A stretch of DNA of 64,000 nt from Chloroflexota bacterium. Lineage in GTDB: Bacteria; Chloroflexota; Dehalococcoidia; JACVQG01; JAHKAY01. How positions within the stretch are numbered: the first letter of the stretch is position 1; the number at the start of each line of letters is the position of its first letter. The notes under the pieces are model-generated. The model made no database searches and had not been told where the DNA came from. It was given only the letters and a program-made list of their open reading frames with translations. The position numbers and the translations under genes were made by a program. The stretch spans positions 1-64,000 of the forward strand of contig JAHKAY010000052.1 in assembly GCA_018825785.1 (NCBI GenBank). The letters are read 5' to 3'. Shown here in pieces: positions 1 to 64,000 of the stretch.

Positions 1-101
1 CGCCTGCCCCTACGCCGACTCCTACACCTAGACCTACGCCTGCCCCTACGCCGACTCCTACACCTAGACCTACGCCTGCCCCTACGCCAACTCCTGCACC
101 C
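1..101 (+). repeat. 36-bp tandem repeat coding a Pro/Thr/Ala linker
   Basis: Positions 1-36 and 37-72 are identical, and a third copy from 73 diverges after about 16 bases. The unit is 12 codons, so copy-number changes keep the frame and alter only linker length. The array probably continues upstream of the window. Confidence 0.85.
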
Positions 102-707
102 ACGCCTATCCCCACACCTGCACCAACTCCCACTCCTGCCCCTGCACCGACGCCTGCCCCCACACCTGCACCCACATCGCAGCTTTCATCTTCCCCGGTC
201 ACAGTGAGCATCCCCGTGAAGGAGGGCTGGAACCTTATCTCCTTCCCCGTCATGCCTTTGGACCCCAGAATATCCGAAGTCCTCGCCTCCGTGGCCGGCC
301 TGTATAGCACAGTCATGGGCTATGATGGTGGCGGGCTGTCCTATTACCCCAGCCTGCCTGACGAGTTCAACACCCTGCGCCTGCTGGATCCCTACCAGGG
401 CTACTGGATAAAGATGGAGAGAAAGGGGGTCTTGGTCATCTCCGGGTATCCAGCAACGTCCCAGACCCCGTTGGCATTGAAGCCGGGTTGGAACCTGGTA
501 GGCTACCTGCCTACCAGGGCATTGCCCGTTGCTGAGGCTCTGGTCTGCATTGAAGGGCAGTATGATGCTGTGCTAGGCTATGAGGGTGGGGGCCTGTCGT
601 TCTACCCGTTCCTGTCTGACGAGTTCAACACTCTTGCTGCCATGCGCCCGGGGTACGGCTATTGGATCCGAATGAAGACCTGGGGTAGCCTGGTCTATCC
701 GCAGTAG
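3..707 (+). CDS. Secreted/surface protein with PT-rich linker and tandem GWNL repeats (5' partial)
   Basis: The frame is open from the first bases of the window, so the N-terminus lies upstream. The first ~60 visible residues are a low-complexity Pro/Thr/Ala linker, followed by two copies of a ~75-residue module. Each copy begins with a GWNL motif, has a Y-[DE]-GGGLS core and ends in GYWI[KR]M. Linkers of this kind separate domains of exported or cell-wall proteins, so an extracellular location is inferred. A GTG at 204 would give only the repeat part, but the open upstream frame argues against it as the true start. I recognise no enzymatic motif; a carbohydrate- or surface-binding role is a guess. 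Confidence 0.75.
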
Positions 708-716
708 AGAGAAGGC

Positions 717-1289
717 TTGAGAGAGCGAGGGGCTGTTTCAGGAAGCGCTTTCAGATGGGGCCTGCTACTGGTCATCGTGGTGGTGGGCTTGGCCGTCCTG
801 CTTGACAATCTGCTTTCTCGCCAAAACAACCTGGAGCAGGGAGCAGAAGGGAAAAGCCCTCGTCCACCCCTTGTTGGGCAGCAACTCGCGGAGACCCCTA
901 TCTGGATGAACGTCCACAGCCCCTCCAGTCTGCTGGACGAGGAACCCCTGCCCGCCGGGACAGTAGTGGAGGCCTACGACCCTCAAGGTGCTCTCTGCGG
1001 CAGATTCGTGGTGGTGCAGGCGGGGAAATACGGTCTCATGCCCATATATGGCGATGACCCCTCCTCTCCGCTGGACGAAGGGGCTCTCCCGGGGGACACC
1101 ATCACCTTCTGGGTTAACGGAAGCAGGGCAGCCAGCACCCCGGCCCGGGTCCACTGGACAACCTACGGCGACGTGCAGCGGGTTGACCTCTACGCTTCCT
1201 CTCCGGCAAACCAAAGGCGAATACGAGACTGGGTTGCCACGACCATGACCCAAATCGGCCGTTCACTCCGCGACCTTTTCACCCCCTGA
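717..1289 (+). CDS. Membrane-anchored extracytoplasmic protein, paralogue of the protein at 3915-4361
   Basis: The TTG start follows the preceding stop by 9 bases and suggests co-transcription. Residues ~13-30 form one hydrophobic segment (signal anchor). Residues ~60-150 hold a domain shared with the minus-strand protein at 3915-4361: W-M-N-x-[HY]-SP, GT/SVV-x-AYDPQG, AG-[KR]-YGLMP-[IV]-Y and DEGALPGD. The domain resembles small beta-sandwich modules of secreted Chloroflexota proteins, but I recognise no named family. An extracellular structural or binding role is inferred. Confidence 0.7.
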   Translation: MRERGAVSGSAFRWGLLLVIVVVGLAVLLDNLLSRQNNLEQGAEGKSPRPPLVGQQLAETPIWMNVHSPSSLLDEEPLPAGTVVEAYDPQGALCGRFVVVQAGKYGLMPIYGDDPSSPLDEGALPGDTITFWVNGSRAASTPARVHWTTYGDVQRVDLYASSPANQRRIRDWVATTMTQIGRSLRDLFTP

Positions 1290-1360
1290 AAGGCTCCCAT
1301 AGTTCTGCCGGCCAACCTTTTCCCGGCCTGACCTTCCCCCAGAATTAGTATCACCGGTGA

Positions 1361-2194
1361 TTAGAGTCCCGCCGCTGTTCCAGCATACTCCATGGGGGTC
1401 CGGTCCTTCAACGAGCTGTGCGGTCTGACCTCGTTGTAGTCCCTCCGCCAGTTCTCGATGGTGTCCCGGGCATGCCTCAGGCTCATGAACCAGTTCTCGT
1501 TCAGGCACTCGTCCCTGAGCCTCCCGATGAAGCTCTCGGCATAGGCATTCTCAATCGGCTTTCCTGGCCGGATGAAGTTCAGCTTCACGCCCTTGCGGTA
1601 TGCCCACTCGTCCAGGGCCCGTCCTGCGAATTCGGGGCCGTTGTCCACGGTGATTACCTCTGGGAGCCCACGCAGTTCCCCTAGCCTCTCCAGTACGCTG
1701 GCCACCCTGGCACCCCCGAGGGATGTATCTACCTCGATGGCAGGGCATTCCCTGGAGTAGTCATCAACGATGGCCAGGGCGCGAAAGCGCCGCCCGGTGA
1801 CTATGCTGTCGGCGACAAAGTCCATGGACCAGCGCTCATTCGGCCGCTGGGGTGACGGCATCACCACCCTCAAGCCGGCAGCACCTTTCCTCCGCCTCTT
1901 TCTCCTCAGCGCCAGACCTTCTTCGCGGTAGATCCTCTCCGCTCGCTTATGGTTGACCACCAGGCCCTCCCTCCTGAGCATGATGTGAAGCCGGGGACTG
2001 CCAAACCGCTTCCTCTCACCTGCCAGCTCCCTCAGGCGCCGGCGCAGTGTATCGTCACCATCCGACCTCGGCCGGTAGCGGTAGACCGAGGCCGAGATAC
2101 CCACCAGGAGGCAAGCCCTTCTTTCGCTCAGCCCAAGACTGTCCCTGGCATGGGAGACCGCCAGGCGTTTGGCCCTGGGCTTCAGAAGTTTTTT
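1361..2194 (-). CDS. IS3-family transposase OrfB, DDE integrase domain, made by -1 frameshift
   Basis: The frame holds the HTH_21 region and an rve/DDE integrase core. The catalytic residues are D in MDFVADS, D in VDNGPEF and E in AYAESFIGR. It is continuous from the slippery heptamer at 2194-2188 (the fusion reads ...[18 protein letters not shown]) down to 1361, and the first possible independent start is a GTG at 2104. The active transposase is probably the OrfAB fusion, with orfB alone a minor product if made. Motifs [16 protein letters not shown] and RPHSSL place it near IS407/IS2-type enzymes. Confidence 0.93.
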
Positions 2195-2445
2195 GAGAGG
2201 AGTTCCTTCAACGCCCGAATATCCAGGGCCTGCTCCGCCACTATCTGCTTCAGGCGGCGGTTCTCGTCCTCCAGGGCTTTGAGCCTCTTGAGGTCACTCA
2301 CCGTCAGGCCGGCGTACCTGGCCTTCCAGTTGTAGTAGGTGGCATCGCTGATCCCGTGCTGGCGGCAGAGATCCGAGACCTTGGCCCCGGCCTCCCCCTC
2401 CCTGAGCACCGCGATGATCTGTTCCTCGGTATGCCTTGATTTCAC
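2182..2445 (-). CDS. IS3-family transposase OrfA (HTH protein)
   Basis: This 87-residue protein has the OrfA layout: an HTH that binds the element's ends (motif [20 protein letters not shown]) and a C-terminal leucine-zipper-like helix ([19 protein letters not shown]). The start ATG is at 2445. The gene ends on a slippery A-AAA-AAC heptamer at 2194-2188, immediately before its stop, so ribosomes slipping by -1 continue into orfB. Confidence 0.93.
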
Positions 2446-2540
2446 GTGAGCCCTCCTTCGCTATTCTATTACTGCGGAGGACTCTAATTCAGGGTGCTAC
2501 TGTTTTCGGGGGGAGGGTCAGGCCCGCTCCAGCTCCAGGA

Positions 2541-2597
2541 TTCCAACCCAATTCTAACCTCTTCCCAATGAGCTTCTAACCTTTCTCGCGCTAAGCT
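2541..2597 (+). promoter_or_regulatory. PHO-box-like array of four heptamers at 11-bp period, with putative -10
   Basis: TTCCAAC (2541), TTCTAAC (2552), TCCCAAT (2563) and TTCTAAC (2574) start exactly 11 bp apart. A possible -10, TAAGCT, lies at 2592-2597, 11 bp after the last copy. This is the geometry of PhoB/OmpR-type activator sites that replace a -35. The array precedes the aminotransferase gene at 2648. The spacing is seen directly; the binding protein is inferred. Confidence 0.6.
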
Positions 2598-2647
2598 AGT
2601 CCGGAGGGTCATGAAGAGCAGGTAGGCCAGCGGAAAGGAGAGCAGGG

Positions 2648-3787
2648 ATGAAGATACCGTTTGTGGACCTGAGGAGACAGTACGCCGCCATCCGGGGGGA
2701 GGTCCAGGATGCCGTAGCCCGAACCCTGGAGGGGATGCATCTCTTTCTGGGGGAGAACGTCCAGGCCCTTGAGCAGGAGTTTGCCAGCTTCTGCGGCTCC
2801 CGCTTTGCAGTAGGTGTTGGCTCCGGCACCGATGCCCTGTACCTGGCCCTGCGGGCCTCCGGTATCGGCCGCGGGGACGAGGTCATCACGGTTTCCCACA
2901 CCTTTATCGCCACGGCGGAGGCTATCGCTCTCACCGGGGCGGTGCCCATCTTCGTGGACATAGACCCGGAAACCTACAACATGGACCCAGGCCAAATAGA
3001 GGAAAGGATAACTACCAGGACCAGGGCTCTGCTGCCGGTACACCTCTACGGCCACCCCGCGGAGATGGGGCCCATCCTGGACATCGCTCAAAGGCATGAC
3101 CTGCGGGTGATTGAGGATGCCTGTCAGGCCCATGGGGCCCGGTATCACGGGAGGGCGGCGGGGAGCCTTGGGCACCTGGGCTGCTTCAGCTTCTATTTCA
3201 CCAAGAACCTTGGAGCCTATGGAGAGGCGGGGATGGTGGTCACCGATGACCCCCAGCTCGCTGAGACCCTGCGCTTCCTCCGCAACCACGGCTCGCGCAG
3301 CAAGTATGAGCACTGCCTTCTGGGAGTAAATGCCCGCCTGGATGAGATACAGGCGGCAATCCTGCGGGTCAAGCTGCCCCACCTGGAGACCTGGAATGAG
3401 AGAAGAAGGGAACTGGCCCAGCATTATGCTCAGCAACTGCCGCCCTGGATGGTAAAGCCCGTAGAGCGGCCTGGCTGCCGCCATGTCTATCACCTCTATG
3501 TCATCCGCACACCATGGCGGGACCAGCTCAGGGAATGGCTCAAAGAGTGCGGAGTAGAAACCGGCATTCACTACCCCATCCCGGTCCACTGGCAGGCGGC
3601 CTGCCAGACCTATTCTGGGGCCAGTGGCCTTCTCCCTGCCACCGAGGAGGCTGTCAGCGAGATACTATCCCTTCCGATGTACCCCGAGTTGAAGGAAGAA
3701 GAAGTGGACTATATCTGCGGTTCCATCACGCAGTTCTTCGAGACACGGACAGCCAAGAAGGCTCCGGCGGCCCTGGTCGGGAGATAG
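2648..3787 (+). CDS. DegT/DnrJ/EryC1/StrS family PLP-dependent sugar aminotransferase
   Basis: This 379-residue protein has full family length. It begins with the usual KIPFVDLRRQY and carries GSGTDAL, the PLP-phosphate region, VIEDACQAHGA, and FYFTKNLGAYGEAG with the Schiff-base lysine near residue 186. Family members transaminate nucleotide keto-sugars to amino-sugars for surface glycans or lipid-linked oligosaccharides; the exact sugar cannot be read from sequence. A ribosome site (AAGGAG) precedes the ATG. Upstream lies the 11-bp-period array at 2541-2580, so expression is probably controlled by a PhoB-like regulator. No other amino-sugar gene is adjacent. Confidence 0.9.
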   Translation: MKIPFVDLRRQYAAIRGEVQDAVARTLEGMHLFLGENVQALEQEFASFCGSRFAVGVGSGTDALYLALRASGIGRGDEVITVSHTFIATAEAIALTGAVPIFVDIDPETYNMDPGQIEERITTRTRALLPVHLYGHPAEMGPILDIAQRHDLRVIEDACQAHGARYHGRAAGSLGHLGCFSFYFTKNLGAYGEAGMVVTDDPQLAETLRFLRNHGSRSKYEHCLLGVNARLDEIQAAILRVKLPHLETWNERRRELAQHYAQQLPPWMVKPVERPGCRHVYHLYVIRTPWRDQLREWLKECGVETGIHYPIPVHWQAACQTYSGASGLLPATEEAVSEILSLPMYPELKEEEVDYICGSITQFFETRTAKKAPAALVGR

Positions 3788-3914
3788 GCAGGGGACGGAG
3801 AGTAGCAGGACCATCCCGCTCCCCGCTCACCCGGGGTCCGGTTATCCGGCCCTTCTCAGGGCACTAGCCAAGGTCAGAGTGGCTTTCGTGCCGTGGAACA
3901 GTAAATGATGGGTC

Positions 3915-4361
3915 TTACCGGCCTCCAAGGTCAACCCGCTGGAGCTCGCCCATGGCCGTCCAGCGGACCACTGCGGGGGTGGTGGAAGCCGTCTCGCCAT
4001 CAACGGTGAACCGCAGCACATCCCCCGGCAGGGCCCCCTCGTCCTCTGGGGTAGTGGGGTCATCGGCATATACCGGCATGAGTCCATACCGTCCGGCCCG
4101 GGTGACCACGAACTCCCCGGAGAGCACTCCCTGGGGGTCGTAGGCCCTCACTACGGAGCCGACGGGCAAGGGCCTGTCGTTCCACAGGCTATCGGGGCTG
4201 TAGAAGTTCATCCACCACGGGGTTGGAGCAGGCTGGTCAGAAGCAGCCACTGCTACCCCACCCACCAGAAAGACCAGCAGGGCCGGCGCTAACACAAGGA
4301 GCAAGCGAAGAGTGGGATTCCTCGCAGCCCAAGGGCAGACCTTCACGAAAGTATTCATCAC
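3915..4361 (-). CDS. Exported small protein, paralogue of the protein at 717-1289
   Basis: A GTG-ATG pair (4361/4358) starts a 148-residue protein. A hydrophobic segment (residues ~17-40, ending VAVAAS) looks like a signal peptide, followed by the domain shared with 717-1289: WWMNFYSPDSLW, AYDPQGVLSG, AGRYGLMPVYADDP and DEGALPGD. Unlike its paralogue it seems to be cleaved. The putative -10 (CATAAT, 4372-4367) is so close to the start that the mRNA may be leaderless, and five 11-bp-period repeats lie just upstream. Function unknown; a phosphate- or stress-regulated surface protein is inferred. Confidence 0.75.
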   Translation of the reverse strand: MMNTFVKVCPWAARNPTLRLLLVLAPALLVFLVGGVAVAASDQPAPTPWWMNFYSPDSLWNDRPLPVGSVVRAYDPQGVLSGEFVVTRAGRYGLMPVYADDPTTPEDEGALPGDVLRFTVDGETASTTPAVVRWTAMGELQRVDLGGR

Positions 4362-4366
4362 GCGAT

Positions 4367-4434
4367 ATTATGGAGGGAAGAGGGTAAGGGAAACGGTTAA
4401 GATGGGTAAGAAACCGGTTAGAACGGGGTAAAGG
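4367..4434 (-). promoter_or_regulatory. PHO-box-like array of five heptamers plus -10 upstream of the exported protein gene
   Basis: Read on the minus strand, CCTTTAC (4434), TTCTAAC (4423), TTCTTAC (4412), CTTAACC (4401) and CCCTTAC (4390) begin at exact 11-bp steps. A -10-like CATAAT follows at 4372-4367, 11 bp after the last repeat. The spacing and lack of a -35 hexamer are typical of OmpR/PhoB-class activated promoters. Confidence 0.65.
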
Positions 4435-4452
4435 TCTGGTCTAGAGAAGCAT

Positions 4453-5313
4453 CTAAATCAAGTTGCGCAGGTAGTCGCGGAGTTCCGCACCCAACTCGGG
4501 ATGGTCCAGCGCCAGGGCTACGGTTGCCTTGAGCCAGCTCATAGGGGTCCCGGCATCATACCTGACCCCCTCATACTCCACAGCGTAAATCTTCTCCCTG
4601 GGCAAGAGCCGGCGGAGACCATCGGTAAGCTGAATTTCCTGCCCCCTTCCCGGGGGGGTAGCCTCCAGCGCAGCAAATATCTTGGGTTCCAGAACATACC
4701 TCCCCACGATAGCCAGGTCTGAAGGGGCCTGCTGGGGAGAGGGCTTCTCCACCAGGTCCAGCACCTGGTAAAGGCGAGGCCCAATCTGCTTTGGGGCGAT
4801 GATGCCGTAGCGCCCGACTTCCTCCTTTTTCACCCTTTCCACCGCCAGTACACAGCCCCCCAATTCCCCATAGGCCTCTATCAACTGGCCAATAACAGGC
4901 CCGTTGCCAACAAAGACATCGTCGGGGAGAAAGAGGGCGAAGGGCTCCTCCCCTACCACTGCTTGCGTTACCAGAACGGCATTCCCCAGGCCCAGCTGCT
5001 CTTTTTGCCTCACATAGGCGATGTCCGCCATGTTGGAGAGCCGGCGGACCTGTTCCCAGAGGGCGGTCTCTCCCCGCTGCTGAAGAAGGTATTCCAGTTC
5101 AAAAGAACGGTCAAAATAGTCCTCAATGGCCCGCTTCCCCTGGGCTGTAACCATGACAACCTGCTTCAGTCCCGCGGTGACGGCCTCCTCCACGGCATAC
5201 TGAATAATAGGCTTGTCCACCAGGGGCAGCATCTCTTTGGGTTGAGCTTTAGTAACGGGGAGAAACCGGGTGCCCCACCCCGCGGCCGTGATCACCGCCT
5301 TGCGAACTTTCAT
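4453..5313 (-). CDS. galU: UTP-glucose-1-phosphate uridylyltransferase
   Basis: This enzyme makes UDP-glucose from UTP and glucose-1-phosphate for glycans and envelope polymers. At 286 residues it has the normal bacterial GalU length. Visible motifs are KAVITAAGWGTRFLPVTKAQ (nucleotide binding), PKEMLPLVDKPIIQYAVEE, FALFLPDD and VEKPSP. The ATG at 5313 follows an AGGAGG site. It is the last gene of a minus-strand run behind the two-component pair, with a small membrane ORF overlapping its start. Confidence 0.95.
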   Translation of the reverse strand: MKVRKAVITAAGWGTRFLPVTKAQPKEMLPLVDKPIIQYAVEEAVTAGLKQVVMVTAQGKRAIEDYFDRSFELEYLLQQRGETALWEQVRRLSNMADIAYVRQKEQLGLGNAVLVTQAVVGEEPFALFLPDDVFVGNGPVIGQLIEAYGELGGCVLAVERVKKEEVGRYGIIAPKQIGPRLYQVLDLVEKPSPQQAPSDLAIVGRYVLEPKIFAALEATPPGRGQEIQLTDGLRRLLPREKIYAVEYEGVRYDAGTPMSWLKATVALALDHPELGAELRDYLRNLI

Positions 5314-5443
5314 CGGCCTCCTTCACCCCATTCCTCACAGCCCGAAGGACCCGGTTGTATAGCGGAGAAAGCAGAAAACAAAAAAGGACATAGAGTCCTG
5401 CCAGTCCGCCAATCCCCACCAGCGCCACCAGCAATACCTTCAA
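5249..5443 (-). CDS. Possible small membrane protein, coupled between histidine kinase and galU
   Basis: A TTG at 5443 overlaps the kinase stop codon as TTGA and opens a 64-residue frame. Residues ~2-28 are strongly hydrophobic (KVLLVALVGIGGLAGLYVLF), followed by a basic, polar tail, as in a single-pass membrane peptide. The last 65 bases overlap the start of galU in another frame. The stop/start overlap and clean hydrophobic segment support it; the uncommon start and overlap argue against. Function unknown. Confidence 0.4.
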   Translation of the reverse strand: MKVLLVALVGIGGLAGLYVLFCFLLSPLYNRVLRAVRNGVKEADESSQGGDHGRGVGHPVSPRY

Positions 5444-6525
5444 GGTATAGCGAGCCTCTCTTGAGCGGGTACCCTGTTCCTGGGGAGGGCAAGAGAGAAG
5501 GTGCTGCCCTTCCCCGGTTGGCTCGTGGCCCATATCCTGCCGCCGTGCGCCTCCACGACGGCTTTGCAGAGGCTGAGCCCGAGCCCCTTCCCCAGCGCGG
5601 GCAGCCCGTTGTCCACGCGATAGAAGAAATCAAATATCTTTTCCAGTTCCCGTATGGGGATACCTATCCCTTCGTCCCTCACCTGGACCAGAGCAAGGGG
5701 CAAGAGCGAGGCGAGGTCTTCCTGGTCCCGGACAGCCGGGGGCAGCTCATCCACGCTCCGTACGTATTCTGACACTATTTCTATGGTCCCACCTTGAGGT
5801 GAATACTTAAGGGCATTCCCTATCAAGTTCACCAGCAACAGTCGCATCTTCGTTTCGTCCAGAGAAAGTCTTGGCATGGTGCGGGGCGCCTTCACCCTAA
5901 TACAATGGTCAGGCGCCTCCTCCTGCAGCTCCAGGGCCACGGACCTGACGAGCGAGGGCAACGAAACTGGCCGCAGCACAAGATCGAAACCGCCCTTTTC
6001 CAGCCGCCAGGATTCGATCACATTGCCCACCAGCCGTGCAAGGCGCGAGCAAAGATGTTCTATAGCCAGGAGGTACTGCCTCTCCTGTTCATCGGAAATG
6101 CGGCCCTGCATTTCCTGGAGGACGGTGGCGTAGGATTTGAGGGTGCCCAGTGGAGAGAGGAGTTCATGGGAAAGGAGGACCAGTTCGTCCGGTTCAGCCC
6201 TCTTCCTGGAACCGACCTCTTCCAGGGTTATCATCCACCGCGCTCCATCCCTGCGGTTGAGAAGCCTCTGGTGGACGTGAAACCTTCTTCCGTTTCCCTT
6301 GGTCCCGGGCGACCTGATCTCTAGCTCCCCGTCCCCACCCGGGCGGGCAGACCCCGGACTGCGCCCCAGGGCCTCCGCACAGTGGCGCCCGATATTCTGC
6401 CCGATTAGCTGACGGGCCAGGGTGTTCTCGGCAATGATCCTGAGGTTCCGGTCCAGGGCAAGTATGGGCTGGGGGGCCTTTTCAAGGGCCTCACTCCAGC
6501 CAAACCAGCCCCTCTCGTTCCTCAA
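5440..6525 (-). CDS. PAS-domain sensor histidine kinase (PhoR-like)
   Basis: This 361-residue protein has an N-terminal PAS-like domain (~residues 10-110, LALDRNLRIIAEN), a HisKA helix with the phospho-acceptor in LLSHELLSPLG (~residue 143), and an HATPase domain with N box (LIGNALKYSPQGG), G1 (VRDEGIGIPI) and G2 (GKGLGLSLC). No transmembrane segment is visible, so it is probably cytosolic or lacks the N-terminal membrane part of classical PhoR. It overlaps the response regulator by 4 bases (ATGA) and is the obvious partner. The signal is unknown. Confidence 0.92.
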   Translation of the reverse strand: MRNERGWFGWSEALEKAPQPILALDRNLRIIAENTLARQLIGQNIGRHCAEALGRSPGSARPGGDGELEIRSPGTKGNGRRFHVHQRLLNRRDGARWMITLEEVGSRKRAEPDELVLLSHELLSPLGTLKSYATVLQEMQGRISDEQERQYLLAIEHLCSRLARLVGNVIESWRLEKGGFDLVLRPVSLPSLVRSVALELQEEAPDHCIRVKAPRTMPRLSLDETKMRLLLVNLIGNALKYSPQGGTIEIVSEYVRSVDELPPAVRDQEDLASLLPLALVQVRDEGIGIPIRELEKIFDFFYRVDNGLPALGKGLGLSLCKAVVEAHGGRIWATSQPGKGSTFSLALPRNRVPAQERLAIP

Positions 6526-7241
6526 GAGACCCGTTTCGCTGCTACAAGCTCCGAAGATTCTATAGCCAGACGGTAGCCCAAACCCCTCTGAGTCAAAATG
6601 TATTTGGGGTTTTCGGGGTCTTCCTCAAGTTTCTTGCGCAAATAGCGAATATATAGCTTGATATACTCCCTCTCATTGACATAGGCAGGACCCCAGACAT
6701 GGAACAGCAGCTCCCTGTGGCCTATTACCTTGTTCTGGTTGCGCATGAGGTAAACCAGCAAACGAAACTCCGTAGGGGAAAGTGTCACTCTCCTGCCATT
6801 AACCGATACCTGGTGGGTCCTCAGGTCGACGTGCACCTCCTTGCAGGTAAGAACAGCCGGCTCGTCTCCACCGTTGCTCTTGCTGCGTCGAAGAAGAGCC
6901 CTAACCCGGGAGAGCAGCTCCTTGTGGTCAAAGGGTTTGCTCACATAGTCGTCCGCCCCCAGCTCAAAGCCCCGCAGTATGTCGGTGTTGCCGTTTCTGC
7001 CACTGACGATGATGATTGGAACGTCAGATGCCTCCCGGATGCGCCGACAGGCCTCCCAGCCATCTATCCCGGGAAGCATGATATCCAACAGGACCACGGC
7101 AGGACGGGAATTGTAGAGAAGCCGTATTCCTTCTAGGGCATTGCAGGATGATAGGACTTCGTAGCCTGCCCGGGCCAGCCAGTCTTCGAGAAGCGCCCTG
7201 GCCTCCGGGTCATCTTCTACTACCAGAACCCGGTCCCCCAT
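6522..7241 (-). CDS. OmpR/PhoB-family response regulator
   Basis: This 239-residue protein has a receiver domain (residues 1-120; acidic pocket VVEDD, phospho-acceptor D in VVLLDIMLPG, K in YVSKPFD) and a C-terminal winged helix (residues ~135-230; LSPTEFRLLVYLMRN, YIRYLRKKLEEDP, LGYRL). The start follows GGGAGG. It forms an operon with the kinase at 5440-6525. OmpR/PhoB regulators bind direct repeats with ~11-bp period, and such arrays lie at 2541, 4384, 7431 and 63321, so it is a good candidate to bind them, including near its own gene. Confidence 0.94.
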   Translation of the reverse strand: MGDRVLVVEDDPEARALLEDWLARAGYEVLSSCNALEGIRLLYNSRPAVVLLDIMLPGIDGWEACRRIREASDVPIIIVSGRNGNTDILRGFELGADDYVSKPFDHKELLSRVRALLRRSKSNGGDEPAVLTCKEVHVDLRTHQVSVNGRRVTLSPTEFRLLVYLMRNQNKVIGHRELLFHVWGPAYVNEREYIKLYIRYLRKKLEEDPENPKYILTQRGLGYRLAIESSELVAAKRVS

Positions 7242-7307
7242 CTTAGTAACCTCCCGACCCGATTCTCCCTCTGGAGGGGTGAGAAGCGACTGCGTTATTC
7301 AGTCTCG

Positions 7308-7336
7308 TCTATAACCAAATAGTACTTCTCGCCCAA
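7308..7336 (-). promoter_or_regulatory. Probable promoter of the response regulator-kinase operon
   Basis: TTGGGC (7336-7331) and TATAGA (7313-7308) are separated by 17 bp on the minus strand, ~70 bp upstream of the regulator's start codon. Confidence 0.5.
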
Positions 7337-7430
7337 GGAGTATGGTACCTTTTTCCTACGCCGCCAGCAGAGAGCCTAGCGCATTTCCTCAATAATGTCA
7401 ATATTGGAGATATCCCCCCACATACCAGAA

Positions 7431-7448
7431 TTCTAACAAGATTCTAAC
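7431..7448 (+). promoter_or_regulatory. Pair of TTCTAAC heptamers at 11-bp period
   Basis: Two perfect TTCTAAC copies start at 7431 and 7442, between the divergent response-regulator operon and the gene at 7547. No good -10 lies 11 bp downstream on the plus strand. The pair could serve autoregulation of the regulator operon rather than direct activation of the plus-strand gene. Confidence 0.5.
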
Positions 7449-7546
7449 CGACCCCTCCCCCAAAAATGACTTTGCCTTGCCCACAATGGGTAGGGCTCAA
7501 GACAGGTGCGTTTGAGAGGAGACAGAGGAGTTGCCTGAAAAGGCCC

Positions 7547-8482
7547 GTGAAAACGCTGGCTAAGGTTATCCTGGTAGCGGAGAGTGATGCCTTCTCCCGA
7601 GAGCTTCTGTCTTCTGTCCTAACGCGCTCGGGATACCGCGTCATCTCAGCGGCCACAGCCAGGGAGACTATGGATAAAGCCAGCCGAGAGGGACCGGACC
7701 TTATCCTTGTTGACGTGGCTCTGCCTGACATGGACGGATTTGAGACTTGCCGGCGGCTACGCCATAATCCGGCTACTGAAACAATACCGCTCCTCCTTAT
7801 GGAGGCGGCGGCAGAGCCAGGGGCGCAGGAGAGGGCTCTCCTGGCCGGGGCTGAAGGAAGTACTTCCAAGGCGGCAATATCCGGGGAACTGGTTTCCCGT
7901 CTGAATCGGCTTTTCTGGCCCCTGGAGGCAGCAAAAGCTAATGACACCCTGACTCGCCTCCCGCAGTATCGTGCCTTTCTATCCCAAACGACCAGACTCC
8001 TCTCCAAGAACGAGCCTCTTGCCCTCCTGGCCGTGAAACTCGTTGGCTTCAGGGCTCTCAGCCCGAAGGAGAAGGAGCAGGCCATTCGCCTTGGAGCCAT
8101 GGCGATAAGGGAAGCGCTGGCCATTCTGGGAAAGCCATCAGATATAGCCAGCTACCAGGGCAGGGGAAATTTCCTGGTTCTTACAAGCCCTTACCGTGCC
8201 TCAGCCCTGTGCCGCCGTATTCTTGCGCGCTTCCAGAGTCTGGCTGCAAGCTTCCTTACTTCCCAGCCTCCTCCGTCTCTTGTCATCGGCGGGGTCACCA
8301 ATCTCCACCGTGGTTTCAGGAATGTCAGCGAGATAATCCGGCTTGCCGAACAGGGGGGCAAGTATGCTCGGCGGCGGGGGCTCGGGCACTATCTAGCCTC
8401 CTGGGAAAAGAGCCTCTTGGGAGAAGCGGTGCCCCCTCCTCCCCCGGCCCCTTTTCGGGGCGCGCGGCTGCAGGGGGAATAA
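7547..8482 (+). CDS. Response-regulator protein with degenerate GGDEF-like domain
   Basis: A receiver domain (VILVAESD, D in LILVDVALPDMDGFE) is followed by a ~160-residue region arranged like a GGDEF domain (DTLTRLPQYRAFL at its start). The signature is replaced by QGRGNF, so diguanylate cyclase activity is unlikely and a sensing or scaffold role is inferred. The conserved receiver lysine also seems lost (TSKAAIS). The frame is open from an ATG at 7466, but the GTG at 7547, preceded by AAAGG, fits the receiver start better. The next gene follows after 38 bp and is a probable partner. Confidence 0.75.
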   Translation: MKTLAKVILVAESDAFSRELLSSVLTRSGYRVISAATARETMDKASREGPDLILVDVALPDMDGFETCRRLRHNPATETIPLLLMEAAAEPGAQERALLAGAEGSTSKAAISGELVSRLNRLFWPLEAAKANDTLTRLPQYRAFLSQTTRLLSKNEPLALLAVKLVGFRALSPKEKEQAIRLGAMAIREALAILGKPSDIASYQGRGNFLVLTSPYRASALCRRILARFQSLAASFLTSQPPPSLVIGGVTNLHRGFRNVSEIIRLAEQGGKYARRRGLGHYLASWEKSLLGEAVPPPPPAPFRGARLQGE

Positions 8483-8520
8483 TCCATTTCCAATAGAATA
8501 GGGAGAGAGGGTCAGCGAAG

Positions 8521-9978
8521 ATGCCAATAGGCAATCATCTTGTGCGACGGCTTGAGCTGCCGGTAGTAGCCATGGAGCTGGCAGTGAAATCCTTGCTCAG
8601 CGAGACGACCCTGAGCGCTGAGCATCGCAAATCTTTGGACACGGTTCACCGTCAGTTGGTGGGCCTCCTCCGTAGCCTGGACGACTTGAAGGCAGGGCGA
8701 ATAGCCGAAGGCCCGTTGGTGACCCAGCCCGGGGAAGTTGACCTGGCGGAGGCGTTCAGCCAGGCCCTGGGCCTGATGGAAGGAAGGGCCCGGGAAAAAG
8801 ACATAAAGCTGGAGGTGGCGGAACTGTCCCCCTGCAGCCTCTTCTGTGACGCTGGGCTCCTGCTGAAGGTATTCTTCTACCTTTTACGCGCCGAGGTAGA
8901 AGTGGCTCCCTCCGCGTCTCGGATTGCCATCAGGGGCTACCGGGAGGGGGAAAACGCCAGAATCGAAGTAATAAATCCCTCCCGTCCAGCCTGGCCTCGC
9001 GTGCTGCCCCGCACCGGTCCGGGCCAGGACCTCTCCCTGGCCCAACGCCTGGCCCACGCCGTGGGCGGTGCCCTGAGGGCCAAGAGGGGGAAAGAGCGGG
9101 GAACGATTATACTCCTCCCCTGCAGCTACAGCAGTCCCTACCTGAGGGTAGGCCGCTTTCAAACCCAGGTCAACTCCAGAGTTCAGCTAGCCCTGAAGGA
9201 AATCGGAAGAATCCGAAAGGGACTGGAAAGGGATGAAAAGCTGGCCCGCCGCATGGAAGAGAGCCTATCTGCCCTGGAAGGCGCGGTGAGGGAAGCTCGG
9301 AGCGGCGCCAACTCGCTGGCTCTCATCGGTGATGAGATGGCATACAGGGAACAGGTCCAGCAGGACCACGTGGCCCAGCTGGAACTGGACCAGCTCACCT
9401 TTTTTGAAGGTGTCCTCGATATTGCCCGCGAACTAGTATCATTCTACAAGGGTCTGGCTCTGAACCCGGAAAGGGCCAGACGCGTTGCCCGCTTGGCCCT
9501 TTCCATCGCCTCAGAGCTGCACCTCTCCACGGCACAAAAAAGGAGCATCTACTATGGGGCCCTCCTCCACGAACTGGTCTTGCCGCGGGAAGAGGAGGCC
9601 AAGTCACACCCTCCTGACGAGGCGAAGACAAAAGAGCGCCTGCAGCTCCTCAGGGCCCTGTCTCAGGTAAGCTTCCTCTCCAAGGCCCTCCCTCTATCCC
9701 TGGCTGTCCATGAGAGGTTCGATGGAACGGGTTCCCCTCACGGCTTGAAAGGGCAGAGAATACCCATGGAGGCCCGCATCCTCGCCGTGGCTGACCAATA
9801 CGAAGCCTTGGTCTCCGAGGCCTTGCGCCTCGGCCCTGAGGCCTCAGAAAGGGTCAGGGAGGAAATAATGGCCGCCTCAGGGACGGCCTTTGACCCGGCA
9901 GTGGCAGACGCCTTCCTCCGGGCCTGGAAGAGCAGGAGGCTAGCCATAGAGATTGAAGAGGTGAGCCGCGGCGACTGA
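8521..9978 (+). CDS. Histidine-kinase-like ATPase/HD-GYP-like signalling protein, both domains degenerate
   Basis: In this 485-residue protein, residues ~1-70 resemble a dimerisation helix without a clear phospho-acceptor. Residues ~75-210 resemble an HATPase domain with weak N and G boxes. Residues ~215-300 look coiled-coil. The C-terminal ~170 residues follow HD-GYP spacing (YYGALLHELVL, HERFDGTGSPHGLKG, ARILAVADQYEAL), but HD is HE and GYP is SPH. Catalysis on c-di-GMP is therefore doubtful. It probably acts with the upstream receiver protein. A series of RNA hairpins follows the stop codon. Confidence 0.75.
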   Translation: MPIGNHLVRRLELPVVAMELAVKSLLSETTLSAEHRKSLDTVHRQLVGLLRSLDDLKAGRIAEGPLVTQPGEVDLAEAFSQALGLMEGRAREKDIKLEVAELSPCSLFCDAGLLLKVFFYLLRAEVEVAPSASRIAIRGYREGENARIEVINPSRPAWPRVLPRTGPGQDLSLAQRLAHAVGGALRAKRGKERGTIILLPCSYSSPYLRVGRFQTQVNSRVQLALKEIGRIRKGLERDEKLARRMEESLSALEGAVREARSGANSLALIGDEMAYREQVQQDHVAQLELDQLTFFEGVLDIARELVSFYKGLALNPERARRVARLALSIASELHLSTAQKRSIYYGALLHELVLPREEEAKSHPPDEAKTKERLQLLRALSQVSFLSKALPLSLAVHERFDGTGSPHGLKGQRIPMEARILAVADQYEALVSEALRLGPEASERVREEIMAASGTAFDPAVADAFLRAWKSRRLAIEIEEVSRGD

Positions 9979-9981
9979 GAC

Positions 9982-10138
9982 GCCCTTTGAGAGGGCACGG
10001 CAAGGCGCGTCAACATCATGCTCCTGGCAACCCGGGGATGACTTGAGGAGAAGGCCCGGGTTAACCCTCTGTAGCTAGCAGAGGCTGGGCGGAACTCAAA
10101 TCGAGTTCCCTCTTTCACCTGTAAGCTCTTTCTTACAG
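9982..10138 (+). ncRNA. Run of five hairpins: candidate structured RNA ending in terminators
   Basis: Five stem-loops follow each other: GCCCT/AGGGC (9982-9996), AACCCGGG/CCCGGGTT (10029-10062), CCTCTG/CAGAGG (10066-10084), GGAACTC/GAGTTCC followed by CTCTTT (10091-10115), and CTGTAAG/CTTACAG (10119-10138). The last two resemble weak intrinsic terminators; the first three are not needed for termination. It could be a 3' UTR structure, an independent small RNA or a leader for the gene at 10296. I match it to no known riboswitch. Confidence 0.4.
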
Positions 10139-10295
10139 CTTCCTTTCAACGACGGGGCAGCCAGTGGCTCTTGCCCATTTACCAAACCATTACCAGGTTT
10201 TCCGCCGAAATTGACAGAAACTTAATCCTCTTTGCCCTGGTTCTTTACCTCTTGGGCTTAAAGTCAGAATGCGAATAGAGAAAGGACGTAAAGAT

Positions 10296-10628
10296 ATGCC
10301 CAAGAAGGAAGAAACCGGACGCGTCAGCCTTGCGAAGGGAAAGGCCCTCCTGGCTATGAGGGACCGTTTCCTGTCCCTGCAGGAGAAGTACAGGGACCAA
10401 CTAGAGCAGAATAGAGATGTTCCGCTGGTGGCCGAGGTAGTCCTGCGGGATGTAGTCAAGACGATGGAGAAAGAAGGGCTCAACTCTGTTCTGGAGCAGC
10501 CCCAAGGCGTCATGTTTGCTGAGCTCCTTGGACACATTGCCAAGCAGAGCTTCCTCTACGGGTACCTCTGGGCTAAGGGCGAAGAAGAGCAAGAGGCCAT
10601 CGGAGAAAGCGGAACTCCCAACAGATAG
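10296..10628 (+). CDS. Hypothetical small cytosolic protein
   Basis: A 110-residue, charged, largely helical protein without signal peptide or membrane segment. The ATG at 10296 has an AAAGGA site; an in-frame ATG at 10269 lacks one. Visible segments are a basic N-terminus and a helical stretch, LLAMRDRFLSLQEKYRDQLE. I recognise no family. It stands alone between the hairpin region and the convergent thioesterase gene. Confidence 0.6.
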   Translation: MPKKEETGRVSLAKGKALLAMRDRFLSLQEKYRDQLEQNRDVPLVAEVVLRDVVKTMEKEGLNSVLEQPQGVMFAELLGHIAKQSFLYGYLWAKGEEEQEAIGESGTPNR

Positions 10629-10731
10629 CTCACAAGAACACCCTGGAGGGTTAGCGTGACCGGGCGCTAGGCTACGTCTGGCCGCCATGTGGTTTAGAAG
10701 GGCAGCAGTCTCCCCAGGCCAGTAGGGCCAG

Positions 10732-11136
10732 TCAGTCTCTAGTTCCCACCGAGACTGACGTGCCTGTGGCACGGGCAATCGTCTTTCCCTCGGAGTTGAC
10801 GACTGTCATTTCCGAAATTGCCAGCGTCCTGCCGGCATGAACGACCCTGGCCTCAGCGTGAATGGTTTCCCCCACAGGCGCCGAACCCAGAAAATTGATG
10901 TTCAGCTGGACAGCCACATACATATTCTCCAGAGTATTGACAGCACAGCCAAAAGCCTGGTCAAGCAGCGAGGCAATAACACCACCTTGCACCAGATTGT
11001 CCCAGGTAAGAAAGTCTCTTCGGACCTCCAATCTCACCTTAGCGTATCCTCGGGAGAGTTCTTCAACTGTCATGCCAAGAAAGACGGCGTAAAATGAGCT
11101 ATCAAACTTGCGACGCATCTCCTCAATTTCAGCCAT
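10732..11136 (-). CDS. PaaI-type hotdog-fold acyl-CoA thioesterase
   Basis: This 134-residue single-domain protein has the PaaI/4HBT pattern: DNLVQGGVIASLLDQAFGCA with the catalytic-region D on the central helix, and later strands VQLNINFLGSAPVGETI and EARVVHAGRT. Such enzymes hydrolyse aryl- or short-chain acyl-CoA in the cytosol. The ATG at 11136 follows AGGAGA; the frame is open further upstream but that part is not family-like. Its place beside an arylacetate/amino-acid catabolic block suggests a role in releasing stalled CoA esters (inference). Confidence 0.85.
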   Translation of the reverse strand: MAEIEEMRRKFDSSFYAVFLGMTVEELSRGYAKVRLEVRRDFLTWDNLVQGGVIASLLDQAFGCAVNTLENMYVAVQLNINFLGSAPVGETIHAEARVVHAGRTLAISEMTVVNSEGKTIARATGTSVSVGTRD

Positions 11137-11305
11137 GGCTTCAATCTCCTGTCTGCCTACACGGTCAGCAGAGGATAACGAATCTCTCTGCCCCACAGGA
11201 TTGTAGCGGAATAGCAGCAGCAGCACAAGAATTGGCAGACCTGCTGGGAGCCAAGACGCAAGGGTGGTTCTGGACGGATGGGGCGGATAGACTCCCGGCG
11301 CATGA

Positions 11306-11333
11306 TTGACAAAGGGGCGAGACTTTGTATATC
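11306..11333 (+). promoter_or_regulatory. Probable sigma-70-type promoter of the liv operon
   Basis: TTGACA (11306-11311) and TATATC (11328-11333) are 16 bp apart, ~38 bp before the livJ start codon, which has its own AAAGGGGG ribosome site. Confidence 0.7.
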
Positions 11334-11370
11334 CTAAGCACAATGTCGCTCTTGTGAAAGGGGGAACTAC

Positions 11371-12552
11371 ATGAAAAAGTGGCTCTACCTGGTGCTGGCC
11401 ATGGGGTTGCTTGTTGCCGCGGTTCCGCTGGCGGGCTGTGTTCAGCCAGTAATGGCGGAACATTACAAGGTTGGTGCGGTCCTGGCTCTCACCGGCCCCG
11501 CCTCTAACCTGGGTGTCCCGGAGAAGCAGACGCTGGAGATGATGGTGGAGGAGATCAATGCTAAGGGTGGTGTCAATGGGCATCTTCTGGAAGTGATTAT
11601 CTATGACAACGAGACCAGCGCAGAGAAGGCCGTTACCCTGGTGAACAGACTTGTGGAGCAGGATAAGGTGCTGGCTATCATGGGGCCCACTACCAGCGGA
11701 GATAGCCTGGCCGTGATCGACGCCGTTACTACGGCCAAGGTCCCTCTAATCTCCCTGGCCGCCAGCATCGGTATTGTGACTCCCGTAGAGCAAAGATACT
11801 GGGTGTTCAAGACCCCTCAGGCCGACAAAGAGGCAGTCACCGAGATTTACAAATACATGCAGAAGAAAGGCCTTACCCGACTAGCTATAATCACCAACAC
11901 CTCCGGGTTCGGGGCTGGCGGGAGGAAGTTCCTGCTCTCGGATGCTGCCAGCTACGGGATAAGCATAGTTGACGACCAGACTTATAGTGTCGGTGACACC
12001 AGCATGCAGTCCCAACTCACCCATATAAAGGGTACCCCGGCTCAGGCGGTGATCGTTTGGGACACCGACCAGCAGGCCGCTATTGTGGCCTCCGACATGA
12101 AGACCCTTCAGATGAACATCCCCCTGTTTGCCAGCCACGGGATTGCCAATAAGGCATTCATCCAGAATGCGGGGGCCGCCGCCAACGGGGTTATCTTCCC
12201 CGCGGGCAAGCTACTGGTGGTGAACGAGGTCCCCGCTACTGACCCGCAGAAGCAGGCCCTGACAAAATACAGGAACGATTTCGAATCCAAGTATGGCAGT
12301 GGGACCGTCAACACCTTCGGGGGGCACGCAGCTGATGCCCTCAACATGGTGGTCCTGGCCCTCCAGAAGCTACCGGCAGGCCTGGACCTTGCCCAGTCCA
12401 GGGCCAATATCAGGGATGAGATAGAGAAGGTCAAGGATTTCGTGGGCATAAGCGGGGTCTTTACTATGTCCCCCCAGGACCACCTGGGAATGAAACCAGG
12501 GTCCCTTGCCGTGATCAAGATAGTTGACGGGAAATGGACCTGGGCTCAGTAG
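11371..12552 (+). CDS. livJ: Branched-chain-type amino-acid ABC transporter, substrate-binding lipoprotein
   Basis: This 393-residue protein begins with a lipoprotein signal peptide whose lipobox is LAGC (Cys ~23). It then has the periplasmic-binding-protein type I fold of LivJ/LivK: VGAVLALTGPAS, EMMVEEINAKGGVNG, IMGPTTSGDSLA and AADALNMVVLAL. It captures an amino acid or related carboxylate outside the membrane for LivHMGF. Because the next genes encode arylpyruvate oxidation and phenylacetate activation, aromatic amino acids or arylacetates are possible ligands. Transcription starts from the promoter at 11306-11333. Confidence 0.92.
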   Translation: MKKWLYLVLAMGLLVAAVPLAGCVQPVMAEHYKVGAVLALTGPASNLGVPEKQTLEMMVEEINAKGGVNGHLLEVIIYDNETSAEKAVTLVNRLVEQDKVLAIMGPTTSGDSLAVIDAVTTAKVPLISLAASIGIVTPVEQRYWVFKTPQADKEAVTEIYKYMQKKGLTRLAIITNTSGFGAGGRKFLLSDAASYGISIVDDQTYSVGDTSMQSQLTHIKGTPAQAVIVWDTDQQAAIVASDMKTLQMNIPLFASHGIANKAFIQNAGAAANGVIFPAGKLLVVNEVPATDPQKQALTKYRNDFESKYGSGTVNTFGGHAADALNMVVLALQKLPAGLDLAQSRANIRDEIEKVKDFVGISGVFTMSPQDHLGMKPGSLAVIKIVDGKWTWAQ

Positions 12553-12589
12553 GGACAACTTGCCTCACAGGCCATAAGCTGTACTTAGC

Positions 12590-12624
12590 AGGAAGGGGGG
12601 AAAGGTGGTCTTTCCCCCCTTCCT
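12590..12624 (+). promoter_or_regulatory. Perfect 15-bp hairpin between livJ and livH
   Basis: AGGAAGGGGGGAAAG (12590-12604) is exactly complementary to 12610-12624, with a 5-base loop. A short outer match (CCTCAC 12563-12568, GTGAGG 12625-12630) could extend it. No T-run follows, so it is more likely an mRNA-stabilising or partial-termination element that keeps livJ transcript above the permease genes. Confidence 0.75.
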
Positions 12625-12646
12625 GTGAGGGTGTAGCCAGGGACCG

Positions 12647-13534
12647 ATGTCAACAGAGCAGTTCATCCAGTATCTGATATCCGGTATTACTCAGGGCAGC
12701 ATTTATGCCCTGGTGGCGTTGGGGTTTACCACCATCTACGCTGTGACCAAGATCATCAACTTCGCCCAGGGCGAGTTTGTGATGTTGGGGGGCATGCTCT
12801 CCTTCACCCTGGCCCATTCCGCAGGCATGCCTCTGGTTCCCGCCTTGCTACTTTCGGTGCTGAGCACAGCCGCGATTGGTGCCATCCTCTATACTCTTGC
12901 CATCCGCACTGCCAGAAAGGCCTCGGTAGTGAGCCTCATCATCATCACCATAGGAGCCGCCATCCTCATCCGCGGCATTGCTGCGCAGCTGTGGGGGGTG
13001 GAGGCTGTACGTCCTCCATTTTTCACCGGGGATGAACCCATACCGTTCCTGGGAGCCCTCATCCGCCCACAGGCCCTGTGGATAATAGGCACCTCCCTGG
13101 CCGCAACCCTTCTCCTGCATCTCTTCATGTCCTACACCATGATGGGAAAGGCTCTGAAGGCATCTGCCATAAGCCAGACAGCCGCCGCCATGGTGGGGAT
13201 TGACACCCGACTGATGGCTCTGTGGGCCTTCGCCATAGCGGCCGCACTGGGTGCCCTCGGGGGAGTGGTGGTGGCCCCCTTGAGCCTCACCGCCTACAAT
13301 GTGGGCGTCATGCTGGGACTCAAGGGCTTTGTAGCCGCTTCTGTGGGCGGCTTCAAGAGCCCGGTGGCTGCCGTCGTCGGCGGTCTGACCCTTGGGGTCG
13401 TCGAGTCGCTGGCTGTGGGGGTGGACTGGGGGCCCTTCACATCCTCCTATAAGGACGCCATTGCCATTGTCCTCCTGCTGTTGGTCCTGCTGGCGCGCTC
13501 TGGGAGCCTGGCAGCAGAGGAGAGAACAGGCTGA
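12647..13534 (+). CDS. livH: Branched-chain-type amino-acid ABC transporter permease LivH
   Basis: A 295-residue integral membrane protein with about eight hydrophobic segments and the LivH signatures QGSIYALVALGFTTIYAVTK, INFAQGEFVMLG and GLKGFVAASVGGFKSP near the ATPase-contact loop. With LivM it forms the transmembrane channel. It lies 94 bp after livJ, across the hairpin, and its stop overlaps the livM start by one base (TGATG). Confidence 0.93.
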   Translation: MSTEQFIQYLISGITQGSIYALVALGFTTIYAVTKIINFAQGEFVMLGGMLSFTLAHSAGMPLVPALLLSVLSTAAIGAILYTLAIRTARKASVVSLIIITIGAAILIRGIAAQLWGVEAVRPPFFTGDEPIPFLGALIRPQALWIIGTSLAATLLLHLFMSYTMMGKALKASAISQTAAAMVGIDTRLMALWAFAIAAALGALGGVVVAPLSLTAYNVGVMLGLKGFVAASVGGFKSPVAAVVGGLTLGVVESLAVGVDWGPFTSSYKDAIAIVLLLLVLLARSGSLAAEERTG

Positions 13535-14517
13535 TGATTAGGAGGGCGAAGGGTAATTGGACCTATCTTATTATTGCAGCGTTGCTCCTATTGCTGATAT
13601 TGATACCTTTCGACTGGTTCCTGGGTCGGTACACCAGCCTGATGATCTTCACCGGCATCAGCACCATGGTTACGGTAGGCCTGTGCTTGCTGATGGGCTA
13701 TACTGGGCAGGTATCCCTGGGGCAGGCTGCTTTCTACGGCACCGGGGCCTACATATCCGCTATTCTGAGCAAGACCTACGGCGTCAACCCCTGGCTGGCC
13801 ATGCTAATAGCTGCCGCAGCTACTGGCGCCTTCGCCTATGTCATCGGCTATCCCATCTTCAGGCTGAGGGGTAACTACCTGGCAATGGCCACCCTCGGCC
13901 TGGGCGTAATCATGTGGATACTGTTCCGGCAACTGAGCCAGTATACCGGCGGCCCCGATGGTATGGCTGGCATTCCTTATCTGTCTATCGGCGGCTTCTC
14001 GTTCAATACCCCCTTCAAACGATACTTCCTGGTCTGGTTCTTCTGCCTGGTCATCCTGCTTATCTCACAGAACATCATCAGGTCACGGGCAGGGAGGGCT
14101 CTCAAAGCTATTCATGGCAGTGAGGCCGCGGCCGAGTCAATAGGCATCAATGTTGCCCAGTTCAAGGTTAAGGTCTTTGTCTTGAGCGCCGTTTACGCCT
14201 CGCTGGCAGGCAGTCTCTTCGCCCATCACCTGCGCCACGTAAGCCCCCAGTCCTTCGATTTCCTGGCCTCGGTGAAGTTAGTGGTGATGGCGGTAATAGG
14301 AGGCCTGGCCAGTGTCTGGGGTTCTATCTTCGGCGCCGCCACCACCCGCATACTCAGTGACGAGCTGTTGCTCAGGTTCGGCGAGCTGGATGTAATAGCA
14401 TACGGACTCATACTTATGCTGGTCATGATTTTCATGCCAGAGGGTTTGTTTGTAAAACTAAAGGATATCATGGGACAATGGCGCCTCAGATATGAGCAGA
14501 GGGGAACGAAGACTTGA
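13534..14517 (+). CDS. livM: Branched-chain-type amino-acid ABC transporter permease LivM
   Basis: A 327-residue polytopic membrane protein with LivM features: GLCLLMGYTGQVSLGQAAF, FRLRGNYLAMATLGLG, GGPDGMAGIP and the SVKLVVMAVIGGLASVWG segment. It pairs with LivH. It overlaps livG by 4 bases, so translation is probably coupled. Confidence 0.93.
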   Translation: MIRRAKGNWTYLIIAALLLLLILIPFDWFLGRYTSLMIFTGISTMVTVGLCLLMGYTGQVSLGQAAFYGTGAYISAILSKTYGVNPWLAMLIAAAATGAFAYVIGYPIFRLRGNYLAMATLGLGVIMWILFRQLSQYTGGPDGMAGIPYLSIGGFSFNTPFKRYFLVWFFCLVILLISQNIIRSRAGRALKAIHGSEAAAESIGINVAQFKVKVFVLSAVYASLAGSLFAHHLRHVSPQSFDFLASVKLVVMAVIGGLASVWGSIFGAATTRILSDELLLRFGELDVIAYGLILMLVMIFMPEGLFVKLKDIMGQWRLRYEQRGTKT

Positions 14518-15284
14518 GTGAATCCATATTGGAAGCCAGGAGTTTGGGCAAGACCTTCGGGGGGCTGGTAGCCCTGGACAAACTTGACCTGACTATAGAG
14601 ACAGGGAAGATCACCGCCGTCATCGGCCCTAATGGGGCTGGAAAGACCACGCTGTTCAACCTTATCGCCGGGGTCTACTCAGCAACCGCCGGTGAGATTC
14701 GCTTCCAGGGAATGCCTATTAGCCAAACTGCAGCCCACAAAAGGACAGCGATGGGCATCGCACGGACTTTTCAAAACATCCTCCTATTCGGGAACATGAC
14801 CGCCCTGGAGAATGTAATGGCAGGCCAGCATCCTCGCAGTAGCTATGGCTTCCTGGAGGCTGCCCTGCGACTCCCCAAGGCCCATCGCGAAGAGGAGACC
14901 ATCTCTCTCAAAGCGATAAGGTACCTTAACCTGGTAGGCTTGGGGATGTATGCACAACAGGAGGCCCTGAGCCTGCCTCTGGGACAACAAAAACTCCTGG
15001 GCATCGCCCGAGCCCTGGCCACTGACCCCAAGCTTCTGCTGCTCGATGAGCCCGGTGCTGGACTGACTACCCTCGAGAAGCGAGCCTTGGCCGACCTAAT
15101 CCACCGCATCAGTGAAATGGGAATAAGCGTGCTGCTGGTGGAGCACGATATGCCCCTGGTGATGGGCCTTGCTCAGTGGGTCGTAGTTCTAGATAGTGGA
15201 CGAAAAATAGCTGAAGGCACTGCCTCCCAGGTCCAAAGGGACCAGAGGGTCATTTCTGCCTACCTTGGTGAGGAGATAGAGTGA
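14514..15284 (+). CDS. livG: ABC transporter ATP-binding protein LivG
   Basis: A 256-residue ATPase with Walker A (GPNGAGKTTLF), Q-loop region (IARTFQN), a signature region that departs from LSGGQ (LSLPLGQQKLLGIARAL), Walker B (LLLLDEPGAGLT) and H-loop (LLVEHDM). The Ser of the canonical ABC signature appears to be replaced (LPLGQQ), which may lower hydrolysis at one of the two sites. It energises import with LivF and overlaps both neighbouring genes by 4 bases. Confidence 0.92.
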   Translation: MSESILEARSLGKTFGGLVALDKLDLTIETGKITAVIGPNGAGKTTLFNLIAGVYSATAGEIRFQGMPISQTAAHKRTAMGIARTFQNILLFGNMTALENVMAGQHPRSSYGFLEAALRLPKAHREEETISLKAIRYLNLVGLGMYAQQEALSLPLGQQKLLGIARALATDPKLLLLDEPGAGLTTLEKRALADLIHRISEMGISVLLVEHDMPLVMGLAQWVVVLDSGRKIAEGTASQVQRDQRVISAYLGEEIE

Positions 15285-16042
15285 TGTTGAAGGTTGAAAA
15301 GGCCTCGGTGTCCTACGGCCGGGTCACAGCACTGCGAGAGGTCTCCCTGGTGGTGAACGATGGGGAGATTGTAACTCTTATCGGTACTAACGGAGCCGGC
15401 AAGACCACCCTCCTGAACGCCATATCGGGAATGGTGCCCCTAAAGAGCGGCAGCATCTGGTTGCGCGATAGCCGGCTGTGCGGACTTTCAACTCACGAAA
15501 CCGTGAGGATTGGGCTGGCCTACGTTCCTGAAGGAAGGCAAATCTTCGGCTCTATGTCGGTGATGGACAACCTGACCCTGGGTGCCTACTCCCAATGCTC
15601 CCAGAACCGATTCAGCACTCTAGGGCCCATTGGTTGGTTCCTTCGTCGTCCCTCAGTCCAGTCCAATTTGGAAATGGTATTCAGGCTTTTCCCAATACTT
15701 AGAGAGCGTCAGAAGCAGCACGCGGGCAACCTCAGCGGAGGCGAGCAGCAGATGTTGGCTATTGCCAGAGCGCTGATGTCCTCCCCCAAGATGCTTCTGC
15801 TAGACGAGCCTTCTCTCGGATTAGCACCTAACCTGGTGAAGGACATCCTGAAACTCCTGGTCAGACTGAGGAATGAGGGGCTTACCATACTCCTCATTGA
15901 ACAGGATGCTGCTGCTGCCCTCAGAATTGCTGATAGAGGCTATGTAATGGAGAGGGGACGAGTTACCATTGAGGGCACTGCCGGGGAGCTTCTAGGTGAT
16001 GATAGGGTGATACAGGCGTACCTGGGTACAAGGATTTCTTAG
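15281..16042 (+). CDS. livF: ABC transporter ATP-binding protein LivF
   Basis: A 253-residue ATPase with Walker A (GTNGAGKTTLL), Q-loop region, intact signature LSGGEQQMLAIARALM, Walker B (MLLLDEPSLGLAPN) and H-loop-type segment LLIEQDA, in which Q replaces H as in many LivF proteins. It completes the five-gene transporter. The next gene, iorA, begins 39 bp later and has its own promoter-like sequence. Confidence 0.93.
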   Translation: MMLKVEKASVSYGRVTALREVSLVVNDGEIVTLIGTNGAGKTTLLNAISGMVPLKSGSIWLRDSRLCGLSTHETVRIGLAYVPEGRQIFGSMSVMDNLTLGAYSQCSQNRFSTLGPIGWFLRRPSVQSNLEMVFRLFPILRERQKQHAGNLSGGEQQMLAIARALMSSPKMLLLDEPSLGLAPNLVKDILKLLVRLRNEGLTILLIEQDAAAALRIADRGYVMERGRVTIEGTAGELLGDDRVIQAYLGTRIS

Positions 16043-16047
16043 TCTAA

Positions 16048-16069
16048 TATAATACAAACGTGGTAAAAT
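16048..16069 (+). promoter_or_regulatory. Possible internal promoter for iorA
   Basis: An extended -10 (TGGTAAAAT, hexamer 16064-16069) lies 12 bp before the iorA ATG, and a second TATAAT is at 16048-16053. Initiation ~7 bp after 16069 would leave a leader of about 6 bases. No clear -35 is seen. Confidence 0.4.
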
Positions 16070-16081
16070 AGCTTGGGGCCA

Positions 16082-17929
16082 ATGACGAAGGGACATGTGA
16101 AGAAGATGAAGCGCCTATTATCAGGCAACGAAGCCATTGCCCTCGGAGCATACCACGCCGGTGTAAGTGTTGCTGCTGCCTACCCAGGGACTCCCAGCAC
16201 CGAGATACTGGAAAGTCTAGCCAGGATGGATGGCATCTATGTTGAGTGGTCCACCAATGAGAAGGTGTCCATGGAAGTAGCTATGGGAGCTTCCTATGGT
16301 GGGGTCAGAGCCCTGGTTCCCATGAAACACGTAGGATTGAATGTAGCGGCAGACCCCTTTTTCGCGGCATCGGTGACAGGGATAAGAGGGGGGCTGGTGG
16401 TGGTATCCTGCGATGACCCCGGTATGCACAGCTCTCAGAACGAGCAGGACAACCGCCATTATGCTCGCTTTGCCAAGGTCCCCATGCTGGAACCCAGCGA
16501 TAGTCAGGAAGCCTATGACCTTATGAAATGGTCTCTTGAGATGAGCGAGGAATTCGATACACCGGTGCTCTTCCGCACTACCACACGGATCTCTCACTGT
16601 AAGACCGTGGTAGAAGTGGATGAAACCCCCCAAATCGCGAAGAGGTCTCCCAGATTCATCCGGGACCCCGGCAAATTCGTCATGGTCCCCACCAACGCCA
16701 GACCCAGGCATCCCCTCATGGAGGCGCGTATACAGAAGCTGTCATCATATGTAGAGACGTTTCCCCTTAACGAGCTAATCCTCAGAGACCGAAGCATCGG
16801 CGTCATCTCCGCCGGGGCTGCTTACCAATATGCCCGGGAGGTTTTCCAGAATGCCAGCTTCCTCAAGCTGGTGACCACCTACCCTCTCCCCCGTAACCTT
16901 ATCAGGGAATTCGCAAGCAAGGTGGAAAGGGTAGTGGTGGTAGAGGAGCTTGACCCCTTCATTGAGGATTCCCTGAAAGCTATGGGCATTGATGCCCTGG
17001 GCAAGGAGTTCGTGCCCATCACCGGGGAGTTGAACCCACAGGTATTGGAAGAGGGAGCCGCAAAGGCGGGACTCCTCCAGAGAGCCAGAAAGACCAAGCC
17101 CGAGAGGTCTCCGGTGCCGCAGCTCCCCCTGCGTCCGCCGCTATTGTGTCCCGGCTGTCCCCACATGGCTGCCTCCTATGCCCTGAGGAGGCTAGACTTC
17201 TACCACACCCACCCCCAGGAGGACCCGGCATCGGGCAGGGAAGTCCTGGGGGAACTCAAGCGCCAGGGCGTAATAGCCACCAGCGACATTGGGTGCTATA
17301 CCCTGGCGGTCTATCCGCCCCTCCTGGCCCTGGATACCTGTGCCTGCATGGGGGCGAGCATTGGGCAGGCCCACGGGCTGGAGAAGGCCGGGGTGGCCAA
17401 CAAGACGGTGAGCGTCATCGGCGATTCCACCTTCCTTCACTCCGGCATCACCAACCTGGTCAACATAGTGTACAACAGGGGCAACAGCACGGTGATAGTT
17501 CTGGACAACAGCACCACTGCCATGACCGGCCATCAGGGGCACCCGGGAACTGGCATCACCGCCAGGGGAGAAGAGGGGCAGAGAGTGGTAATTGAGGACC
17601 TCTGCCGCGGCGTGGGGGTCAGGGATGTCAGTGTGATAGATGCCTTCAACCTCCCCCTCATTGAGGCTACCATAAGGCGATGTGTGGAGATGCAGGAGCC
17701 TTCCGTGATTGTGATTCGCGGCTCGTGTCCCCTTCATGTAAGGGGCAAAGGCACCGCGCTGGCGGTGGACCCGGAAAAATGCGACAGCTGCTTTGCCTGC
17801 CTCAGGCTTGGCTGTCCGGCTATAGTCATAGAAGGGGAAAAGGCCAGGATTGATTCCTTCCAGTGCCTTGGAGAGAGGTGCTCGGTCTGCCTCCAGGTGT
17901 GCACCCGGGATGCCATCAAGGCAGGGTAG
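16082..17929 (+). CDS. iorA: Indolepyruvate ferredoxin oxidoreductase, alpha subunit
   Basis: This subunit oxidatively decarboxylates aryl-2-oxoacids from aromatic amino acids to aryl-acetyl-CoA, reducing ferredoxin. The 615-residue protein has the pyruvate-OR domain II region at the N-terminus (LLSGNEAIALGAYHAGV, YPGTPSTEI), a thiamine-pyrophosphate domain (CPGCPHMA, GDSTFLHSGITN) and C-terminal 4Fe-4S motifs (CDSCFACLRLGCP, CLGERCSVCLQVC). The ATG at 16082 is preferred; a TTG at 16073 is also in frame. iorB follows after one base. Confidence 0.93.
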   Translation: MTKGHVKKMKRLLSGNEAIALGAYHAGVSVAAAYPGTPSTEILESLARMDGIYVEWSTNEKVSMEVAMGASYGGVRALVPMKHVGLNVAADPFFAASVTGIRGGLVVVSCDDPGMHSSQNEQDNRHYARFAKVPMLEPSDSQEAYDLMKWSLEMSEEFDTPVLFRTTTRISHCKTVVEVDETPQIAKRSPRFIRDPGKFVMVPTNARPRHPLMEARIQKLSSYVETFPLNELILRDRSIGVISAGAAYQYAREVFQNASFLKLVTTYPLPRNLIREFASKVERVVVVEELDPFIEDSLKAMGIDALGKEFVPITGELNPQVLEEGAAKAGLLQRARKTKPERSPVPQLPLRPPLLCPGCPHMAASYALRRLDFYHTHPQEDPASGREVLGELKRQGVIATSDIGCYTLAVYPPLLALDTCACMGASIGQAHGLEKAGVANKTVSVIGDSTFLHSGITNLVNIVYNRGNSTVIVLDNSTTAMTGHQGHPGTGITARGEEGQRVVIEDLCRGVGVRDVSVIDAFNLPLIEATIRRCVEMQEPSVIVIRGSCPLHVRGKGTALAVDPEKCDSCFACLRLGCPAIVIEGEKARIDSFQCLGERCSVCLQVCTRDAIKAG

Positions 17930-17930
17930 G

Positions 17931-18566
17931 GTGAAAACAGATGTGCTCATGGTAGGGGTAGGAGGTCAGGGGGTGGTCCTGGCCAGCGATGCCCTGGCTG
18001 AGATTGCCATGAAGAACGGCTATGATGTGAAGAAGTCAGATACCCTGGGGATGGCCCAGCGGGGCGGCAGTGTGTCCAGCCACGTCAGGCTGGGGGAGCA
18101 CATCTTCTCACCCATTATGAGTAAGGGCGACGCTGATTTTCTCCTGGCTTTCGAGCTGCTGGAGGGCGCCAGGAGCGCGGACTATCTCAGGCAAGGGGGC
18201 GTCGCCATCATAAATGACCAGGCCATCCCCCCATTGTCTGTGGTGGGCGATGCCTCGGCCTATCCCAGCACCAGTGAGGTGGAGAGGATTATCCGCCGGT
18301 ACACCGATGAGGTCTACTTCCTGCCGGGACGGGAGATTGCCGAGGAGATGGGCAATGCCCAGGTACTCAATGTGCTGCTCCTGGGTTTCTTGTCCCGCTT
18401 CCTGGCCATGGATGAGCAGGCGTATATTGGGGACCTGTCTCAGCGAGTCCCGGCCAGGTTTCTGGAGTTGAACCTGAGGGCCTTCTCCCGGGGCAGGGAA
18501 GAGGCTGAATCCCGGAGGCTGGCAAAGCCCATAGGAATGCGAGAGCGCCGGAGGTCAAAACGATGA
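17931..18566 (+). CDS. iorB: Indolepyruvate ferredoxin oxidoreductase, beta subunit
   Basis: A GTG at 17931, one base after the iorA stop, gives a 211-residue gamma/beta-type subunit ([39 protein letters not shown]). The frame is open upstream within iorA, but homology starts here. It forms the oxoacid:ferredoxin oxidoreductase with IorA. The stop overlaps the phenylacetate-CoA ligase start as ATGA, so the two steps are coupled. Confidence 0.92.
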
Positions 18567-19861
18567 TCTGGAGCCCCAAGTATGAGACGATGCCCAGAAA
18601 GGACCTGGAGAGACTCCAGCTGGAACGGCTGAAGGCCCAGGTAGCCCGGCTCAACGAGAAAGTCCCCTTCTACCGGCAGGCCTTCCTGGACAAGGGCATC
18701 ACCCCTGCCAGCATTCGCTCCCTGGCAGACGTGGCCAGGCTGCCTTTCACAGCAAAACACGACTTCCGCGACAACTACCCCTTCGGGCTTCTGGCTGTTC
18801 CCCATGATGAGGTGGTGAGGATACACGCCTCAAGCGGTACCACAGGCAAGCCGGTGGTAGCTCCCTATACCAGCGGCGATATAGAGATGTGGACGGAGGT
18901 TATGGCCAGGACTCTGACTTCTGCTGGAATGAGCAAAATGGACATAATGCAGAATGCCTATGGCTACGGGCTGTTCACAGGAGGGCTGGGCTTCCATTAT
19001 GGGGGGGAGAGGGTCGGTGCCGCTGTTATCCCCACTTCAACGGGCAACACCAAGAGGCAGCTCATGCTCATCCAAGACTTGGGGACCACTGTTATCACCT
19101 GCACTCCTAACTATGCGCTCATAATCGCTGAAACGGCACTGGAGATAGGATTAGACCTCAAGTCTACCAGGCTCAGGCTAGGAGTCCTGGGGGCCGAGCC
19201 CTGGTCGGAGCGGATGAGAGCAGAGATAGAGGCCAAGCTGCCCATCAAAGCCATAGATATATACGGACTTACCGAAATAGTGGGCCCCGGCGTCTCCGTG
19301 GAGTGCCCCCACCAGTGCGGCATGCACATCTTCGAGGACCATTTCCTGGCTGAAATCGTTGACCCCCGGACGGGTGAACAGCTTCCCTATGGCGAAAAGG
19401 GGGAACTCGTGCTTACCACCCTCACCAAGGAAGCATTGCCAGTTATCCGCTTCCGGACCAAGGATATAACCTCTCTAGACCCCTCGCCCTGCAAGTGCGG
19501 GAGGACCCTGGTGCGCATGTCCAAGGTAACTGGTAGGACTGATGACATGCTCATCGTCCGCGGCATCAATGTCTTTCCCTCGCAGATAGAGAGTGTTCTC
19601 CTTGAGGTTGAGGGCGTGGAGCCCCACTATCAGATCATAGTTGACCGGGAGCACCACCTGGACGAGCTGGAGATCTGGGTGGAGGTCTCGGAGGCCGTCT
19701 TCTCCGATGAGATGCGCAAGCTGGAGTCCCTGGAAAAACGGGTGAGAAAGGAGCTGGAGAGCGTCCTGGGTATCAGTCCCCGGATAAAGCTGGTGGAGCC
19801 GAAGTCCCTGGCCCGTACTGAGGGGAAAGCGAAGAGGGTCATCGACCGGAGGGAGCTGTAG
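18563..19861 (+). CDS. paaK: Phenylacetate-CoA ligase
   Basis: An AMP-forming ligase of 432 residues, the usual PaaK length. Visible are the N-terminal region [12 protein letters not shown], the P-loop-like [29 protein letters not shown] in the adenylation core and a C-terminal domain with [20 protein letters not shown]. It activates phenylacetate or other arylacetates with CoA. Next to IorAB it can work in reverse as an ADP/AMP-linked acid-forming step or re-activate arylacetates. The following ACT gene starts directly after the stop. Confidence 0.94.
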
Positions 19862-20254
19862 ATGAAAGCCAGGCAGGTTTCCGTCTTTGTCGAAAACCAG
19901 CCAGGGAGGCTGGTGGCCATGCTGGAGGCGCTGCAGACCAGGAATATAGACATTCGGGCCCTTTCTGTGGCCGACAATGCCGATTTCGGCATAGTCCGCA
20001 TGATCCTCTCGGATACACGCTTGGGCGCCGATGTGCTGCGAGAAGCCGGATTTACCGTAAAGGAGACTACCGTCCTTCAGAAAGATATGCCCGATAGGCC
20101 GGGCGGTCTCCTGGAAACGGTAGCCAGGCCTTTGAGCGAGGCCGGTATCAACCTGGAGTACTTCTATGCTTTCCTTGACCCTGCTCCCGGCAAGGCTACT
20201 ATTGTGATTAAGGTGGCAGACCCCGAGCGGGCTGAAAGGGTGCTCGGGCCGTAA
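19862..20254 (+). CDS. Tandem ACT-domain amino-acid-binding protein
   Basis: This 130-residue protein consists of two ACT domains (QVSVFVENQPGRLVAMLEAL; then KDMPDRPGGLLETVARPLSE) and no catalytic domain. ACT pairs bind amino acids at domain interfaces. Stand-alone versions often sit beside IorAB and phenylacetate-CoA ligase, where they are thought to sense the aromatic or branched substrate. Its start abuts the paaK stop and its stop overlaps the next start as TAATG. Confidence 0.9.
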   Translation: MKARQVSVFVENQPGRLVAMLEALQTRNIDIRALSVADNADFGIVRMILSDTRLGADVLREAGFTVKETTVLQKDMPDRPGGLLETVARPLSEAGINLEYFYAFLDPAPGKATIVIKVADPERAERVLGP

Positions 20255-20532
20255 TGGAATGCACCGTCGAGCTTTTCGGAACCCTTCGACAGCTAATGAA
20301 GGCCTCTGAGGTCAAGCTCAAGCTGCCTCCCGGGTCAAGCCTCAGGGATGTATTGAGTAACCTGGTACAAAGAGAGGCCCGGCTGCTGGAAGGTGTGGTT
20401 GACCCAAAGACGAAGGCCCTCAACGGGCCCTACCGGTTCTACAAGGAGGGGAAGGGCTTTATGGATGACCTGGGCCAGAAGGTGGAGCACGGGGACCGCT
20501 TTTTGCTGATGTCGGCGGCGGTGGGGGGCTAG
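20254..20532 (+). CDS. MoaD/ThiS-family small sulfur-carrier-like protein
   Basis: A 92-residue ubiquitin-fold protein (CTVELFGTLRQLMKA, GSSLRDVLSNLVQ, VEHGDRFLLMSAAVGG) ending in the GG used for thiocarboxylation. MoaD proteins supply sulfur for the dithiolene of the Mo/W cofactor. The gene directly precedes the W/Mo-pterin oxidoreductase by one base, so a dedicated cofactor-sulfuration role is likely. The family is often written next to aldehyde oxidoreductases in anaerobes. Confidence 0.88.
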   Translation: MECTVELFGTLRQLMKASEVKLKLPPGSSLRDVLSNLVQREARLLEGVVDPKTKALNGPYRFYKEGKGFMDDLGQKVEHGDRFLLMSAAVGG

Positions 20533-20533
20533 T

Positions 20534-22375
20534 TTGTATTCGTACAGCGGCAAGTGCCTGGTCGTGGACCTGACTACGCAGAGCACACGGCTGGAAGAAC
20601 TGCCCGAATCCTTGCTCAGCAGTTATGTTGGCGGAGTGGGCCTGGGAACCCGGCTCCTCCTCGAGAAGTCGACGCCCGGTGCCGAACCCCTCAGCCCGGA
20701 CAATCCTGTGGTCTTTGTCTCCAGTGGACTGGCGGGCACCATGGTACCGACTGCCAGCAAACATGCGGTAGTAACCAAATCCCCGCTGACCGGTCTGGTG
20801 GGCGATTCCCTTTCCTCCAGTCACTGGTCCCTGGCATTGAAAAGGGCAGGCTATGATGCCCTGATAATCACCGGAATGGCTTCCTCCTGGGTTTCCCTAT
20901 TCATAGATGATGACATAGTTCACTTCCGCAAGGCAGACCACCTGTTAGGTAAAGGCAGCTCCCAGACTGAAGAAGCTATCCGCAGGGAGACAGGTGACAA
21001 CAGGGTCAGGGTGGCATCTATTGGCCCTGGTGGGGAGAGACTGGTTCGCTATGCCTGCATCAGCAATGACAGCAACCGCCAGGCGGGTCGCACCGGCACC
21101 GGCGCCGTTATGGGTTCCAAGAGGCTGAAGGCTATCGCCATCAGGGGGACCAAGCCCATCTCGGTATGGGACCTCGACGGGCTTCAAAAAGTCTGCGCCG
21201 ACCTCTACGCGAAAGCACAGACTTCTGCCACTGAGAAGTACAGAATGCTGGGAACACCAGCCAATGTTCTGGTCCTGAATCGTCTGAGCGCACTCCCCAC
21301 CCGCAATTTCCAGCAAGCCTCCTTTGAGGGAGCTGAAGGCATCAGCGGGGAACACCTGGCAGAGTGCTATCTGGCAAAGGTAACCGCCTGTGCCAGCTGC
21401 CCTATCGCCTGTGAACACCTGTACCGGGTCCAGGACGGCCCCTACGCAGGGCTGGAGATGATGCTGGACTACGAGACCCTCTTTGCGCTGGGTCCTCTCT
21501 GCGGCATCAGCTCGGTGCCAGCAATACTAAAGGCAGCGGAGCTGTGCGACTTCTATGGCATAGACACCATAAGCACTGGGGGCTGTATCGCCTGGGCTAT
21601 GGAGTGCTTCGAGAAGGGGCTGTTGACCACAAACGACACCCGGGGGCTGAGGCTGTCCTTCGGAAACCATGATGCTCTGGTGGAGATGGTGGAGCGCATC
21701 GGCAAGCGGGACGGCGTGGGCGACCTTCTCGCCGAGGGAACCAGGCGAGCTTCAGCTCAACTGAAGGGAGGCTCCGAGCATTGGGCTATTCATTCCAAGG
21801 GGCTTGAGTTGCCAGGCTATGACCCCAGGAGCATGAAAACCCAGGCCCTCGGATTCGCTGTGGGGCTGCGCGGCGGCTGTCATAACCGCTCCCCTTCGTA
21901 CGAGGTGGATATGTCACCCGGCGTGGACCGGCTGAAAGCTGAACCGGGACGAGGGTTGCTCAACAAGGAGAAGGAGGACTTCGCCGCCGTCCTCGACTCC
22001 CTCATCCTCTGCAAGTTCATACGTCGTTGCTTCGAGGACTTCTTTCTGGAGGCAAGTCGGCTATACACCCTGGCCACCGGCATAAACATGAGCCCTGCTG
22101 ACCTCAGGCAGGTTGGCGAAAGGGTCAACAACTTGAAGAAGGCCTTCAATATTCGCGAAGGATGGACACATGCCGACGACTGGCTCCCCCCCCGCATGTT
22201 TAAAGACCCCATACCTTCCGGCGAAGCCAAGGGAGCGGTCCTTTCCGAGGCAGAACTGAGAATGATGATAGATGATTACTATAAGGCACGCGGCTGGACT
22301 GCCGAGGGCCTCATTCCCCCGGGGAAGTTGAAAGAACTTAAAATGGATGATGTGATAGAATTGCTCAATGGATAG
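20534..22375 (+). CDS. aor: Aldehyde:ferredoxin oxidoreductase (tungsten-pterin type)
   Basis: A 613-residue enzyme of full family length. It oxidises aldehydes to acids (or the reverse) using a bis-pterin tungsten or molybdenum centre and a 4Fe-4S cluster. Visible are the N-terminal pterin domain (GGVGLGTRLLLEKSTP), NRQAGRTGTGAVMGSKRLKA, the cluster cysteines CASCPIACEH, and the last cysteine in DSLILCKF. The TTG start follows the MoaD-like stop by one base. In this operon it would handle aryl or branched aldehydes formed by side reactions of IorAB, passing electrons to ferredoxin. Confidence 0.93.
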   Translation: MYSYSGKCLVVDLTTQSTRLEELPESLLSSYVGGVGLGTRLLLEKSTPGAEPLSPDNPVVFVSSGLAGTMVPTASKHAVVTKSPLTGLVGDSLSSSHWSLALKRAGYDALIITGMASSWVSLFIDDDIVHFRKADHLLGKGSSQTEEAIRRETGDNRVRVASIGPGGERLVRYACISNDSNRQAGRTGTGAVMGSKRLKAIAIRGTKPISVWDLDGLQKVCADLYAKAQTSATEKYRMLGTPANVLVLNRLSALPTRNFQQASFEGAEGISGEHLAECYLAKVTACASCPIACEHLYRVQDGPYAGLEMMLDYETLFALGPLCGISSVPAILKAAELCDFYGIDTISTGGCIAWAMECFEKGLLTTNDTRGLRLSFGNHDALVEMVERIGKRDGVGDLLAEGTRRASAQLKGGSEHWAIHSKGLELPGYDPRSMKTQALGFAVGLRGGCHNRSPSYEVDMSPGVDRLKAEPGRGLLNKEKEDFAAVLDSLILCKFIRRCFEDFFLEASRLYTLATGINMSPADLRQVGERVNNLKKAFNIREGWTHADDWLPPRMFKDPIPSGEAKGAVLSEAELRMMIDDYYKARGWTAEGLIPPGKLKELKMDDVIELLNG

Positions 22376-22856
22376 TGACATGGAGCGTAGGTACATCCAC
22401 TGCGATGCTGATAAGTGCACTGGCTGCCGGATATGCGAACTCGTCTGCTCAGCATCCAAGGAAGGCAGGTTTCATCAGGAGCTATCCAGGATAAGGGTAG
22501 CCCAACCCACCCCCACCATAGTTACAAGCATCGCCTGCCGCTTCTGCGAGAATGCCCCCTGCATAGCTGGTTGTCCCAAAGACGCCCTGAGTATGAGTGG
22601 GGAGACTAATACTCTTAAGCTCGACAAAGCGCGCTGTACTGGTTGTGGCTGGTGCATAGAAGCCTGCGATTTCGGGGCTATCATGCTGGATAGAAGCACG
22701 AAATCGGTAGTCATGTGCGACCTGTGCCTTTCTCTTCCCGAACCCCGTTGCGTTGAGATATGCCCGAAGAAGGCCCTCAGTCTTTCCACGTCGGAGGCAG
22801 TTGCCCAAAAGGCCAGGGACCGGGTAGCGACGACTTCAAAAAAGTGTATAGTGTAG
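22368..22856 (+). CDS. Four-cluster 4Fe-4S electron-transfer subunit (DMSO-reductase-like)
   Basis: This 162-residue protein has four cysteine groups: CTGCRICELVC, CRFCENAPCIAGCP, CTGCGWCIEAC and CDLCLSLPEPRCVEICP. That is the pattern of HycB/DmsB-type polyferredoxins. It overlaps aor by 8 bases and probably carries electrons from the aldehyde oxidoreductase to other ferredoxin- or quinone-linked partners. No membrane anchor is adjacent, so a cytosolic role is inferred. Confidence 0.92.
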   Translation: MDSDMERRYIHCDADKCTGCRICELVCSASKEGRFHQELSRIRVAQPTPTIVTSIACRFCENAPCIAGCPKDALSMSGETNTLKLDKARCTGCGWCIEACDFGAIMLDRSTKSVVMCDLCLSLPEPRCVEICPKKALSLSTSEAVAQKARDRVATTSKKCIV

Positions 22857-23755
22857 CCGCAAAGAGCAAAAGGCATATCCCGCTCGCTCTTGTTTCCGCA
22901 ATAGCCGTATTGGCACTCCTGTGCGGACTATCTTTGTCTTTGCCTGCACTGGCACAAACCCAGCCCGCAAGTCTTAAGAACGTAGTGCTAACGGTATATC
23001 CTGAATACGACGACCCCATTGGCCTGGGAGTCCCCACAGTGCTAGTGATGCTCGACGGACAAATTGAAGGTGCAGTCCCGCCAACAACTGTCAGGTTCCT
23101 GGTACCGCAAGGTGCAACCATGTATTCCGCGGGGTCTGGACCTAGAGCAAATTATGTGGGAGGACCTCCCGACAGGAAACCTTCGGACATCAGCGGATGG
23201 GATGAGATCAGCTATGAGCTCCAGACTGACAACTTCGTCGTCGAATATTACATGCCCATACAGACCTCGCCGGACAAGGCGTTCTCAGTTGAGTTTGTTC
23301 CTCTGTACGACATTAGCCGTTTGACAGCTATTGTGCAGGAACCACGGCAAGCTACGAACTTCAGCTCGGCACCTCAGATGCAGCCTGTAACGCAACGGCA
23401 GTCTACCGATACGCAGGGGTTCAATCTGCGTTACTACACATACGCCACTTTGAAGAGCCTCCAACCAGTCGGCTTCTCCATCTCCTATACGAAGAAGAAT
23501 CCTGCCCCATCACTGGAAATCAGCAGCTCCAACCAGGGACCTGTGCTCGTTGCCGTGATACTGGGTGTCGTTTTGCTGGGGATTGGAGTCTACTGGGCAC
23601 TCAGGAAATCATCCTCTGTGAGATCGGGCAGAGATAGAGTCTCCAGAAAGGGACATGGCTCGGAACCTGGCGGAGACCGTTTCTGCACCCGGTGTGGTGC
23701 CGAGCTGGACAAGTCACACCGCTATTGCCGCAAATGCGGAACCAAGGGCCGTTAG
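22844..23755 (+). CDS. Membrane protein with exported domain and C-terminal zinc ribbon
   Basis: A GTG at 22844 gives a 303-residue protein: a signal peptide (~residues 8-38, ending SLPALAQ), a ~180-residue exported domain (LTVYPEYDDPIGLGVPTV), one transmembrane helix (VLVAVILGVVLLGIGVYWAL) and a cytosolic basic tail with a zinc ribbon (CTRCGAELDKSHRYCRKCG). The start overlaps the ferredoxin stop; a longer frame is less likely. I recognise no family name for the exported domain. Confidence 0.78.
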   Translation: MYSVAAKSKRHIPLALVSAIAVLALLCGLSLSLPALAQTQPASLKNVVLTVYPEYDDPIGLGVPTVLVMLDGQIEGAVPPTTVRFLVPQGATMYSAGSGPRANYVGGPPDRKPSDISGWDEISYELQTDNFVVEYYMPIQTSPDKAFSVEFVPLYDISRLTAIVQEPRQATNFSSAPQMQPVTQRQSTDTQGFNLRYYTYATLKSLQPVGFSISYTKKNPAPSLEISSSNQGPVLVAVILGVVLLGIGVYWALRKSSSVRSGRDRVSRKGHGSEPGGDRFCTRCGAELDKSHRYCRKCGTKGR

Positions 23756-23797
23756 AAGTTGGGTTCACATAGTTTACATAATCCGTGCAGAAAAAGA

Positions 23798-23803
23798 TAT
23801 AAT
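23798..23803 (+). promoter_or_regulatory. TATAAT -10 element upstream of the glutaredoxin-FTR pair
   Basis: A perfect TATAAT lies 47 bp before the ATG at 23851. A TTTACA at 23773 is 19 bp upstream, a long spacer, so the -35 is uncertain. Confidence 0.45.
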
Positions 23804-23850
23804 GCGCGACACAGGTACAGGCAATCGGAGAAAAGGGGGGTACTACACGG

Positions 23851-24135
23851 ATGACTGCAGTTCACATTCCCGGCAAGAAGTCCGGTCATATCATGCTGTT
23901 TGCCCTCAGTACCTGCGGCTGGTGTCAGAAGACAAAGAAGCTGCTGGATGATTTGGGGGTGGAGTACTACTACGAGTATGTTGACCACCTTCATGGCGAC
24001 GAAAGGGAAAGAGCGATACAAGAGGTAGCGGGCTGGAATCCCAGTGGCACTTTCCCCACCCTGGTCATAAACGGTGAGAGATGCATCGTTGGCTACAAGG
24101 ACGGGGAAATCAGGGAGGCGCTGAGCGTTGCCTGA
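23851..24135 (+). CDS. Glutaredoxin-like thiol protein
   Basis: A 94-residue thioredoxin-fold protein with the redox motif CGWC ([20 protein letters not shown]), the cis-Pro motif TFPTLV and [11 protein letters not shown] near the end. CxxC glutaredoxins of this type can be reduced by thioredoxin-like reductases. The following gene, 8 bases into it, encodes an FTR-like reductase catalytic subunit, so the two probably form a ferredoxin-driven thiol redox pair in the cytosol. Confidence 0.88.
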
Positions 24136-24649
24136 GCGGGAGGTAACCGAGGCCGATATTGACAGCCTGCATAAGAGACTGGAGCAGGAAGCTGAATCTG
24201 CCGGCTATCATCTCAATGCTGATGTGCAGTTCACAAAGGGCCTGGTCAAGAGCCTGCTCGTAAACGAGCGCAGGTATGGCTACTGGGCCTGCCCCTGCCG
24301 CCTCGCCTCGGGAGACAAACAGGAGGACCTGGACATTATCTGTCCGTGTGACTACAGAGACCCTGACCTGAATGATTATGATGCCTGCTACTGCGCCTTG
24401 TACGTCTCTGAGGCTGCCCGGAAGGGCGAAAAGACCGTAGGCAGCATACCGGAGCGGAGACCACCGCCAGCGGAACGTCAGCAAAGAGCTCAAAGGCAAC
24501 CAGGAGGAATGTTCGGGCTTTCCCTGCCCATATGGAGGTGCAAGGTGTGCGGTTATCTTTGCGCCAGGGAACAGCCACCCGAAGTATGTCCCATATGCAA
24601 GTCAAAGAGAGACCGCTTTGAGCGGTTCATTGAGGCAGCAAGGACATAG
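24128..24649 (+). CDS. Ferredoxin-thioredoxin reductase catalytic subunit fused to a rubredoxin-like domain
   Basis: A 173-residue protein from a TTG that overlaps the glutaredoxin gene. Residues ~45-95 carry the FTR catalytic cysteines, CPC-X14-CPC-X12-CYC, binding a 4Fe-4S cluster and a redox disulfide (plants have CHC where this has CYC). Residues ~100-130 are a Pro/Gln/Arg linker. The C-terminus has two CxxC pairs ([14 protein letters not shown]), as in a rubredoxin/rubrerythrin iron site. The fusion could pass ferredoxin electrons directly to the disulfide and then to the neighbouring glutaredoxin. Confidence 0.88.
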
Positions 24650-24655
24650 TGGGAA

Positions 24656-25087
24656 TCACTTTTGCCTGGCGGTGGATGTCTTGGCCAGGGCTGCCTTGAC
24701 CCGCTGCAACAGGGCAGTCGGTGAGACTGGCTTTTCGATATAATCGTCCGCAGCAAATTGCACCGCCGTCTCCAGGTGGTAGCGCCGTCTAGCAGGCTCC
24801 TCCCTCACCGAGCTCAGCACCACGATGGGCATGCTGTCGTAGGCTCGCCACTTCTCTTCTTCATGGAGTTCCTTCAGTACGGCGAAGCCGTCCTTCCGCG
24901 GCATAAGGAGGTCAAGCAGCATCAAGTTCGGCCTTTCCGCAGCCAGCTTGAGCAGCGCTTCCTCACCGTCTTTTGCCATGATCACCTGGAAGCCTGCTGG
25001 CTCCAGCATCATGCCTATAGCGTCACGCATATCAGGGTCGTCGTCCACCACCAGAATCTTGGCTCCCTCAGTTGTCTTCTCTGTCAT
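24656..25087 (-). CDS. Single-domain response regulator
   Basis: A 143-residue receiver domain without output module: acidic pocket LVVDDDPDM, phospho-acceptor D in LMLLDLLMPRKDG, T/S in VVLSSV and K in YIEKPVS. It overlaps the histidine kinase by 4 bases and is its likely phosphorelay partner; the output target is unknown. It converges with the FTR gene, with 6 bases between. Confidence 0.92.
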   Translation of the reverse strand: MTEKTTEGAKILVVDDDPDMRDAIGMMLEPAGFQVIMAKDGEEALLKLAAERPNLMLLDLLMPRKDGFAVLKELHEEEKWRAYDSMPIVVLSSVREEPARRRYHLETAVQFAADDYIEKPVSPTALLQRVKAALAKTSTARQK

Positions 25088-26418
25088 TGCTGGCGCTCCC
25101 CCTGTGCCTGGCCCTGCCGAGGCAAGGTGAAGCTGAATCTGCTCCCCTGGCCGGTCTCAGGGCAGGGGCTTTCCGCCCAGACCCTGCCCCCGTGGGCTTC
25201 CACGATCCTTTTTACTATAGCTAGGCCAAGCCCCGTTCCCGGGACTTCCACATTGCTGCCCCGGAAGAACTCGTCGAAGAGGTGAGACATATCCTGGGGT
25301 GGAATGCCTATGCCGGTATCCAGCACCTCGATTAGGACCTCATCGGGCTTCTCCTTCACCCGCAGCGTCACCATGCCGCCAGATGGGGTGTATGTCACAG
25401 CGTTGACCAGGAGGTTGGTCAGCACTTGCTGCAACCGGAGTTCATCGCCCCGGACGTTGGGCAGTGGCTGGGGAAGCTCCTTCTTCAGCGCTATCTCTTT
25501 CTGCTGCGCCTCAACGGCCACCACCTCTAGAGAATTCTTGATCACCGACTCCATGTCGGTCTCCTTAAGCTCATCCATCAGTTGCCCAGCCTCTAATCTA
25601 GATAAATCCATGATGTTGCTGATAAGCTCAATCATCTGCATGACTCTCGTGCTGCTCCGTTTGAGAATCTTGAGCACCTTATCTGGGATTTCCCCAGCAT
25701 AGCCTTCGAGCACAACACCCATATAGGCCTGAACAGCTGCCAGGGGAGCCTTGAGGTCATGCCCTGCCACGTATACGAGGCGAAGAAGGTCTTTTCTGCC
25801 CTCTTCCAGCTTGAACAGCTCTCTGGCCACCTCTCGTAGGCGGCCATGGAGGTATTCCCTACTTACTTCCAGCCTGGCCAGCTCCTGGGCCTCCTGAATG
25901 AGAAGCTCGTTGGCCTTTGCTATGGCCTCATGGGTCCCAGCCCTATCGAGAGCCAAGGCCCCAAGATTAGCCGCGGCCCTGAGGAAATCGATTTCCTCGG
26001 CGGAGTGACTGCGGGACTCCGAGGCGTAGATCCTGAGCACACCTGCCAGCTCCTCGCCCAGCATCATGGGCACTGATAGCATGGAGACGATGCCCTCTCT
26101 GATAGCCTCCTCCCGATATTCCACCCGGGCGTCGGCAGATACATCAACCATAGAGACATTCTTGCCGTCCGCAAACTCGGTCAGGATGTGGGTGCGCTGC
26201 ACGGGCCCCTTCTGCACATACTCCCTGCTCAGCCCATAGTCGGCACTGTGCGTGAGTTGACCCCTTTCCGCGGTCAGCAACAGGACAGCGCAGCCCTTGG
26301 CGCCGACGGCCTTAGTGACGCTTTCCACAATTGACTGGAGGACGCCGCGAACCTCCAGAGTGGAATTCACCGCGCTGGCGATTTCATAAAGAGCCTTGTG
26401 GCCAACAAACCCCATCAT
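25084..26418 (-). CDS. GAF-domain sensor histidine kinase
   Basis: This 444-residue protein has a GAF sensor (~residues 10-160), a coiled-coil linker, HisKA with the phospho-acceptor in YVAGHDLKAPLAAV (~residue 217), and HATPase motifs (NLLVNAVTYTPSGG, LDTGIGIPPQD, GTGLGLAIVK). No transmembrane segment is seen, so it is probably cytosolic and senses a small ligand or redox/gas signal through GAF. It sits in an operon with the following receiver protein. Confidence 0.93.
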   Translation of the reverse strand: MMGFVGHKALYEIASAVNSTLEVRGVLQSIVESVTKAVGAKGCAVLLLTAERGQLTHSADYGLSREYVQKGPVQRTHILTEFADGKNVSMVDVSADARVEYREEAIREGIVSMLSVPMMLGEELAGVLRIYASESRSHSAEEIDFLRAAANLGALALDRAGTHEAIAKANELLIQEAQELARLEVSREYLHGRLREVARELFKLEEGRKDLLRLVYVAGHDLKAPLAAVQAYMGVVLEGYAGEIPDKVLKILKRSSTRVMQMIELISNIMDLSRLEAGQLMDELKETDMESVIKNSLEVVAVEAQQKEIALKKELPQPLPNVRGDELRLQQVLTNLLVNAVTYTPSGGMVTLRVKEKPDEVLIEVLDTGIGIPPQDMSHLFDEFFRGSNVEVPGTGLGLAIVKRIVEAHGGRVWAESPCPETGQGSRFSFTLPRQGQAQGERQQ

Positions 26419-26773
26419 AAACAGCGTGGGTTCGGATGAAGTCCGCCCCGGCCTTCACCTTCTTGGGCAGCTGCTCTACACGGCCAGGCTGGACAGGCGC
26501 ACAATTGCTGTCTGATTACCGGCGACATTGACGCCATCGCAGCAGCTTTTCAGCAACTCACCCTATTTTTGCACCACGTGGCCTGAGGTGCCCCTTCGGC
26601 GCGGCATCTGCGGTCACTGCAAATTGGCCGCCGGTCAGGACCTTCTACAGCTTGGTTCCCGCGGCTGGAAAAGTAACCAGCTCCAACCGGCCGTCCAGGC
26701 CTGTGGGGCTCACCCAACACGCCTTCACCTCGCCAAAAAGCCGCCAAGCATCAGGCCAAACAAGACTAACTCT
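26419..26773. other. Intergenic region without supported gene
   Basis: These 355 bp separate two minus-strand genes. Short frames exist on both strands but lack start sites, domains or consistent codon use. It may hold a decayed gene fragment or the control region of the kinase gene; I see no clear promoter, repeat or terminator. Confidence 0.5.
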
Positions 26774-27343
26774 TCATGCCTTGATGTGGCCAAGGGGAAG
26801 CACGTCCCGGCCAAAAACCGTGTTAATCAGTACCGCTGCTGAGCAATACCAGGCGATGAGAGCGCACAGAATCCCCTCGTACCCGGCGATGGTCCTGACA
26901 GTGTGGCTATACTCGCCCCAGGCCAACAGGAAGAAGAGCAGGGTCAGAGTCACAAAGACGCTCACCACCCCCCAGGACGTTTTCAAAGAGGCAACTGTCG
27001 CGTAGGCTGTAAAGATACCCCATCCTACTAGGAACAGAGCCATACCAGCGGGAGCAACGGCAGGAAGCAAGTCTGCATTTTGCAGAATTATCATAGTGGC
27101 CAGGGCGATCCAGAAGGCACCAAATGACGAGAAACAGGTAGCCCCAAAGATGTCCCCACGCTTCATGTCCCACATACCGGCACAAAACTGCGCGAGGCCG
27201 CCATAGAACAATCCCACGGGTAGGACCATACCCAGGCTATTGGCATCGACAATCCCGGCATTGACGAAATTCAGCAGGAAGGTGGTCATAGCGAACCCCC
27301 CCAAGCCAAGAGCTGCCGGGTTTGCCAGTTTGTTGTCACTCAT
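26774..27343 (-). CDS. satP: Acetate/succinate transporter, GPR1/FUN34/SatP family
   Basis: A 189-residue membrane protein with six hydrophobic segments and the family signature NPAALGLGGFAMTTFLLNF at the N-terminus (NPAxLGL). Relatives import acetate or succinate with protons. It has a RBS (GAGGAGG). It lies 35 bp downstream of the acetyl-CoA synthetase stop on the same strand, so uptake and activation of acetate are probably linked. Confidence 0.92.
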   Translation of the reverse strand: MSDNKLANPAALGLGGFAMTTFLLNFVNAGIVDANSLGMVLPVGLFYGGLAQFCAGMWDMKRGDIFGATCFSSFGAFWIALATMIILQNADLLPAVAPAGMALFLVGWGIFTAYATVASLKTSWGVVSVFVTLTLLFFLLAWGEYSHTVRTIAGYEGILCALIAWYCSAAVLINTVFGRDVLPLGHIKA

Positions 27344-27378
27344 GAGTTTCTATCCTCCTCTTTTCGTTGTTCCCCTTC

Positions 27379-29370
27379 TCACGCACCGTCTTTGCTCCGT
27401 CTACCACTGACCAGCGTTTCTACTACCGAGGGGTCAGCCAGTGTGCTGGTATCGCCCAACTGGTCGATGTTGCCGGCAGCAATCTTGGTGAGTATTCGCC
27501 TCATGATCTTTCCGCTTCTTGTCTTGGGCAGAGCATCGGCAAACTGAATTTCGTCTGGCGAGGCTATAGGGCCAATCGTCTTGCGAACATGAGATACCAG
27601 CTCCTTTCTGAGAGCGTCAGATTCTTGCTCGCCAGCTTTTAGAGTGACGAAGGCATATATCCCATCACCCTTTATCTTGTGGGGCGTACCCACAACCGCA
27701 GCTTCTGCCACCTTGCTATGGGAAACCAGGGCACTCTCAACTTCGGCTGCTCCTATGCGATGACCTGACACTTTGATGACATCGTCTATGCGTCCCATTA
27801 ACCAGTAGTAGCCATCTTCATCCACCCTGGCCCCATCTCCGGTGGTATACATGCCAGGGAACTGAACGAAGTAGGTCTTCTTGAACCTTTCTGGCTCACC
27901 ATACACCCCCCGCATCAAGCCCGGCCACGGTCTCTTAATCACCAGATAACCACCCTCATTCACATCAGCGGCAGAGCCATCCTCTCTGAGCACTGCTGGC
28001 ACAATCCCAGGAAAAGGCCATGTAGCTGAACCTGGCTTCAAGGGAGTAGCTCCGGGCAGTGGACTAATCAGTATGCCACCCGTCTCTGTCTGCCACCAGG
28101 TATCCACAATTGGGCACTTGCCCTTGCCTATCACATTGTAGTACCACATCCAGGCTTCAGGGTTGATAAATTCACCAACCGAGCCCAGGATACGCAACGA
28201 GCTTAGGTCATGCCTGTTGGGCCACTCATCTCCCTCTCTCATTATCGACCGAATCGCAGTAGGAGCAGTATAGAAAATATTAACCTGATACTTCTCCACA
28301 ATCTCCCAGAATCTATCTGGATGAGGATAGGTAGGAACGCCTTCAAACATGAGACTTGTTGCTCCAAGGGCCAAAGGACCGTAGACGATATAGCTATGAC
28401 CAGTCACCCAGCCAATATCCGCTGTACACCAGTAGGTGTCCTCTTCCTTTACATCGAATATCCATTTGAAGGTCTGCTGGCAGTATAAGAGGTAACCAGC
28501 CTGGGTGTGGAGAACACCCTTGGGTTTTCCTGTGCTGCCGCTGGTATAAAGGATGTATAGGGGATCCTCGGCATCCATTACCTCGGGCTCGCAAAGCAGT
28601 TCTGTACCATCAGCATTCATCTCGTCTTCCCACCAGTAGTCACGGCCCTCCTTAATGGGCACTTCAATCTTGGCCCTCTTGACTACTATCACATCCTTCA
28701 CCTCGGGGCAGGCCTTGAGGGCCTCGTCTGCATTGTCCTTGCTCCTTATGATTCTACCGCCACGGTAGTAACCATCGACACAAACGAGCATTTTGGACCC
28801 GCAGTCAAGCATCCTGTCCCTGAGGGAATCTGCACTGAAACCGCCAAAGACCACGCTATGGACAGCCCCAATCCTGGCACAGGCCAGCATAGCAACCGGT
28901 AGCTCAGGAATCATAGGTAGATAGATAGATACCCGGTCACCCTTCTTGACGCCATGCTTCTTCAAAACACTGGCAAACTTGCAGACCTCCCCGTGTAGCT
29001 GTTGATAGGTAAGCGTCCTGCTATCACCAATGTCCCCTTCCCAGACTATTGCCGCTTTGTTCTTCCTCCATGTCTTGAGGTGCCTGTCCAGGCAATTGTA
29101 GCTGACATTGAGCTTTCCCCCAACAAACCACTGGTGCTTAGCCTCCTTGAAGTCTTCGACAAGCACCCTGTCCCACTTCTTATACCAATGGAGCTGTTCT
29201 GCCATCTCTGCCCAAAACCCCTCAGGGTCGTCAACAGACCTCTGGTAAATCTTCTTGTACGCGTCCGGGCTCTTGATATGAGCGTTTTCGCTGAGCTCCT
29301 CTGGAGGATAGAAGACTCTTGCCTCTTCCATCATAGAGGTAATTGCCTTGGGTTCTTCTTGCACAGTCAT
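27379..29370 (-). CDS. acs: Acetyl-CoA synthetase (AMP-forming)
   Basis: A 663-residue, full-length enzyme that activates acetate to acetyl-CoA through acetyl-AMP. Motifs are [15 protein letters not shown] (P-loop), WWQTETGG, the hinge region [20 protein letters not shown] and the C-terminal [13 protein letters not shown], where the lysine is the acetylation-regulated residue in studied enzymes. It begins after AAGGAGG. With SatP and a cNMP-binding protein it makes an acetate-use cluster. Confidence 0.97.
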
Positions 29371-29457
29371 CCTCTCTTAACCTCCTTCAGTTCGATAGTC
29401 AACCTGCGGGTATTTTGGCATTGGCTACGGCCAGCCAAATGCCGTCTGCGGCGTCCC

Positions 29458-29910
29458 CTAATCAGCAGTAACACCTAGCAACTGAACATACGCCTGGTGT
29501 AGTCTTGTTGCCACCATCCGTGCTACTGCCTTGAAAACCACAACGCCCATGTCGGGGTGGGTGGAACACATGTTGGACAGCTCCTGCCCGCCCACTGCCA
29601 GTGCCGTTGTCTTCTCTATGGCTTTTACCGTAGCAGTATAAACGTGCGGCTCTATTATAGCTGACCAGCCAAAGCTCTCAAAGTTGGACGCCGCCTGGAC
29701 CTGACGCTGGGCCATTGGCCCCACTTCCAGGAAAATCCCTACCAGGCCGTCTTCGATTACGTAGAGCTTCCCTCCTATCTTGCCCTGCTTGCATATAGAC
29801 GCCCCCGGCTCAAATACCTGATGAGTGAACATTTTCTCCAGCAAGCCAAGTTGCTCGTTGTCCAACTCACGAAACAGGTCGGACCTCTTCAGCGCCTCTA
29901 GTTTGTTCAA
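29458..29910 (-). CDS. Cyclic-nucleotide-binding-domain protein (CRP-like sensor without clear HTH)
   Basis: A TTG at 29910, behind a GGGGG site, gives about 150 residues; the frame is open to 29949. The cNMP fold is visible: LFRELDNEQLGLLEKMF, EPGASICKQGKIGGKLYVIEDG. No DNA-binding HTH is apparent in the last 40 residues, so it may act by protein contact. It lies upstream of acs on the same strand and may sense a nucleotide signal for acetate use (inference). Confidence 0.78.
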   Translation of the reverse strand: MNKLEALKRSDLFRELDNEQLGLLEKMFTHQVFEPGASICKQGKIGGKLYVIEDGLVGIFLEVGPMAQRQVQAASNFESFGWSAIIEPHVYTATVKAIEKTTALAVGGQELSNMCSTHPDMGVVVFKAVARMVATRLHQAYVQLLGVTAD

Positions 29911-30130
29911 CTTTACCCCCCATTTAACATATTCCGCTCGGCAACGCACAGATTGCCTATGTGAATTATATCACTCACTGGCAAGAATACAAGTGGGTGT
30001 ACTCCTTCAGGCGATTGGCGACACTTCCCTCTTTCCAGGTTCCGGACATTTTGTCAGATACTGTTGAGGGGTTAGGTAGCCAAGGACTGGGGCAAAATGG
30101 TCCCTCTCCCAGCCTGTCAAGCTGACGGGA

Positions 30131-30379
30131 TTACCCTTCTTCAGCCCGCCCAATCTCTCGGGGCTCGATTATGCGCTTCGCCTCATCGGCGAGCCCCTGC
30201 GGCACCAGGATGCTCACTTGCCCTAAACCATCGACAGTGAGGCCATACACTCTGCCGGCACTCTCCCATTTGAGCAGGACGGGGATTCCTTCGCTCTCCA
30301 GATGCGACTTGACAACATTGGCAGCGAGCTCACCCTGAACCGTGCAGACCACCACAAGGTCTGATTGAGAGCATCCCAT
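30131..30379 (-). CDS. DUF2007-type small protein
   Basis: An 82-residue protein matching the DUF2007/putative signal-transducing pattern: VVVCTVQGELAANVVKSHLESEGIPV, then QVSILVPQGLADEAKRII. Members are cytosolic and of unknown function. It stands between the gas-vesicle operon and the acetate genes. Confidence 0.75.
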   Translation of the reverse strand: MGCSQSDLVVVCTVQGELAANVVKSHLESEGIPVLLKWESAGRVYGLTVDGLGQVSILVPQGLADEAKRIIEPREIGRAEEG

Positions 30380-30486
30380 GTCTCTGCCTCTCCTCAGCGT
30401 CCACTATATCAGATAGTCCTCGTTCTTGGAAGGCGCTGGTGCAACATGAGGGAGGTAGATTGGGACTTCCCAGTGGCGTCTGTTCT

Positions 30487-31155
30487 TTAACGGCGGGGGG
30501 GGATGGGGGAGGCCAGGTAGTCGGCCAGATGGCGCCATCGCTGGGGGTCCTTCCCGGAGGTGAGTTCTGCAAGATACAGCCTCACCCTGTCGGGCTCTTT
30601 CAGCGGCTCTACCGAGATGTCCTCTGGCAGGAGGGGAATAACATCATGGTAGGCCCCTATGAAGAGGACGGCGGTCTCCCCTTCCTTCAGGGTTTCAGCG
30701 ATGGTCCTGGCTATGAACCTGTCCCTTTCCTCCAGCAGGCGCGCCCTCCGGGCCTTGAGTTCCTGGGAAGGGCCTTCGGCGCCGGCTTCCTGGCGGGCCA
30801 GCCTCAGCTCCTCCAGGAGAAGGGAGGGGTCCTCGGTTTTTCTTATGTCTGCGCCCCTGTTCGCCAGGTCCAGAAGGAGGCGGTGGTTCAGGCTGCCCCT
30901 TCTGGCCGCCTCTTCTATGACCCTCCTGCCCAGCTCGCCATCGGCAGCCAGGCCGTCCTGGTATATCACCAGGTGGCTGCCTTCCAGGGATAGCAGGTGG
31001 TCCTCTACAGCCCGCCAGAACCGGGAGACGGCCTCCTGGTGCTCCGTCCACCGTTTGCCTCCCACCAGGGAGGCGCTTTTTTTCTCCAGGGCGGGGCCCA
31101 GGCTTCCCATATCCCCCCTGGTGTGAATGATGGGCACATAGAGGAGCTTTCTCAT
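30487..31155 (-). CDS. Conserved-looking protein at the end of the gas-vesicle operon
   Basis: A 222-residue protein without signal peptide or membrane segment. Visible are an N-terminal beta/alpha-type segment ([17 protein letters not shown]), a charged helical middle and [15 protein letters not shown] near residue 170. It overlaps the AAA ATPase gene by 4 bases, so it is translated with it. I do not recognise the family. Its position suggests an accessory role in vesicle assembly or regulation. Confidence 0.7.
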
Positions 31156-33278
31156 CTCTTGAAGGCTTTCAGGGCCTCTTCAAAGTGCCGGGCGGCGACC
31201 TGAAGGGAGGTTTCTCCCTGGGCTCTTGTCTCGGCTCCATTGATGAACCCCCGGATGGCCAGGAGAGAGGCCCTGCGGCAGACGGCCTCTATCTCGGAGC
31301 CAACCAAGCCCGGGGTGGTGGCCGCCAGGGCCTTCAGGTCCACATCGGGGGCCAGGGGTTTGCCCCGGGTGTGAATCCTGAAGACCTCCAGCCTCTCCTT
31401 TTCGTTGGGGAGGGGTAGCTCCAGCCGGAAGTCAAAGCGGCCGGGGCGGAGGAGGGCGGGGTCAATGATATCGGGCCGGTTGGTGGCGGCCAGGACCACC
31501 ACCCCCTTGAGCTCCTCTATCCCGTCCAGCTCGGTAAGGAACTGGCTGATGACCCTTTCGGTGACATGGGAATCGGCGGCGGAGCCGCGGAGGGGGGCAA
31601 TGGCATCCAGCTCATCAAAGAAGACGATACAGGGGCTGGCCTGCCTGGCTTTCTTGAAGACCTCCCGGATGGCCCTCTCCGACTCCCCCACCCATTTGGA
31701 GAGGAGGGCCGGGCCCTTGACGGAGATGAAGTTCACCCCGCTCTGGCTGGCCACCGCTTTGGCCAGGAGGGTCTTCCCGCTGCCGGGCGGACCGGTGAGC
31801 AGGATGCCCTTGGCCGGGACGGTGTTGGTCTGCTTGAATATTTCGGAGTATTTCAGGGGCCAGACGATGGTCTCCATAAGCACCCTCTTGGCCTCCTCCA
31901 GGCCCCCCACATCCTCCCACCGGACATCGGGCACCTCGGTGAAGACCTCCCTTATGGCCGAGGGCTCCACGTCCTTCAGGGCCTCCAGAAAGTCGTCCAT
32001 CCTGACCTCCAGCTGGGAGAGGAGTTCATAGGGGAGGGTGTCGGCGTCAAGCTCAATCCCGGGCATTATCCTCCTCACCACCGTCATGGCCGCTTCCCGA
32101 CACAGGGCCTCCAGGTCCGCACCCACGAAGCCATGGGTGAGCTCCGCCAGCTTCTCCAGGTCCACAGCTTGGGCAAGGGGCATCCCTCTGGTGTGGACCT
32201 CCAGAATTTCCAGCCTCCCCTTGCGGTCGGGCACCGCGAGGGCAATCTCCCGGTCAAAGCGGCCCGGGCGCCGCAGGGCCGGGTCGAGCATGTTGGGGAC
32301 GTTGGTGGCGCCGATGACGATGACCTGGCCCCGGGACTCCAGCCCGTCCATAAGAGATAGGAGCTGGGCCACCACCCTGCGTTCCACCTGCTGGTCGCCC
32401 CGCATCTCCTCCCGCTTAGGCGCGATGGCGTCCAACTCATCAATGAAAAGGATGGCCGGGGCATGGGCCTGGGCCTCCTCGAAGACCTTCCTGAGACGCC
32501 CCTCCGATTCCCCGTAAAACTTCCCCATAATCTCCGGACCGCTGATATGAGTAAAGTAGGCTGAGGTCCCATTGGCCACGGCCCGGGCGATAAGGGTCTT
32601 GCCGCAGCCGGGGGGGCCGTGGAGGAGCACCCCCTTGGGAGGCTCTATCCCCAGCCTTTCAAAGAGCTCAGGGTATTTCAGGGGAAGCTCAATCATCTCC
32701 CTGATGCGCTGGGTCTCCTTCTGCAGCCCACCGATGTCCTCGTAGGTGACCCCGGGCTTCTCCTTCCCGGGGGCCCTTTCTCCCTTTACCTTGATGGTGG
32801 TGAGAGGGCCGACCATGGCCGCCCCCTTGGGGCTGATTTCCACCACCAGGAACTCCTGATAGCGGCTGCCCAGCAGGGTGGCCCTCACCTTGTCCCCCGG
32901 GGACACCGCCAGCCCCTCCAGGAGCCTTCCCAGATATCTTCTGTCCTTGTCCCCCAGGAAGGCGCTGGAAGGGGTCACGGGGGCCAGGAGCAGGCTTGAG
33001 GCGATGGGGCAGGTAATTTTCTGGACCTGGGCCTTTTCTCCCAGGCCTGTCTGAGCGTTCTCCCGGGTGATGCCGTCTATCTGGATAAGGCTCTTGCCCC
33101 GGTCCTGGGGATAGGCGGGCATGGTCTTGGCTACGGTGGGCCTCTTGCCCAGGACCTGGACGAACTCCCCAACCTCGACCCCCAGCCTGGCCATATCCTG
33201 GGGGTCCAGCCGGGCCATACCTCTGCCGACATCTTTGGCCAGGGCTTCGGATACCTTGAGGGTCAGGGCCTGGTCCAT
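31152..33278 (-). CDS. Cdc48/VCP-type AAA+ ATPase
   Basis: A 708-residue protein with a Cdc48 N-domain (~residues 1-180) and two AAA modules. Walker A is [13 protein letters not shown] and [13 protein letters not shown]; Walker B is [12 protein letters not shown] and [12 protein letters not shown]; arginine-finger regions are RRPGRFD and LRPGRFD. Such hexamers unfold or extract proteins. Its place between an Hsp20-like gene and an unknown gene in a gas-vesicle operon suggests a remodelling chaperone for vesicle proteins. Spacing to the upstream gene is only 4 bp. Confidence 0.93.
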
Positions 33279-33282
33279 TCCC

Positions 33283-33999
33283 TTAAGCCTTTACCAGCTC
33301 TATCTCCAGGACCCCGTTCCTGTAAGAGGAGCGTACCAGGCTAGCCCGGGAGGGGAGGAGGAGCTCCTTGTGGTATTTCCTGTCGCCCTTCTCGGCGGTG
33401 AGCTCCAGGATGTCCTCCTTTAGCTCCAGGTGGATATCCTTCTCCTCTACCCCGGGGAGTTCCGCGATGACCCGCAGCCCCTTCCCCTCATCCAGCACAT
33501 CCACCAGGGGCTCGCGGGTCTCCGCCACCTGGGGGCCCGCCGCCGTATCCTTTATGTTGCCGAACTGCTCTATGATGGGCTTGCCCCCCAGCCCCACCCG
33601 GACGCTGAAGCCGTAGACGGCTTTCCCCTTGCCGCCCAGAATTTCCTTTTCACCGGAGAGGGCCTCCTCTGTCCTCCCCTCCTCCACCATCCGGGACACC
33701 AGGTCAAACAGGCCCCCAATACCTTTGAAGACACCCCCCACACCCCCCAGGCTCACCTCCACCCCAACATCTTTCTCGGGCTTTGTTCGCTTCTCCTTCA
33801 TAGACGCACCTCCCTTTTCATCTTCTGCCTCTGTCTGCCGCCTGAGCTCCTCCAGCCGGAGGGCTATAAGGGGCATCGGGCGGCTTGTCCCCGCCTCCCA
33901 CCGCCTCACGGACTGAAAGGACACCTCCAGAAGCCGGGCGAAGCGCTCCTGGGAGAGCCCCAGCCTTGCCCTCAACTCCTTCACCAGCCTCCCCTCCAT
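33283..33999 (-). CDS. HTH-Hsp20 fusion protein (GvpH-like), with a possible second internal start
   Basis: Residues 1-55 look like an XRE/Cro-type HTH ([31 protein letters not shown]), followed by a linker and a C-terminal alpha-crystallin domain (~145-238; [19 protein letters not shown]). A GGGAGG site and in-frame ATG at 33801 would give a shorter Hsp20-only product of ~172 residues, resembling GvpH, the small heat-shock protein of gas-vesicle clusters. The operon could thus produce both a DNA-binding and a chaperone form from one gene; which is used is unknown. Confidence 0.78.
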
Positions 34000-34081
34000 T
34001 GTTTATCACCCCCTTTGTCCTATATCGTATCAGGTGATATATCATATGTCAATACACATGATATATCAGGGGGGTGGTTAG

Positions 34082-34384
34082 CTAGGGGCTGGGGTCTGGC
34101 GGGTGGTGTTCCAGGCGTTCCAGGCGCTCCCTGAGGAGATGGTTCTCCTGTTCCAGTTGCCCTGCGCGGGAGGAGAGGAGGGGGTCGCTCTTCCACCAGT
34201 CGATGCCCATCTTCACGGCCGTGTCCACCGAAGCCACTAGGAGGCGGATGCGGATGGTGATGAGCTCCACGCTCCCGATGAGGATGGTGATGTCCCCGGC
34301 GATGACGATGCCCTTGTCCAGAATGCGTTCCAGGACCTCGGGCAGGGTGGCGGCGCCGCTGTAGGTGACGACTCGCTGCTGCAT
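34082..34384 (-). CDS. gvpJ: Gas vesicle protein GvpA/GvpJ family (minor structural)
   Basis: A 100-residue protein with the GvpA-like core ([41 protein letters not shown]) and a longer C-terminal charged/coiled tail, as in GvpJ. It is distinct from the short GvpA at 38834. It lies 82 bp before the HTH-Hsp20 gene and directly after the GvpJ/K fusion (1-base gap). Confidence 0.9.
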   Translation of the reverse strand: MQQRVVTYSGAATLPEVLERILDKGIVIAGDITILIGSVELITIRIRLLVASVDTAVKMGIDWWKSDPLLSSRAGQLEQENHLLRERLERLEHHPPDPSP

Positions 34385-34385
34385 A

Positions 34386-34982
34386 CTACATCAGCCTGCC
34401 CAGGGGGCCCAGGTCCAACCCCAGGTCCTCCTCCTTGAGGTGGAAGGTCTCTCTCATCTGATGCATCTTCTGCTCCATGAGCCTGAAGGCCCGCCCCAGG
34501 CGTTCCGTTTCCTGGGGGGTAAGGGTGCCCCGCTCCATCCGGCGCAAAGTCTCCCTCTCCAGGAGACGGCGTATGAGCTCCGCCAGGGTGAGGACGAGCC
34601 GGGCTATGCCGTCGGCCGTCTTTTCCGGGTCTATATCCGCAACCCCTGAGGGGGAGGAAGTGAACTCGGGGGACACCTCCTGTTCGCGCCCCGGGTGAGC
34701 TAGCCCCGCCTCTCCTACCTGGTCTTCAGGGGGACCAGACCCCGCACCCGGACCGCCACCATTCCCGGGGGACGGGTGGGGTCTCCAGTCCGGGGAGGGT
34801 CCGCCCTGCACCTCCCGTATCTTGTCCACCGAGGTCACCACCAGGCGGAGGGAGGCGAAGATGAGGTCCACCTCAGCCACGGAAAGGGTGAGGTCCCCGG
34901 CTACTACGACCCCCTTATCAAGCAGGCGGTCCAGGAGGTCCAGGAGGGTGGCCTCCCGCTCCCGAACCCTCAGCATGGTCAC
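34386..34982 (-). CDS. gvpK: Fusion of a GvpA/J-type domain and GvpK
   Basis: In this 198-residue protein, residues ~8-55 are a GvpA/J/S-type module (LLDLLDRLLDKGVVVAGDLTLS, FASLRLVVTSVDKI). Residues ~56-112 form a Gly/Pro-rich linker. Residues ~113-198 match GvpK (DPEKTADGIARLVLTLAELI, ETLRRMERGTLTPQE, LGLDLGPLGRL at the end). These two are normally separate genes. Both proteins are needed early in vesicle nucleation. It overlaps the upstream gvpF/L gene by 4 bases. Confidence 0.88.
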   Translation of the reverse strand: MTMLRVREREATLLDLLDRLLDKGVVVAGDLTLSVAEVDLIFASLRLVVTSVDKIREVQGGPSPDWRPHPSPGNGGGPGAGSGPPEDQVGEAGLAHPGREQEVSPEFTSSPSGVADIDPEKTADGIARLVLTLAELIRRLLERETLRRMERGTLTPQETERLGRAFRLMEQKMHQMRETFHLKEEDLGLDLGPLGRLM

Positions 34983-35809
34983 GGGGCTTCCACATCCAGG
35001 TCAACCTGGGCGAAATGGTAGGGGGGCCAGGGTCCCGAGAGGACGAAGCGCAGCCCCCGGCAGCTGAACTCTCCTCCCAGCCGCTCCAACTCATCCCGGA
35101 AGCGCACCGTATATTCCTGCGGCACCAGGTATGCCCCGTGGAGCACCACCGTCTCCTTCCCTTCCATCTCTCCCCGGACCTCCAGGGTCTCCGCCGCCTC
35201 GCAGACCCCTGTCAGGGCTTCGTGGACCTGCTGGGCCCACTGGGGCAAGCGCTCCTGGGCTTTGTCCTCCAGGAGCAGCTCCAGCTGCTTGCCCTGGAGG
35301 TAAGCCTTGCCCGGAGGTATGTTTTGGAGGCGCTCACGAAGGCTTCTAACCTCAGGGTCCTCCCTCGCCAGGGCTTCCGTAAACGCCTCCTCCCGGCAGT
35401 GGACCTTCACCCCCCATTCCATCTTTCCCGCCAGCCGCTCCAGCAGGGAGACCAGCTCCCTTTCCTTTGCCGCCAGGAGGGATAGGAGGCGGTCCCGGTC
35501 TCGGAAGAGGATGCCAAAGCGCACGGGCACGGGCACTACCGGAGCCCGCTGCATCACCTCCTGCAACACGGTGGCGTGGGCAAAGGCTTTTTCCTCCACC
35601 CATTGCACCTCCCCCGCCTTGAGGCGGTTCTCTACCTTCTCCGGGGCAAACTCCTCAAGGGAGACAGGGCTGGCCACTGCTGCCAGGCCGTTCCAGACCA
35701 GGAACTCCACCGCTCCTCCGGGCTGGACCCCTTCGCTGCGCAGGGGTGTGCCCGCCACAAAGGAAGGGGCAAGGCCGTATAGATAGATTCCCGTTTCGCC
35801 GGAGCTCAC
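34979..35809 (-). CDS. gvpL: Gas vesicle protein GvpL/GvpF family
   Basis: A 276-residue GvpF/L protein: YLYGLAPSF start, AAVASPVSLEEF, AHATVLQEVMQRAPVVPVPVRFGILF and C-terminal FVLSGPWPPYHF. Family members form a chaperone-like complex with GvpA during assembly and lie in the cytosol or vesicle interior. The second copy is at 36081. It is followed, after overlap, by the GvpJ/K fusion. Confidence 0.92.
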   Translation of the reverse strand: MSSGETGIYLYGLAPSFVAGTPLRSEGVQPGGAVEFLVWNGLAAVASPVSLEEFAPEKVENRLKAGEVQWVEEKAFAHATVLQEVMQRAPVVPVPVRFGILFRDRDRLLSLLAAKERELVSLLERLAGKMEWGVKVHCREEAFTEALAREDPEVRSLRERLQNIPPGKAYLQGKQLELLLEDKAQERLPQWAQQVHEALTGVCEAAETLEVRGEMEGKETVVLHGAYLVPQEYTVRFRDELERLGGEFSCRGLRFVLSGPWPPYHFAQVDLDVEAP

Positions 35810-35828
35810 CCAGACTCTCCTTTCTCCA

Positions 35829-36071
35829 TCAGACCTGGGGGCGGCGGCGCCAGGCCTCGGCCAGGCGCTCCAGCAGCTCCGCCTCCGTCCGAACGAACTC
35901 CTCCTGGCTTATCTCCCCCTCCTGGAGGCGGAGCTCCAGCGCCAGGAGGGCATCCCGCAGGGCCCCCTCGTCGTAGAGGGTGCCCTCGGCTTCTCCCGCG
36001 ATGTGCCTGGCCAGCGCCATCAGGCCCTTGGCGGGTCCTGTGAAGGGCAGGAACAGAAGTCCCAGTCCCAA
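35829..36071 (-). CDS. gvpG: Gas vesicle protein GvpG
   Basis: An 80-residue protein with the GvpG pattern: hydrophobic N-terminus LLFLPFTGPAKGLMALARHI and a helical charged C-terminus (ALLALELRLQEGEISQEEF). It sits between the two gvpF/L genes, its common position. It assists vesicle assembly with GvpF/L. Confidence 0.88.
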   Translation of the reverse strand: MGLGLLFLPFTGPAKGLMALARHIAGEAEGTLYDEGALRDALLALELRLQEGEISQEEFVRTEAELLERLAEAWRRRPQV

Positions 36072-36080
36072 ATATTTCCC

Positions 36081-36836
36081 CTACTGCCAGGAGATGGGCA
36101 GGTGGACGAAGTTAAAGGGCGGGGAGGGGCCCACCAGCCGGAAGCGGAGTCGGTCCTGGTATTCCTGGTCCAGGGAGCTGAGGGCCTGCCCAAAGACAGG
36201 CTCGGTGCCCTTTACCAGGAGAAAGGCGGCGTTCAGGAGGGTCTGCTCCATAGTGATATCGTTCACCTGGACCCCCGCTGCCAGAGGCTGGAGGCGCTCC
36301 AGGATGCGTCGGGACTCCACCTCCCGCCTGGTCTGAAGGGCTTCCTGCACCATCCTCCCCAGTTCTATCCGGTCCTGGTGGGTCTCAGCGGGGGGGCGCC
36401 GGGCTATGGCATCCCGGTAGCGGCGGATGTCCTGCCGCTGCGCCAAAATTTCCCGGAAGGGCTGGTCTTTATCCCGCCACAGGGCCTTGAGACCGAACTC
36501 TGCCTTGCCTTCCAGGGAGCGGAGCTGGTCCAGGAACTCCTGGCGGTAGCGGAGGAGCAGCTCCATCACCTTCTCCTGGCCCTCCGCTACCGTGCCGAAG
36601 GAGAAGGGGAGCACGGCGAACTCCCGCATCACCTCCTGGATGACAAGGAGATGTGCCACAGCGGTGGAGCGGGTGAGGGGATAGGGCCCGGGGCCGGCAT
36701 CGCTGACCACCGCCGCCAGGTCGGCGGCGTGGATGGTGTGGACAGGCTCCTCCCCGTTTACCCGGGGGAGCTCTAAGGGCTTCTCCGTCCTGATGATACA
36801 GTAGAGGTATTTTCCAGCCTTGTCATCCATCCTCAC
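36081..36836 (-). CDS. gvpF: Gas vesicle protein GvpF/GvpL family
   Basis: A 251-residue protein with YLYCIIRTEKPLEL at the start, LAAVVSDAGPGPYPLTR, AHLLVIQEVMREFAVLPFSFG and a C-terminal RLVGPSPPFNFVHLPI. It is the second GvpF/L copy; duplicated F and L with GvpG between them is the usual order. It ends 9 bp before gvpG. Confidence 0.92.
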   Translation of the reverse strand: MRMDDKAGKYLYCIIRTEKPLELPRVNGEEPVHTIHAADLAAVVSDAGPGPYPLTRSTAVAHLLVIQEVMREFAVLPFSFGTVAEGQEKVMELLLRYRQEFLDQLRSLEGKAEFGLKALWRDKDQPFREILAQRQDIRRYRDAIARRPPAETHQDRIELGRMVQEALQTRREVESRRILERLQPLAAGVQVNDITMEQTLLNAAFLLVKGTEPVFGQALSSLDQEYQDRLRFRLVGPSPPFNFVHLPISWQ

Positions 36837-36845
36837 CAGTCCTCC

Positions 36846-37118
36846 TCACCAGGTTTCCCCTTCCTTCATCGGCGACCCCCGCCGGCGCACCCCGAGGCGC
36901 TGGAAGTTGGCTACCCTCCCGTCCTCCAGGAGGACCAGGTAGCCCGCCAGGAGGTCGGAGGTATCGGGGACCGCCTTTCGCTCCAGGGTCTCCAGGGTAA
37001 CCCTCCACTGCTCCCCCTCCTTGAGACAGGAGACCACGCTCACGATGGGTTGCCCCGTGAGCCGGGCTATCTCATCCCGGCCCTTTTCCACTGCCTGAGC
37101 CACGGTTGTCAACGGCAT
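36846..37118 (-). CDS. gvpO: Gas vesicle protein GvpO
   Basis: A 90-residue protein fitting the GvpO pattern: LTGQPIVSVVSCLKEGEQWRV, then PDTSDLLAGYLVLLEDGRV and a basic end (RLGVRRRG). GvpO influences gvp expression or assembly in haloarchaea. The gene is 9 bp from gvpF. Confidence 0.85.
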   Translation of the reverse strand: MPLTTVAQAVEKGRDEIARLTGQPIVSVVSCLKEGEQWRVTLETLERKAVPDTSDLLAGYLVLLEDGRVANFQRLGVRRRGSPMKEGETW

Positions 37119-37127
37119 GGTGCCTCC

Positions 37128-37445
37128 TTAGTAGCGCATTTTCATAACGGGGTTGCCCGCCCGGGGCGAGCCTTCCCCCTGCTTTACCGGGGGGTCAGAA
37201 GGGTTGCCGCCGGGCGGGCGCACCCTCTTGAGGAGGTCCGCCTGGTAGCGCTCAATGGCCTGAAGCCGTTCCTTAAAGCCCTGGGACTTCCCGGCGAAGA
37301 GCCGCTCCTCCGCCAGCACCCGGGTTCGTTGCGCCGTCAGGCGGATTAGCTCCTGGTAGATGCGGATTTCGCTGGTCACCTGACTTCGCCGCAACACCGC
37401 CGGGCGGGTCATGGCCGGGCGGGAGCTGAACTTCTTCCGCACCAT
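37128..37445 (-). CDS. Unknown small basic protein in the gas-vesicle operon
   Basis: A 105-residue, arginine/lysine-rich protein (RIYQELIRLTAQRTRVLAEE, FKERLQAIERYQADLLKRV) with a predicted helical middle and a Pro/Gly tail. It has no membrane segment. It ends 9 bp before gvpO and lies 3 bp after gvpN. I recognise no family; an accessory vesicle protein is inferred from position only. Confidence 0.65.
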   Translation of the reverse strand: MVRKKFSSRPAMTRPAVLRRSQVTSEIRIYQELIRLTAQRTRVLAEERLFAGKSQGFKERLQAIERYQADLLKRVRPPGGNPSDPPVKQGEGSPRAGNPVMKMRY

Positions 37446-37448
37446 CCT

Positions 37449-38363
37449 TCACCTCCTCGCTTCCTGGCCCAGCAGGGCCTGGAGCTTTTCCCACGCTGGG
37501 GAGGCTTCGCTGAAGGGGACCTGGGACACCAGCACATCCCTACAGGTCTGGACGAACACGGGGTCCTCGGGGTGGGCCCGGGCCCCCTGCTGGCGCAGGA
37601 TTTTGGCGATTTTTATGCAGTCCCTGAGGCTCCGCTGGGTGCCGGTGAGGCCGAGCTCCCGGAAGGCCCGAACGGACCGCACCACCCTCTCCGCTTCTTC
37701 CCGGGGGAGCCCGGAGCGCGACTGGGTTATGGCCACCTCCGTCTCCCAGTCAAAGGGGTCAAGGTAGATGCTGACCAGGCGGTCGCGCAGGGCGTCCTGG
37801 GTGGGGTGTACCCCCACATAGTCCTCTGGGTTGCTGGTGAAGATGGCCACGAAGTTGGGGTGCACCTGAAGGTATCCGCCGTCCAGCCGCAGGGCAGGGA
37901 GGGGGAGGACCCGCTCCTCAAGGATGGAAAGGAGTACGTTGTTAGTCTCAGGGCGGGAGCGGTTGAACTCGTCATAGACCAGGGTCAGACCCTCCCGGCA
38001 GGCCACCAGCAGCCGCTGGTCCACCCACTGCTGGCTCACCGATTCCTCCGTCTTCAGGACGCTGTGGATGAAGTTGTCCACCACCCGGCGCCGGTGGTAC
38101 CCGGAGGACCCACCGACCAGGTCGGTGCTCCGGGTCTCCTCGTCCCCGTAGATGAGGACTACCGGGCGTCCAATTTGCTCTGCCAGGTGCAGGGCCAGGG
38201 TGGTCTTGCCCGAGCCCGCCGGGCCGCAGAGGTGGACCGGGAATCCGGCGGTTACATAGGCCAGGGCCCGATGGGTGAGCTCCCGGACCCTTTCCGTCTC
38301 CACAAAACCGGCATCGGCCTGTACACTTAACAGGGCCACCCCGGTCTCGCCGGTCTCGCTCAC
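37449..38363 (-). CDS. gvpN: Gas vesicle AAA+ ATPase GvpN
   Basis: A 304-residue AAA+ ATPase of the MoxR-like GvpN family: Walker A GPAGSGKTTLALHL, LIYGDEETRSTDLVGG, Walker B LTLVYDEFNRSRPETNNVLL and sensor region FVAIFTSNPEDYVGVH. The GTG at 38363 overlaps the stop of the upstream gene as GTGA; a longer frame (to 38774) reads through another gene and is unlikely. GvpN drives vesicle growth. Confidence 0.93.
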   Translation of the reverse strand: MSETGETGVALLSVQADAGFVETERVRELTHRALAYVTAGFPVHLCGPAGSGKTTLALHLAEQIGRPVVLIYGDEETRSTDLVGGSSGYHRRRVVDNFIHSVLKTEESVSQQWVDQRLLVACREGLTLVYDEFNRSRPETNNVLLSILEERVLPLPALRLDGGYLQVHPNFVAIFTSNPEDYVGVHPTQDALRDRLVSIYLDPFDWETEVAITQSRSGLPREEAERVVRSVRAFRELGLTGTQRSLRDCIKIAKILRQQGARAHPEDPVFVQTCRDVLVSQVPFSEASPAWEKLQALLGQEARR

Positions 38364-38734
38364 GCCTGCCTTTTCCCCCGCTGCTGGTGGGCCTTGCCAG
38401 ATGGCGGAACATACTCCCTCTTGACGCTGGGCCCTGCTGTCGGCGCTGCGTGGGCGGTCCGCTGCCATTCCATCCTGGCCTGGGTGAGGTCCGCTCTCAT
38501 GAGGGCCAGCGAGCCATGCTGCACCTCCGCCCGCAACCTGGCCCGCCCCGCTCTCAGCGCTGACCGCAGGGCCAGCCATGCCCCCCTCTGGTGGGCGCCC
38601 TCGGCGGCAAGAGCCTCCCGGTAGCCCTTCAGAGCAGTCTGACCGTCCTCTTTCATGCTCTGGAGAGCACTCTTCCTGGCCTCCCGGCTGGAGAGGATGC
38701 CCTCCACCGCCATCTTCATACTTGTAGCCAACAT
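38360..38734 (-). CDS. Helical protein in the GvpC position (candidate vesicle coat protein)
   Basis: A 124-residue, almost fully helical, Ala/Arg/Gln-rich protein (SSREARKSALQSMKEDGQTA, ALRAGRARLRAEVQHGSLAL). It lies between gvpA and gvpN, the place of gvpC in cyanobacteria. GvpC is also helical and binds the outside of the ribs, but I cannot see its 33-residue repeats here. A GvpC analogue is therefore a hypothesis from position and composition. Its stop overlaps the gvpN start. Confidence 0.7.
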   Translation of the reverse strand: MLATSMKMAVEGILSSREARKSALQSMKEDGQTALKGYREALAAEGAHQRGAWLALRSALRAGRARLRAEVQHGSLALMRADLTQARMEWQRTAHAAPTAGPSVKREYVPPSGKAHQQRGKRQA

Positions 38735-38833
38735 AAGACCTCCTCCTCCGGCACTGGCGCTGGGCGGGCCCCATGAGGAGCCTCTATGAAGCCCGCCCAG
38801 ACCGTGCCTTTCCTGTGGTGTTCCCTCCGGGAC

Positions 38834-39043
38834 TTATGCCGCCGCGGCAGCGGTGAGCCCTACTGCTTCCGCATACTTGAGAAAGGTGTCCACCGAGGCG
38901 ACGACCACCCGGGCTTCTATTGCTAGGATCTCAATGCCCACCAGGGAGACCCTGGCCCAGACATCAATCACGATGCCCTTGTCCAGGATCCGGTCAATGA
39001 CCTCTGCCAGGCTGGACTCGCTGAAGCTCTTTTGAACCGCCAT
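38834..39043 (-). CDS. gvpA: Major gas vesicle structural protein GvpA
   Basis: This 69-residue protein has the canonical GvpA sequence: [40 protein letters not shown] and [14 protein letters not shown]. It forms the ribs of the vesicle shell, a gas-permeable structure that gives buoyancy. It is the first gene of the operon; 386 bp of upstream space separate it from mfd, and the ~100 bp gap to the next gene could help make its mRNA more abundant. Confidence 0.95.
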
Positions 39044-39429
39044 CTCTGTTCACCTCCTTCCGTGTTTTGCCGCCTGCGGGGACGGCTCCCCTCGTCCCTG
39101 CGCCCCTCTTGGAGACATCCCCAGCTTACCCTCCAAGGCCCTTTCCCTGACATCCCCCGGAGGTGTCGGTTTGGGGGGCCAAAAGGCACGGTCTAAAAGG
39201 CCCATTCACCTGCCCGGCGGGAAGATGGGCCTGCTATATACGAGGATTAGGACTTGTGCGAAAATATCCGCTTGAGACCGGGCGGGACGAGAAGACGCCT
39301 CTAGAGGGCAGGAGGGCTGTGGGCAGGAAAGGGGATAAATACATACCGGCTTTCCGGTTCAAGTGGTTGACCCGCTTCTTTGACCCTTTCTTCCGGTGGA
39401 CCGTCTCTTTGTATGGGGCGCGCAGGCCC
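39044..39429 (-). other. Upstream region of gvpA (likely promoter)
   Basis: 386 bp with no gene. On the minus strand two promoter-like places are seen: TTGAAC near 39364 followed by an AT-rich TATGTATTTATC, and TATATA near 39240. Neither is a strong match. A GGGGC/GCCCC hairpin lies just after the mfd stop without a T-run. Regulation of gvpA probably resides here. Confidence 0.4.
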
Positions 39430-42400
39430 CTAAGCCTTCCGTGAACTGAGTTTTTTGAGGACCTCTTCCAGCACCTGGGGCCAGTCTTTGCCCAGGTGGC
39501 GGAGGTTGAGCCGGAGCTGGGTGGGGCCGGCCTCAATCTCCCGGCCCAGGTCTGTGGGGGGCTTTATCCCATCCCGGAACTTTAATACCAGCTGGCCCTT
39601 TCCTTCATAGATGCTTTCCACCCCCGCCTTTGCCCCCAGGGCCTTTGTCCTCACTATGTAGAGCAGGTTCTTCACCGGGGTGGGGAGGGGGCCAAAGCGG
39701 TCCAGGAGCTCCGCCTCCACATCCTTTACCTCTTCCCCCTCCTCTATCCCGGCCAGGCGGTGATAGATAGATAGCCTCAGGCCCTCATCGGGGACATAGC
39801 CCGGGGGGATGTGGGCGGGGAGGGGGAGGGAGATGGTGGGGGCGGCGGTCCTGGGAGGGGTGGGGAGGCCAGTCCGGGCCGTCCTCTGTGCCTCCACCGC
39901 CTCGGAGAGGATGCGGGTATAGAGGTCAAAGCCCACCGCCCCAATTTGTCCGCTCTGCTCCGGGCCCAGCAGGTTCCCCGCCCCGCGTATCTCCAGGTCC
40001 CTCAAGGCAATTCGGAAGCCCGCCCCCAGCTCCGTGGCCTCGTAGATGGTCTGGAGGCGTTTCTGGGCCTGGGGGGTGAGCCTCTTCCCCCTCTGGTAGA
40101 GGAAATAGGCGAAGGCCCTCTCCGCCCCCCTCCCCACCCGGCCCCGGAGCTGGTAGAGCTGGGTGAGGCCCAGCCTGTCGGCGTCGTCCACAATAAGGGT
40201 GTTCACCCGGGGCAGGTCCAGGCCCGACTCAATGATGGTAGTGCAGACCAGCACGTCATGCTCCCCCCGGCCGAACTCCGCCATCACACTCTCCAGCTCC
40301 TCCTCCGCCATCTGGCCGTGGCCGATGGCAAAGCGGGCCTCGGGCACCAGTGCCCGGAGCTCCTGGGCCACCCGCCCGATGGTCTTGACCCGGTTGTGGA
40401 CGAAGAAGACCTGTGCCCCTCTTTCCAACTCCCGGAGGATGGCCTCCCGGATGAGGCGGGGGTCCCTTTGCGCCACGTAGGTCTTAATGGGGAGGCGCTC
40501 CTCGGGGGGGGTCTCCATGGTGCTCATGTCTCTCACCCCGGCCAGGGCCATGTGCATGGTGCGGGGGATGGGGGTGGCGGAGAGGGTGAGGACATCCACC
40601 TCTTTCCTCATCTGCTTCAGGCGCTCCTTATGCTTCACCCCAAAGCGCTGTTCCTCGTCCACCGCCACCAGCCCCAGGTCCTTGAAGGCCACATCCTTCT
40701 GGAGGAGGCGGTGGGTGCCGAGGACGATATCCACCTTTCCCTCCCTGAGCCCCTTTATGACCTCCTTCTGCTCCTGGGGGGAGCGGAAGCGGCTGAGGAG
40801 CTCCACCCTCACCGGGAAGGGGGCCAGGCGCTGGGAGAAGGTCTGGAAGTGCTGCTGGGCCAGGACGGTGGTGGGGACCAGCACTGCCACCTGTTTGCCG
40901 TCCTGGACGGCCTTGAAGGCGGCCCTCAGTGCCACCTCGGTCTTGCCGTAGCCCACATCCCCGCAGACCAGCCGGTCCATGGGGCGGGGCCCCTCCATGT
41001 CCTTCTTGACATCGGATATTGCGCGGAGCTGGTCCGGGGTCTCCACATAGGGGAAGGAGGCCTCCAGCTCCCACTGCCACGGGGAATCGGAGGCGAAGGC
41101 GAAGCCGGGCGATAGCTCCCGGGCGGCATAGAGCTCCAGGAGCTCCCGGGCCAGGTCCCCGGCGGCCTTTTTGGCCCTTTCCTTCGCCCTCGGCCATTCC
41201 TGAGTGCCCAGGCGGGTAGGTGAGGGGGGCACCCCGGTGGGGCCCAGGTAGCGGCCCACCCGGTCGGCCTGGTCGGAGGGGACATAGACCCTGTCCCCCT
41301 CGGCGTATTCCAGGACCAGGTGCTCCCTTTCCTCCTCACCGCTCCCCAGCCGGGCCAGGCCAGCAAAACGGGCAACGCCGTGGTCCACGTGGACCACATA
41401 GTCCCCGGGGCGCAGGTCCAGGGGGAGGGGGCGGCGCACCGGCCTCTTCTTCGGCTCCCGCCACTCCCTGGTGAAGCCGAAAAGCTCTAAATCCGAGTAG
41501 AGGGCCAGGTCGCCATAGATGAAGCCCCCCTCCAGGGAGCCTTTAACCAGGGCCAGGGTGCCGGGGGCAGGGGGCTCCCTCAGGGCCTCCAGAGGCGGGG
41601 CCAGGATGTCCTTCTCCCAGAGGAGCTCGGCAAGGCGGGGGGCCTGCTGGGAGACCACCACTACCCGGTATTCGTCCCCCAGCCTCCCCTTGACCTCTTC
41701 CACCATCGGGGCCGTCTGCCCCCCGAAAGAGGGCGGAGGGGAGAAGGGCAGGCCTTCTTCCTCCCACCGCACCAGGCTGAGGCGGGGGAAGCTGGCTATC
41801 TTCCTCTCTATCTCCGGCCAGGGGAAGCAGGGGGTGGGGAAGGCAGGGGGCAGCTCCCCCCGCTCTATCCTCTCATCCCTCAGCTCCTCGGCCTTTTCGT
41901 ATAGCCCTTTCAGGGCTTGCTCTATCTCCTCCGGCTCCTCCAGGGCCACCATGGTGCCGGGGGGGAGGTAGTCCAGAAGGCCCCCGCTGTTGAACAGGGG
42001 GGAGTAGAACTCAAAGCCGGGGAGCCACTGGCCGGAGAGGAGCATCTCCAGCTCCTCCCGCCATCTTTCCCCCTCCCGGAGGCCCTCCAGGCCCAGGCCG
42101 GCGGCAAGTCCCTCCGGGTCCAGCCCCTGGGGCAGGAGCAGCTCCCGGGCGGGGGTGATGAAGGCCTCCCCCGCCGGGCCCAGGGAGCGCTGGGTGGTGG
42201 GGTCAAAGGCCCGCAGGCTTTCAATCTCGTTCCCCGAGAATTCCAGGCGGAAGGGTTGGGGGGAGGCGGGGGGGAAGATGTCCAGGATGCCCCCCCTCTG
42301 GGCCATGGCCCCCGGCACCTCTACCGTTGTCTCCCGCTCGTAGCCCAGGGACTGCCAGCGGGAGAGAAGCGAGGATGGCTCCACCTTCTGCCCCGCCCGG

Positions 42401-42822
42401 AGGGTGTGGCAGGCCCCCAGGAAGGCCTCCCGTGGGAGGGTGCGGGAGACCAGTGCCCAGGCCGAGGCCACCACCACGGGGGCCGCCTCCCGGCAGAGGC
42501 CGAGGAGGACCACCAGCCTTTCCTGAACGGTGGTGGGGTCGGGGGCCAGGCGCTCGTAGGGCAGGCCATCAGGTTCGGGAAAGAGATACAGGGGGACCCC
42601 GGGGGGAAGCCAGAGGGATAGCTGCTCCATGAGCTTCCGGGCCCGCTCGTGGCCGGGGGCTATCACCAGCAGAGGGCCCCGGTAAAGGGAGGCCAGGAGG
42701 GGTGGCCGGGCTGGCCCTATAACCCCAGCCCGCGCCTCCTCTTGGCCTTCCAGCCTCTCCTTCAGCCCCTGAAAGAGGGGGAGAAGTGGCGAAAGGCTTC
42801 CTGCCCTTTCCATCCCAAACAC
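39430..42822 (-). CDS. mfd: Transcription-repair coupling factor Mfd
   Basis: A 1130-residue protein that removes stalled RNA polymerase and recruits UvrA. It shows the UvrB-like N-terminal region (LFPEPDGLPYERLAPDPT), the RNA-polymerase interaction domain (GDYVVHVDHGVARFAGL), helicase motifs (GDVGYGKTEVALRAAFKA, VDEEQRFGVKHKERL, LSATPIPRTMHMAL, RGRVGRG) and a TRCF C-terminus. It starts with GTG at 42822 or ATG at 42813. Its promoter overlaps that of the divergent proB. Confidence 0.96.
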   Translation of the reverse strand: MFGMERAGSLSPLLPLFQGLKERLEGQEEARAGVIGPARPPLLASLYRGPLLVIAPGHERARKLMEQLSLWLPPGVPLYLFPEPDGLPYERLAPDPTTVQERLVVLLGLCREAAPVVVASAWALVSRTLPREAFLGACHTLRAGQKVEPSSLLSRWQSLGYERETTVEVPGAMAQRGGILDIFPPASPQPFRLEFSGNEIESLRAFDPTTQRSLGPAGEAFITPARELLLPQGLDPEGLAAGLGLEGLREGERWREELEMLLSGQWLPGFEFYSPLFNSGGLLDYLPPGTMVALEEPEEIEQALKGLYEKAEELRDERIERGELPPAFPTPCFPWPEIERKIASFPRLSLVRWEEEGLPFSPPPSFGGQTAPMVEEVKGRLGDEYRVVVVSQQAPRLAELLWEKDILAPPLEALREPPAPGTLALVKGSLEGGFIYGDLALYSDLELFGFTREWREPKKRPVRRPLPLDLRPGDYVVHVDHGVARFAGLARLGSGEEEREHLVLEYAEGDRVYVPSDQADRVGRYLGPTGVPPSPTRLGTQEWPRAKERAKKAAGDLARELLELYAARELSPGFAFASDSPWQWELEASFPYVETPDQLRAISDVKKDMEGPRPMDRLVCGDVGYGKTEVALRAAFKAVQDGKQVAVLVPTTVLAQQHFQTFSQRLAPFPVRVELLSRFRSPQEQKEVIKGLREGKVDIVLGTHRLLQKDVAFKDLGLVAVDEEQRFGVKHKERLKQMRKEVDVLTLSATPIPRTMHMALAGVRDMSTMETPPEERLPIKTYVAQRDPRLIREAILRELERGAQVFFVHNRVKTIGRVAQELRALVPEARFAIGHGQMAEEELESVMAEFGRGEHDVLVCTTIIESGLDLPRVNTLIVDDADRLGLTQLYQLRGRVGRGAERAFAYFLYQRGKRLTPQAQKRLQTIYEATELGAGFRIALRDLEIRGAGNLLGPEQSGQIGAVGFDLYTRILSEAVEAQRTARTGLPTPPRTAAPTISLPLPAHIPPGYVPDEGLRLSIYHRLAGIEEGEEVKDVEAELLDRFGPLPTPVKNLLYIVRTKALGAKAGVESIYEGKGQLVLKFRDGIKPPTDLGREIEAGPTQLRLNLRHLGKDWPQVLEEVLKKLSSRKA

Positions 42823-42858
42823 CTCAAGGGCCAGCCGATAGCGGGATGGCCCTGGGCT

Positions 42859-42887
42859 ATTATGCTATAATCAACCAGGCTTCTCAA
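42859..42887 (-). promoter_or_regulatory. Promoter of mfd, overlapping the divergent proB -10
   Basis: On the minus strand TTGAGA (42887-42882) and CATAAT (42864-42859) are 17 bp apart. On the plus strand an extended -10, TGCTATAAT (hexamer 42866-42871), serves proB. The two -10 elements almost abut within a near-palindromic stretch, so the two polymerases probably exclude each other. Confidence 0.65.
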
Positions 42888-44003
42888 ATGCCTTCCACAT
42901 ACAAACGCATCGTGGCCAAGCTTGGCACCAGCCTGCTCACTGCTGGCACGGGGAGGCTGGACCTGGAGGTCATGGCCAGCCTGGTGGAGCAGGTGGTCCG
43001 ACTCCGCCATCAGGGCCTGGAGGTCATCATCGTCTCCTCCGGCGCGGTGGCCGCGGGGAGGCAGAGGCTGGGGGATCTCCCCGAAAGGCGGGATGTGCCC
43101 TTCAAGCAGGTGCTGGCGGCGGTGGGGCAGAGCCGGTTGATGAACACCTATGAGCAGCTCTTCTCCTCGCATGACATCCCCATAGCCCAGGCCCTCCTCA
43201 CCCGGTCCGACATCTCCCAGAGGGCGGGGTACCTCAATGCCAGGAATGCCCTGCTGGCCCTCCTGGAGCTACGGGTGCTGACAATCGTCAACGAGAACGA
43301 TGTGGTGGCGGTGGAGGAGCTGGAGGGGGCCACCTTCGGCGATAACGACAACCTCTCGGCCATGGTGGCCAACCTTGTGGACGCCGACCTCCTGGTCATC
43401 CTCACCGACCAGGACGGCCTTTTCACCGCCGACCCCCGCCAGGACCCCTCCGCCCGTCTCATCCCCAGGGTGGAAAGGATAGACAGCGGCATTGAGCGGC
43501 TGGCCCGGGAGACGGCGGGGCCTCAGGGGACCGGGGGCATGGCCACCAAGATAGAGGCGGCCAGGCTAGCCACCAGCTCCGGCATCGCTGTGGTTATAGC
43601 CAAAGGGCGGGAAAGAGATATCCTCCCCCGCCTCGTCTCCGGCGAGGCCCTGGGCACCTTCTTCCCTCCTGTCCAGAGCAAGCTAGAAAGCCGGCGGCGC
43701 TGGCTCCTGGCCGGGCCTTTCCACGGCCGCTTGGTGGTGGATGGGGGGGCAGCCAGGGCACTCCGGGAGCAGAACCGCAGCCTCCTGCCCGTGGGGGTCC
43801 TGGAGCTGGAGGGGGACTTCTCCCGGGGGGAACTGGTCCAGGTCTTTGACCGGGAGGGGAACCGCCTGGCCTGCGGCCTCTCCAACTACAGTTCCGGGGA
43901 CCTCAAGCGCATAAAAGGTGTGCGCTCGGAGAGGTTCCCTGCCATCCTGGGCTACGAATACGGCGAGGAGGTCATCCACCGCAACAACCTGGTGGTCCTC
44001 TAG
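42888..44003 (+). CDS. proB: Glutamate 5-kinase
   Basis: A 371-residue enzyme of proline synthesis that phosphorylates glutamate. The AAK kinase domain shows RIVAKLGTSLLTAG, SSGAVAAGRQRLG, NENDVVAVEEL, FGDNDNLSAMVANL and GTGGMATKIEAARLA. The C-terminal PUA domain begins near residue 270. The ATG at 42888 lies ~10 bp after the expected transcription start, so the mRNA is nearly leaderless without a Shine-Dalgarno site; the frame is open further upstream. proA is not in the window. Confidence 0.95.
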   Translation: MPSTYKRIVAKLGTSLLTAGTGRLDLEVMASLVEQVVRLRHQGLEVIIVSSGAVAAGRQRLGDLPERRDVPFKQVLAAVGQSRLMNTYEQLFSSHDIPIAQALLTRSDISQRAGYLNARNALLALLELRVLTIVNENDVVAVEELEGATFGDNDNLSAMVANLVDADLLVILTDQDGLFTADPRQDPSARLIPRVERIDSGIERLARETAGPQGTGGMATKIEAARLATSSGIAVVIAKGRERDILPRLVSGEALGTFFPPVQSKLESRRRWLLAGPFHGRLVVDGGAARALREQNRSLLPVGVLELEGDFSRGELVQVFDREGNRLACGLSNYSSGDLKRIKGVRSERFPAILGYEYGEEVIHRNNLVVL

Positions 44004-44011
44004 TTTTGCCT

Positions 44012-44248
44012 TCAGGTCAGGTTCAATATCCGGGAGACACCCCTGACCAGGACGAGGAGGCCGCCTCCTATTAGACCCAAGTCCAGGGCCCTGCCTATCC
44101 AGAGAAAGAGCCTGCTCTGGAGAACGGAATGGACATGCCTGGCCTCACGACGGGCTATCTCCCTGTCTTCCGCAAGAGCGACCACGCCCAGCCCCACGGC
44201 AAAGAGGCCGGCGGCGATAAGACCTATTGACCTGAGCCAGGCCTCCAC
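44012..44248 (-). CDS. Small membrane protein with two predicted transmembrane segments
   Basis: A 78-residue protein with two hydrophobic segments (SIGLIAAGLFAVGLGVVAL and DLGLIGGGLLVLVRGVSRIL) separated by a charged loop (EDREIARREARHVHS). No family recognised. It converges with proB (8-bp gap). Confidence 0.6.
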   Translation of the reverse strand: MEAWLRSIGLIAAGLFAVGLGVVALAEDREIARREARHVHSVLQSRLFLWIGRALDLGLIGGGLLVLVRGVSRILNLT

Positions 44249-44293
44249 TTTGCTCTCCTCGCTAGCTTATCCCGCCCCCGGGGCAAAGTCAAT

Positions 44294-44950
44294 TCAGGCA
44301 CGGCGGCCCGGGGATAGGAAGGCGGCGATGACCCCCACCAGGAAGATGCCGTCAAAGACCCCGGCCCCGCCGATGGATAGAAAGGTGCCCCCGCTCTGGG
44401 CCACCTCTCTCAGGTTTAGCAGGTCGGCCCCTATCAGGGTCCCCAGGGTCCCTGAAACATAGGCCACCGGGGCTGCCTCCTTTCGCCCCAGCACCAGGGC
44501 TGCCCCTGCTGAGACGAGAGGCGGGATGAAAGGGTTCAGGAATATCCCCTCACCCGGGACCACCCTGGCAAGCCAGTTGGTCACCAGGGCGACTATCACC
44601 ACGCCCAGGCCCATCCGGAGAAGGGGGGCTTTGGGCAGAAGATAGAGGCTCAGAAGCAGGGGGATAAGGGCCCCACCCACATTTATGGCAACTATGGTGG
44701 TAATCACCCGGGGGGGTTCAAGGAAAAAGACGTGCCCGAGCCGAAATACGTTCCCTGGTTCCATGGCCTGGGTCTGCCATACCGGGATATTGATGAGGCC
44801 ACCGACCAGGATGGACAGGAAAAGGAAAAAGACCAGGGGCCGGGGAATGCCCAGCTTCACGAAAGAGATGGACACCATCCTGTAGAAGAGGAGGAACAGC
44901 AATACAGGAAGGAACAGGGCGAGCAGAAGCAACAGGATAAGGAATGGCAT
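44294..44950 (-). CDS. DUF1614-family membrane protein
   Basis: A 218-residue protein with about six hydrophobic segments. The DUF1614 pattern (GGLINIPVW, VAINVGGALIPLLLSLYLL, LGTLIGADLLNL, SIGGAGVFDGIFLVGVIAA) is visible. Its role is unknown. It follows the polyferredoxin gene by 7 bp and is likely co-transcribed. Confidence 0.82.
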   Translation of the reverse strand: MPFLILLLLLALFLPVLLFLLFYRMVSISFVKLGIPRPLVFFLFLSILVGGLINIPVWQTQAMEPGNVFRLGHVFFLEPPRVITTIVAINVGGALIPLLLSLYLLPKAPLLRMGLGVVIVALVTNWLARVVPGEGIFLNPFIPPLVSAGAALVLGRKEAAPVAYVSGTLGTLIGADLLNLREVAQSGGTFLSIGGAGVFDGIFLVGVIAAFLSPGRRA

Positions 44951-44957
44951 GGTCTAG

Positions 44958-45956
44958 CTAGGTAATGACAGCGGGAGCCTTCTCTTCTTCCTGACGCTTC
45001 ACGGAAGGCTTTGCTTTGAGGGGTTGGGGGAATTCGTGTCGGAAACCCAGATAGTCCCGGATATCGCTGAAACGCAATGCCCCCTTTGGACACACCTGGA
45101 TGCATCGCCCGCACCCCACGCAGTCGGCGACTTTTATCTCGCCATGCTTTTTGATGAGCTTGCGGATAGGGACCCCCATGTCGCACTCTTTTTCGCATAG
45201 ATTGCAGTAGATGCATCTCTCCCGGTCGGCCTCAATCTTGAAGAAGCCCAACAGGTTGCCGATGGTCCCATAGGTGACACCGTAGGGGCACATATACCGG
45301 CAGTAGTTCCGGTTGCCGGTCCAGGGGACAATCAGGAAGGAGAGGAAGTAGAGGCCGTTGGTGATTGTCAAGAAATAGAAAATGTACCTTGCGGTAGTGT
45401 TAGCAGGCAGAAAGGCCAGGGTGCCAGGAGCAAGGCGAACGGCTATGACCAGGAGCAGATAGACTATCAGGCTGGCCAGCCAAAACCACTTCACCCACCT
45501 CAGTTTCCACATGAAATCGCCCTTCAAGGTCTTCCCCCTGTAGGCATCCCCCACTGTATCCCGTATCCCCACGCAGGGGCAGTACCAGCTACAGTCGGCC
45601 CTCCGTCCAAAAGAGAAGACCAGCAGCAGAAAGGCGAAGAAGAAGGCAGAGCCGATGAGGTGGTTGTAGAAGAAGTTGGAGCCGAGGAAGTATGGGATTA
45701 CCAGATAGCCGGCAGTGGTAAGGGAGACCATTATGGCAATTCGGTTCCGGGTGTATCTATTCTTCCCCCTGGCCACCACCCAGATGCCGAAGGCGACAAT
45801 GGCAATCCTGTCGGAGTAAGTGCTCAACCAGAATGAGTCCACCCAGTGCAGGTAGTTAACGTTGAAGTAACCGAAACCGGCATAAAGAAAGGCGAGGAAG
45901 CTGATTACCTCAATCGCCCTGACGGGCCACTTCCTGGGCGGGCCCTTGCTCACCAT
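44958..45956 (-). CDS. Membrane-bound 4Fe-4S polyferredoxin (NapH/CcoG-like)
   Basis: A 332-residue protein with about five transmembrane segments and cysteine groups CSWYCPC, CRYMCP, CIYCNLCEKECDMGV and CVGCGRCIQVCPKGAL. The last two are 4Fe-4S ferredoxin motifs on the cytoplasmic side. Similar proteins move electrons between the quinone pool and soluble ferredoxins or assemble metal enzymes. The electron donor and acceptor here are not shown by context. Confidence 0.85.
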   Translation of the reverse strand: MVSKGPPRKWPVRAIEVISFLAFLYAGFGYFNVNYLHWVDSFWLSTYSDRIAIVAFGIWVVARGKNRYTRNRIAIMVSLTTAGYLVIPYFLGSNFFYNHLIGSAFFFAFLLLVFSFGRRADCSWYCPCVGIRDTVGDAYRGKTLKGDFMWKLRWVKWFWLASLIVYLLLVIAVRLAPGTLAFLPANTTARYIFYFLTITNGLYFLSFLIVPWTGNRNYCRYMCPYGVTYGTIGNLLGFFKIEADRERCIYCNLCEKECDMGVPIRKLIKKHGEIKVADCVGCGRCIQVCPKGALRFSDIRDYLGFRHEFPQPLKAKPSVKRQEEEKAPAVIT

Positions 45957-46645
45957 GCGATATACCTCAATATAGTGTACATCATCCTGGCTGCAGCTTT
46001 CAAGCTTGCCCGGAGGGAGCCGCTCACCTTGGAGCGGCCTATCCGCCGGCGGTAGCTGACCGGCACCTCTACTACCCGCTGTTTTCGTCTGGCGGCCTTT
46101 ATCATCATCTCCAGGGTCCAGCCGTAGGTGCCTTCCCTCATGTTCAGGGAGAAGAGGCGGTCGGCCCGGATGGCCCTGAAGGGGCCGATGTCTGTGACCC
46201 TGAGGCCGTACAGGAGCCGCAGGGCCATGGAGAAGAGGACGTTGGCTACGAAGGCCTGGGGAGGCAAGGCCCCCTTTTCCCTCCGGCCCCGGATGCGGGA
46301 GCCGATGACCAGGTCGGCCTTCCCCTGGGCGATAGGCCCTATCAACAGCCCCATCTCCTCCGGGAAGTCACTGTAGTCCCCGTCCAGGAAGACGACCACA
46401 TCGGCGTCCCCCGCTTCCTTCATGCCCCTCAGGCAGGCATAGCCATAGCCTTTCCTCTCCTCCCGGACCACACGGGCCCCTGCTTCTCGGGCCTTTTCCG
46501 CTGTCCTGTCGGTGGAGCCGTTGTCCACCACGATGACATGGCTGGCGAGGGGGGGTATCGCCCTCACCACCCGGCCAATGGCTTCTTCTTCATTGAGGGC
46601 GGGGATGATGACTGCCACCTTGAGGCCAATATCCCCCATCATCAC
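45950..46645 (-). CDS. Family 2 glycosyltransferase (dolichol-phosphate-mannose-synthase-like)
   Basis: A 231-residue GT-A enzyme: VIIPALNEEEAIGRVVRAI, DNGSTDRT, DVVVFLDGDYSDFP (acidic metal motif) and VIGSRIRG. It probably transfers a sugar to a polyprenyl-phosphate carrier, which could feed the polytopic mannosyltransferase-like protein at 48282. It overlaps the next upstream gene by 4 bases and the polyferredoxin by 7. Confidence 0.88.
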   Translation of the reverse strand: MMMGDIGLKVAVIIPALNEEEAIGRVVRAIPPLASHVIVVDNGSTDRTAEKAREAGARVVREERKGYGYACLRGMKEAGDADVVVFLDGDYSDFPEEMGLLIGPIAQGKADLVIGSRIRGRREKGALPPQAFVANVLFSMALRLLYGLRVTDIGPFRAIRADRLFSLNMREGTYGWTLEMMIKAARRKQRVVEVPVSYRRRIGRSKVSGSLRASLKAAARMMYTILRYIAW

Positions 46646-47319
46646 AGCAGTCCAAGCTGGCGGAGGCAGTCCACAGTGTGGTGAGGTAGTTGGGGGCTCC
46701 CGCTGGCCATGAGCAGTCTCAGATGGGAAACGAGGAAGCGGAGGTCATCAACCGTGTCCACATCATACCAGGGCTCAAGGCACTCCGCCTCAAGGTCCAG
46801 CCGGTCCAGCCGGTCAACAGTCTGTCCCAGGACCTGGGGGGTGCCCCAGGCGACCCCCTCAAAGAGCTCCGGCTGGGGGGCCTGGAGGCCGATAAGGTAG
46901 TAACCCCCATCCAGGCTGGGGCCCAGGACCACAGGCCTTTTCTCCAGGGCCGAAAAGGCAGCCCTCAGCCGGCCCAGAGGCAGAGTGGGCAGGTCTCCCC
47001 CAATCACAACAGCCAGTCTGTGCCCTCGGGCAAACAACTCCTGGAAGGCCTGGCTCATTCGTTCACCCAGGTCGCCACCGCTCTGGGGGATGAGTTCAAG
47101 AGGCTCTTTGACCATATCTCGCAGGGCCTGTCGTGCTTCCTCTGGCGTATAGAATATGATTGTCTCCCAGCTCCGCGCCCTCATGGCCAGCGCTACCGTG
47201 TCCAGCAAGAAGCAGCGATACAGGGCCGCTGCCCCCTCCGGGGTGAGGGCAGGGGCCAGCCGGGTCTTGACCTGCCCCGGTATGGGCGCTCTGGCAAAAA
47301 CGGCCAGAGCCCTTTTCAA
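46642..47319 (-). CDS. DUF2064/TIGR04282-type glycosyltransferase
   Basis: A 225-residue protein with the nucleotide-sugar transferase pattern of this family: ALAVFARAPIPGQVKTRLAP, LAVVIGGDLPTLPLG, RPVVLGPSLDGGYYLIGL. The acceptor is unknown. It often accompanies a GT2 gene and a radical SAM enzyme, as here, suggesting a peptide- or lipid-linked glycan. Confidence 0.82.
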   Translation of the reverse strand: MKRALAVFARAPIPGQVKTRLAPALTPEGAAALYRCFLLDTVALAMRARSWETIIFYTPEEARQALRDMVKEPLELIPQSGGDLGERMSQAFQELFARGHRLAVVIGGDLPTLPLGRLRAAFSALEKRPVVLGPSLDGGYYLIGLQAPQPELFEGVAWGTPQVLGQTVDRLDRLDLEAECLEPWYDVDTVDDLRFLVSHLRLLMASGSPQLPHHTVDCLRQLGLL

Positions 47320-47331
47320 GAGCGCAGCTCC

Positions 47332-48351
47332 CTATTGGCCCAGGCTGGCGGGTGGCCCACCCTGCGCTTCATATCCCACCTCTCGCAGAAGCTGGCCGCA
47401 TTGGGCGGCTGTCAATCCTCGTCCTTTGGTGGTCTCCTCCTTCAAATCTCTAGGGTTGGAGCCGCTCTCACCCCAGACGAGGTTGGCCCCTGCCAGGAGG
47501 CTGGGCAAGTTCGGTTCGTGGGTACAGTGGGCCCTTACCGAATCGCCCATCACCAGGCGGACAACGGCCACAATCTTGGCCAGCTCAAGCTCCGATATCG
47601 TGCCCCGACTGGCCAACGCAGTACCGGCAACGGGGATGCGGCGCATAGCCCCACTGAACCAGACCCCGTATTCTTTGCCAATGAAAGTCTTCTCCACTAT
47701 CTCCTCGACTGTATGCTCCGGGCCGATGGGTTCCACGCAGTAAGCCAACCGCAAACCGGCCTGGAGGATGGCCCGCATGGTGGCCAGTCTCCTCTCCGGC
47801 GGGATACCGGTGTCTCTGCCCTCACCCATCCTGACCACATGGTAAGCACCCTGGAAGCCGACTTTCAACAGCCGCCGGGCCTCGTTGAGGCCGAGGTCAT
47901 CTATGTTGGCTATCAGTGGGACCTCAGCCGGTATGCTGGCCCGGACGGCCTCGGCTACCTCCAGGAAGCGGTCAAAGTCGTAGTTGCCTGTGGTCATGAG
48001 GTAGATAACGTTGGCCCCTTCAGCCACAAATCGGTTGGCCCCGTCTACGACCTCCTCGGGGTTCATGTCAAGCCTCTCCCTGAAGAGGCCAGCCTTGGCC
48101 CCAAAAGAACAGAAGCCACAGCTATGAGGACAGGGGGCAACATTGACCCCTACCTGGGCGTGGATTTCTCCTCTGTTGCCCGAGCTCTCTCGGGTAAGCT
48201 GGTTGGCCGCTGCCATCAGGACATACATCTCGGGGGAGAGGGGACCTACCTCTTTGAGCAGCCAGGCCGCTTCCTGGCGGCTTAGGGCTTCACGAGCCAG
48301 GGCTTTTTCCAGTATGTATTCCAGTTTGGGTCTAATCTCCATTTTCGCCAC
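47332..48351 (-). CDS. Biotin-synthase-like radical SAM enzyme
   Basis: A 339-residue protein with CPHSCGFC (4Fe-4S and SAM binding) in APCPHSCGFCSFGA, then VVDGANRFVAEGANVIYLMT. A BATS-like second half contains VEPIGPEHTVEEIVEK. It is related to BioB/CofH/HydE-type enzymes but its substrate is not evident. Start at ATG 48351 or 48342; the first 70 bases overlap the upstream mannosyltransferase gene. Confidence 0.85.
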   Translation of the reverse strand: MAKMEIRPKLEYILEKALAREALSRQEAAWLLKEVGPLSPEMYVLMAAANQLTRESSGNRGEIHAQVGVNVAPCPHSCGFCSFGAKAGLFRERLDMNPEEVVDGANRFVAEGANVIYLMTTGNYDFDRFLEVAEAVRASIPAEVPLIANIDDLGLNEARRLLKVGFQGAYHVVRMGEGRDTGIPPERRLATMRAILQAGLRLAYCVEPIGPEHTVEEIVEKTFIGKEYGVWFSGAMRRIPVAGTALASRGTISELELAKIVAVVRLVMGDSVRAHCTHEPNLPSLLAGANLVWGESGSNPRDLKEETTKGRGLTAAQCGQLLREVGYEAQGGPPASLGQ

Positions 48352-49667
48352 CTCCTGACCAGGCCATAGAGCATGAGCAGATAGGGAGGCCCATATTCAA
48401 CCAACCTGACCCATCCCATCTCCTGCCATGTGCCTGCGGCTTCGTAACCGATGTATATGGAGCGGGCAAGGATTACCGTGCCGGTAAGAAGAATCCACCC
48501 CGCCGACCTGAAGAAGCACAGAAATGGAAGCACCCAGGTCAGATACCAGGGATGGACCGTGGGGCTGAGCAGAAGGAAGGCCCCCACAAGCCAGAAAGAA
48601 TACCTCAGAAGGAGCAGGTCTCTCCCCTCCTGCTGATGCGACCTGGAGTATAAGTAGAGCAGGTAAGCGAGGAAGCCGAGGAAGATGGCCCCCACCAGCG
48701 CCTTGGAGACCAGCAGGGCATCGGGTTTTTCCATCATTGTTCCCAGAACGCCGGAGACCAGGGGGAAGAGGCTTCCGTTGAAAAGTCCCCGGCCCATAAA
48801 ATAGGAAAAGCCCTGAAACAGGCCGGCCCCTGCCCCCAGAAAGGGGAGGTAGCAGGCGATAGTGACCCCGGCGAAGACCAGGGCCCCCTTTCTGCCCCAG
48901 CGCGGGAGGAAAAGGCCGGCGAAGAGGAGGGGATAGAATTTGGCGAGCACCCCCAGCCCCAGAGCTGCCGAGGACAGAGCGCTTTTCCTTTTGAGAAGGG
49001 CAAAGAAGGAAAGCAAGGTCAGCAAGATGGCCAGGGAGTCTATGTGGCCGCTGTTGGCAAACTCTATAGTTGCCAGCGGGGACCAGGCATATGCGATGGA
49101 GTACCTCTCATCAAGGCGCAGTTCTTTCAAGATAAGGATGAGGACCCCGATGGAGAGAAGATAGAAGAGGACGGAAAATAGCCTCAGGGTGAAGGGGCTG
49201 GGAGAGATGAGATAGCCTGCGGCGAAGACAAGCTGAGAGAGGGGGGGGTAGAAGGTGTGGACATTTCTATTTTGAACCTTCTCCCAGTTGGCATCTATGA
49301 GGGGCTGCAGCTGTTCGGCATCTGGGCTGTCGGCATAGGGGTTGAGGCCGTGGCTGAAGACCTTTCCGTCCCAATTATACCTGTAGATATCGTCTGACAG
49401 GGGATTTGGGGAGAAAAGAAGGGTGACCTGGAAGACCAGTGCAAAGAGCAGGACCAGGACCGATGTCTGTTTTAGAGAGGCTGGCTTGTCTGTTCTTGAT
49501 ATCCACCAGATAGTGAGAAGGTATATGGCGAAGGGCAGCCAGAAGAATATCTCCAGGAGGTATGAGCCCCGGTATATCCCACTGGTCAAAAGCAGTAAAA
49601 GCAACCCGGCCTCCAAGAGGAGGCCGAGCGCTATCAGGGCCTTGTTCTGGCGAGCAAGACCTGTCAC
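48282..49667 (-). CDS. Polytopic glycosyltransferase (GT-C/mannosyltransferase-like)
   Basis: A 461-residue membrane protein with about ten hydrophobic segments and an extracytoplasmic loop (DDIYRYNWDGKVFSHGLNPY) typical of polyprenol-phosphate-mannose users. Aspartates in that loop are candidate catalytic residues. It probably adds a sugar to a lipid or protein outside the membrane using the GT2 product at 45950. Its C-terminal end overlaps the radical SAM gene. Confidence 0.83.
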   Translation of the reverse strand: MTGLARQNKALIALGLLLEAGLLLLLLTSGIYRGSYLLEIFFWLPFAIYLLTIWWISRTDKPASLKQTSVLVLLFALVFQVTLLFSPNPLSDDIYRYNWDGKVFSHGLNPYADSPDAEQLQPLIDANWEKVQNRNVHTFYPPLSQLVFAAGYLISPSPFTLRLFSVLFYLLSIGVLILILKELRLDERYSIAYAWSPLATIEFANSGHIDSLAILLTLLSFFALLKRKSALSSAALGLGVLAKFYPLLFAGLFLPRWGRKGALVFAGVTIACYLPFLGAGAGLFQGFSYFMGRGLFNGSLFPLVSGVLGTMMEKPDALLVSKALVGAIFLGFLAYLLYLYSRSHQQEGRDLLLLRYSFWLVGAFLLLSPTVHPWYLTWVLPFLCFFRSAGWILLTGTVILARSIYIGYEAAGTWQEMGWVRLVEYGPPYLLMLYGLVRRWRKWRLDPNWNTYWKKPWLVKP

Positions 49668-49692
49668 GACCAGCCCTCGCCAGGGTTACCGA

Positions 49693-50340
49693 TTAAGAGA
49701 CCGGAGCAGTAAGGTCCACGAACCAGAAGATGACGACGACAGGGATGATATTTGCTTGCTTTGAGGTAAGGGTGCCAGGAGAACTCACAGTAACGGGCGC
49801 GGGGCGACTGACCCAGCTCTTTTTCGGTTCCCACCACCCTGATATTTGAGGCTTCGTCAGGTCAATTCTTGGGTTGGCAGACGGCGGGTCATAAGTCATA
49901 ACGAGCGTCGCCTCCGGGCTCACCGTCCCGTCCTTCACGGCACCGCCAATATCGTAGGCCAGGCCGACCACCACACCCTCCTTGGACTCCGGTGGCCTAT
50001 AGGGGGTGATGGTTATGGACTTGCCGGGCTGCTTTTGGGCATCCAGGACTGTCGCTCCCGCCGGTAGCGTCAGCTTCGCCCGGCCGTCAGAGGAAGCTAT
50101 TGCTACAGCCTCCGTAAGCTTCCCTGCGGCGTCCATCTTCCCCGATAGGTCCACCGTAACCGGCGCGGGGACTCCGGGAGTCGCGGTAGGCGTGGGTGTC
50201 GGTGTAAGCGTCGGTGTGGGTGTGGGTGTTGGGGTCGGGGTGGTGGCAGGCACAACGCAGGCCGCCAGCAGAAGAACCAGGGACAGCACGCTGAGGACGA
50301 ACCAGCTGTACCGTGGCGCCAGACCCTCGCTAAACAACAT
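49693..50340 (-). CDS. Putative lipoprotein with PT-rich linker
   Basis: The ATG at 50340 (MLFSEG), behind GAGGAG, gives ~215 residues; the frame is open to 50430 but that start lacks a signal. The signal peptide ends in the lipobox LAAC. A Pro/Thr repeat (PTPTPTPTPT) follows, then the domain shared with the neighbours at 50996 and 51761 (SGKMDAAGKLTEAV, DGRAKLTLPAGATVLDAQ) and a different C-terminal part ending in a hydrophobic stretch (IIPVVVIFWFVDL). It is the third paralogue of a local family; function unknown. Confidence 0.75.
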   Translation of the reverse strand: MLFSEGLAPRYSWFVLSVLSLVLLLAACVVPATTPTPTPTPTPTLTPTPTPTATPGVPAPVTVDLSGKMDAAGKLTEAVAIASSDGRAKLTLPAGATVLDAQKQPGKSITITPYRPPESKEGVVVGLAYDIGGAVKDGTVSPEATLVMTYDPPSANPRIDLTKPQISGWWEPKKSWVSRPAPVTVSSPGTLTSKQANIIPVVVIFWFVDLTAPVS

Positions 50341-50459
50341 CCTGTGTCTCCTCTCTCTGGTGGACCAGCCTCCGAAAAGGCACGGCAAAAATAGCAGAAA
50401 CTGGGCTACCCGGTCAAGCTTTCGGCCCATGTTAATTCAATCGGCCTTAGCCAGTCACA

Positions 50460-50933
50460 TCAAAACGTTTGTTGAGAAATCTGCAGAGCGCGCTTTGGCT
50501 GACCTGAGTTGAGCTTTCGGGTGTCCCTGTGTGTTGCCGTGGCCTCATACTGCTTTCGTTCTCGGCAGAATTCACATTTGGAGCAGGAGTCCTGGGCAGA
50601 TACGAGACAATAGATTCCCTCTTCTTTCCAGCATGGTTTTGCGCACGAGACGAGCTCAGAGCGGTGCATACAGGCGGGGCAATCATCCAGTTGCCAGCAA
50701 GGGTAAACCCGGAGAAAATATCGTATTGACGGTAGGTTTAGCTCTTGCCCTAGCAGCCCTTGAACGAATCGCAATCGTTTCAGATCGTTCTCAGAATAGA
50801 ATCGCTTGCCGCCTCTCCTCTGTGGTTGAACTAGACCGTGTCTTTCCCATACCCGAATTGTTTCCGGATGCACACTAAGCAGCTCTGCAACTATACCTAT
50901 CGGGTAGACTGGTCGGCTCTGCATGACCTTCAA
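50460..50933 (-). CDS. MerR-family transcriptional regulator with Cys-rich C-terminus
   Basis: A 157-residue protein with a MerR HTH (YPIGIVAELLSVHPETIRVW, RRGGKRFYSENDLKRLRFVQ). After a short helix there is a cysteine-rich segment (CWQLDDCPACMH, CAKPCWKEEG, CSKCEFC), which could bind a metal or an iron-sulfur cluster. The TTG at 50933 has an AGGAGA site; an ATG at 50924 is also in frame. It lies between paralogous surface genes but its target is unknown. Confidence 0.82.
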   Translation of the reverse strand: MKVMQSRPVYPIGIVAELLSVHPETIRVWERHGLVQPQRRGGKRFYSENDLKRLRFVQGLLGQELNLPSIRYFLRVYPCWQLDDCPACMHRSELVSCAKPCWKEEGIYCLVSAQDSCSKCEFCRERKQYEATATHRDTRKLNSGQPKRALQISQQTF

Positions 50934-50942
50934 ATCTCCTGC

Positions 50943-50974
50943 ATTATCTTAATGAGGTGACTTCAAATTGTCAA
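50943..50974 (-). promoter_or_regulatory. Promoter of the MerR gene
   Basis: On the minus strand a perfect TTGACA (50974-50969) is followed by TAAGAT (50951-50946, 17-bp spacer) or GATAAT (50948-50943, 20 bp). The longer spacer would fit a MerR-activated promoter, so autoregulation is possible. Confidence 0.5.
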
Positions 50975-50995
50975 TTGATGTCTGTATATAGCTAC

Positions 50996-51712
50996 CTAGG
51001 AGAGGGGGATGGTGTAGACCTCACAGTAGAGGACGTAAGCTCCCAGGTGGTCTATCTTTGCTGAGACAGAGGCTGACGTGCTGCCCGTTCCGTCCGTTGA
51101 CGCCCCGCCGAAACCAGAGGCTAGGCCGACCTGCACACCTTTCTCCCTGGCGAGGGCGGGCTTCATGGGCCCGTTCTCGCCGAGATAGGCCAGGTAGACC
51201 AGACTCGTGTCAATGTCCTGGTAGGCAAAAGGATAATTGGCCCGGGGGTCATAGCTGATGGTGAGGGGTGCCGGTGGGTCCACGGTTGCCCCCGCTGGGC
51301 CGAACTCATAGGCCTCCCCCACCCAGGCCGCATCTGTCCGCAGGGGCAGCCTTCGGACTGTCATGGAGATGTCTGCTACGGGCTGGCCCTGGGCATCTAG
51401 CACCTTAGTCCCCCTGGGCAGTTCAAGGACTGCGAGGCCGTCCCCAGAGATCACCTGGACACCCTCTGTAAGGGCACCCGTTGCATCCTGCCTGCCTGAT
51501 AATGACACACTGAGCCCTGGGCGCGGTGCGAGAGCCGACGTCTCAGTTGGGGCGGGCGTGGATGGCCCGGCTAATCTCGGCAAGGCCTGCGACAAGCCGT
51601 AGGCTAGCAACGCCACTGTTGCGACCACCAGCACCGCCATACGGGCCAGCAAGATGTATTCGCCCCTGCGGTCTAGGGACCGAATAAAGTGGCCGTGGCT
51701 GGACTTTCCCAT
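50996..51712 (-). CDS. Membrane-anchored surface protein, family paralogue
   Basis: A 238-residue protein with one N-terminal hydrophobic anchor (~residues 20-45), a PT-type linker and the domain shared with 49693 and 51761: GRQDATGALTEGVQVISGDG, PRGTKVLDAQGQPVADISM, WVGEAYEFGPAGATVDPPAP. Its ATG at 51712 lies in a GAGAAG context. No catalytic residues are evident. The domain may bind other surface proteins or polymer. Confidence 0.75.
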   Translation of the reverse strand: MGKSSHGHFIRSLDRRGEYILLARMAVLVVATVALLAYGLSQALPRLAGPSTPAPTETSALAPRPGLSVSLSGRQDATGALTEGVQVISGDGLAVLELPRGTKVLDAQGQPVADISMTVRRLPLRTDAAWVGEAYEFGPAGATVDPPAPLTISYDPRANYPFAYQDIDTSLVYLAYLGENGPMKPALAREKGVQVGLASGFGGASTDGTGSTSASVSAKIDHLGAYVLYCEVYTIPLS

Positions 51713-51760
51713 TCTTCTCTCTTCTGCCTGGGGGCACCTAGCCCCCGGGGTAAGGTGACC

Positions 51761-52465
51761 TTATGAACCACAGTAGAGGACGAAGGTCACAAGACGGCTT
51801 ATTCTTGCTGCAGCGGAGGCAGCCTGGCGGCTCACGGTGGCCAGGGCGGGCCTGATGGGCCCGTTGTCGCCCAGGTAAGACAGGTAGACCTGTCTGGTAT
51901 CTACTATGCTCGCCCCGAAGCTATCCGTAACCTGGAAGGGATAATAAGCCCGGGGGTCGTAACGGATGGCAAGGGGGGCCGGTGGTTCCACGGTTGCCCC
52001 CGCTGGGCCGAACTCATAGGCCAGCCCCACCCAGGCCCCATCTGTCCGCAGGGGCAACCTTCTGGCGGCCACGGTGATGGAAGACAGGGGCTGGCGTTGA
52101 GCATCCATCACCTTTGTCCCTCTGACCAGGCTGAGAACAGCCAGGCCATCCGGGGAGATGACCTGGACATCTTCGCTAAGACTCCCCTCTTTACCCAGCG
52201 GGAGAGGGTAGACTCTGGGAGCGGGCGTCGGCGTGGGAGTGGGGATGTCTAGCAGTGGCAGTGGGAAGGTAGCAGGCGTCTCGGCTGGAGCGGCCACTGG
52301 AGCGGACGTGGTGGCTGGCGTTGCACCTTCCGGCAAGACCCGCGGCAGGGCAAATGTCAGCAACATGCCTATTATTACAACCAGCACCGACATGGACGCC
52401 AGGGATACATATTTGCTCCCGCGAGGGGGGCGGTCCTCAAAGCTGTCCTGCTCAAGCTTTCCCAT
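51761..52465 (-). CDS. Membrane-anchored surface protein, family paralogue
   Basis: The ATG at 52465 (MGKLEQDSF) starts a ~234-residue protein; longer frames to 52624 read through the promoter and are unlikely. It has an anchor helix, a PT linker and the same domain as its neighbours (EDVQVISPDGLAVLSLVRGT, WVGLAYEFGPAGATVEPPAP). The predicted transcription start lies only ~4 bases before the ATG, so the mRNA may be leaderless. Confidence 0.77.
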   Translation of the reverse strand: MGKLEQDSFEDRPPRGSKYVSLASMSVLVVIIGMLLTFALPRVLPEGATPATTSAPVAAPAETPATFPLPLLDIPTPTPTPAPRVYPLPLGKEGSLSEDVQVISPDGLAVLSLVRGTKVMDAQRQPLSSITVAARRLPLRTDGAWVGLAYEFGPAGATVEPPAPLAIRYDPRAYYPFQVTDSFGASIVDTRQVYLSYLGDNGPIRPALATVSRQAASAAARISRLVTFVLYCGS

Positions 52466-52475
52466 TTCTAGACAA

Positions 52476-52504
52476 ATTATAGCCATTCTAGGAAACTTGT
52501 TCAA
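52476..52504 (-). promoter_or_regulatory. Strong promoter of the surface protein gene, leaderless geometry
   Basis: TTGAAC (52504-52499) and TATAAT (52481-52476) are 17 bp apart on the minus strand. The -10 lies 10 bp before the ATG at 52465, so transcription would begin about 4 bases before the start codon, without room for a ribosome site. Confidence 0.7.
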
Positions 52505-52803
52505 CTTGACAACTTGAAGTAGGGGTGGAACAATGGAGGCTGGTTGTTCGCGCTGGAGAGGCGGAGATGGCCACTTTTTCCTTCTGCCCAGGCCCTCCTC
52601 CGGGGCTATTGAGGAGGCTGGCACTTTTAGCAGGCTGAACCAGCAGGTGTTGGAGCGGGTCCGCCAGAAGTGCCATCACCTGCGGGGGGTGGGGAACTAA
52701 CTGGTCGCCCAGCGCTTGGCCGTGTCCTGCCCCTTTGGCCGCGCCGCTGTCTCGACATGGCAGGCCGTCAAGACGCAGTCACATATTTCATAAGGAGGGT
52801 GCG

Positions 52804-53910
52804 ATGGCAAGATATTTGGTGTTGCTGATGCTGGTTGTCATGCTGGGCGCATGTGCGGTGCCAACGGCTGCTCCCTCTGCGCCGGCAACGCCTTCTTTGG
52901 CAACTCCCCCACCTTCAACGCCGGGCCCGGCGGCCCCTTTGCCAGTAACGGCCTCGCCTCCACCGCCGGCCAACTCCTCTCTCGTCTCCCTGCCCTCGCT
53001 GGCTGGCGTCGTAAACCAGGTGAAGCCGGCGGTGGTAGCCATCCTCACCGAAGTCCAGCAGGCAGAGGGGGCTGGCTCGGGCTTCATCTTCCGCCCCGAT
53101 GGCTACATCCTTACCAACAACCATGTGGTGGAGGGTGCAACACAGATAACGGTGGCCCTGCCCCCCGGCTCGCGCTTTCCCCGCGGCACCACCCTCCCCG
53201 GCAAGGTGCTGGGGCAGGACCCCCTCACCGATACCGCTGTGGTCAAGGTTGAAGCCTCTGACCTGACCACGCTTCCCATGGCCAGGGCGCCGCTCCAGGT
53301 GGGGGATTGGGTCATCGCCGTGGGCAATGCCCTGGCCCTGGAAGGCGGCCCCACGGTCACCCTGGGCATTGTCAGCGCCCTGGGAAGGAGTGTGGATGAG
53401 GAAACCGGTGTAACCCTCTATGACCTCATCCAGACCGACGCTGCCATTAATCCCGGCAACTCAGGAGGCCCGCTGCTGAACCTCTCCGGGGAGGTGGTGG
53501 GCATGAATACTCTCGTTGCCGGTGGGGCCCAGGGCATCGGTTTTGCTGTGTCTGTGAATACTGTCCTCTCGGTGGTGGATGAGCTCATCCGCTTGGGGAA
53601 GGTGAACTGGCCCTGGATTGGGGTGACGGTGGGTTCAGTGACCCCAGCGGTGGCCAGCCAGCTCGGGCTGGCGGTGCAGGAGGGGGTGCTCATCCGAGAG
53701 GTTTCCCAGGGGTCCCCGGCGGAGCGGGTTGGGCTGAAGCAGAACGATGTGATAGTCCGCCTGGGGGGGGTGGATACCCCTGATTATCTAATCTTCTTAC
53801 AGGAGCTGAGGCGGCGCCGGGCAGGGGACCAAGTGGAGTTGGCCATCCGCCGGGGAAACGACTCCCTCTCGGTGACGATTACTCTCGCGGAGAGGCCCCC
53901 CAACCCCTGA
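52804..53910 (+). CDS. HtrA/DegP-like trypsin-type serine protease with PDZ domain, lipoprotein
   Basis: The ATG at 52804 (after AAGGAGG) starts a 368-residue protein; the frame is open upstream. The signal peptide has the lipobox LGAC, then a Pro/Ala linker. The catalytic triad is visible: H in NNHVVEG, D in DPLTDTAVVKV, S in INPGNSGGPL. A PDZ domain follows (~residues 265-360; GVLIREVSQGSPAERVGLKQ). It is a cell-surface or extracytoplasmic quality-control protease, next to the secreted paralogues that may be its clients (inference). Confidence 0.93.
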   Translation: MARYLVLLMLVVMLGACAVPTAAPSAPATPSLATPPPSTPGPAAPLPVTASPPPPANSSLVSLPSLAGVVNQVKPAVVAILTEVQQAEGAGSGFIFRPDGYILTNNHVVEGATQITVALPPGSRFPRGTTLPGKVLGQDPLTDTAVVKVEASDLTTLPMARAPLQVGDWVIAVGNALALEGGPTVTLGIVSALGRSVDEETGVTLYDLIQTDAAINPGNSGGPLLNLSGEVVGMNTLVAGGAQGIGFAVSVNTVLSVVDELIRLGKVNWPWIGVTVGSVTPAVASQLGLAVQEGVLIREVSQGSPAERVGLKQNDVIVRLGGVDTPDYLIFLQELRRRRAGDQVELAIRRGNDSLSVTITLAERPPNP

Positions 53911-53980
53911 GGGCAGCCACTCGCCCGACTTCTCCCCAGAGGCCCGTGGGATGTCCTCGTGGGCACCCTTTGACCAGGCC

Positions 53981-55000
53981 CTATGAGGAACCGCGCTGGT
54001 AGGTTCCGGCAAAATAGGGGCGGAGCGACGCCGCTACCTCTTCGGGAAGGTCATCCACCACGCTCACCCCGAAGAACCGTTCCAAAGGGCCGGTGTCATT
54101 GGTGTAGATTCCTCTGGGGTAGGGGCGGGAGATGAGCCTGAACTGCACCGGAAAGTAGGGCAGGGGCTCCCCCACTGCTGAGCTGAAGGACGCCAGGTTG
54201 AAGCTGCCCACCCCTATGGCCTGGTAGCCCCGCAGGACCGCTGACAGGGCCTGGCAGAAGTGCTCTGTTTCCCTTCCCTCAAGCCCGGAGAGGGGGCAGG
54301 GCCTCTTGAAGACAAAGAGCACCTCGCGGGAGCCCCGGGGGGCAAAGCTGGTCATGACGGCCACGACTTCGTTTTCCCCGATGAAGCGCTCCTTCTCCTG
54401 CCGCTCCCGTTCCACCAGCGCCTCCCAGTAGCTTGTCCCCCCCCGGAAATGTGCCTGGCTCCGTTTGAGAAGTTCCCTGAACCGGGGCAGGGGCTCCCTC
54501 TCCAGCCAGAGCTGGCTGTGGGGGTGAACGATGCTCCCTGCCGAGGGGGGCATGTAGTTCATTACATAGACCGGGTAGCGGGCGGAAGGGTCAATGGCAG
54601 AGAGCCAGAGGAAATAGTCCTGGGCCGCCAGCAGGTTGTCAATGAGCAGCCCGGGACTGAAGGCGTCCAGGGGGAGCCAGTGAGAGCGGCCCATAACCGA
54701 GACGGCTCCGTGGGAGGCGAAGGGATGAAGGTTCGGGAAGGTCACCGTCTCCCCCCTGCAAAGCCTGCCCCCGGGCAGGATGTCCTCCGGGAAGGTGGGG
54801 GTAGCCCCTTTTAGTCTCTCGGGGCAAAAGGGGCACCCCTGCTGGGAGGCGAGGGCCAGGCCCTCGGGGTCGCCGGCGCCCTGCCCCTGGCGGGGCCGCC
54901 CGGCCCGCTGGGGGTTAATGCGGGTCTGCCACCCGGTAAGGGGGTCATAGCGGAACTCCACAGAGTTTCCCGCTGGCTTTTCTTTGCGGAAGCGGACCAC
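53981..55000 (-). CDS. GalT-like nucleotidyltransferase (HIT-superfamily)
   Basis: The GTG at 55000 overlaps the stop of the upstream gene by one base (TAGTG) and has a GGAGG site, giving 339 residues. It has the GalT arrangement with a zinc-type CPFCPERL and the active-site motif HPHSQ, compared with HPHPQ in classical GalT, in SIVHPHSQLWLER. Relatives transfer UMP between hexose-1-phosphates and UDP-sugars. The exact hexose is unknown; a role with galU in nucleotide-sugar supply is possible. Confidence 0.83.
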   Translation of the reverse strand: MVRFRKEKPAGNSVEFRYDPLTGWQTRINPQRAGRPRQGQGAGDPEGLALASQQGCPFCPERLKGATPTFPEDILPGGRLCRGETVTFPNLHPFASHGAVSVMGRSHWLPLDAFSPGLLIDNLLAAQDYFLWLSAIDPSARYPVYVMNYMPPSAGSIVHPHSQLWLEREPLPRFRELLKRSQAHFRGGTSYWEALVERERQEKERFIGENEVVAVMTSFAPRGSREVLFVFKRPCPLSGLEGRETEHFCQALSAVLRGYQAIGVGSFNLASFSSAVGEPLPYFPVQFRLISRPYPRGIYTNDTGPLERFFGVSVVDDLPEEVAASLRPYFAGTYQRGSS

Positions 55001-55926
55001 TATGCACCCCTCCTGTAGTGCCGGCTCAGCTCCGAGGCGTATCTCGTCCCAAGAGTGGCGGCGTTTTCTTCCAGCCACTGGCTGAAGCGGGTGTGTCCCA
55101 GAGGGGAGGCGCTGGAGATGAGGAGGTCCGACATCAGTCCCAGGATTTCGTCCCGGGTAAGCACCACATCCTTCACCAGGTAGCCCACTAGCCTGGCCAG
55201 GGGAAGGGCCAGCCCCGGGGGAACATGAAGTAGCCTGGCTTTGCTGTGGACTTTCTTGGCGATGAGGCGGACCAGTCCGGCAAAGGTATAAACCTCGGGG
55301 CCTGCGGCGTCCAGGACCAGGTTTTCCTCCTGCTGTCCGGCCCGGACCGCCATCTCGGCCACATCTTCCACATAGACTGGCTGGAGCCGGTAGCCCCCAC
55401 TCCCGGGAATGGCAAAGAAGGGGAACCTTCTGAGGAGCCAGGCGATGTTGTTGACCAGGATGTCCTCCACCCCGAAGATGACGGTGGGGCGGAGGATGGC
55501 GTAGGAGAGCTTTGAACGGGCAATAATCTTCTCCACCTGCGCCTTGCCCCTGAAATAGGGGAGGGGTGAGTCCTCGGAGGGGTTGGTGATGCTGATATGG
55601 ACCAGCCTTCGGACGCCGGCTTCCTCCGCCGCCCTGACGAGGGTCTTTGTGTTCTCCACGGCCCTATCAAAGCTGACTTCCCCCCGGGGAAAGCGGACCC
55701 AGTAGGTATTATAGAGGGTGGTCGCCCCCAGCAGGGTCTCCCGGAGTTCCCGTGGCTCATCGAAATTGAGGGGGAAGGCCTTAACCTGGTCGCCGAAAGG
55801 GCTTTCCCTGTGGGGGTGCCCGGTGATGGTTATGACCTTTTTCCCCATAGAGAGGAGCCGGCGGGCTATATATTTGCCGGTGTAGCCATAGGCCCCCGTG
55901 ACCACGACAAGCTCCCCGTCTAGCAT
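55000..55926 (-). CDS. NAD(P)-dependent SDR / NDUFA9-like epimerase-type protein
   Basis: A 308-residue Rossmann protein with VVTGAYGYTGKYIARRLL (dinucleotide binding) and a YFRGK motif in place of the usual YxxxK. Then come AILRPTVIFGVEDILVNN and a C-terminal region with QPVYVEDVAEMAV. Such atypical extended SDRs include sugar epimerases and quinone-related proteins. It is transcribed with the GalT-like gene, which overlaps its stop by one base. Substrate unknown. Confidence 0.83.
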   Translation of the reverse strand: MLDGELVVVTGAYGYTGKYIARRLLSMGKKVITITGHPHRESPFGDQVKAFPLNFDEPRELRETLLGATTLYNTYWVRFPRGEVSFDRAVENTKTLVRAAEEAGVRRLVHISITNPSEDSPLPYFRGKAQVEKIIARSKLSYAILRPTVIFGVEDILVNNIAWLLRRFPFFAIPGSGGYRLQPVYVEDVAEMAVRAGQQEENLVLDAAGPEVYTFAGLVRLIAKKVHSKARLLHVPPGLALPLARLVGYLVKDVVLTRDEILGLMSDLLISSASPLGHTRFSQWLEENAATLGTRYASELSRHYRRGA

Positions 55927-55963
55927 AGCCGAGCTATGGCTTTAGCGAAAGGTTGGCGAGACT

Positions 55964-57475
55964 CTAGAGGGGGTCAATTTGACGGGGCACTGCCACCCGG
56001 GTCCTGTTGTAAGCGTCCACCATCTTGCGGAAATGGAAACCGTAGCCCGCCAGGACCATGGATACCCCCAGAAAATAGGGATGCCTGAACAAGGTGGAAA
56101 AGAGGAGCTTCCAGAAATACCTCCTCCCCGGCTGTCTTATCCCCAGAGTCCATACAAGCTTGATGAAGGCGGGAAGGGTATAGGAAGGGAATCTGACCTT
56201 CTTCTGCCTGGGCCTGTATTCCCTCAGGAAGGCCTTTATCCGCTCATAGTATTGTTTGGGCGAATAGATAGTGTTGATGACCTGGCGATAGCCATTGAGT
56301 AGCGTCTCGGCCTTCATCTTTGGAACGAAGTTTGTGGTGGTGATGTCCCCCGTTATCTCCTCCACCAGGCGGTTCTCTTTCTTGAGGCGCTGGTACAGCT
56401 TGGTGCCCCGGGGGGCGTTCAGCAAACCCACCATCGCTGCTACAATCCCGCTTTTCTGGATAAAACTTATCTGCTTTTCAAAAATGGAGGGGGGGTCATT
56501 ATCAAAGCCGACTATAAAGCCTCCATAGACCTGCATGCCGTAGTTCTGAATCTTCTTGACCGAGGCCAGCAGGTCCAGGTTACGGTTATGTTGCTTGCCG
56601 CATTCCACCAGGCTGTCATCATTCGGGGTCTCGATGCCTATAAACACCGTGTTAAACCCCACCTCCGCCATCAGGCGCATGAGCTCCTCATCGTTGGCCA
56701 GGTTTATAGATACCTGGGTAGAGAAGGTAAAGGGATTTCCTTTCTCCTCCATCCATCCTTTCATAGCGGGCAGGATTTCTGCCCTTACCTTCCGCTTGTT
56801 GCCTATGAAGTTATCGTCCACCACAAACATCCCGCCCCGCCAGCCCTGCCGGTATATTGCGTCAAGCTCCGCCAGCAGCTGGTCCTTGTCTTTGGTCCGG
56901 GGCCTGTGCCCGTTGAGGACGACGATATCGCAGAACTCACAGTCAAAGGGGCAGCCCCGGGAATACTGGACGCTCATGAGGGCGTAGTGCTTCATATCCA
57001 CCAGCTCCCACAGGGGGACAGGGGTCCTGGCAATGTCCGGCCACTCGCTACTTGTATAAGTAGGTCTGGCATTGCCCATTTCCAGGTCCTTCAAGAAGGC
57101 CGGCAGGATGGCTTCGGCCTCGCCGAGCACAAAGTGGTCCACGCCCTTAAACTGGTCATGCCCGGTGGTGAACAGAGGGCCTCCGGCCACAACCTTGACC
57201 TTCAGCCGGTTGCACCTGCGGATGACATCCTGCACCGACTCTTTCTGTATGGACATGGCGCTGATAAGGACATAGTCGGCCCAGCGGATGTCCTCGTCCT
57301 TCAGGGCCTTGACATTCATATCCACGAGCCTTTTCGGCCACTCGTGGGGGAGCATGGCGGCCACCGTAAGCAGGCCCAGGGGCGGGTAGGCCGCCTTCTT
57401 AGAGATAAACCCCAGGGCATGTCTGAAGCTCCAGAAGGTATCCGGATACCGGGGATAGACCAGCAGTACTTTCAA
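55964..57475 (-). CDS. B12-binding-domain radical SAM protein (DUF4070 type)
   Basis: A 503-residue protein: an N-terminal cobalamin-type Rossmann domain (residues ~1-150, LLVYPRYPDTFWSFRHAL), a radical SAM core with CPFDCEFC in SRGCPFDCEFCDIVV, and a DUF4070-type C-terminal region. Related enzymes modify lipids (hopanoids) or other hydrophobic substrates; the substrate here is not evident. It stands alone, with no visible B12 riboswitch. Confidence 0.88.
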   Translation of the reverse strand: MKVLLVYPRYPDTFWSFRHALGFISKKAAYPPLGLLTVAAMLPHEWPKRLVDMNVKALKDEDIRWADYVLISAMSIQKESVQDVIRRCNRLKVKVVAGGPLFTTGHDQFKGVDHFVLGEAEAILPAFLKDLEMGNARPTYTSSEWPDIARTPVPLWELVDMKHYALMSVQYSRGCPFDCEFCDIVVLNGHRPRTKDKDQLLAELDAIYRQGWRGGMFVVDDNFIGNKRKVRAEILPAMKGWMEEKGNPFTFSTQVSINLANDEELMRLMAEVGFNTVFIGIETPNDDSLVECGKQHNRNLDLLASVKKIQNYGMQVYGGFIVGFDNDPPSIFEKQISFIQKSGIVAAMVGLLNAPRGTKLYQRLKKENRLVEEITGDITTTNFVPKMKAETLLNGYRQVINTIYSPKQYYERIKAFLREYRPRQKKVRFPSYTLPAFIKLVWTLGIRQPGRRYFWKLLFSTLFRHPYFLGVSMVLAGYGFHFRKMVDAYNRTRVAVPRQIDPL

Positions 57476-57604
57476 ATTCTCTCCTTGGCTTAAGCTGTCT
57501 CCAATTTCGCTCAGTATAGCACTTGATTGTCTGGTGGTAAATGGTCTGTCCCTTTGCTGGCAGCGACTTTTTCACCAAGAACTACGGTAGGTGAAGAGTT
57601 ACCT

Positions 57605-58819
57605 TCAGCTCCCGTGCTCTAGCCTGAATCCTTTCTCAGTGAAAACCTTCAGGCAAGCATCTGCCACCCGGGGGTCATAAAGGATGCCCCTATGCCGCGA
57701 GATTTCCTCTAATGCCTTGTCCATACCGAGAGCCGGTCTGAAGGGGCGGTGGGAACACATGGCCTCAACCACGTCGGCCACACCCAAGACCCTCGCCTCC
57801 AGAATGATGTCTTCGCCAGAAAGACCTGCAGGATAGCCAGACCCGTCTAACCTCTCGTGGTGCTGGAGTATTGCCTGGGCAACCGGCCAGGGGAATTCTA
57901 TTCCTTTCACTATGTCGTATCCCGCCTCGGAGTGAGCCCTGATTAGGGACATTTCTACGCCGGCCAGCGCCCCGGGCTTGTTTAGAATCTCGGCTGGTAC
58001 ATACATCTTGCCAATGTCATGAAGAGTCCCAGCCACACGGATTCCATCTATCTGCACCTCGGGGAGGCCCATCTGCCCGGCTATAGCACAGGCCAGCAGG
58101 GTCACACGCTGCTGATGGCCTGCTGTGTAAGGGTCCCTCTTTTCAGCTACTGATGCCAGGGCACTGACCATTCCCTCCAATATTGTCCCCAACTTCCCAT
58201 TCTGCATCTCATGCCAGCTTCGTTTGAGTGCTTCTTCCGTCGCCCGCTTATGCCCGAGATTTTCAATGACCTCCCACTTACCTTGCCGCTTGATAAGAGT
58301 CCCTTGATGGTTGCTGGACGCATCGATTATCTGGTATGCCAAACATTTATCGAGAGAATGCGAACAAATGACAACAATCCGATGTTTGCCAATAATATTG
58401 TCTAGTGTTGCTTCATAGTCAGCGAATGCTCTCCAATCCTCTTCTTCAAGCCAAGAGGTGTCCCCGGCCACGCGAACCCCAGTAAATCCTCTTTCTACAG
58501 CTTGTCTCTCTTTCTTGAACCAATCCTGCAGCGTCTCATCTTGGTCGAATTTCCTTGAGTTGGTGTAACACTCTCTGGCGTCGACTATCTCTATTTGGCC
58601 CCCCTTGACATATTCGTCCAGATTCATCACTGCCTTTGCTAGTGCTGCCTTTGCGGCCGCAACTCCAAGGAACTCTGAAGTAGCCCAAATGCAGAGCTGT
58701 CCCCTTTTTAACCCTTCTTCCCAGTAAGGTATCAAAATATCAAGCAGGTCTTCTTGTATCTTGTAGAATAGGCACAGGTGCGTGCCCCAGGAGACATTGC
58801 CTACCACCCCAACCCCCAT
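57605..58819 (-). CDS. MEDS-domain/HD-GYP c-di-GMP phosphodiesterase
   Basis: A 404-residue protein. Residues ~8-180 match the MEDS sensory domain (GTHLCLFYKIQEDLLDILIP, GLKRGQLCIWAT). Residues ~210-400 are HD-GYP with intact metal residues (GTLHDIGKMYVP) and HHERLDGSGYPAGL, so hydrolysis of c-di-GMP is likely. The start follows AAGGAGG. This contrasts with the degenerate pair at 7.5-10 kb, and may be the active c-di-GMP hydrolase of the region. Confidence 0.9.
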   Translation of the reverse strand: MGVGVVGNVSWGTHLCLFYKIQEDLLDILIPYWEEGLKRGQLCIWATSEFLGVAAAKAALAKAVMNLDEYVKGGQIEIVDARECYTNSRKFDQDETLQDWFKKERQAVERGFTGVRVAGDTSWLEEEDWRAFADYEATLDNIIGKHRIVVICSHSLDKCLAYQIIDASSNHQGTLIKRQGKWEVIENLGHKRATEEALKRSWHEMQNGKLGTILEGMVSALASVAEKRDPYTAGHQQRVTLLACAIAGQMGLPEVQIDGIRVAGTLHDIGKMYVPAEILNKPGALAGVEMSLIRAHSEAGYDIVKGIEFPWPVAQAILQHHERLDGSGYPAGLSGEDIILEARVLGVADVVEAMCSHRPFRPALGMDKALEEISRHRGILYDPRVADACLKVFTEKGFRLEHGS

Positions 58820-58838
58820 CTTCCTCAGACCTCCTTCC

Positions 58839-59033
58839 TCAGCCTTCCACCAATTCGGCCTCTTGAAGGCACTGCCCCCCCGCCTCCGCAGTATTTGTGA
58901 AGCAATTTACGCACACTGGGAGGCATTTGTCAAGTTCTGCTAGAGTTCGGTCCCAATGGTCCGCCCCAGCGGGACCACAAGACTGGCCCAATTGGGCCAT
59001 GACGGGGCAACGCCTCGGTAGTGGGCAGCTCAA
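58839..59033 (-). CDS. Possible small cysteine-rich protein
   Basis: A TTG-started frame of 64 residues with the stretch DKCLPVCVNCF and further cysteines, upstream of the MEDS-HD-GYP gene on the same strand. It has no ribosome site and I do not recognise it. Composition looks protein-like, but the region may be non-coding. Confidence 0.3.
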   Translation of the reverse strand: MSCPLPRRCPVMAQLGQSCGPAGADHWDRTLAELDKCLPVCVNCFTNTAEAGGQCLQEAELVEG

Positions 59034-59208
59034 GGCCTTAGAGGTCGGAGCCTCTGGGTCATGAAGGGGGCAGGCATGAGCGCCTGGGTCAGGGAGAAGA
59101 GCTGGAAGTCCTATGAACCTTCCCTCTTTTGGGGGATAGGCGTGAGAACAAGACCTCTCACATAATAGAGCTGTTGACCGCAGTCAGGTCTTGGCGTGGA
59201 GGGGGAAT

Positions 59209-59400
59209 ATGTGGCCACTGAAAGGGGTTCTCACCGAAGAGCAAGAGGCAGACGGGTTCAAGGCCTTTGAGGACGAGGAGTTTGTCTACATTAGAAGAGG
59301 GTTCGGAGAGGTTTGCCTCACTCTTAGCTCCCAGGCAACAAGGGAATCCATTAGAGAAGCGGTAGAGAGGCTCCGACGCGGGCCCCCCCCCAGCGCCTGA
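59209..59400 (+). CDS. Small hypothetical protein
   Basis: The ATG at 59209, behind GGAGGGGG, gives a 63-residue acidic/charged protein (GVLTEEQEADGFKAFEDEEF) without membrane segment. No family recognised. The spacing of the ribosome site supports it as real. Confidence 0.5.
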   Translation: MWPLKGVLTEEQEADGFKAFEDEEFVYIRRGFGEVCLTLSSQATRESIREAVERLRRGPPPSA

Positions 59401-59489
59401 CTTGTTCTGAGTATCTATGCCTCCCCATCCAAAGACTCACTAATGCTTCTCTAGTAACATAACTACTTTCTTTGTCCACTGCGTCCGTC

Positions 59490-60476
59490 TTACAAGATGA
59501 CCATACAGTCGCCGAAGCTGTAGAAGCGGTAGCGGAGCTGGATGGCCTCTTCGTAGGCCCTCTTCAGCAGGGCTTCTCCGCAGAAGGCGTTTACCAAGAG
59601 CAAATGCGTGGAGCGGGGGAGGTGGAAGTTGGTCACCAGGGCGGAGATGGCCCCGAAAACATGGCCGGGAGATATGAAAAGCCGTGTCCGGCCCTGGAAG
59701 GGGCCTATGGCCTCGGGGGTGGAGGCCTGCTCCAGCAGGCGGGTGGTGGTGGTGCCTACGGCGATAATCCTCCTCCCCTCTTTGCGGGCACGGGTGAGGG
59801 CCTGGGCGGCGTGGGGGGGGATTTCACCGTATTCCTGGGGGAGGTTTTCCCCTTCCCCGGCGGGGCGGAAGGAGCCCGGGCCGATGTGGAGGGTGACGGA
59901 GACTGTCTCTATCCCCTTCGCCTTTATTTTTTCCAGGAGCTCCGGGGTGAAGTGGAGGCCGGCGGTGGGGGCGGCCAGGCCCCCCGGTTTCCGGGCGAAG
60001 ACCGTCTGGTAGCGCTCGGGGTCCTGGAGCGGGGTGTGGATGTAGGGGGGAAGGGGTACCTGCCCCGCCTCCAGGACCGCTGCCCCCGGGGGGAACCTCA
60101 GCCAACGGGTGCCATCGGGCTCCCTGCCCGCTACCTCGGCCTCCATACCCCCGAAGATAGCCCTGGCCCCCACCGGCAGGCGCTTCCCCGGTCTCACCAT
60201 GGCCCGCCACAGGCCGTCCCCTTCCTCCTTCAGCAGCAGGGCTTCTACCCGGCCCCCGGTCTCTTTCTTGTGGCCCAGGAGGCGGGCGGGGAGGACCCGG
60301 GTATCGTTGAGCACCAGGACATCCCCCCCCCGGAGGTAGCCAGGCAGGTCATAGAAATAGCGGTGCTCTATCTGGCCGGTATCCCGGAAGAGGACCATCA
60401 GGCGGGAGTGGTCCCGGGGCTGGGCCGGGGTCTGGGCGATGAGCTCTCTGGGGAGAGAAAAATCAACGAAGGCCAT
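59490..60476 (-). CDS. queA: S-adenosylmethionine:tRNA ribosyltransferase-isomerase
   Basis: A 328-residue enzyme that makes epoxyqueuosine in tRNA, using SAM as ribosyl donor. QueA motifs are DFSLPRELIAQTPAQPRDHSRL, GDVLVLNDTRVLPARLLG, KPGGLAAPTAGLHFT and IAVGTTTTRLLE. Its ATG at 60476 lies ~2 bases after the predicted transcription start, so the mRNA is leaderless. It is divergent from ffh. Confidence 0.96.
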   Translation of the reverse strand: MAFVDFSLPRELIAQTPAQPRDHSRLMVLFRDTGQIEHRYFYDLPGYLRGGDVLVLNDTRVLPARLLGHKKETGGRVEALLLKEEGDGLWRAMVRPGKRLPVGARAIFGGMEAEVAGREPDGTRWLRFPPGAAVLEAGQVPLPPYIHTPLQDPERYQTVFARKPGGLAAPTAGLHFTPELLEKIKAKGIETVSVTLHIGPGSFRPAGEGENLPQEYGEIPPHAAQALTRARKEGRRIIAVGTTTTRLLEQASTPEAIGPFQGRTRLFISPGHVFGAISALVTNFHLPRSTHLLLVNAFCGEALLKRAYEEAIQLRYRFYSFGDCMVIL

Positions 60477-60484
60477 TTTGGACT

Positions 60485-60527
60485 ATTCTAATGGGGCCTC
60501 TTGCCGGTGGCAACATTAGGGTAAAAT
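60485..60527. promoter_or_regulatory. Divergent queA/ffh promoters sharing a palindromic -35
   Basis: The palindrome TTGCCGGTGGCAA (60501-60513) supplies the -35 of both genes. On the minus strand, TTGCCA (60513-60508) is 17 bp from TAGAAT (60490-60485). On the plus strand, TTGCCG (60501-60506) is 15 bp from TAAAAT (60522-60527). Both -10s sit only ~8 bp from the start codon, so both genes look leaderless. Confidence 0.65.
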
Positions 60528-60534
60528 AGAGGGG

Positions 60535-61851
60535 ATGTTTGAGGTCCTTTCGGAAAGGCTGGGAGAGGTCTTCCGCCGGCTGGCGGGGAAGGGCAAGCTC
60601 TCGGAGAAGGACATCGAGGAGGGCCTGCGCCAGGTGCGTCTGGCCCTTCTGGAGGCCGATGTCAACCTGAAGGTGGTCAAGGAGTTCACCGCCCGGGTGA
60701 GGGAGAGGTGTCTGAAAGCTGAGGTGCTGGAGCACCTATCCCCGGCCCAGCAGGTGGTGAAGATAGTCTATGAGGAGCTGGTGGGCCTGCTGGGGGAGAG
60801 GGCCCCCCTGAGCCCCGCCCCCCACCCGCCGTCGGTCCTGATGCTGGTGGGGCTTCAGGGCTCGGGCAAGACCACCACCGCCGCCAAGCTGGCCCTCCAT
60901 CTCCGGCGGCAGGGGCAACGCTCTTTGCTGGTGCCCCTGGACCCCCGCCGTCCCGCCGCCCGGGAACAGCTCATGGTGCTGGGCCGCCAGCTCAATGTCC
61001 CTGTCCTGGAGGACCAGGCCCCCCTGGAGGCCCTGGCGGGGCTGGCGCTTGAGAGGGCCGGGGGGCTGGGGGTGGGCTGGGTCATCGCCGATACGGCGGG
61101 GAGGCTCCACATCGACCAGGAGCTGATGGGGGAGCTGAGGGAGATAAGGGACAGGCTCCGCCCTTCTGAGGTGCTCCTGGTGGTGGATGCCATGACGGGG
61201 CAGGACGGGGTGAGGGTGGCCGAGGAGTTCCACCGGGAGGTGGGGCTGACGGGGGTCATCCTCACCAAGATGGACGGGGATGCCCGGGGAGGGGTGGCCC
61301 TCTCCGTGCGTTCGGTAACCGGCGTGCCCATCAAGTTCCTGGGGACGGGGGAGAAGACCGAGGCCCTGGAGCTCTTCTACCCCGACCGCCTGGCCTCCCG
61401 CATACTGGGGATGGGGGACGTCCTCACCCTTATTGAGAAGGCCCAGGATGCCTGGGACGAGAAGAAGCTCCAGGAGGTGGAGAAGAAGCTCAAGAAGGGG
61501 GAGCTGGACCTGGGGGACCTGGTGGAGCAACTGGAGCAGCTCCAGAAGATGGGGCCCGTCTCGCAGATTCTGGGGATGGTCCCCGGCCTGGGGGCCCTGG
61601 CCTCCCGCCTGCCACAGGGCCAAGAGGACAAACTCAAGAGGATGAAGGCAATCATCCAGTCCATGACCCCCCAGGAGAGGCGGACCCCCGAGATGATAGA
61701 CGGCAGCCGGAGGCGGCGGATAGCCCGGGGGAGCGGCACCACCCCCCAGGAGGTGAACCAGCTCCTGAACCAGTTCCGCCAGATGCAGAAGCTGGTCCGG
61801 CAGATGGGCCGGGGAAAGGGACTTCTGTCCATGTTTAAAGGGGGCCCCTAG
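60535..61851 (+). CDS. ffh: Signal recognition particle protein Ffh
   Basis: A 438-residue GTPase that targets nascent membrane proteins: N domain, G domain (GLQGSGKTTTAAKLA, DTAGRLHID, TKMDGDARGG) and methionine-rich M domain (GKGLLSMFKGGP end), which binds 4.5S RNA. The ATG at 60535 is ~7 bases after the putative -10. It is divergent from queA. Confidence 0.97.
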   Translation: MFEVLSERLGEVFRRLAGKGKLSEKDIEEGLRQVRLALLEADVNLKVVKEFTARVRERCLKAEVLEHLSPAQQVVKIVYEELVGLLGERAPLSPAPHPPSVLMLVGLQGSGKTTTAAKLALHLRRQGQRSLLVPLDPRRPAAREQLMVLGRQLNVPVLEDQAPLEALAGLALERAGGLGVGWVIADTAGRLHIDQELMGELREIRDRLRPSEVLLVVDAMTGQDGVRVAEEFHREVGLTGVILTKMDGDARGGVALSVRSVTGVPIKFLGTGEKTEALELFYPDRLASRILGMGDVLTLIEKAQDAWDEKKLQEVEKKLKKGELDLGDLVEQLEQLQKMGPVSQILGMVPGLGALASRLPQGQEDKLKRMKAIIQSMTPQERRTPEMIDGSRRRRIARGSGTTPQEVNQLLNQFRQMQKLVRQMGRGKGLLSMFKGGP

Positions 61852-62099
61852 CGCTCGCAAGATTACATCGTGTTACAGGACGTGTTTGAACATGACGCTA
61901 TCTTGTGCACCGCCCTCCACTCTAATGGGCATTGGGCGGAATGTCTTGCTCTTCCTTATGGTTTGACAAACCTCCAATTCCATGGTACGCTAGGAACACC
62001 GGTAGTGGTTTGCAAGTCCGAAGCTGCGGAAGTTCTCACAAACTGCCCAGGCCATGGATGACCAAACTGGAACCGAGTCTTATAGAAAGGAGGTCATCC

Positions 62100-62405
62100 A
62101 TGAGCTTCGAGGACAAGACATTGAACTGCGTGGAGTGTAGCAAGGGGTTCACCTTCAGCGCTGAGGACCAGGAGTTCTTCCAATCCAAAGGCTACACCAA
62201 TGAGCCCAAGCGCTGCCCAGCCTGTCGCCAGGCCAAGAAGGCCGAGCGTGGCGATAGCGGGTCCAGTTACGGGCCACGCCGCGAGATGTTCCCCGCAAAA
62301 TGTGCCCAGTGCGGCAAAGACACCCAGGTGCCGTTTGAGCCGCGAAACGGGCGACCAGTGTACTGCAGCAACTGCTACACCAAAGTCCGTGCCACAAATC
62401 GCTAA
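62100..62405 (+). CDS. Zinc-ribbon protein with two CxxC clusters
   Basis: The ATG at 62100 (GGAGG ribosome site) gives a 101-residue protein with four CxxC pairs (CVECSKGFTF, CPACRQAKKAERG, CAQCGKDTQV, CSNCYTKVRA). These fold as two zinc ribbons, linked by a basic/Gly-Ser region. Such proteins are common in Chloroflexota; the molecular role is unknown. A terminator follows. Confidence 0.88.
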   Translation: MSFEDKTLNCVECSKGFTFSAEDQEFFQSKGYTNEPKRCPACRQAKKAERGDSGSSYGPRREMFPAKCAQCGKDTQVPFEPRNGRPVYCSNCYTKVRATNR

Positions 62406-62420
62406 GGAACGGTAACACGA

Positions 62421-62454
62421 AGAGAGAGGGTGGCATTGACGCCCTCTCTCTTTC
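62421..62454 (+). terminator. Intrinsic terminator after the zinc-ribbon gene
   Basis: AGAGAGAGGGTG pairs with the downstream CGCCCTCTCTCT across a short loop (62433-62439), followed by TTT and TTCG. The stem is ~12 bp and the hairpin begins 15 bp after the stop codon. Confidence 0.75.
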
Positions 62455-62665
62455 GTTGGCGAGCTTCCTCAGATGTGTGCCGCCAGGAGACGGACGCGGT
62501 TCTCTGCACAGAGGAAGGGGAGTTGATGGTCAAGGGAACGGAAGGCCAGGCTTTGGCTGGGGGACAAGCTTGGTAGGAGAAGGCCGGGGAATGTGCCATT
62601 CAGGGCGTAGTTGAAGGCAGCAGCACGAATGCTATCATGCCAGGCAAGATGAAAGGGGTACCAAT

Positions 62666-62908
62666 GTGGACATTTACGTGGGCAACTTGTCGCGCGATGT
62701 AACTGAAGGTGAATTGAAGCAGGAATTCATGGCTTTTGGGAAAGTCACATCTGTAAGAGTTGTGAAAGACAGGCGTAGCGGGCAATCCAAGGGATTTGCG
62801 TTTGTCCAAATGCCGTCCCAGGCTGAAGGCCAGGCCGCAATTGCTGGCCTCAAAGGAAAAACACTGAGGGACCGGACGCTTGATGTTACTGAGTCTCACC
62901 CTCGCTAG
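62666..62908 (+). CDS. RNA-recognition-motif protein (Rbp type)
   Basis: A GTG at 62666, preceded by AAAGGGG, gives an 80-residue single RRM domain with RNP2 (IYVGNLSRDV) and RNP1 (KGFAFVQM). Bacterial RRM proteins bind RNA and often rise in the cold. No partner gene is near. Confidence 0.92.
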   Translation: MDIYVGNLSRDVTEGELKQEFMAFGKVTSVRVVKDRRSGQSKGFAFVQMPSQAEGQAAIAGLKGKTLRDRTLDVTESHPR

Positions 62909-63029
62909 CACAGGAGCGGCAGCGGGACGTATGGTGGCACGGGGGTGAGCCGCCTGGTGCCGGGAGAGCTGTTGCCAGGGGCGGGGGAGGGTGGTAGAAT
63001 TGGGTCAGCTAGAAAGGGGGGTGAAGAGG

Positions 63030-63092
63030 ATGTGTACCACCTGCGCAGCTCACAACGCAAAGAAGATAGAGAAGAAACCGGTCAAGAAATAG
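63030..63092 (+). CDS. Possible 20-residue Cys/Lys peptide
   Basis: An ATG with a strong ribosome site (GGGGGGTGAAGAGG) opens a 20-codon frame starting MCTTC and ending in lysine-rich residues. The overlapping frame from 62945 has no site and is a poorer candidate. It lies just before the tRNA-Ala sequence. Function unknown. Confidence 0.3.
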   Translation: MCTTCAAHNAKKIEKKPVKK

Positions 63093-63117
63093 AAAGCTCG
63101 ATAGAAGGTCCCGGGGC

Positions 63118-63192
63118 GGGGCTGTAGCTCAGTGGGGAGAGCGCCTCCTTTGCACGGAGGATGGTCATAGGTTAGACTCCCCCTCGGCTCCA
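63118..63192 (+). tRNA. tRNA-Ala (anticodon TGC), with an aberrant T arm
   Basis: Acceptor GGGGCTG pairs with CGGCTCC, including the G3:U70 identity pair of alanine tRNA. The D arm (GCTC/GAGC) and anticodon arm (CCTCC-TTTGCAC-GGAGG) are intact. The T arm is not: T loop TTAGACT has A in place of C56, the T stem ATAGG/CCCCCT has two or more mismatches, and the variable loop is long. CCA is not encoded. It could be a damaged gene or a highly divergent tRNA. Confidence 0.65.
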
Positions 63193-63424
63193 CTTAGCTT
63201 CAAAACGAACCACCTAAAGTATCAATAGGTAGAAACCCGGCACTCTTTAGTCCACAGAAATTGAAAATCGGGCGCTATCATTCACATCTGAAGGTCAGGA
63301 ATATTCAAAAAGGAGAGGTATTCTAACCGGATTCTCACTAAAACCTAACTTGACTAACTTATACTTTTGGTATCATTGTATCGATTACAGGATTTCACGG
63401 GTGCTCTGGCGAAAAGGAGGTTTT
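63193..63424 (+). promoter_or_regulatory. Control region with three 11-bp-spaced heptamers
   Basis: TTCTAAC (63321), TTCTCAC (63332) and ACCTAAC (63343) are exactly 11 bp apart. TATACT at 63360-63365 is a fitting -10, 10 bp after the last copy. Just after the array lies a TTGACT with TGGTATCAT further on, a second possible promoter. It precedes the small frame at 63425 and the Tat-exported protein at 63554. Confidence 0.6.
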
Positions 63425-63535
63425 ATGGAGTACCTGAGTAAACATGGCAAATGGTTATCTACTTTTCTTCTGGTGACAATAACTGACCTCAGAATGCTCC
63501 AATTCTCCTATAATCGTGATGGGGAAACCCCCTAG
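63425..63535 (+). CDS. Possible short leader/small protein before the Tat substrate
   Basis: An ATG at 63425 has a perfect AAGGAGG site and opens a 36-residue frame (MEYLSKHGKWLSTFLLVTIT) whose first 20 residues resemble a signal or membrane segment. It stops 18 bp before the next gene. It may be a small membrane peptide or a translated leader; function unknown. Confidence 0.45.
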   Translation: MEYLSKHGKWLSTFLLVTITDLRMLQFSYNRDGETP

Positions 63536-63553
63536 AAGACAAAGGAGGGTGCC

Positions 63554-64000
63554 ATGGCTGGTGGTAAACGGGGGATAGCAGGAAAGGGAACAGACCTTCG
63601 CGAGCGCAAAGCCGAGGGCCAACGATTGACGCGGAGGGCACTCCTCAAGCGCCTGGGCCTAGGCACTGCGGCGGCAGTGGGGCTCACGTACGTCCAACCG
63701 TCGCTAGGTTCCATTGGCGTGTCAAAGGCATTCGCCCAAGGCAGGTACGGACCGACTCCCACGCCCACGCCCACTCCCACACCCGGTCAGCCGTATATCA
63801 CTCCGACCTCTGGCGGGCCTGGTTCGCCGTTCACCATCTACGACCCGGGCGGGCGAATTATGCCGTATGACATTGTTGTGTTCTATCCCGCAGGAACAGA
63901 CCCTGCGTTGGGCAACCTCGCAGCCAATGTAGCCGTTAGTGCAGATGGTAAGACCCTCACGGGTTACGTTGCACCAGCTGCCCTGATTGCGACACCGCAT
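63554..64000 (+). CDS. Tat-exported protein with PT linker (3' partial)
   Basis: The ATG at 63554 follows AAGGAGG and the frame is open to the window edge. Residues ~25-62 are a Tat-type signal: the twin-arginine motif LTRRALLKRLG, then a hydrophobic segment (LGTAAAVGLTYV) and a site near KAFAQG. A Pro/Thr repeat (PTPTPTPTPTP) precedes a domain starting ITPTSGGPGSPFTIYDP. It is therefore a secreted or surface protein folded before export. Its promoter region carries the 11-bp-period array, so phosphate-type control is possible. Confidence 0.85.
   Translation, partial: MAGGKRGIAGKGTDLRERKAEGQRLTRRALLKRLGLGTAAAVGLTYVQPSLGSIGVSKAFAQGRYGPTPTPTPTPTPGQPYITPTSGGPGSPFTIYDPGGRIMPYDIVVFYPAGTDPALGNLAANVAVSADGKTLTGYVAPAALIATPH

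Follow-up and report, generated by a model that had tools for sequence, protein, structure and literature searches.

The DNA analysed here, a stretch of 64,000 nucleotides that we call the window, carries four arrays of TTCTAAC-like heptamers. They are part of a genuine regulon of the OmpR/PhoB family that serves envelope and exopolysaccharide genes and appears not to have been described before. From the sequences at hand we consider it quite probable that the regulator of the local two-component pair activates these genes through arrays of four boxes. An earlier note on this DNA had listed arrays at 2541, 4384, 7431 and 63321 and proposed a PHO-like regulon governed by the local PhoR/PhoB-type pair. 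All four arrays were found at these positions (Table 1). The regulon, its Pho-box geometry and the local pair as best candidate for its control were upheld; phosphate, which that note already doubted, fell away, as the cut-offs for Pst, PhoB and PhoR were all missed. No prior description of TTCTAAC arrays or of such a Chloroflexota regulon was found in the open-access literature.

Table 1. Arrays and genes of the window, with positions counted from its first nucleotide.
Feature	Position	Strand	Details
Array	2541–2597	+	Boxes 2541 TTCCAAC, 2552 TTCTAAC, 2563 TCCCAAT, 2574 TTCTAAC; -10 TAAGCT at 2592
Array, four boxes	4365–4423	-	4423 TTCTAAC, 4412 TTCTTAC, ~4401 CTTAACC, ~4390 CCCTTAC; -10 TAATAT at 4370
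Array	7431–7487	+	Exact TTCTAAC at 7431 and 7442; degenerate boxes 7453, 7464; -10 CACAAT at 7482
Array, four boxes	63321–63376	+	TTCTAAC 63321, TTCTCAC 63332, ACCTAAC 63343, CTAACTT ~63352; -10 TATCAT at 63371
DegT/DnrJ/EryC1 sugar aminotransferase	2648–3787	+	Pfam 407 bits
Small exported/membrane-anchored protein	3915–4361	-	N-terminal hydrophobic segment; paralogue of 717–1289
GalU, UTP-glucose-1-phosphate uridylyltransferase	4453–5313	-	TIGR01099 349 bits, cut-off 327
Histidine kinase	5440–6525	-	PAS-like N-terminus, HisKA, HATPase_c
OmpR/PhoB-family response regulator (REC + winged helix)	6522–7241	-	Pfam Response_reg 99 bits, Trans_reg_C 86 bits, both above cut-off
REC + degenerate GGDEF-like protein	7466–8482	+	Pfam Response_reg; downstream of 7431 array
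HD_5 protein (HD-GYP-like, degenerate motifs)	8521–9978	+	Pfam HD_5 64 bits
Tat-signal-like (RRALLKR), Pro-Thr-rich exported protein	63554–64000	+	Runs on to 64072 past the window (L105:3555–4073)

Contig C52, whose positions 1–64000 make up the window, belongs to a draft genome of 1.59 Mb in 60 contigs that is 97% complete. Allowing at most one mismatch, the pattern TTCTAAC-N4-TTCTAAC matched four times in the window, whereas 100 shuffles that preserved the dinucleotides averaged 0.00. Genome-wide the count was seven (window 4, contig C37 2, overlapping, and contig C47 1), with only two loci outside the window, a triplet at C37:11820 and a site at C47:28709. At up to two mismatches, 13 matches were counted in the whole genome and 3 for the control pattern read backwards. 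What is said here of the arrays, their geometry and orientation, how rare they are in the genome, their conservation and their association with one regulator clade, is all read from sequence.

The anatomy of the site was examined in an alignment of the seven sites of this genome and two sites upstream of regulators in the relative G004, registered on boxes 1 and 2 only. In this nine-site alignment the box-matrix score peaked exactly at +22 and +33, and TATAAT-like hexamers clustered at +50 to +53; each effect had P ≤ 0.0005, as it was not reached once when the downstream sequence was shuffled 2000 times. The layout is up to four 7-bp boxes with 4-bp spacers at an 11-bp pitch and a -10 hexamer ~51 bp from box 1. 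Box 4 typically ends 11–13 bp before the -10 element, which no array of this genome overlaps, and every array is oriented toward a nearby downstream gene. The heptamer pairs described earlier exist, as parts of longer sites with four boxes plus a -10 element, and the expected 11-bp direct repeats have the geometry of the Pho box. Pho boxes of E. coli and Streptomyces are tandem 11-bp units of 7 conserved and 4 less conserved positions (PMC4415409), and PhoB-type boxes end ~10 bp before a sigma-70 -10 element (PMC4415409, PMC1906773). By its sequence, the array layout is that of PhoB-type activator promoters.

In the mechanism that we propose, the kinase and regulator at 5440–7241 would form a soluble-sensor two-component system whose regulator, once phosphorylated, occupies as many as four TTCTAAC-like heptamers in head-to-tail order at the 11-bp pitch. 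Because box 4 ends 11–13 bp before the -10, the bound regulator would stand in for the -35 element and recruit RNA polymerase (class II activation). We infer binding, activation, phosphorylation and the exopolysaccharide role from this arrangement. A role of the arrays in repression or as a mixed operator, with the regulator blocking the promoters, appears most unlikely: OmpR-family regulators are capable of both activation and repression and the 4423 array almost abuts the start codon, but the placement of box 4 clear of the -10 in this genome is the activator position in PhoB promoters.

The open reading frame at 6522–7241 on the minus strand carries both Response_reg and Trans_reg_C domains, in agreement with the OmpR/PhoB-family regulator noticed earlier amid the arrays; its recognition helix reads NEREYIKLYIRYLRKKLE. 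The kinase gene shares 4 bp with the regulator's stop. No obvious transmembrane segment was seen in the kinase (top 19-residue hydropathy 1.23), which aligned at 36% identity with a GAF-PAS kinase of the relative G102. A TTCTAAC pair had been assigned to the upstream region of the regulator; the pair at 7431 exists, but it points at the divergent REC gene (7466/7531), away from the regulator, which starts at 7241. The real start of this REC gene is probably the TTG at 7531. Two boxes only of the 7431 array are good ones. The REC gene product is 31% identical to a REC-GGDEF-HATPase-HD protein of G102, and it and the product of 8521–9978 are, by sequence comparison, the first and second halves of one split output protein, with a fused counterpart at L196:7137–9722 in G102. 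Elsewhere in the window (57605–58819), an HD_5 (HD-GYP-like) domain is fused to a MEDS sensory domain.

A sequence-only model of the seven own-genome sites (R1) recovered on the same genome its seven training sites, the 7431 array among them at 1.3e-8, together with one new site at C47:19745–19803 (E 0.011) and one doubtful match (E 0.14). This eighth site has boxes CTCTAAC, TTCCTAC, CATACAC and TGCTAAC with TACAAT at +51 and lies directly upstream of a UDP-glucose dehydrogenase gene, which is followed by genes for a phosphomannomutase/phosphoglucomutase, a nucleotidyltransferase, and GlmS-like, PqqD-like and radical SAM proteins. The remaining C47 sites stand before an NTP_transf_5 gene and, divergently, a FlgD-Ig-like protein gene; farther along C47 are a subtilase gene and one for an XrtA/PEP-CTERM-type-like amidotransferase (616 bits vs a cut-off of 817). 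At C37 the array stands before the gene of an exported Pro-Thr-rich Tat protein, and PqqD and HprK-like genes come next. In the window, the arrays precede the genes for the DegT aminotransferase (2541 array), the exported protein, the REC-GGDEF-like/HD pair and a second Tat Pro-Thr-rich protein, in keeping with the earlier observation that they lie near surface, exported or glycan genes. Judged from these annotations, the common theme of the array-bearing genes is cell-surface polysaccharide and exported protein. The proposed regulator would switch on, on the sugar side, the DegT aminotransferase, UDP-glucose dehydrogenase with its sugar-nucleotide operon and the NTP_transf_5 protein, and also the exported Tat/Pro-Thr-rich proteins and the divergent REC-GGDEF-like/HD output proteins.

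An array at C37:14835 and weaker matches in C6, C13, C21 and at C40:968 were missed by R1 and taken as chance. Exact pairs at G013:C89 and the sites at G028:C71 and C47:25055 were also taken as chance, their geometry or promoter context being unconvincing. IS3-family-like transposase genes (window 1361–2440) lie directly upstream of the 2541 array, the DegT promoter. On either side of the IS element plus the DegT gene lie the exported-protein genes 717–1289 and 3915–4361, which are on opposite strands and encode products of 62% identity. Homology of an exported protein of G102 (L196:1075–2055) to the 3915–4361 product was not supported on comparison.

A second model (R2), built from 14 sites, was run on 245 genomes of the class, with the same sites reversed as control (R3). 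Training sites came from four genomes, including G004, G028 and G019, the last contributing four sites with boxes of the form TTC-N-TAC, not TTCTAAC. At E ≤ 0.001, R2 gave 8 matches outside the four training genomes and R3 none; at E ≤ 0.05, R2 matched in 28 genomes vs 8 for R3 (8 weak matches in all), so the weak R2 matches include chance ones, with E-values being rough and the genomes draft assemblies. Several of the held-out matches, found by DNA search alone, adjoin response regulators. A search with the regulator as query returned mainly unrelated OmpR-family regulators (best 44%), used as tree background only.

In the resulting tree, the window regulator, its paralogue on contig C40, two array-adjacent regulators of G004 and those of G102 and G159 (two loci) formed one clade with support 100/98, the only addition being a long-branch regulator of G190, whose contig carries a weaker match. 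Recognition helices in this clade are of the type Y-(I/V)-K-L-(Y/H)-(I/V)-x-Y-L-R. Since the array-adjacent regulators of held-out genomes share the clade of the window regulator, the link between the arrays and the local regulator is much stronger than in the earlier inference. It is unlikely that the arrays are instead bound by another OmpR-family regulator, be it the C40 paralogue or any of the nine that are more distant. The genome has eleven Trans_reg_C genes, the window regulator and 10 others, among which the C40 paralogue is 72% identical, and in family f45 arrays of like kind adjoin a different regulator clade; against this, the array-adjacent regulators of G004, G102 and G159 group with the window regulator, and among the own-genome regulators in the tree only the C40 paralogue joins them. 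The C40 copy may share sites. It lies on a short contig (C40:1–4557, L104) with galE and two tyrosine-recombinase-like genes, suggestive of a mobile or rearranged copy.

The earlier note had made its proposal depend on conservation of the motif in orthologous promoters, and such conservation was found. In G004 (same order, another family), a regulator 66% identical to that of the window has TTTTAACCTCTTCCTAAC upstream, and a second has ATCTAACCTAAATCTAAC, with two additional boxes that fit and, at +52, an exact TATAAT. The contig of the 66% identical regulator holds DegT, GalU, kinase, regulator and array, GalU adjoining the kinase as in the window; the array at G004:C7, with two or three boxes only, was omitted from the models. 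In G102, the array has the regulator/kinase genes on one side and, on the other, a divergent gene for one protein that combines REC, GGDEF, HATPase and HD_5 domains, the layout of the window except that the output protein is there split over two genes. After the G102 output protein come UDP-glucose dehydrogenase (Ugd), a bacterial sugar transferase and, within this exopolysaccharide cluster, a DegT protein 68% identical to that of the window. In G159, conservation is by place beside the regulator, and in G019 all six of six arrays precede exported-protein or histidine kinase genes. At another G102 locus (L195, G102:C4:85000–104999; 10080–10300), two divergent four-box arrays share one intergenic region, and one faces an apparent undecaprenyl-diphosphatase (UppP) gene.

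The likeness to Pho promoters raises the possibility of a true Pho regulon, in which a PhoR/PhoB-type pair would sense phosphate limitation and the surface genes would be secondary. As in Pho regulons, 7 + 4 bp direct repeats precede a -10 element by about 10 bp, and in geometry and in spacing from the -10 the boxes match the Pho box (PMC1906773, PMC4415409). The boxes resemble both the Streptomyces GTTCACC box and the cyanobacterial SphR box, three tandem repeats of CTTAACCT (PMC1906773). A membrane-anchored protein with two PhoU domains is encoded at C59:11590–12153 (L009), in a genome lacking a Pst transporter above cut-off. In spite of these features we regard a true Pho regulon as very unlikely. 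The best genome matches for PstB and PstC were 180 bits (cut-off 343) and 17.8 bits (cut-off 196), the regulator scored 187.6 bits as PhoB (TIGR02154, cut-off 296.2), and the kinase scored 124 bits as PhoR (TIGR02966, cut-off 334) and has no hydrophobic segment of membrane-helix grade. Among the array-bearing promoters read in this genome and its relatives, none precedes a phosphate gene. With the Pst genes missing above cut-off and the PhoB and PhoR scores too low, the switch, though built like a PhoB promoter, is almost certainly not a Pho regulon on the sequence features tested. The signal of the activating pair is probably not phosphate.

Comparison with known systems showed partial likenesses. 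E. coli PhoB shares the tandem 11-bp units near the -10 and the regulator family (PMC4415409, PMC1906773), but here the box is TTCTAAC rather than CTGTCAT, there are four boxes, the kinase is soluble, the targets belong to the envelope and Pst is below cut-off. Cyanobacterial SphR sites likewise repeat in tandem every 11 bp, at least three times, with a comparable TTAACC-like core (PMC1906773), but precede pst/phoA, whereas the arrays here precede sugar-nucleotide and exported-protein genes. The sites of Mycobacterium tuberculosis PhoP are direct repeats of 7 bp whose 4-bp spacing is strict, and the protein binds three or four of them more tightly than two (PMC4832192); its TCACAGC core, recognition helix and regulon differ. 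The closest solved structures to the regulator by sequence are KdpE, RegX3 and MtrA, but the NCBIfam equivalog scores shown for it are all below cut-off, that for KdpE (NF007820) being 174.7 bits vs 325. In the proteobacterial PrsK/PrsR PEP-CTERM regulon, a two-component system and a shared promoter element likewise serve many exopolysaccharide-linked exported-protein genes (PMC1569441), but PrsR is sigma-54 dependent and the regulator here is OmpR-type with a sigma-70-like -10. An exosortase/PEP-CTERM system was considered and rejected: the genome has PqqD and, below cut-off, a TIGR03108-like (XrtA-like) amidotransferase and an HprK-related kinase, but no match to exosortase (PF09721). The array clusters at C37:11883–13833 and C47:8000–22000 contain PqqD, HprK-related kinase, radical SAM, NTP_transf_5 and XrtA-type amidotransferase genes in this genome without exosortase.

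Arrays of the same kind face chaperone genes in other genomes. In family f45, the array is oriented toward groES/groEL (G169, G191 and G202; G148 likewise with an array). In G169 and G191 a GAF-PAS kinase/regulator pair is encoded on the other side of the array, divergently from groESL, and in G202 a regulator of the f45 clade is ~1.5 kb from the groESL-facing array. In G044 the array precedes grpE-dnaK. Four boxes and a -10 at about +51 were seen at L212 (G169:C57), L213 (G191:C120), L206 (G202:C36), L202 (G148:C76) and L200 (G044:C36). The f45 array-adjacent regulators formed a clade separate from, but related to, that of the window regulator, with a similar recognition helix, EDQYVRLYVTYLRQKIE. 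A two-component heat-shock switch is a possible reading of the groESL and grpE-dnaK arrays. The idea that one soluble-sensor OmpR-type lineage has kept a strict promoter code (four boxes of 7 bp every 11 bp, then a -10 at +51) and swapped its targets, exopolysaccharide and exported proteins in the window genome, G019, G102 and G159 vs groES-groEL in f45 and grpE-dnaK in G044, strikes us as evenly balanced between right and wrong.

For a group of little-studied bacteria, these findings define a promoter code together with a clade of regulators and a set of genes. As the held-out matches indicate, the rule of four boxes plus a -10 element is precise enough to predict targets elsewhere from DNA only. 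If the chaperonin reading is true, a two-component system would take the place of HrcA/CIRCE or sigma-32 in running part of the heat-shock response in those genomes, and the two branches would lend themselves naturally to comparison, one regulator family keeping its operator layout while its targets change from surface coat to chaperonins.
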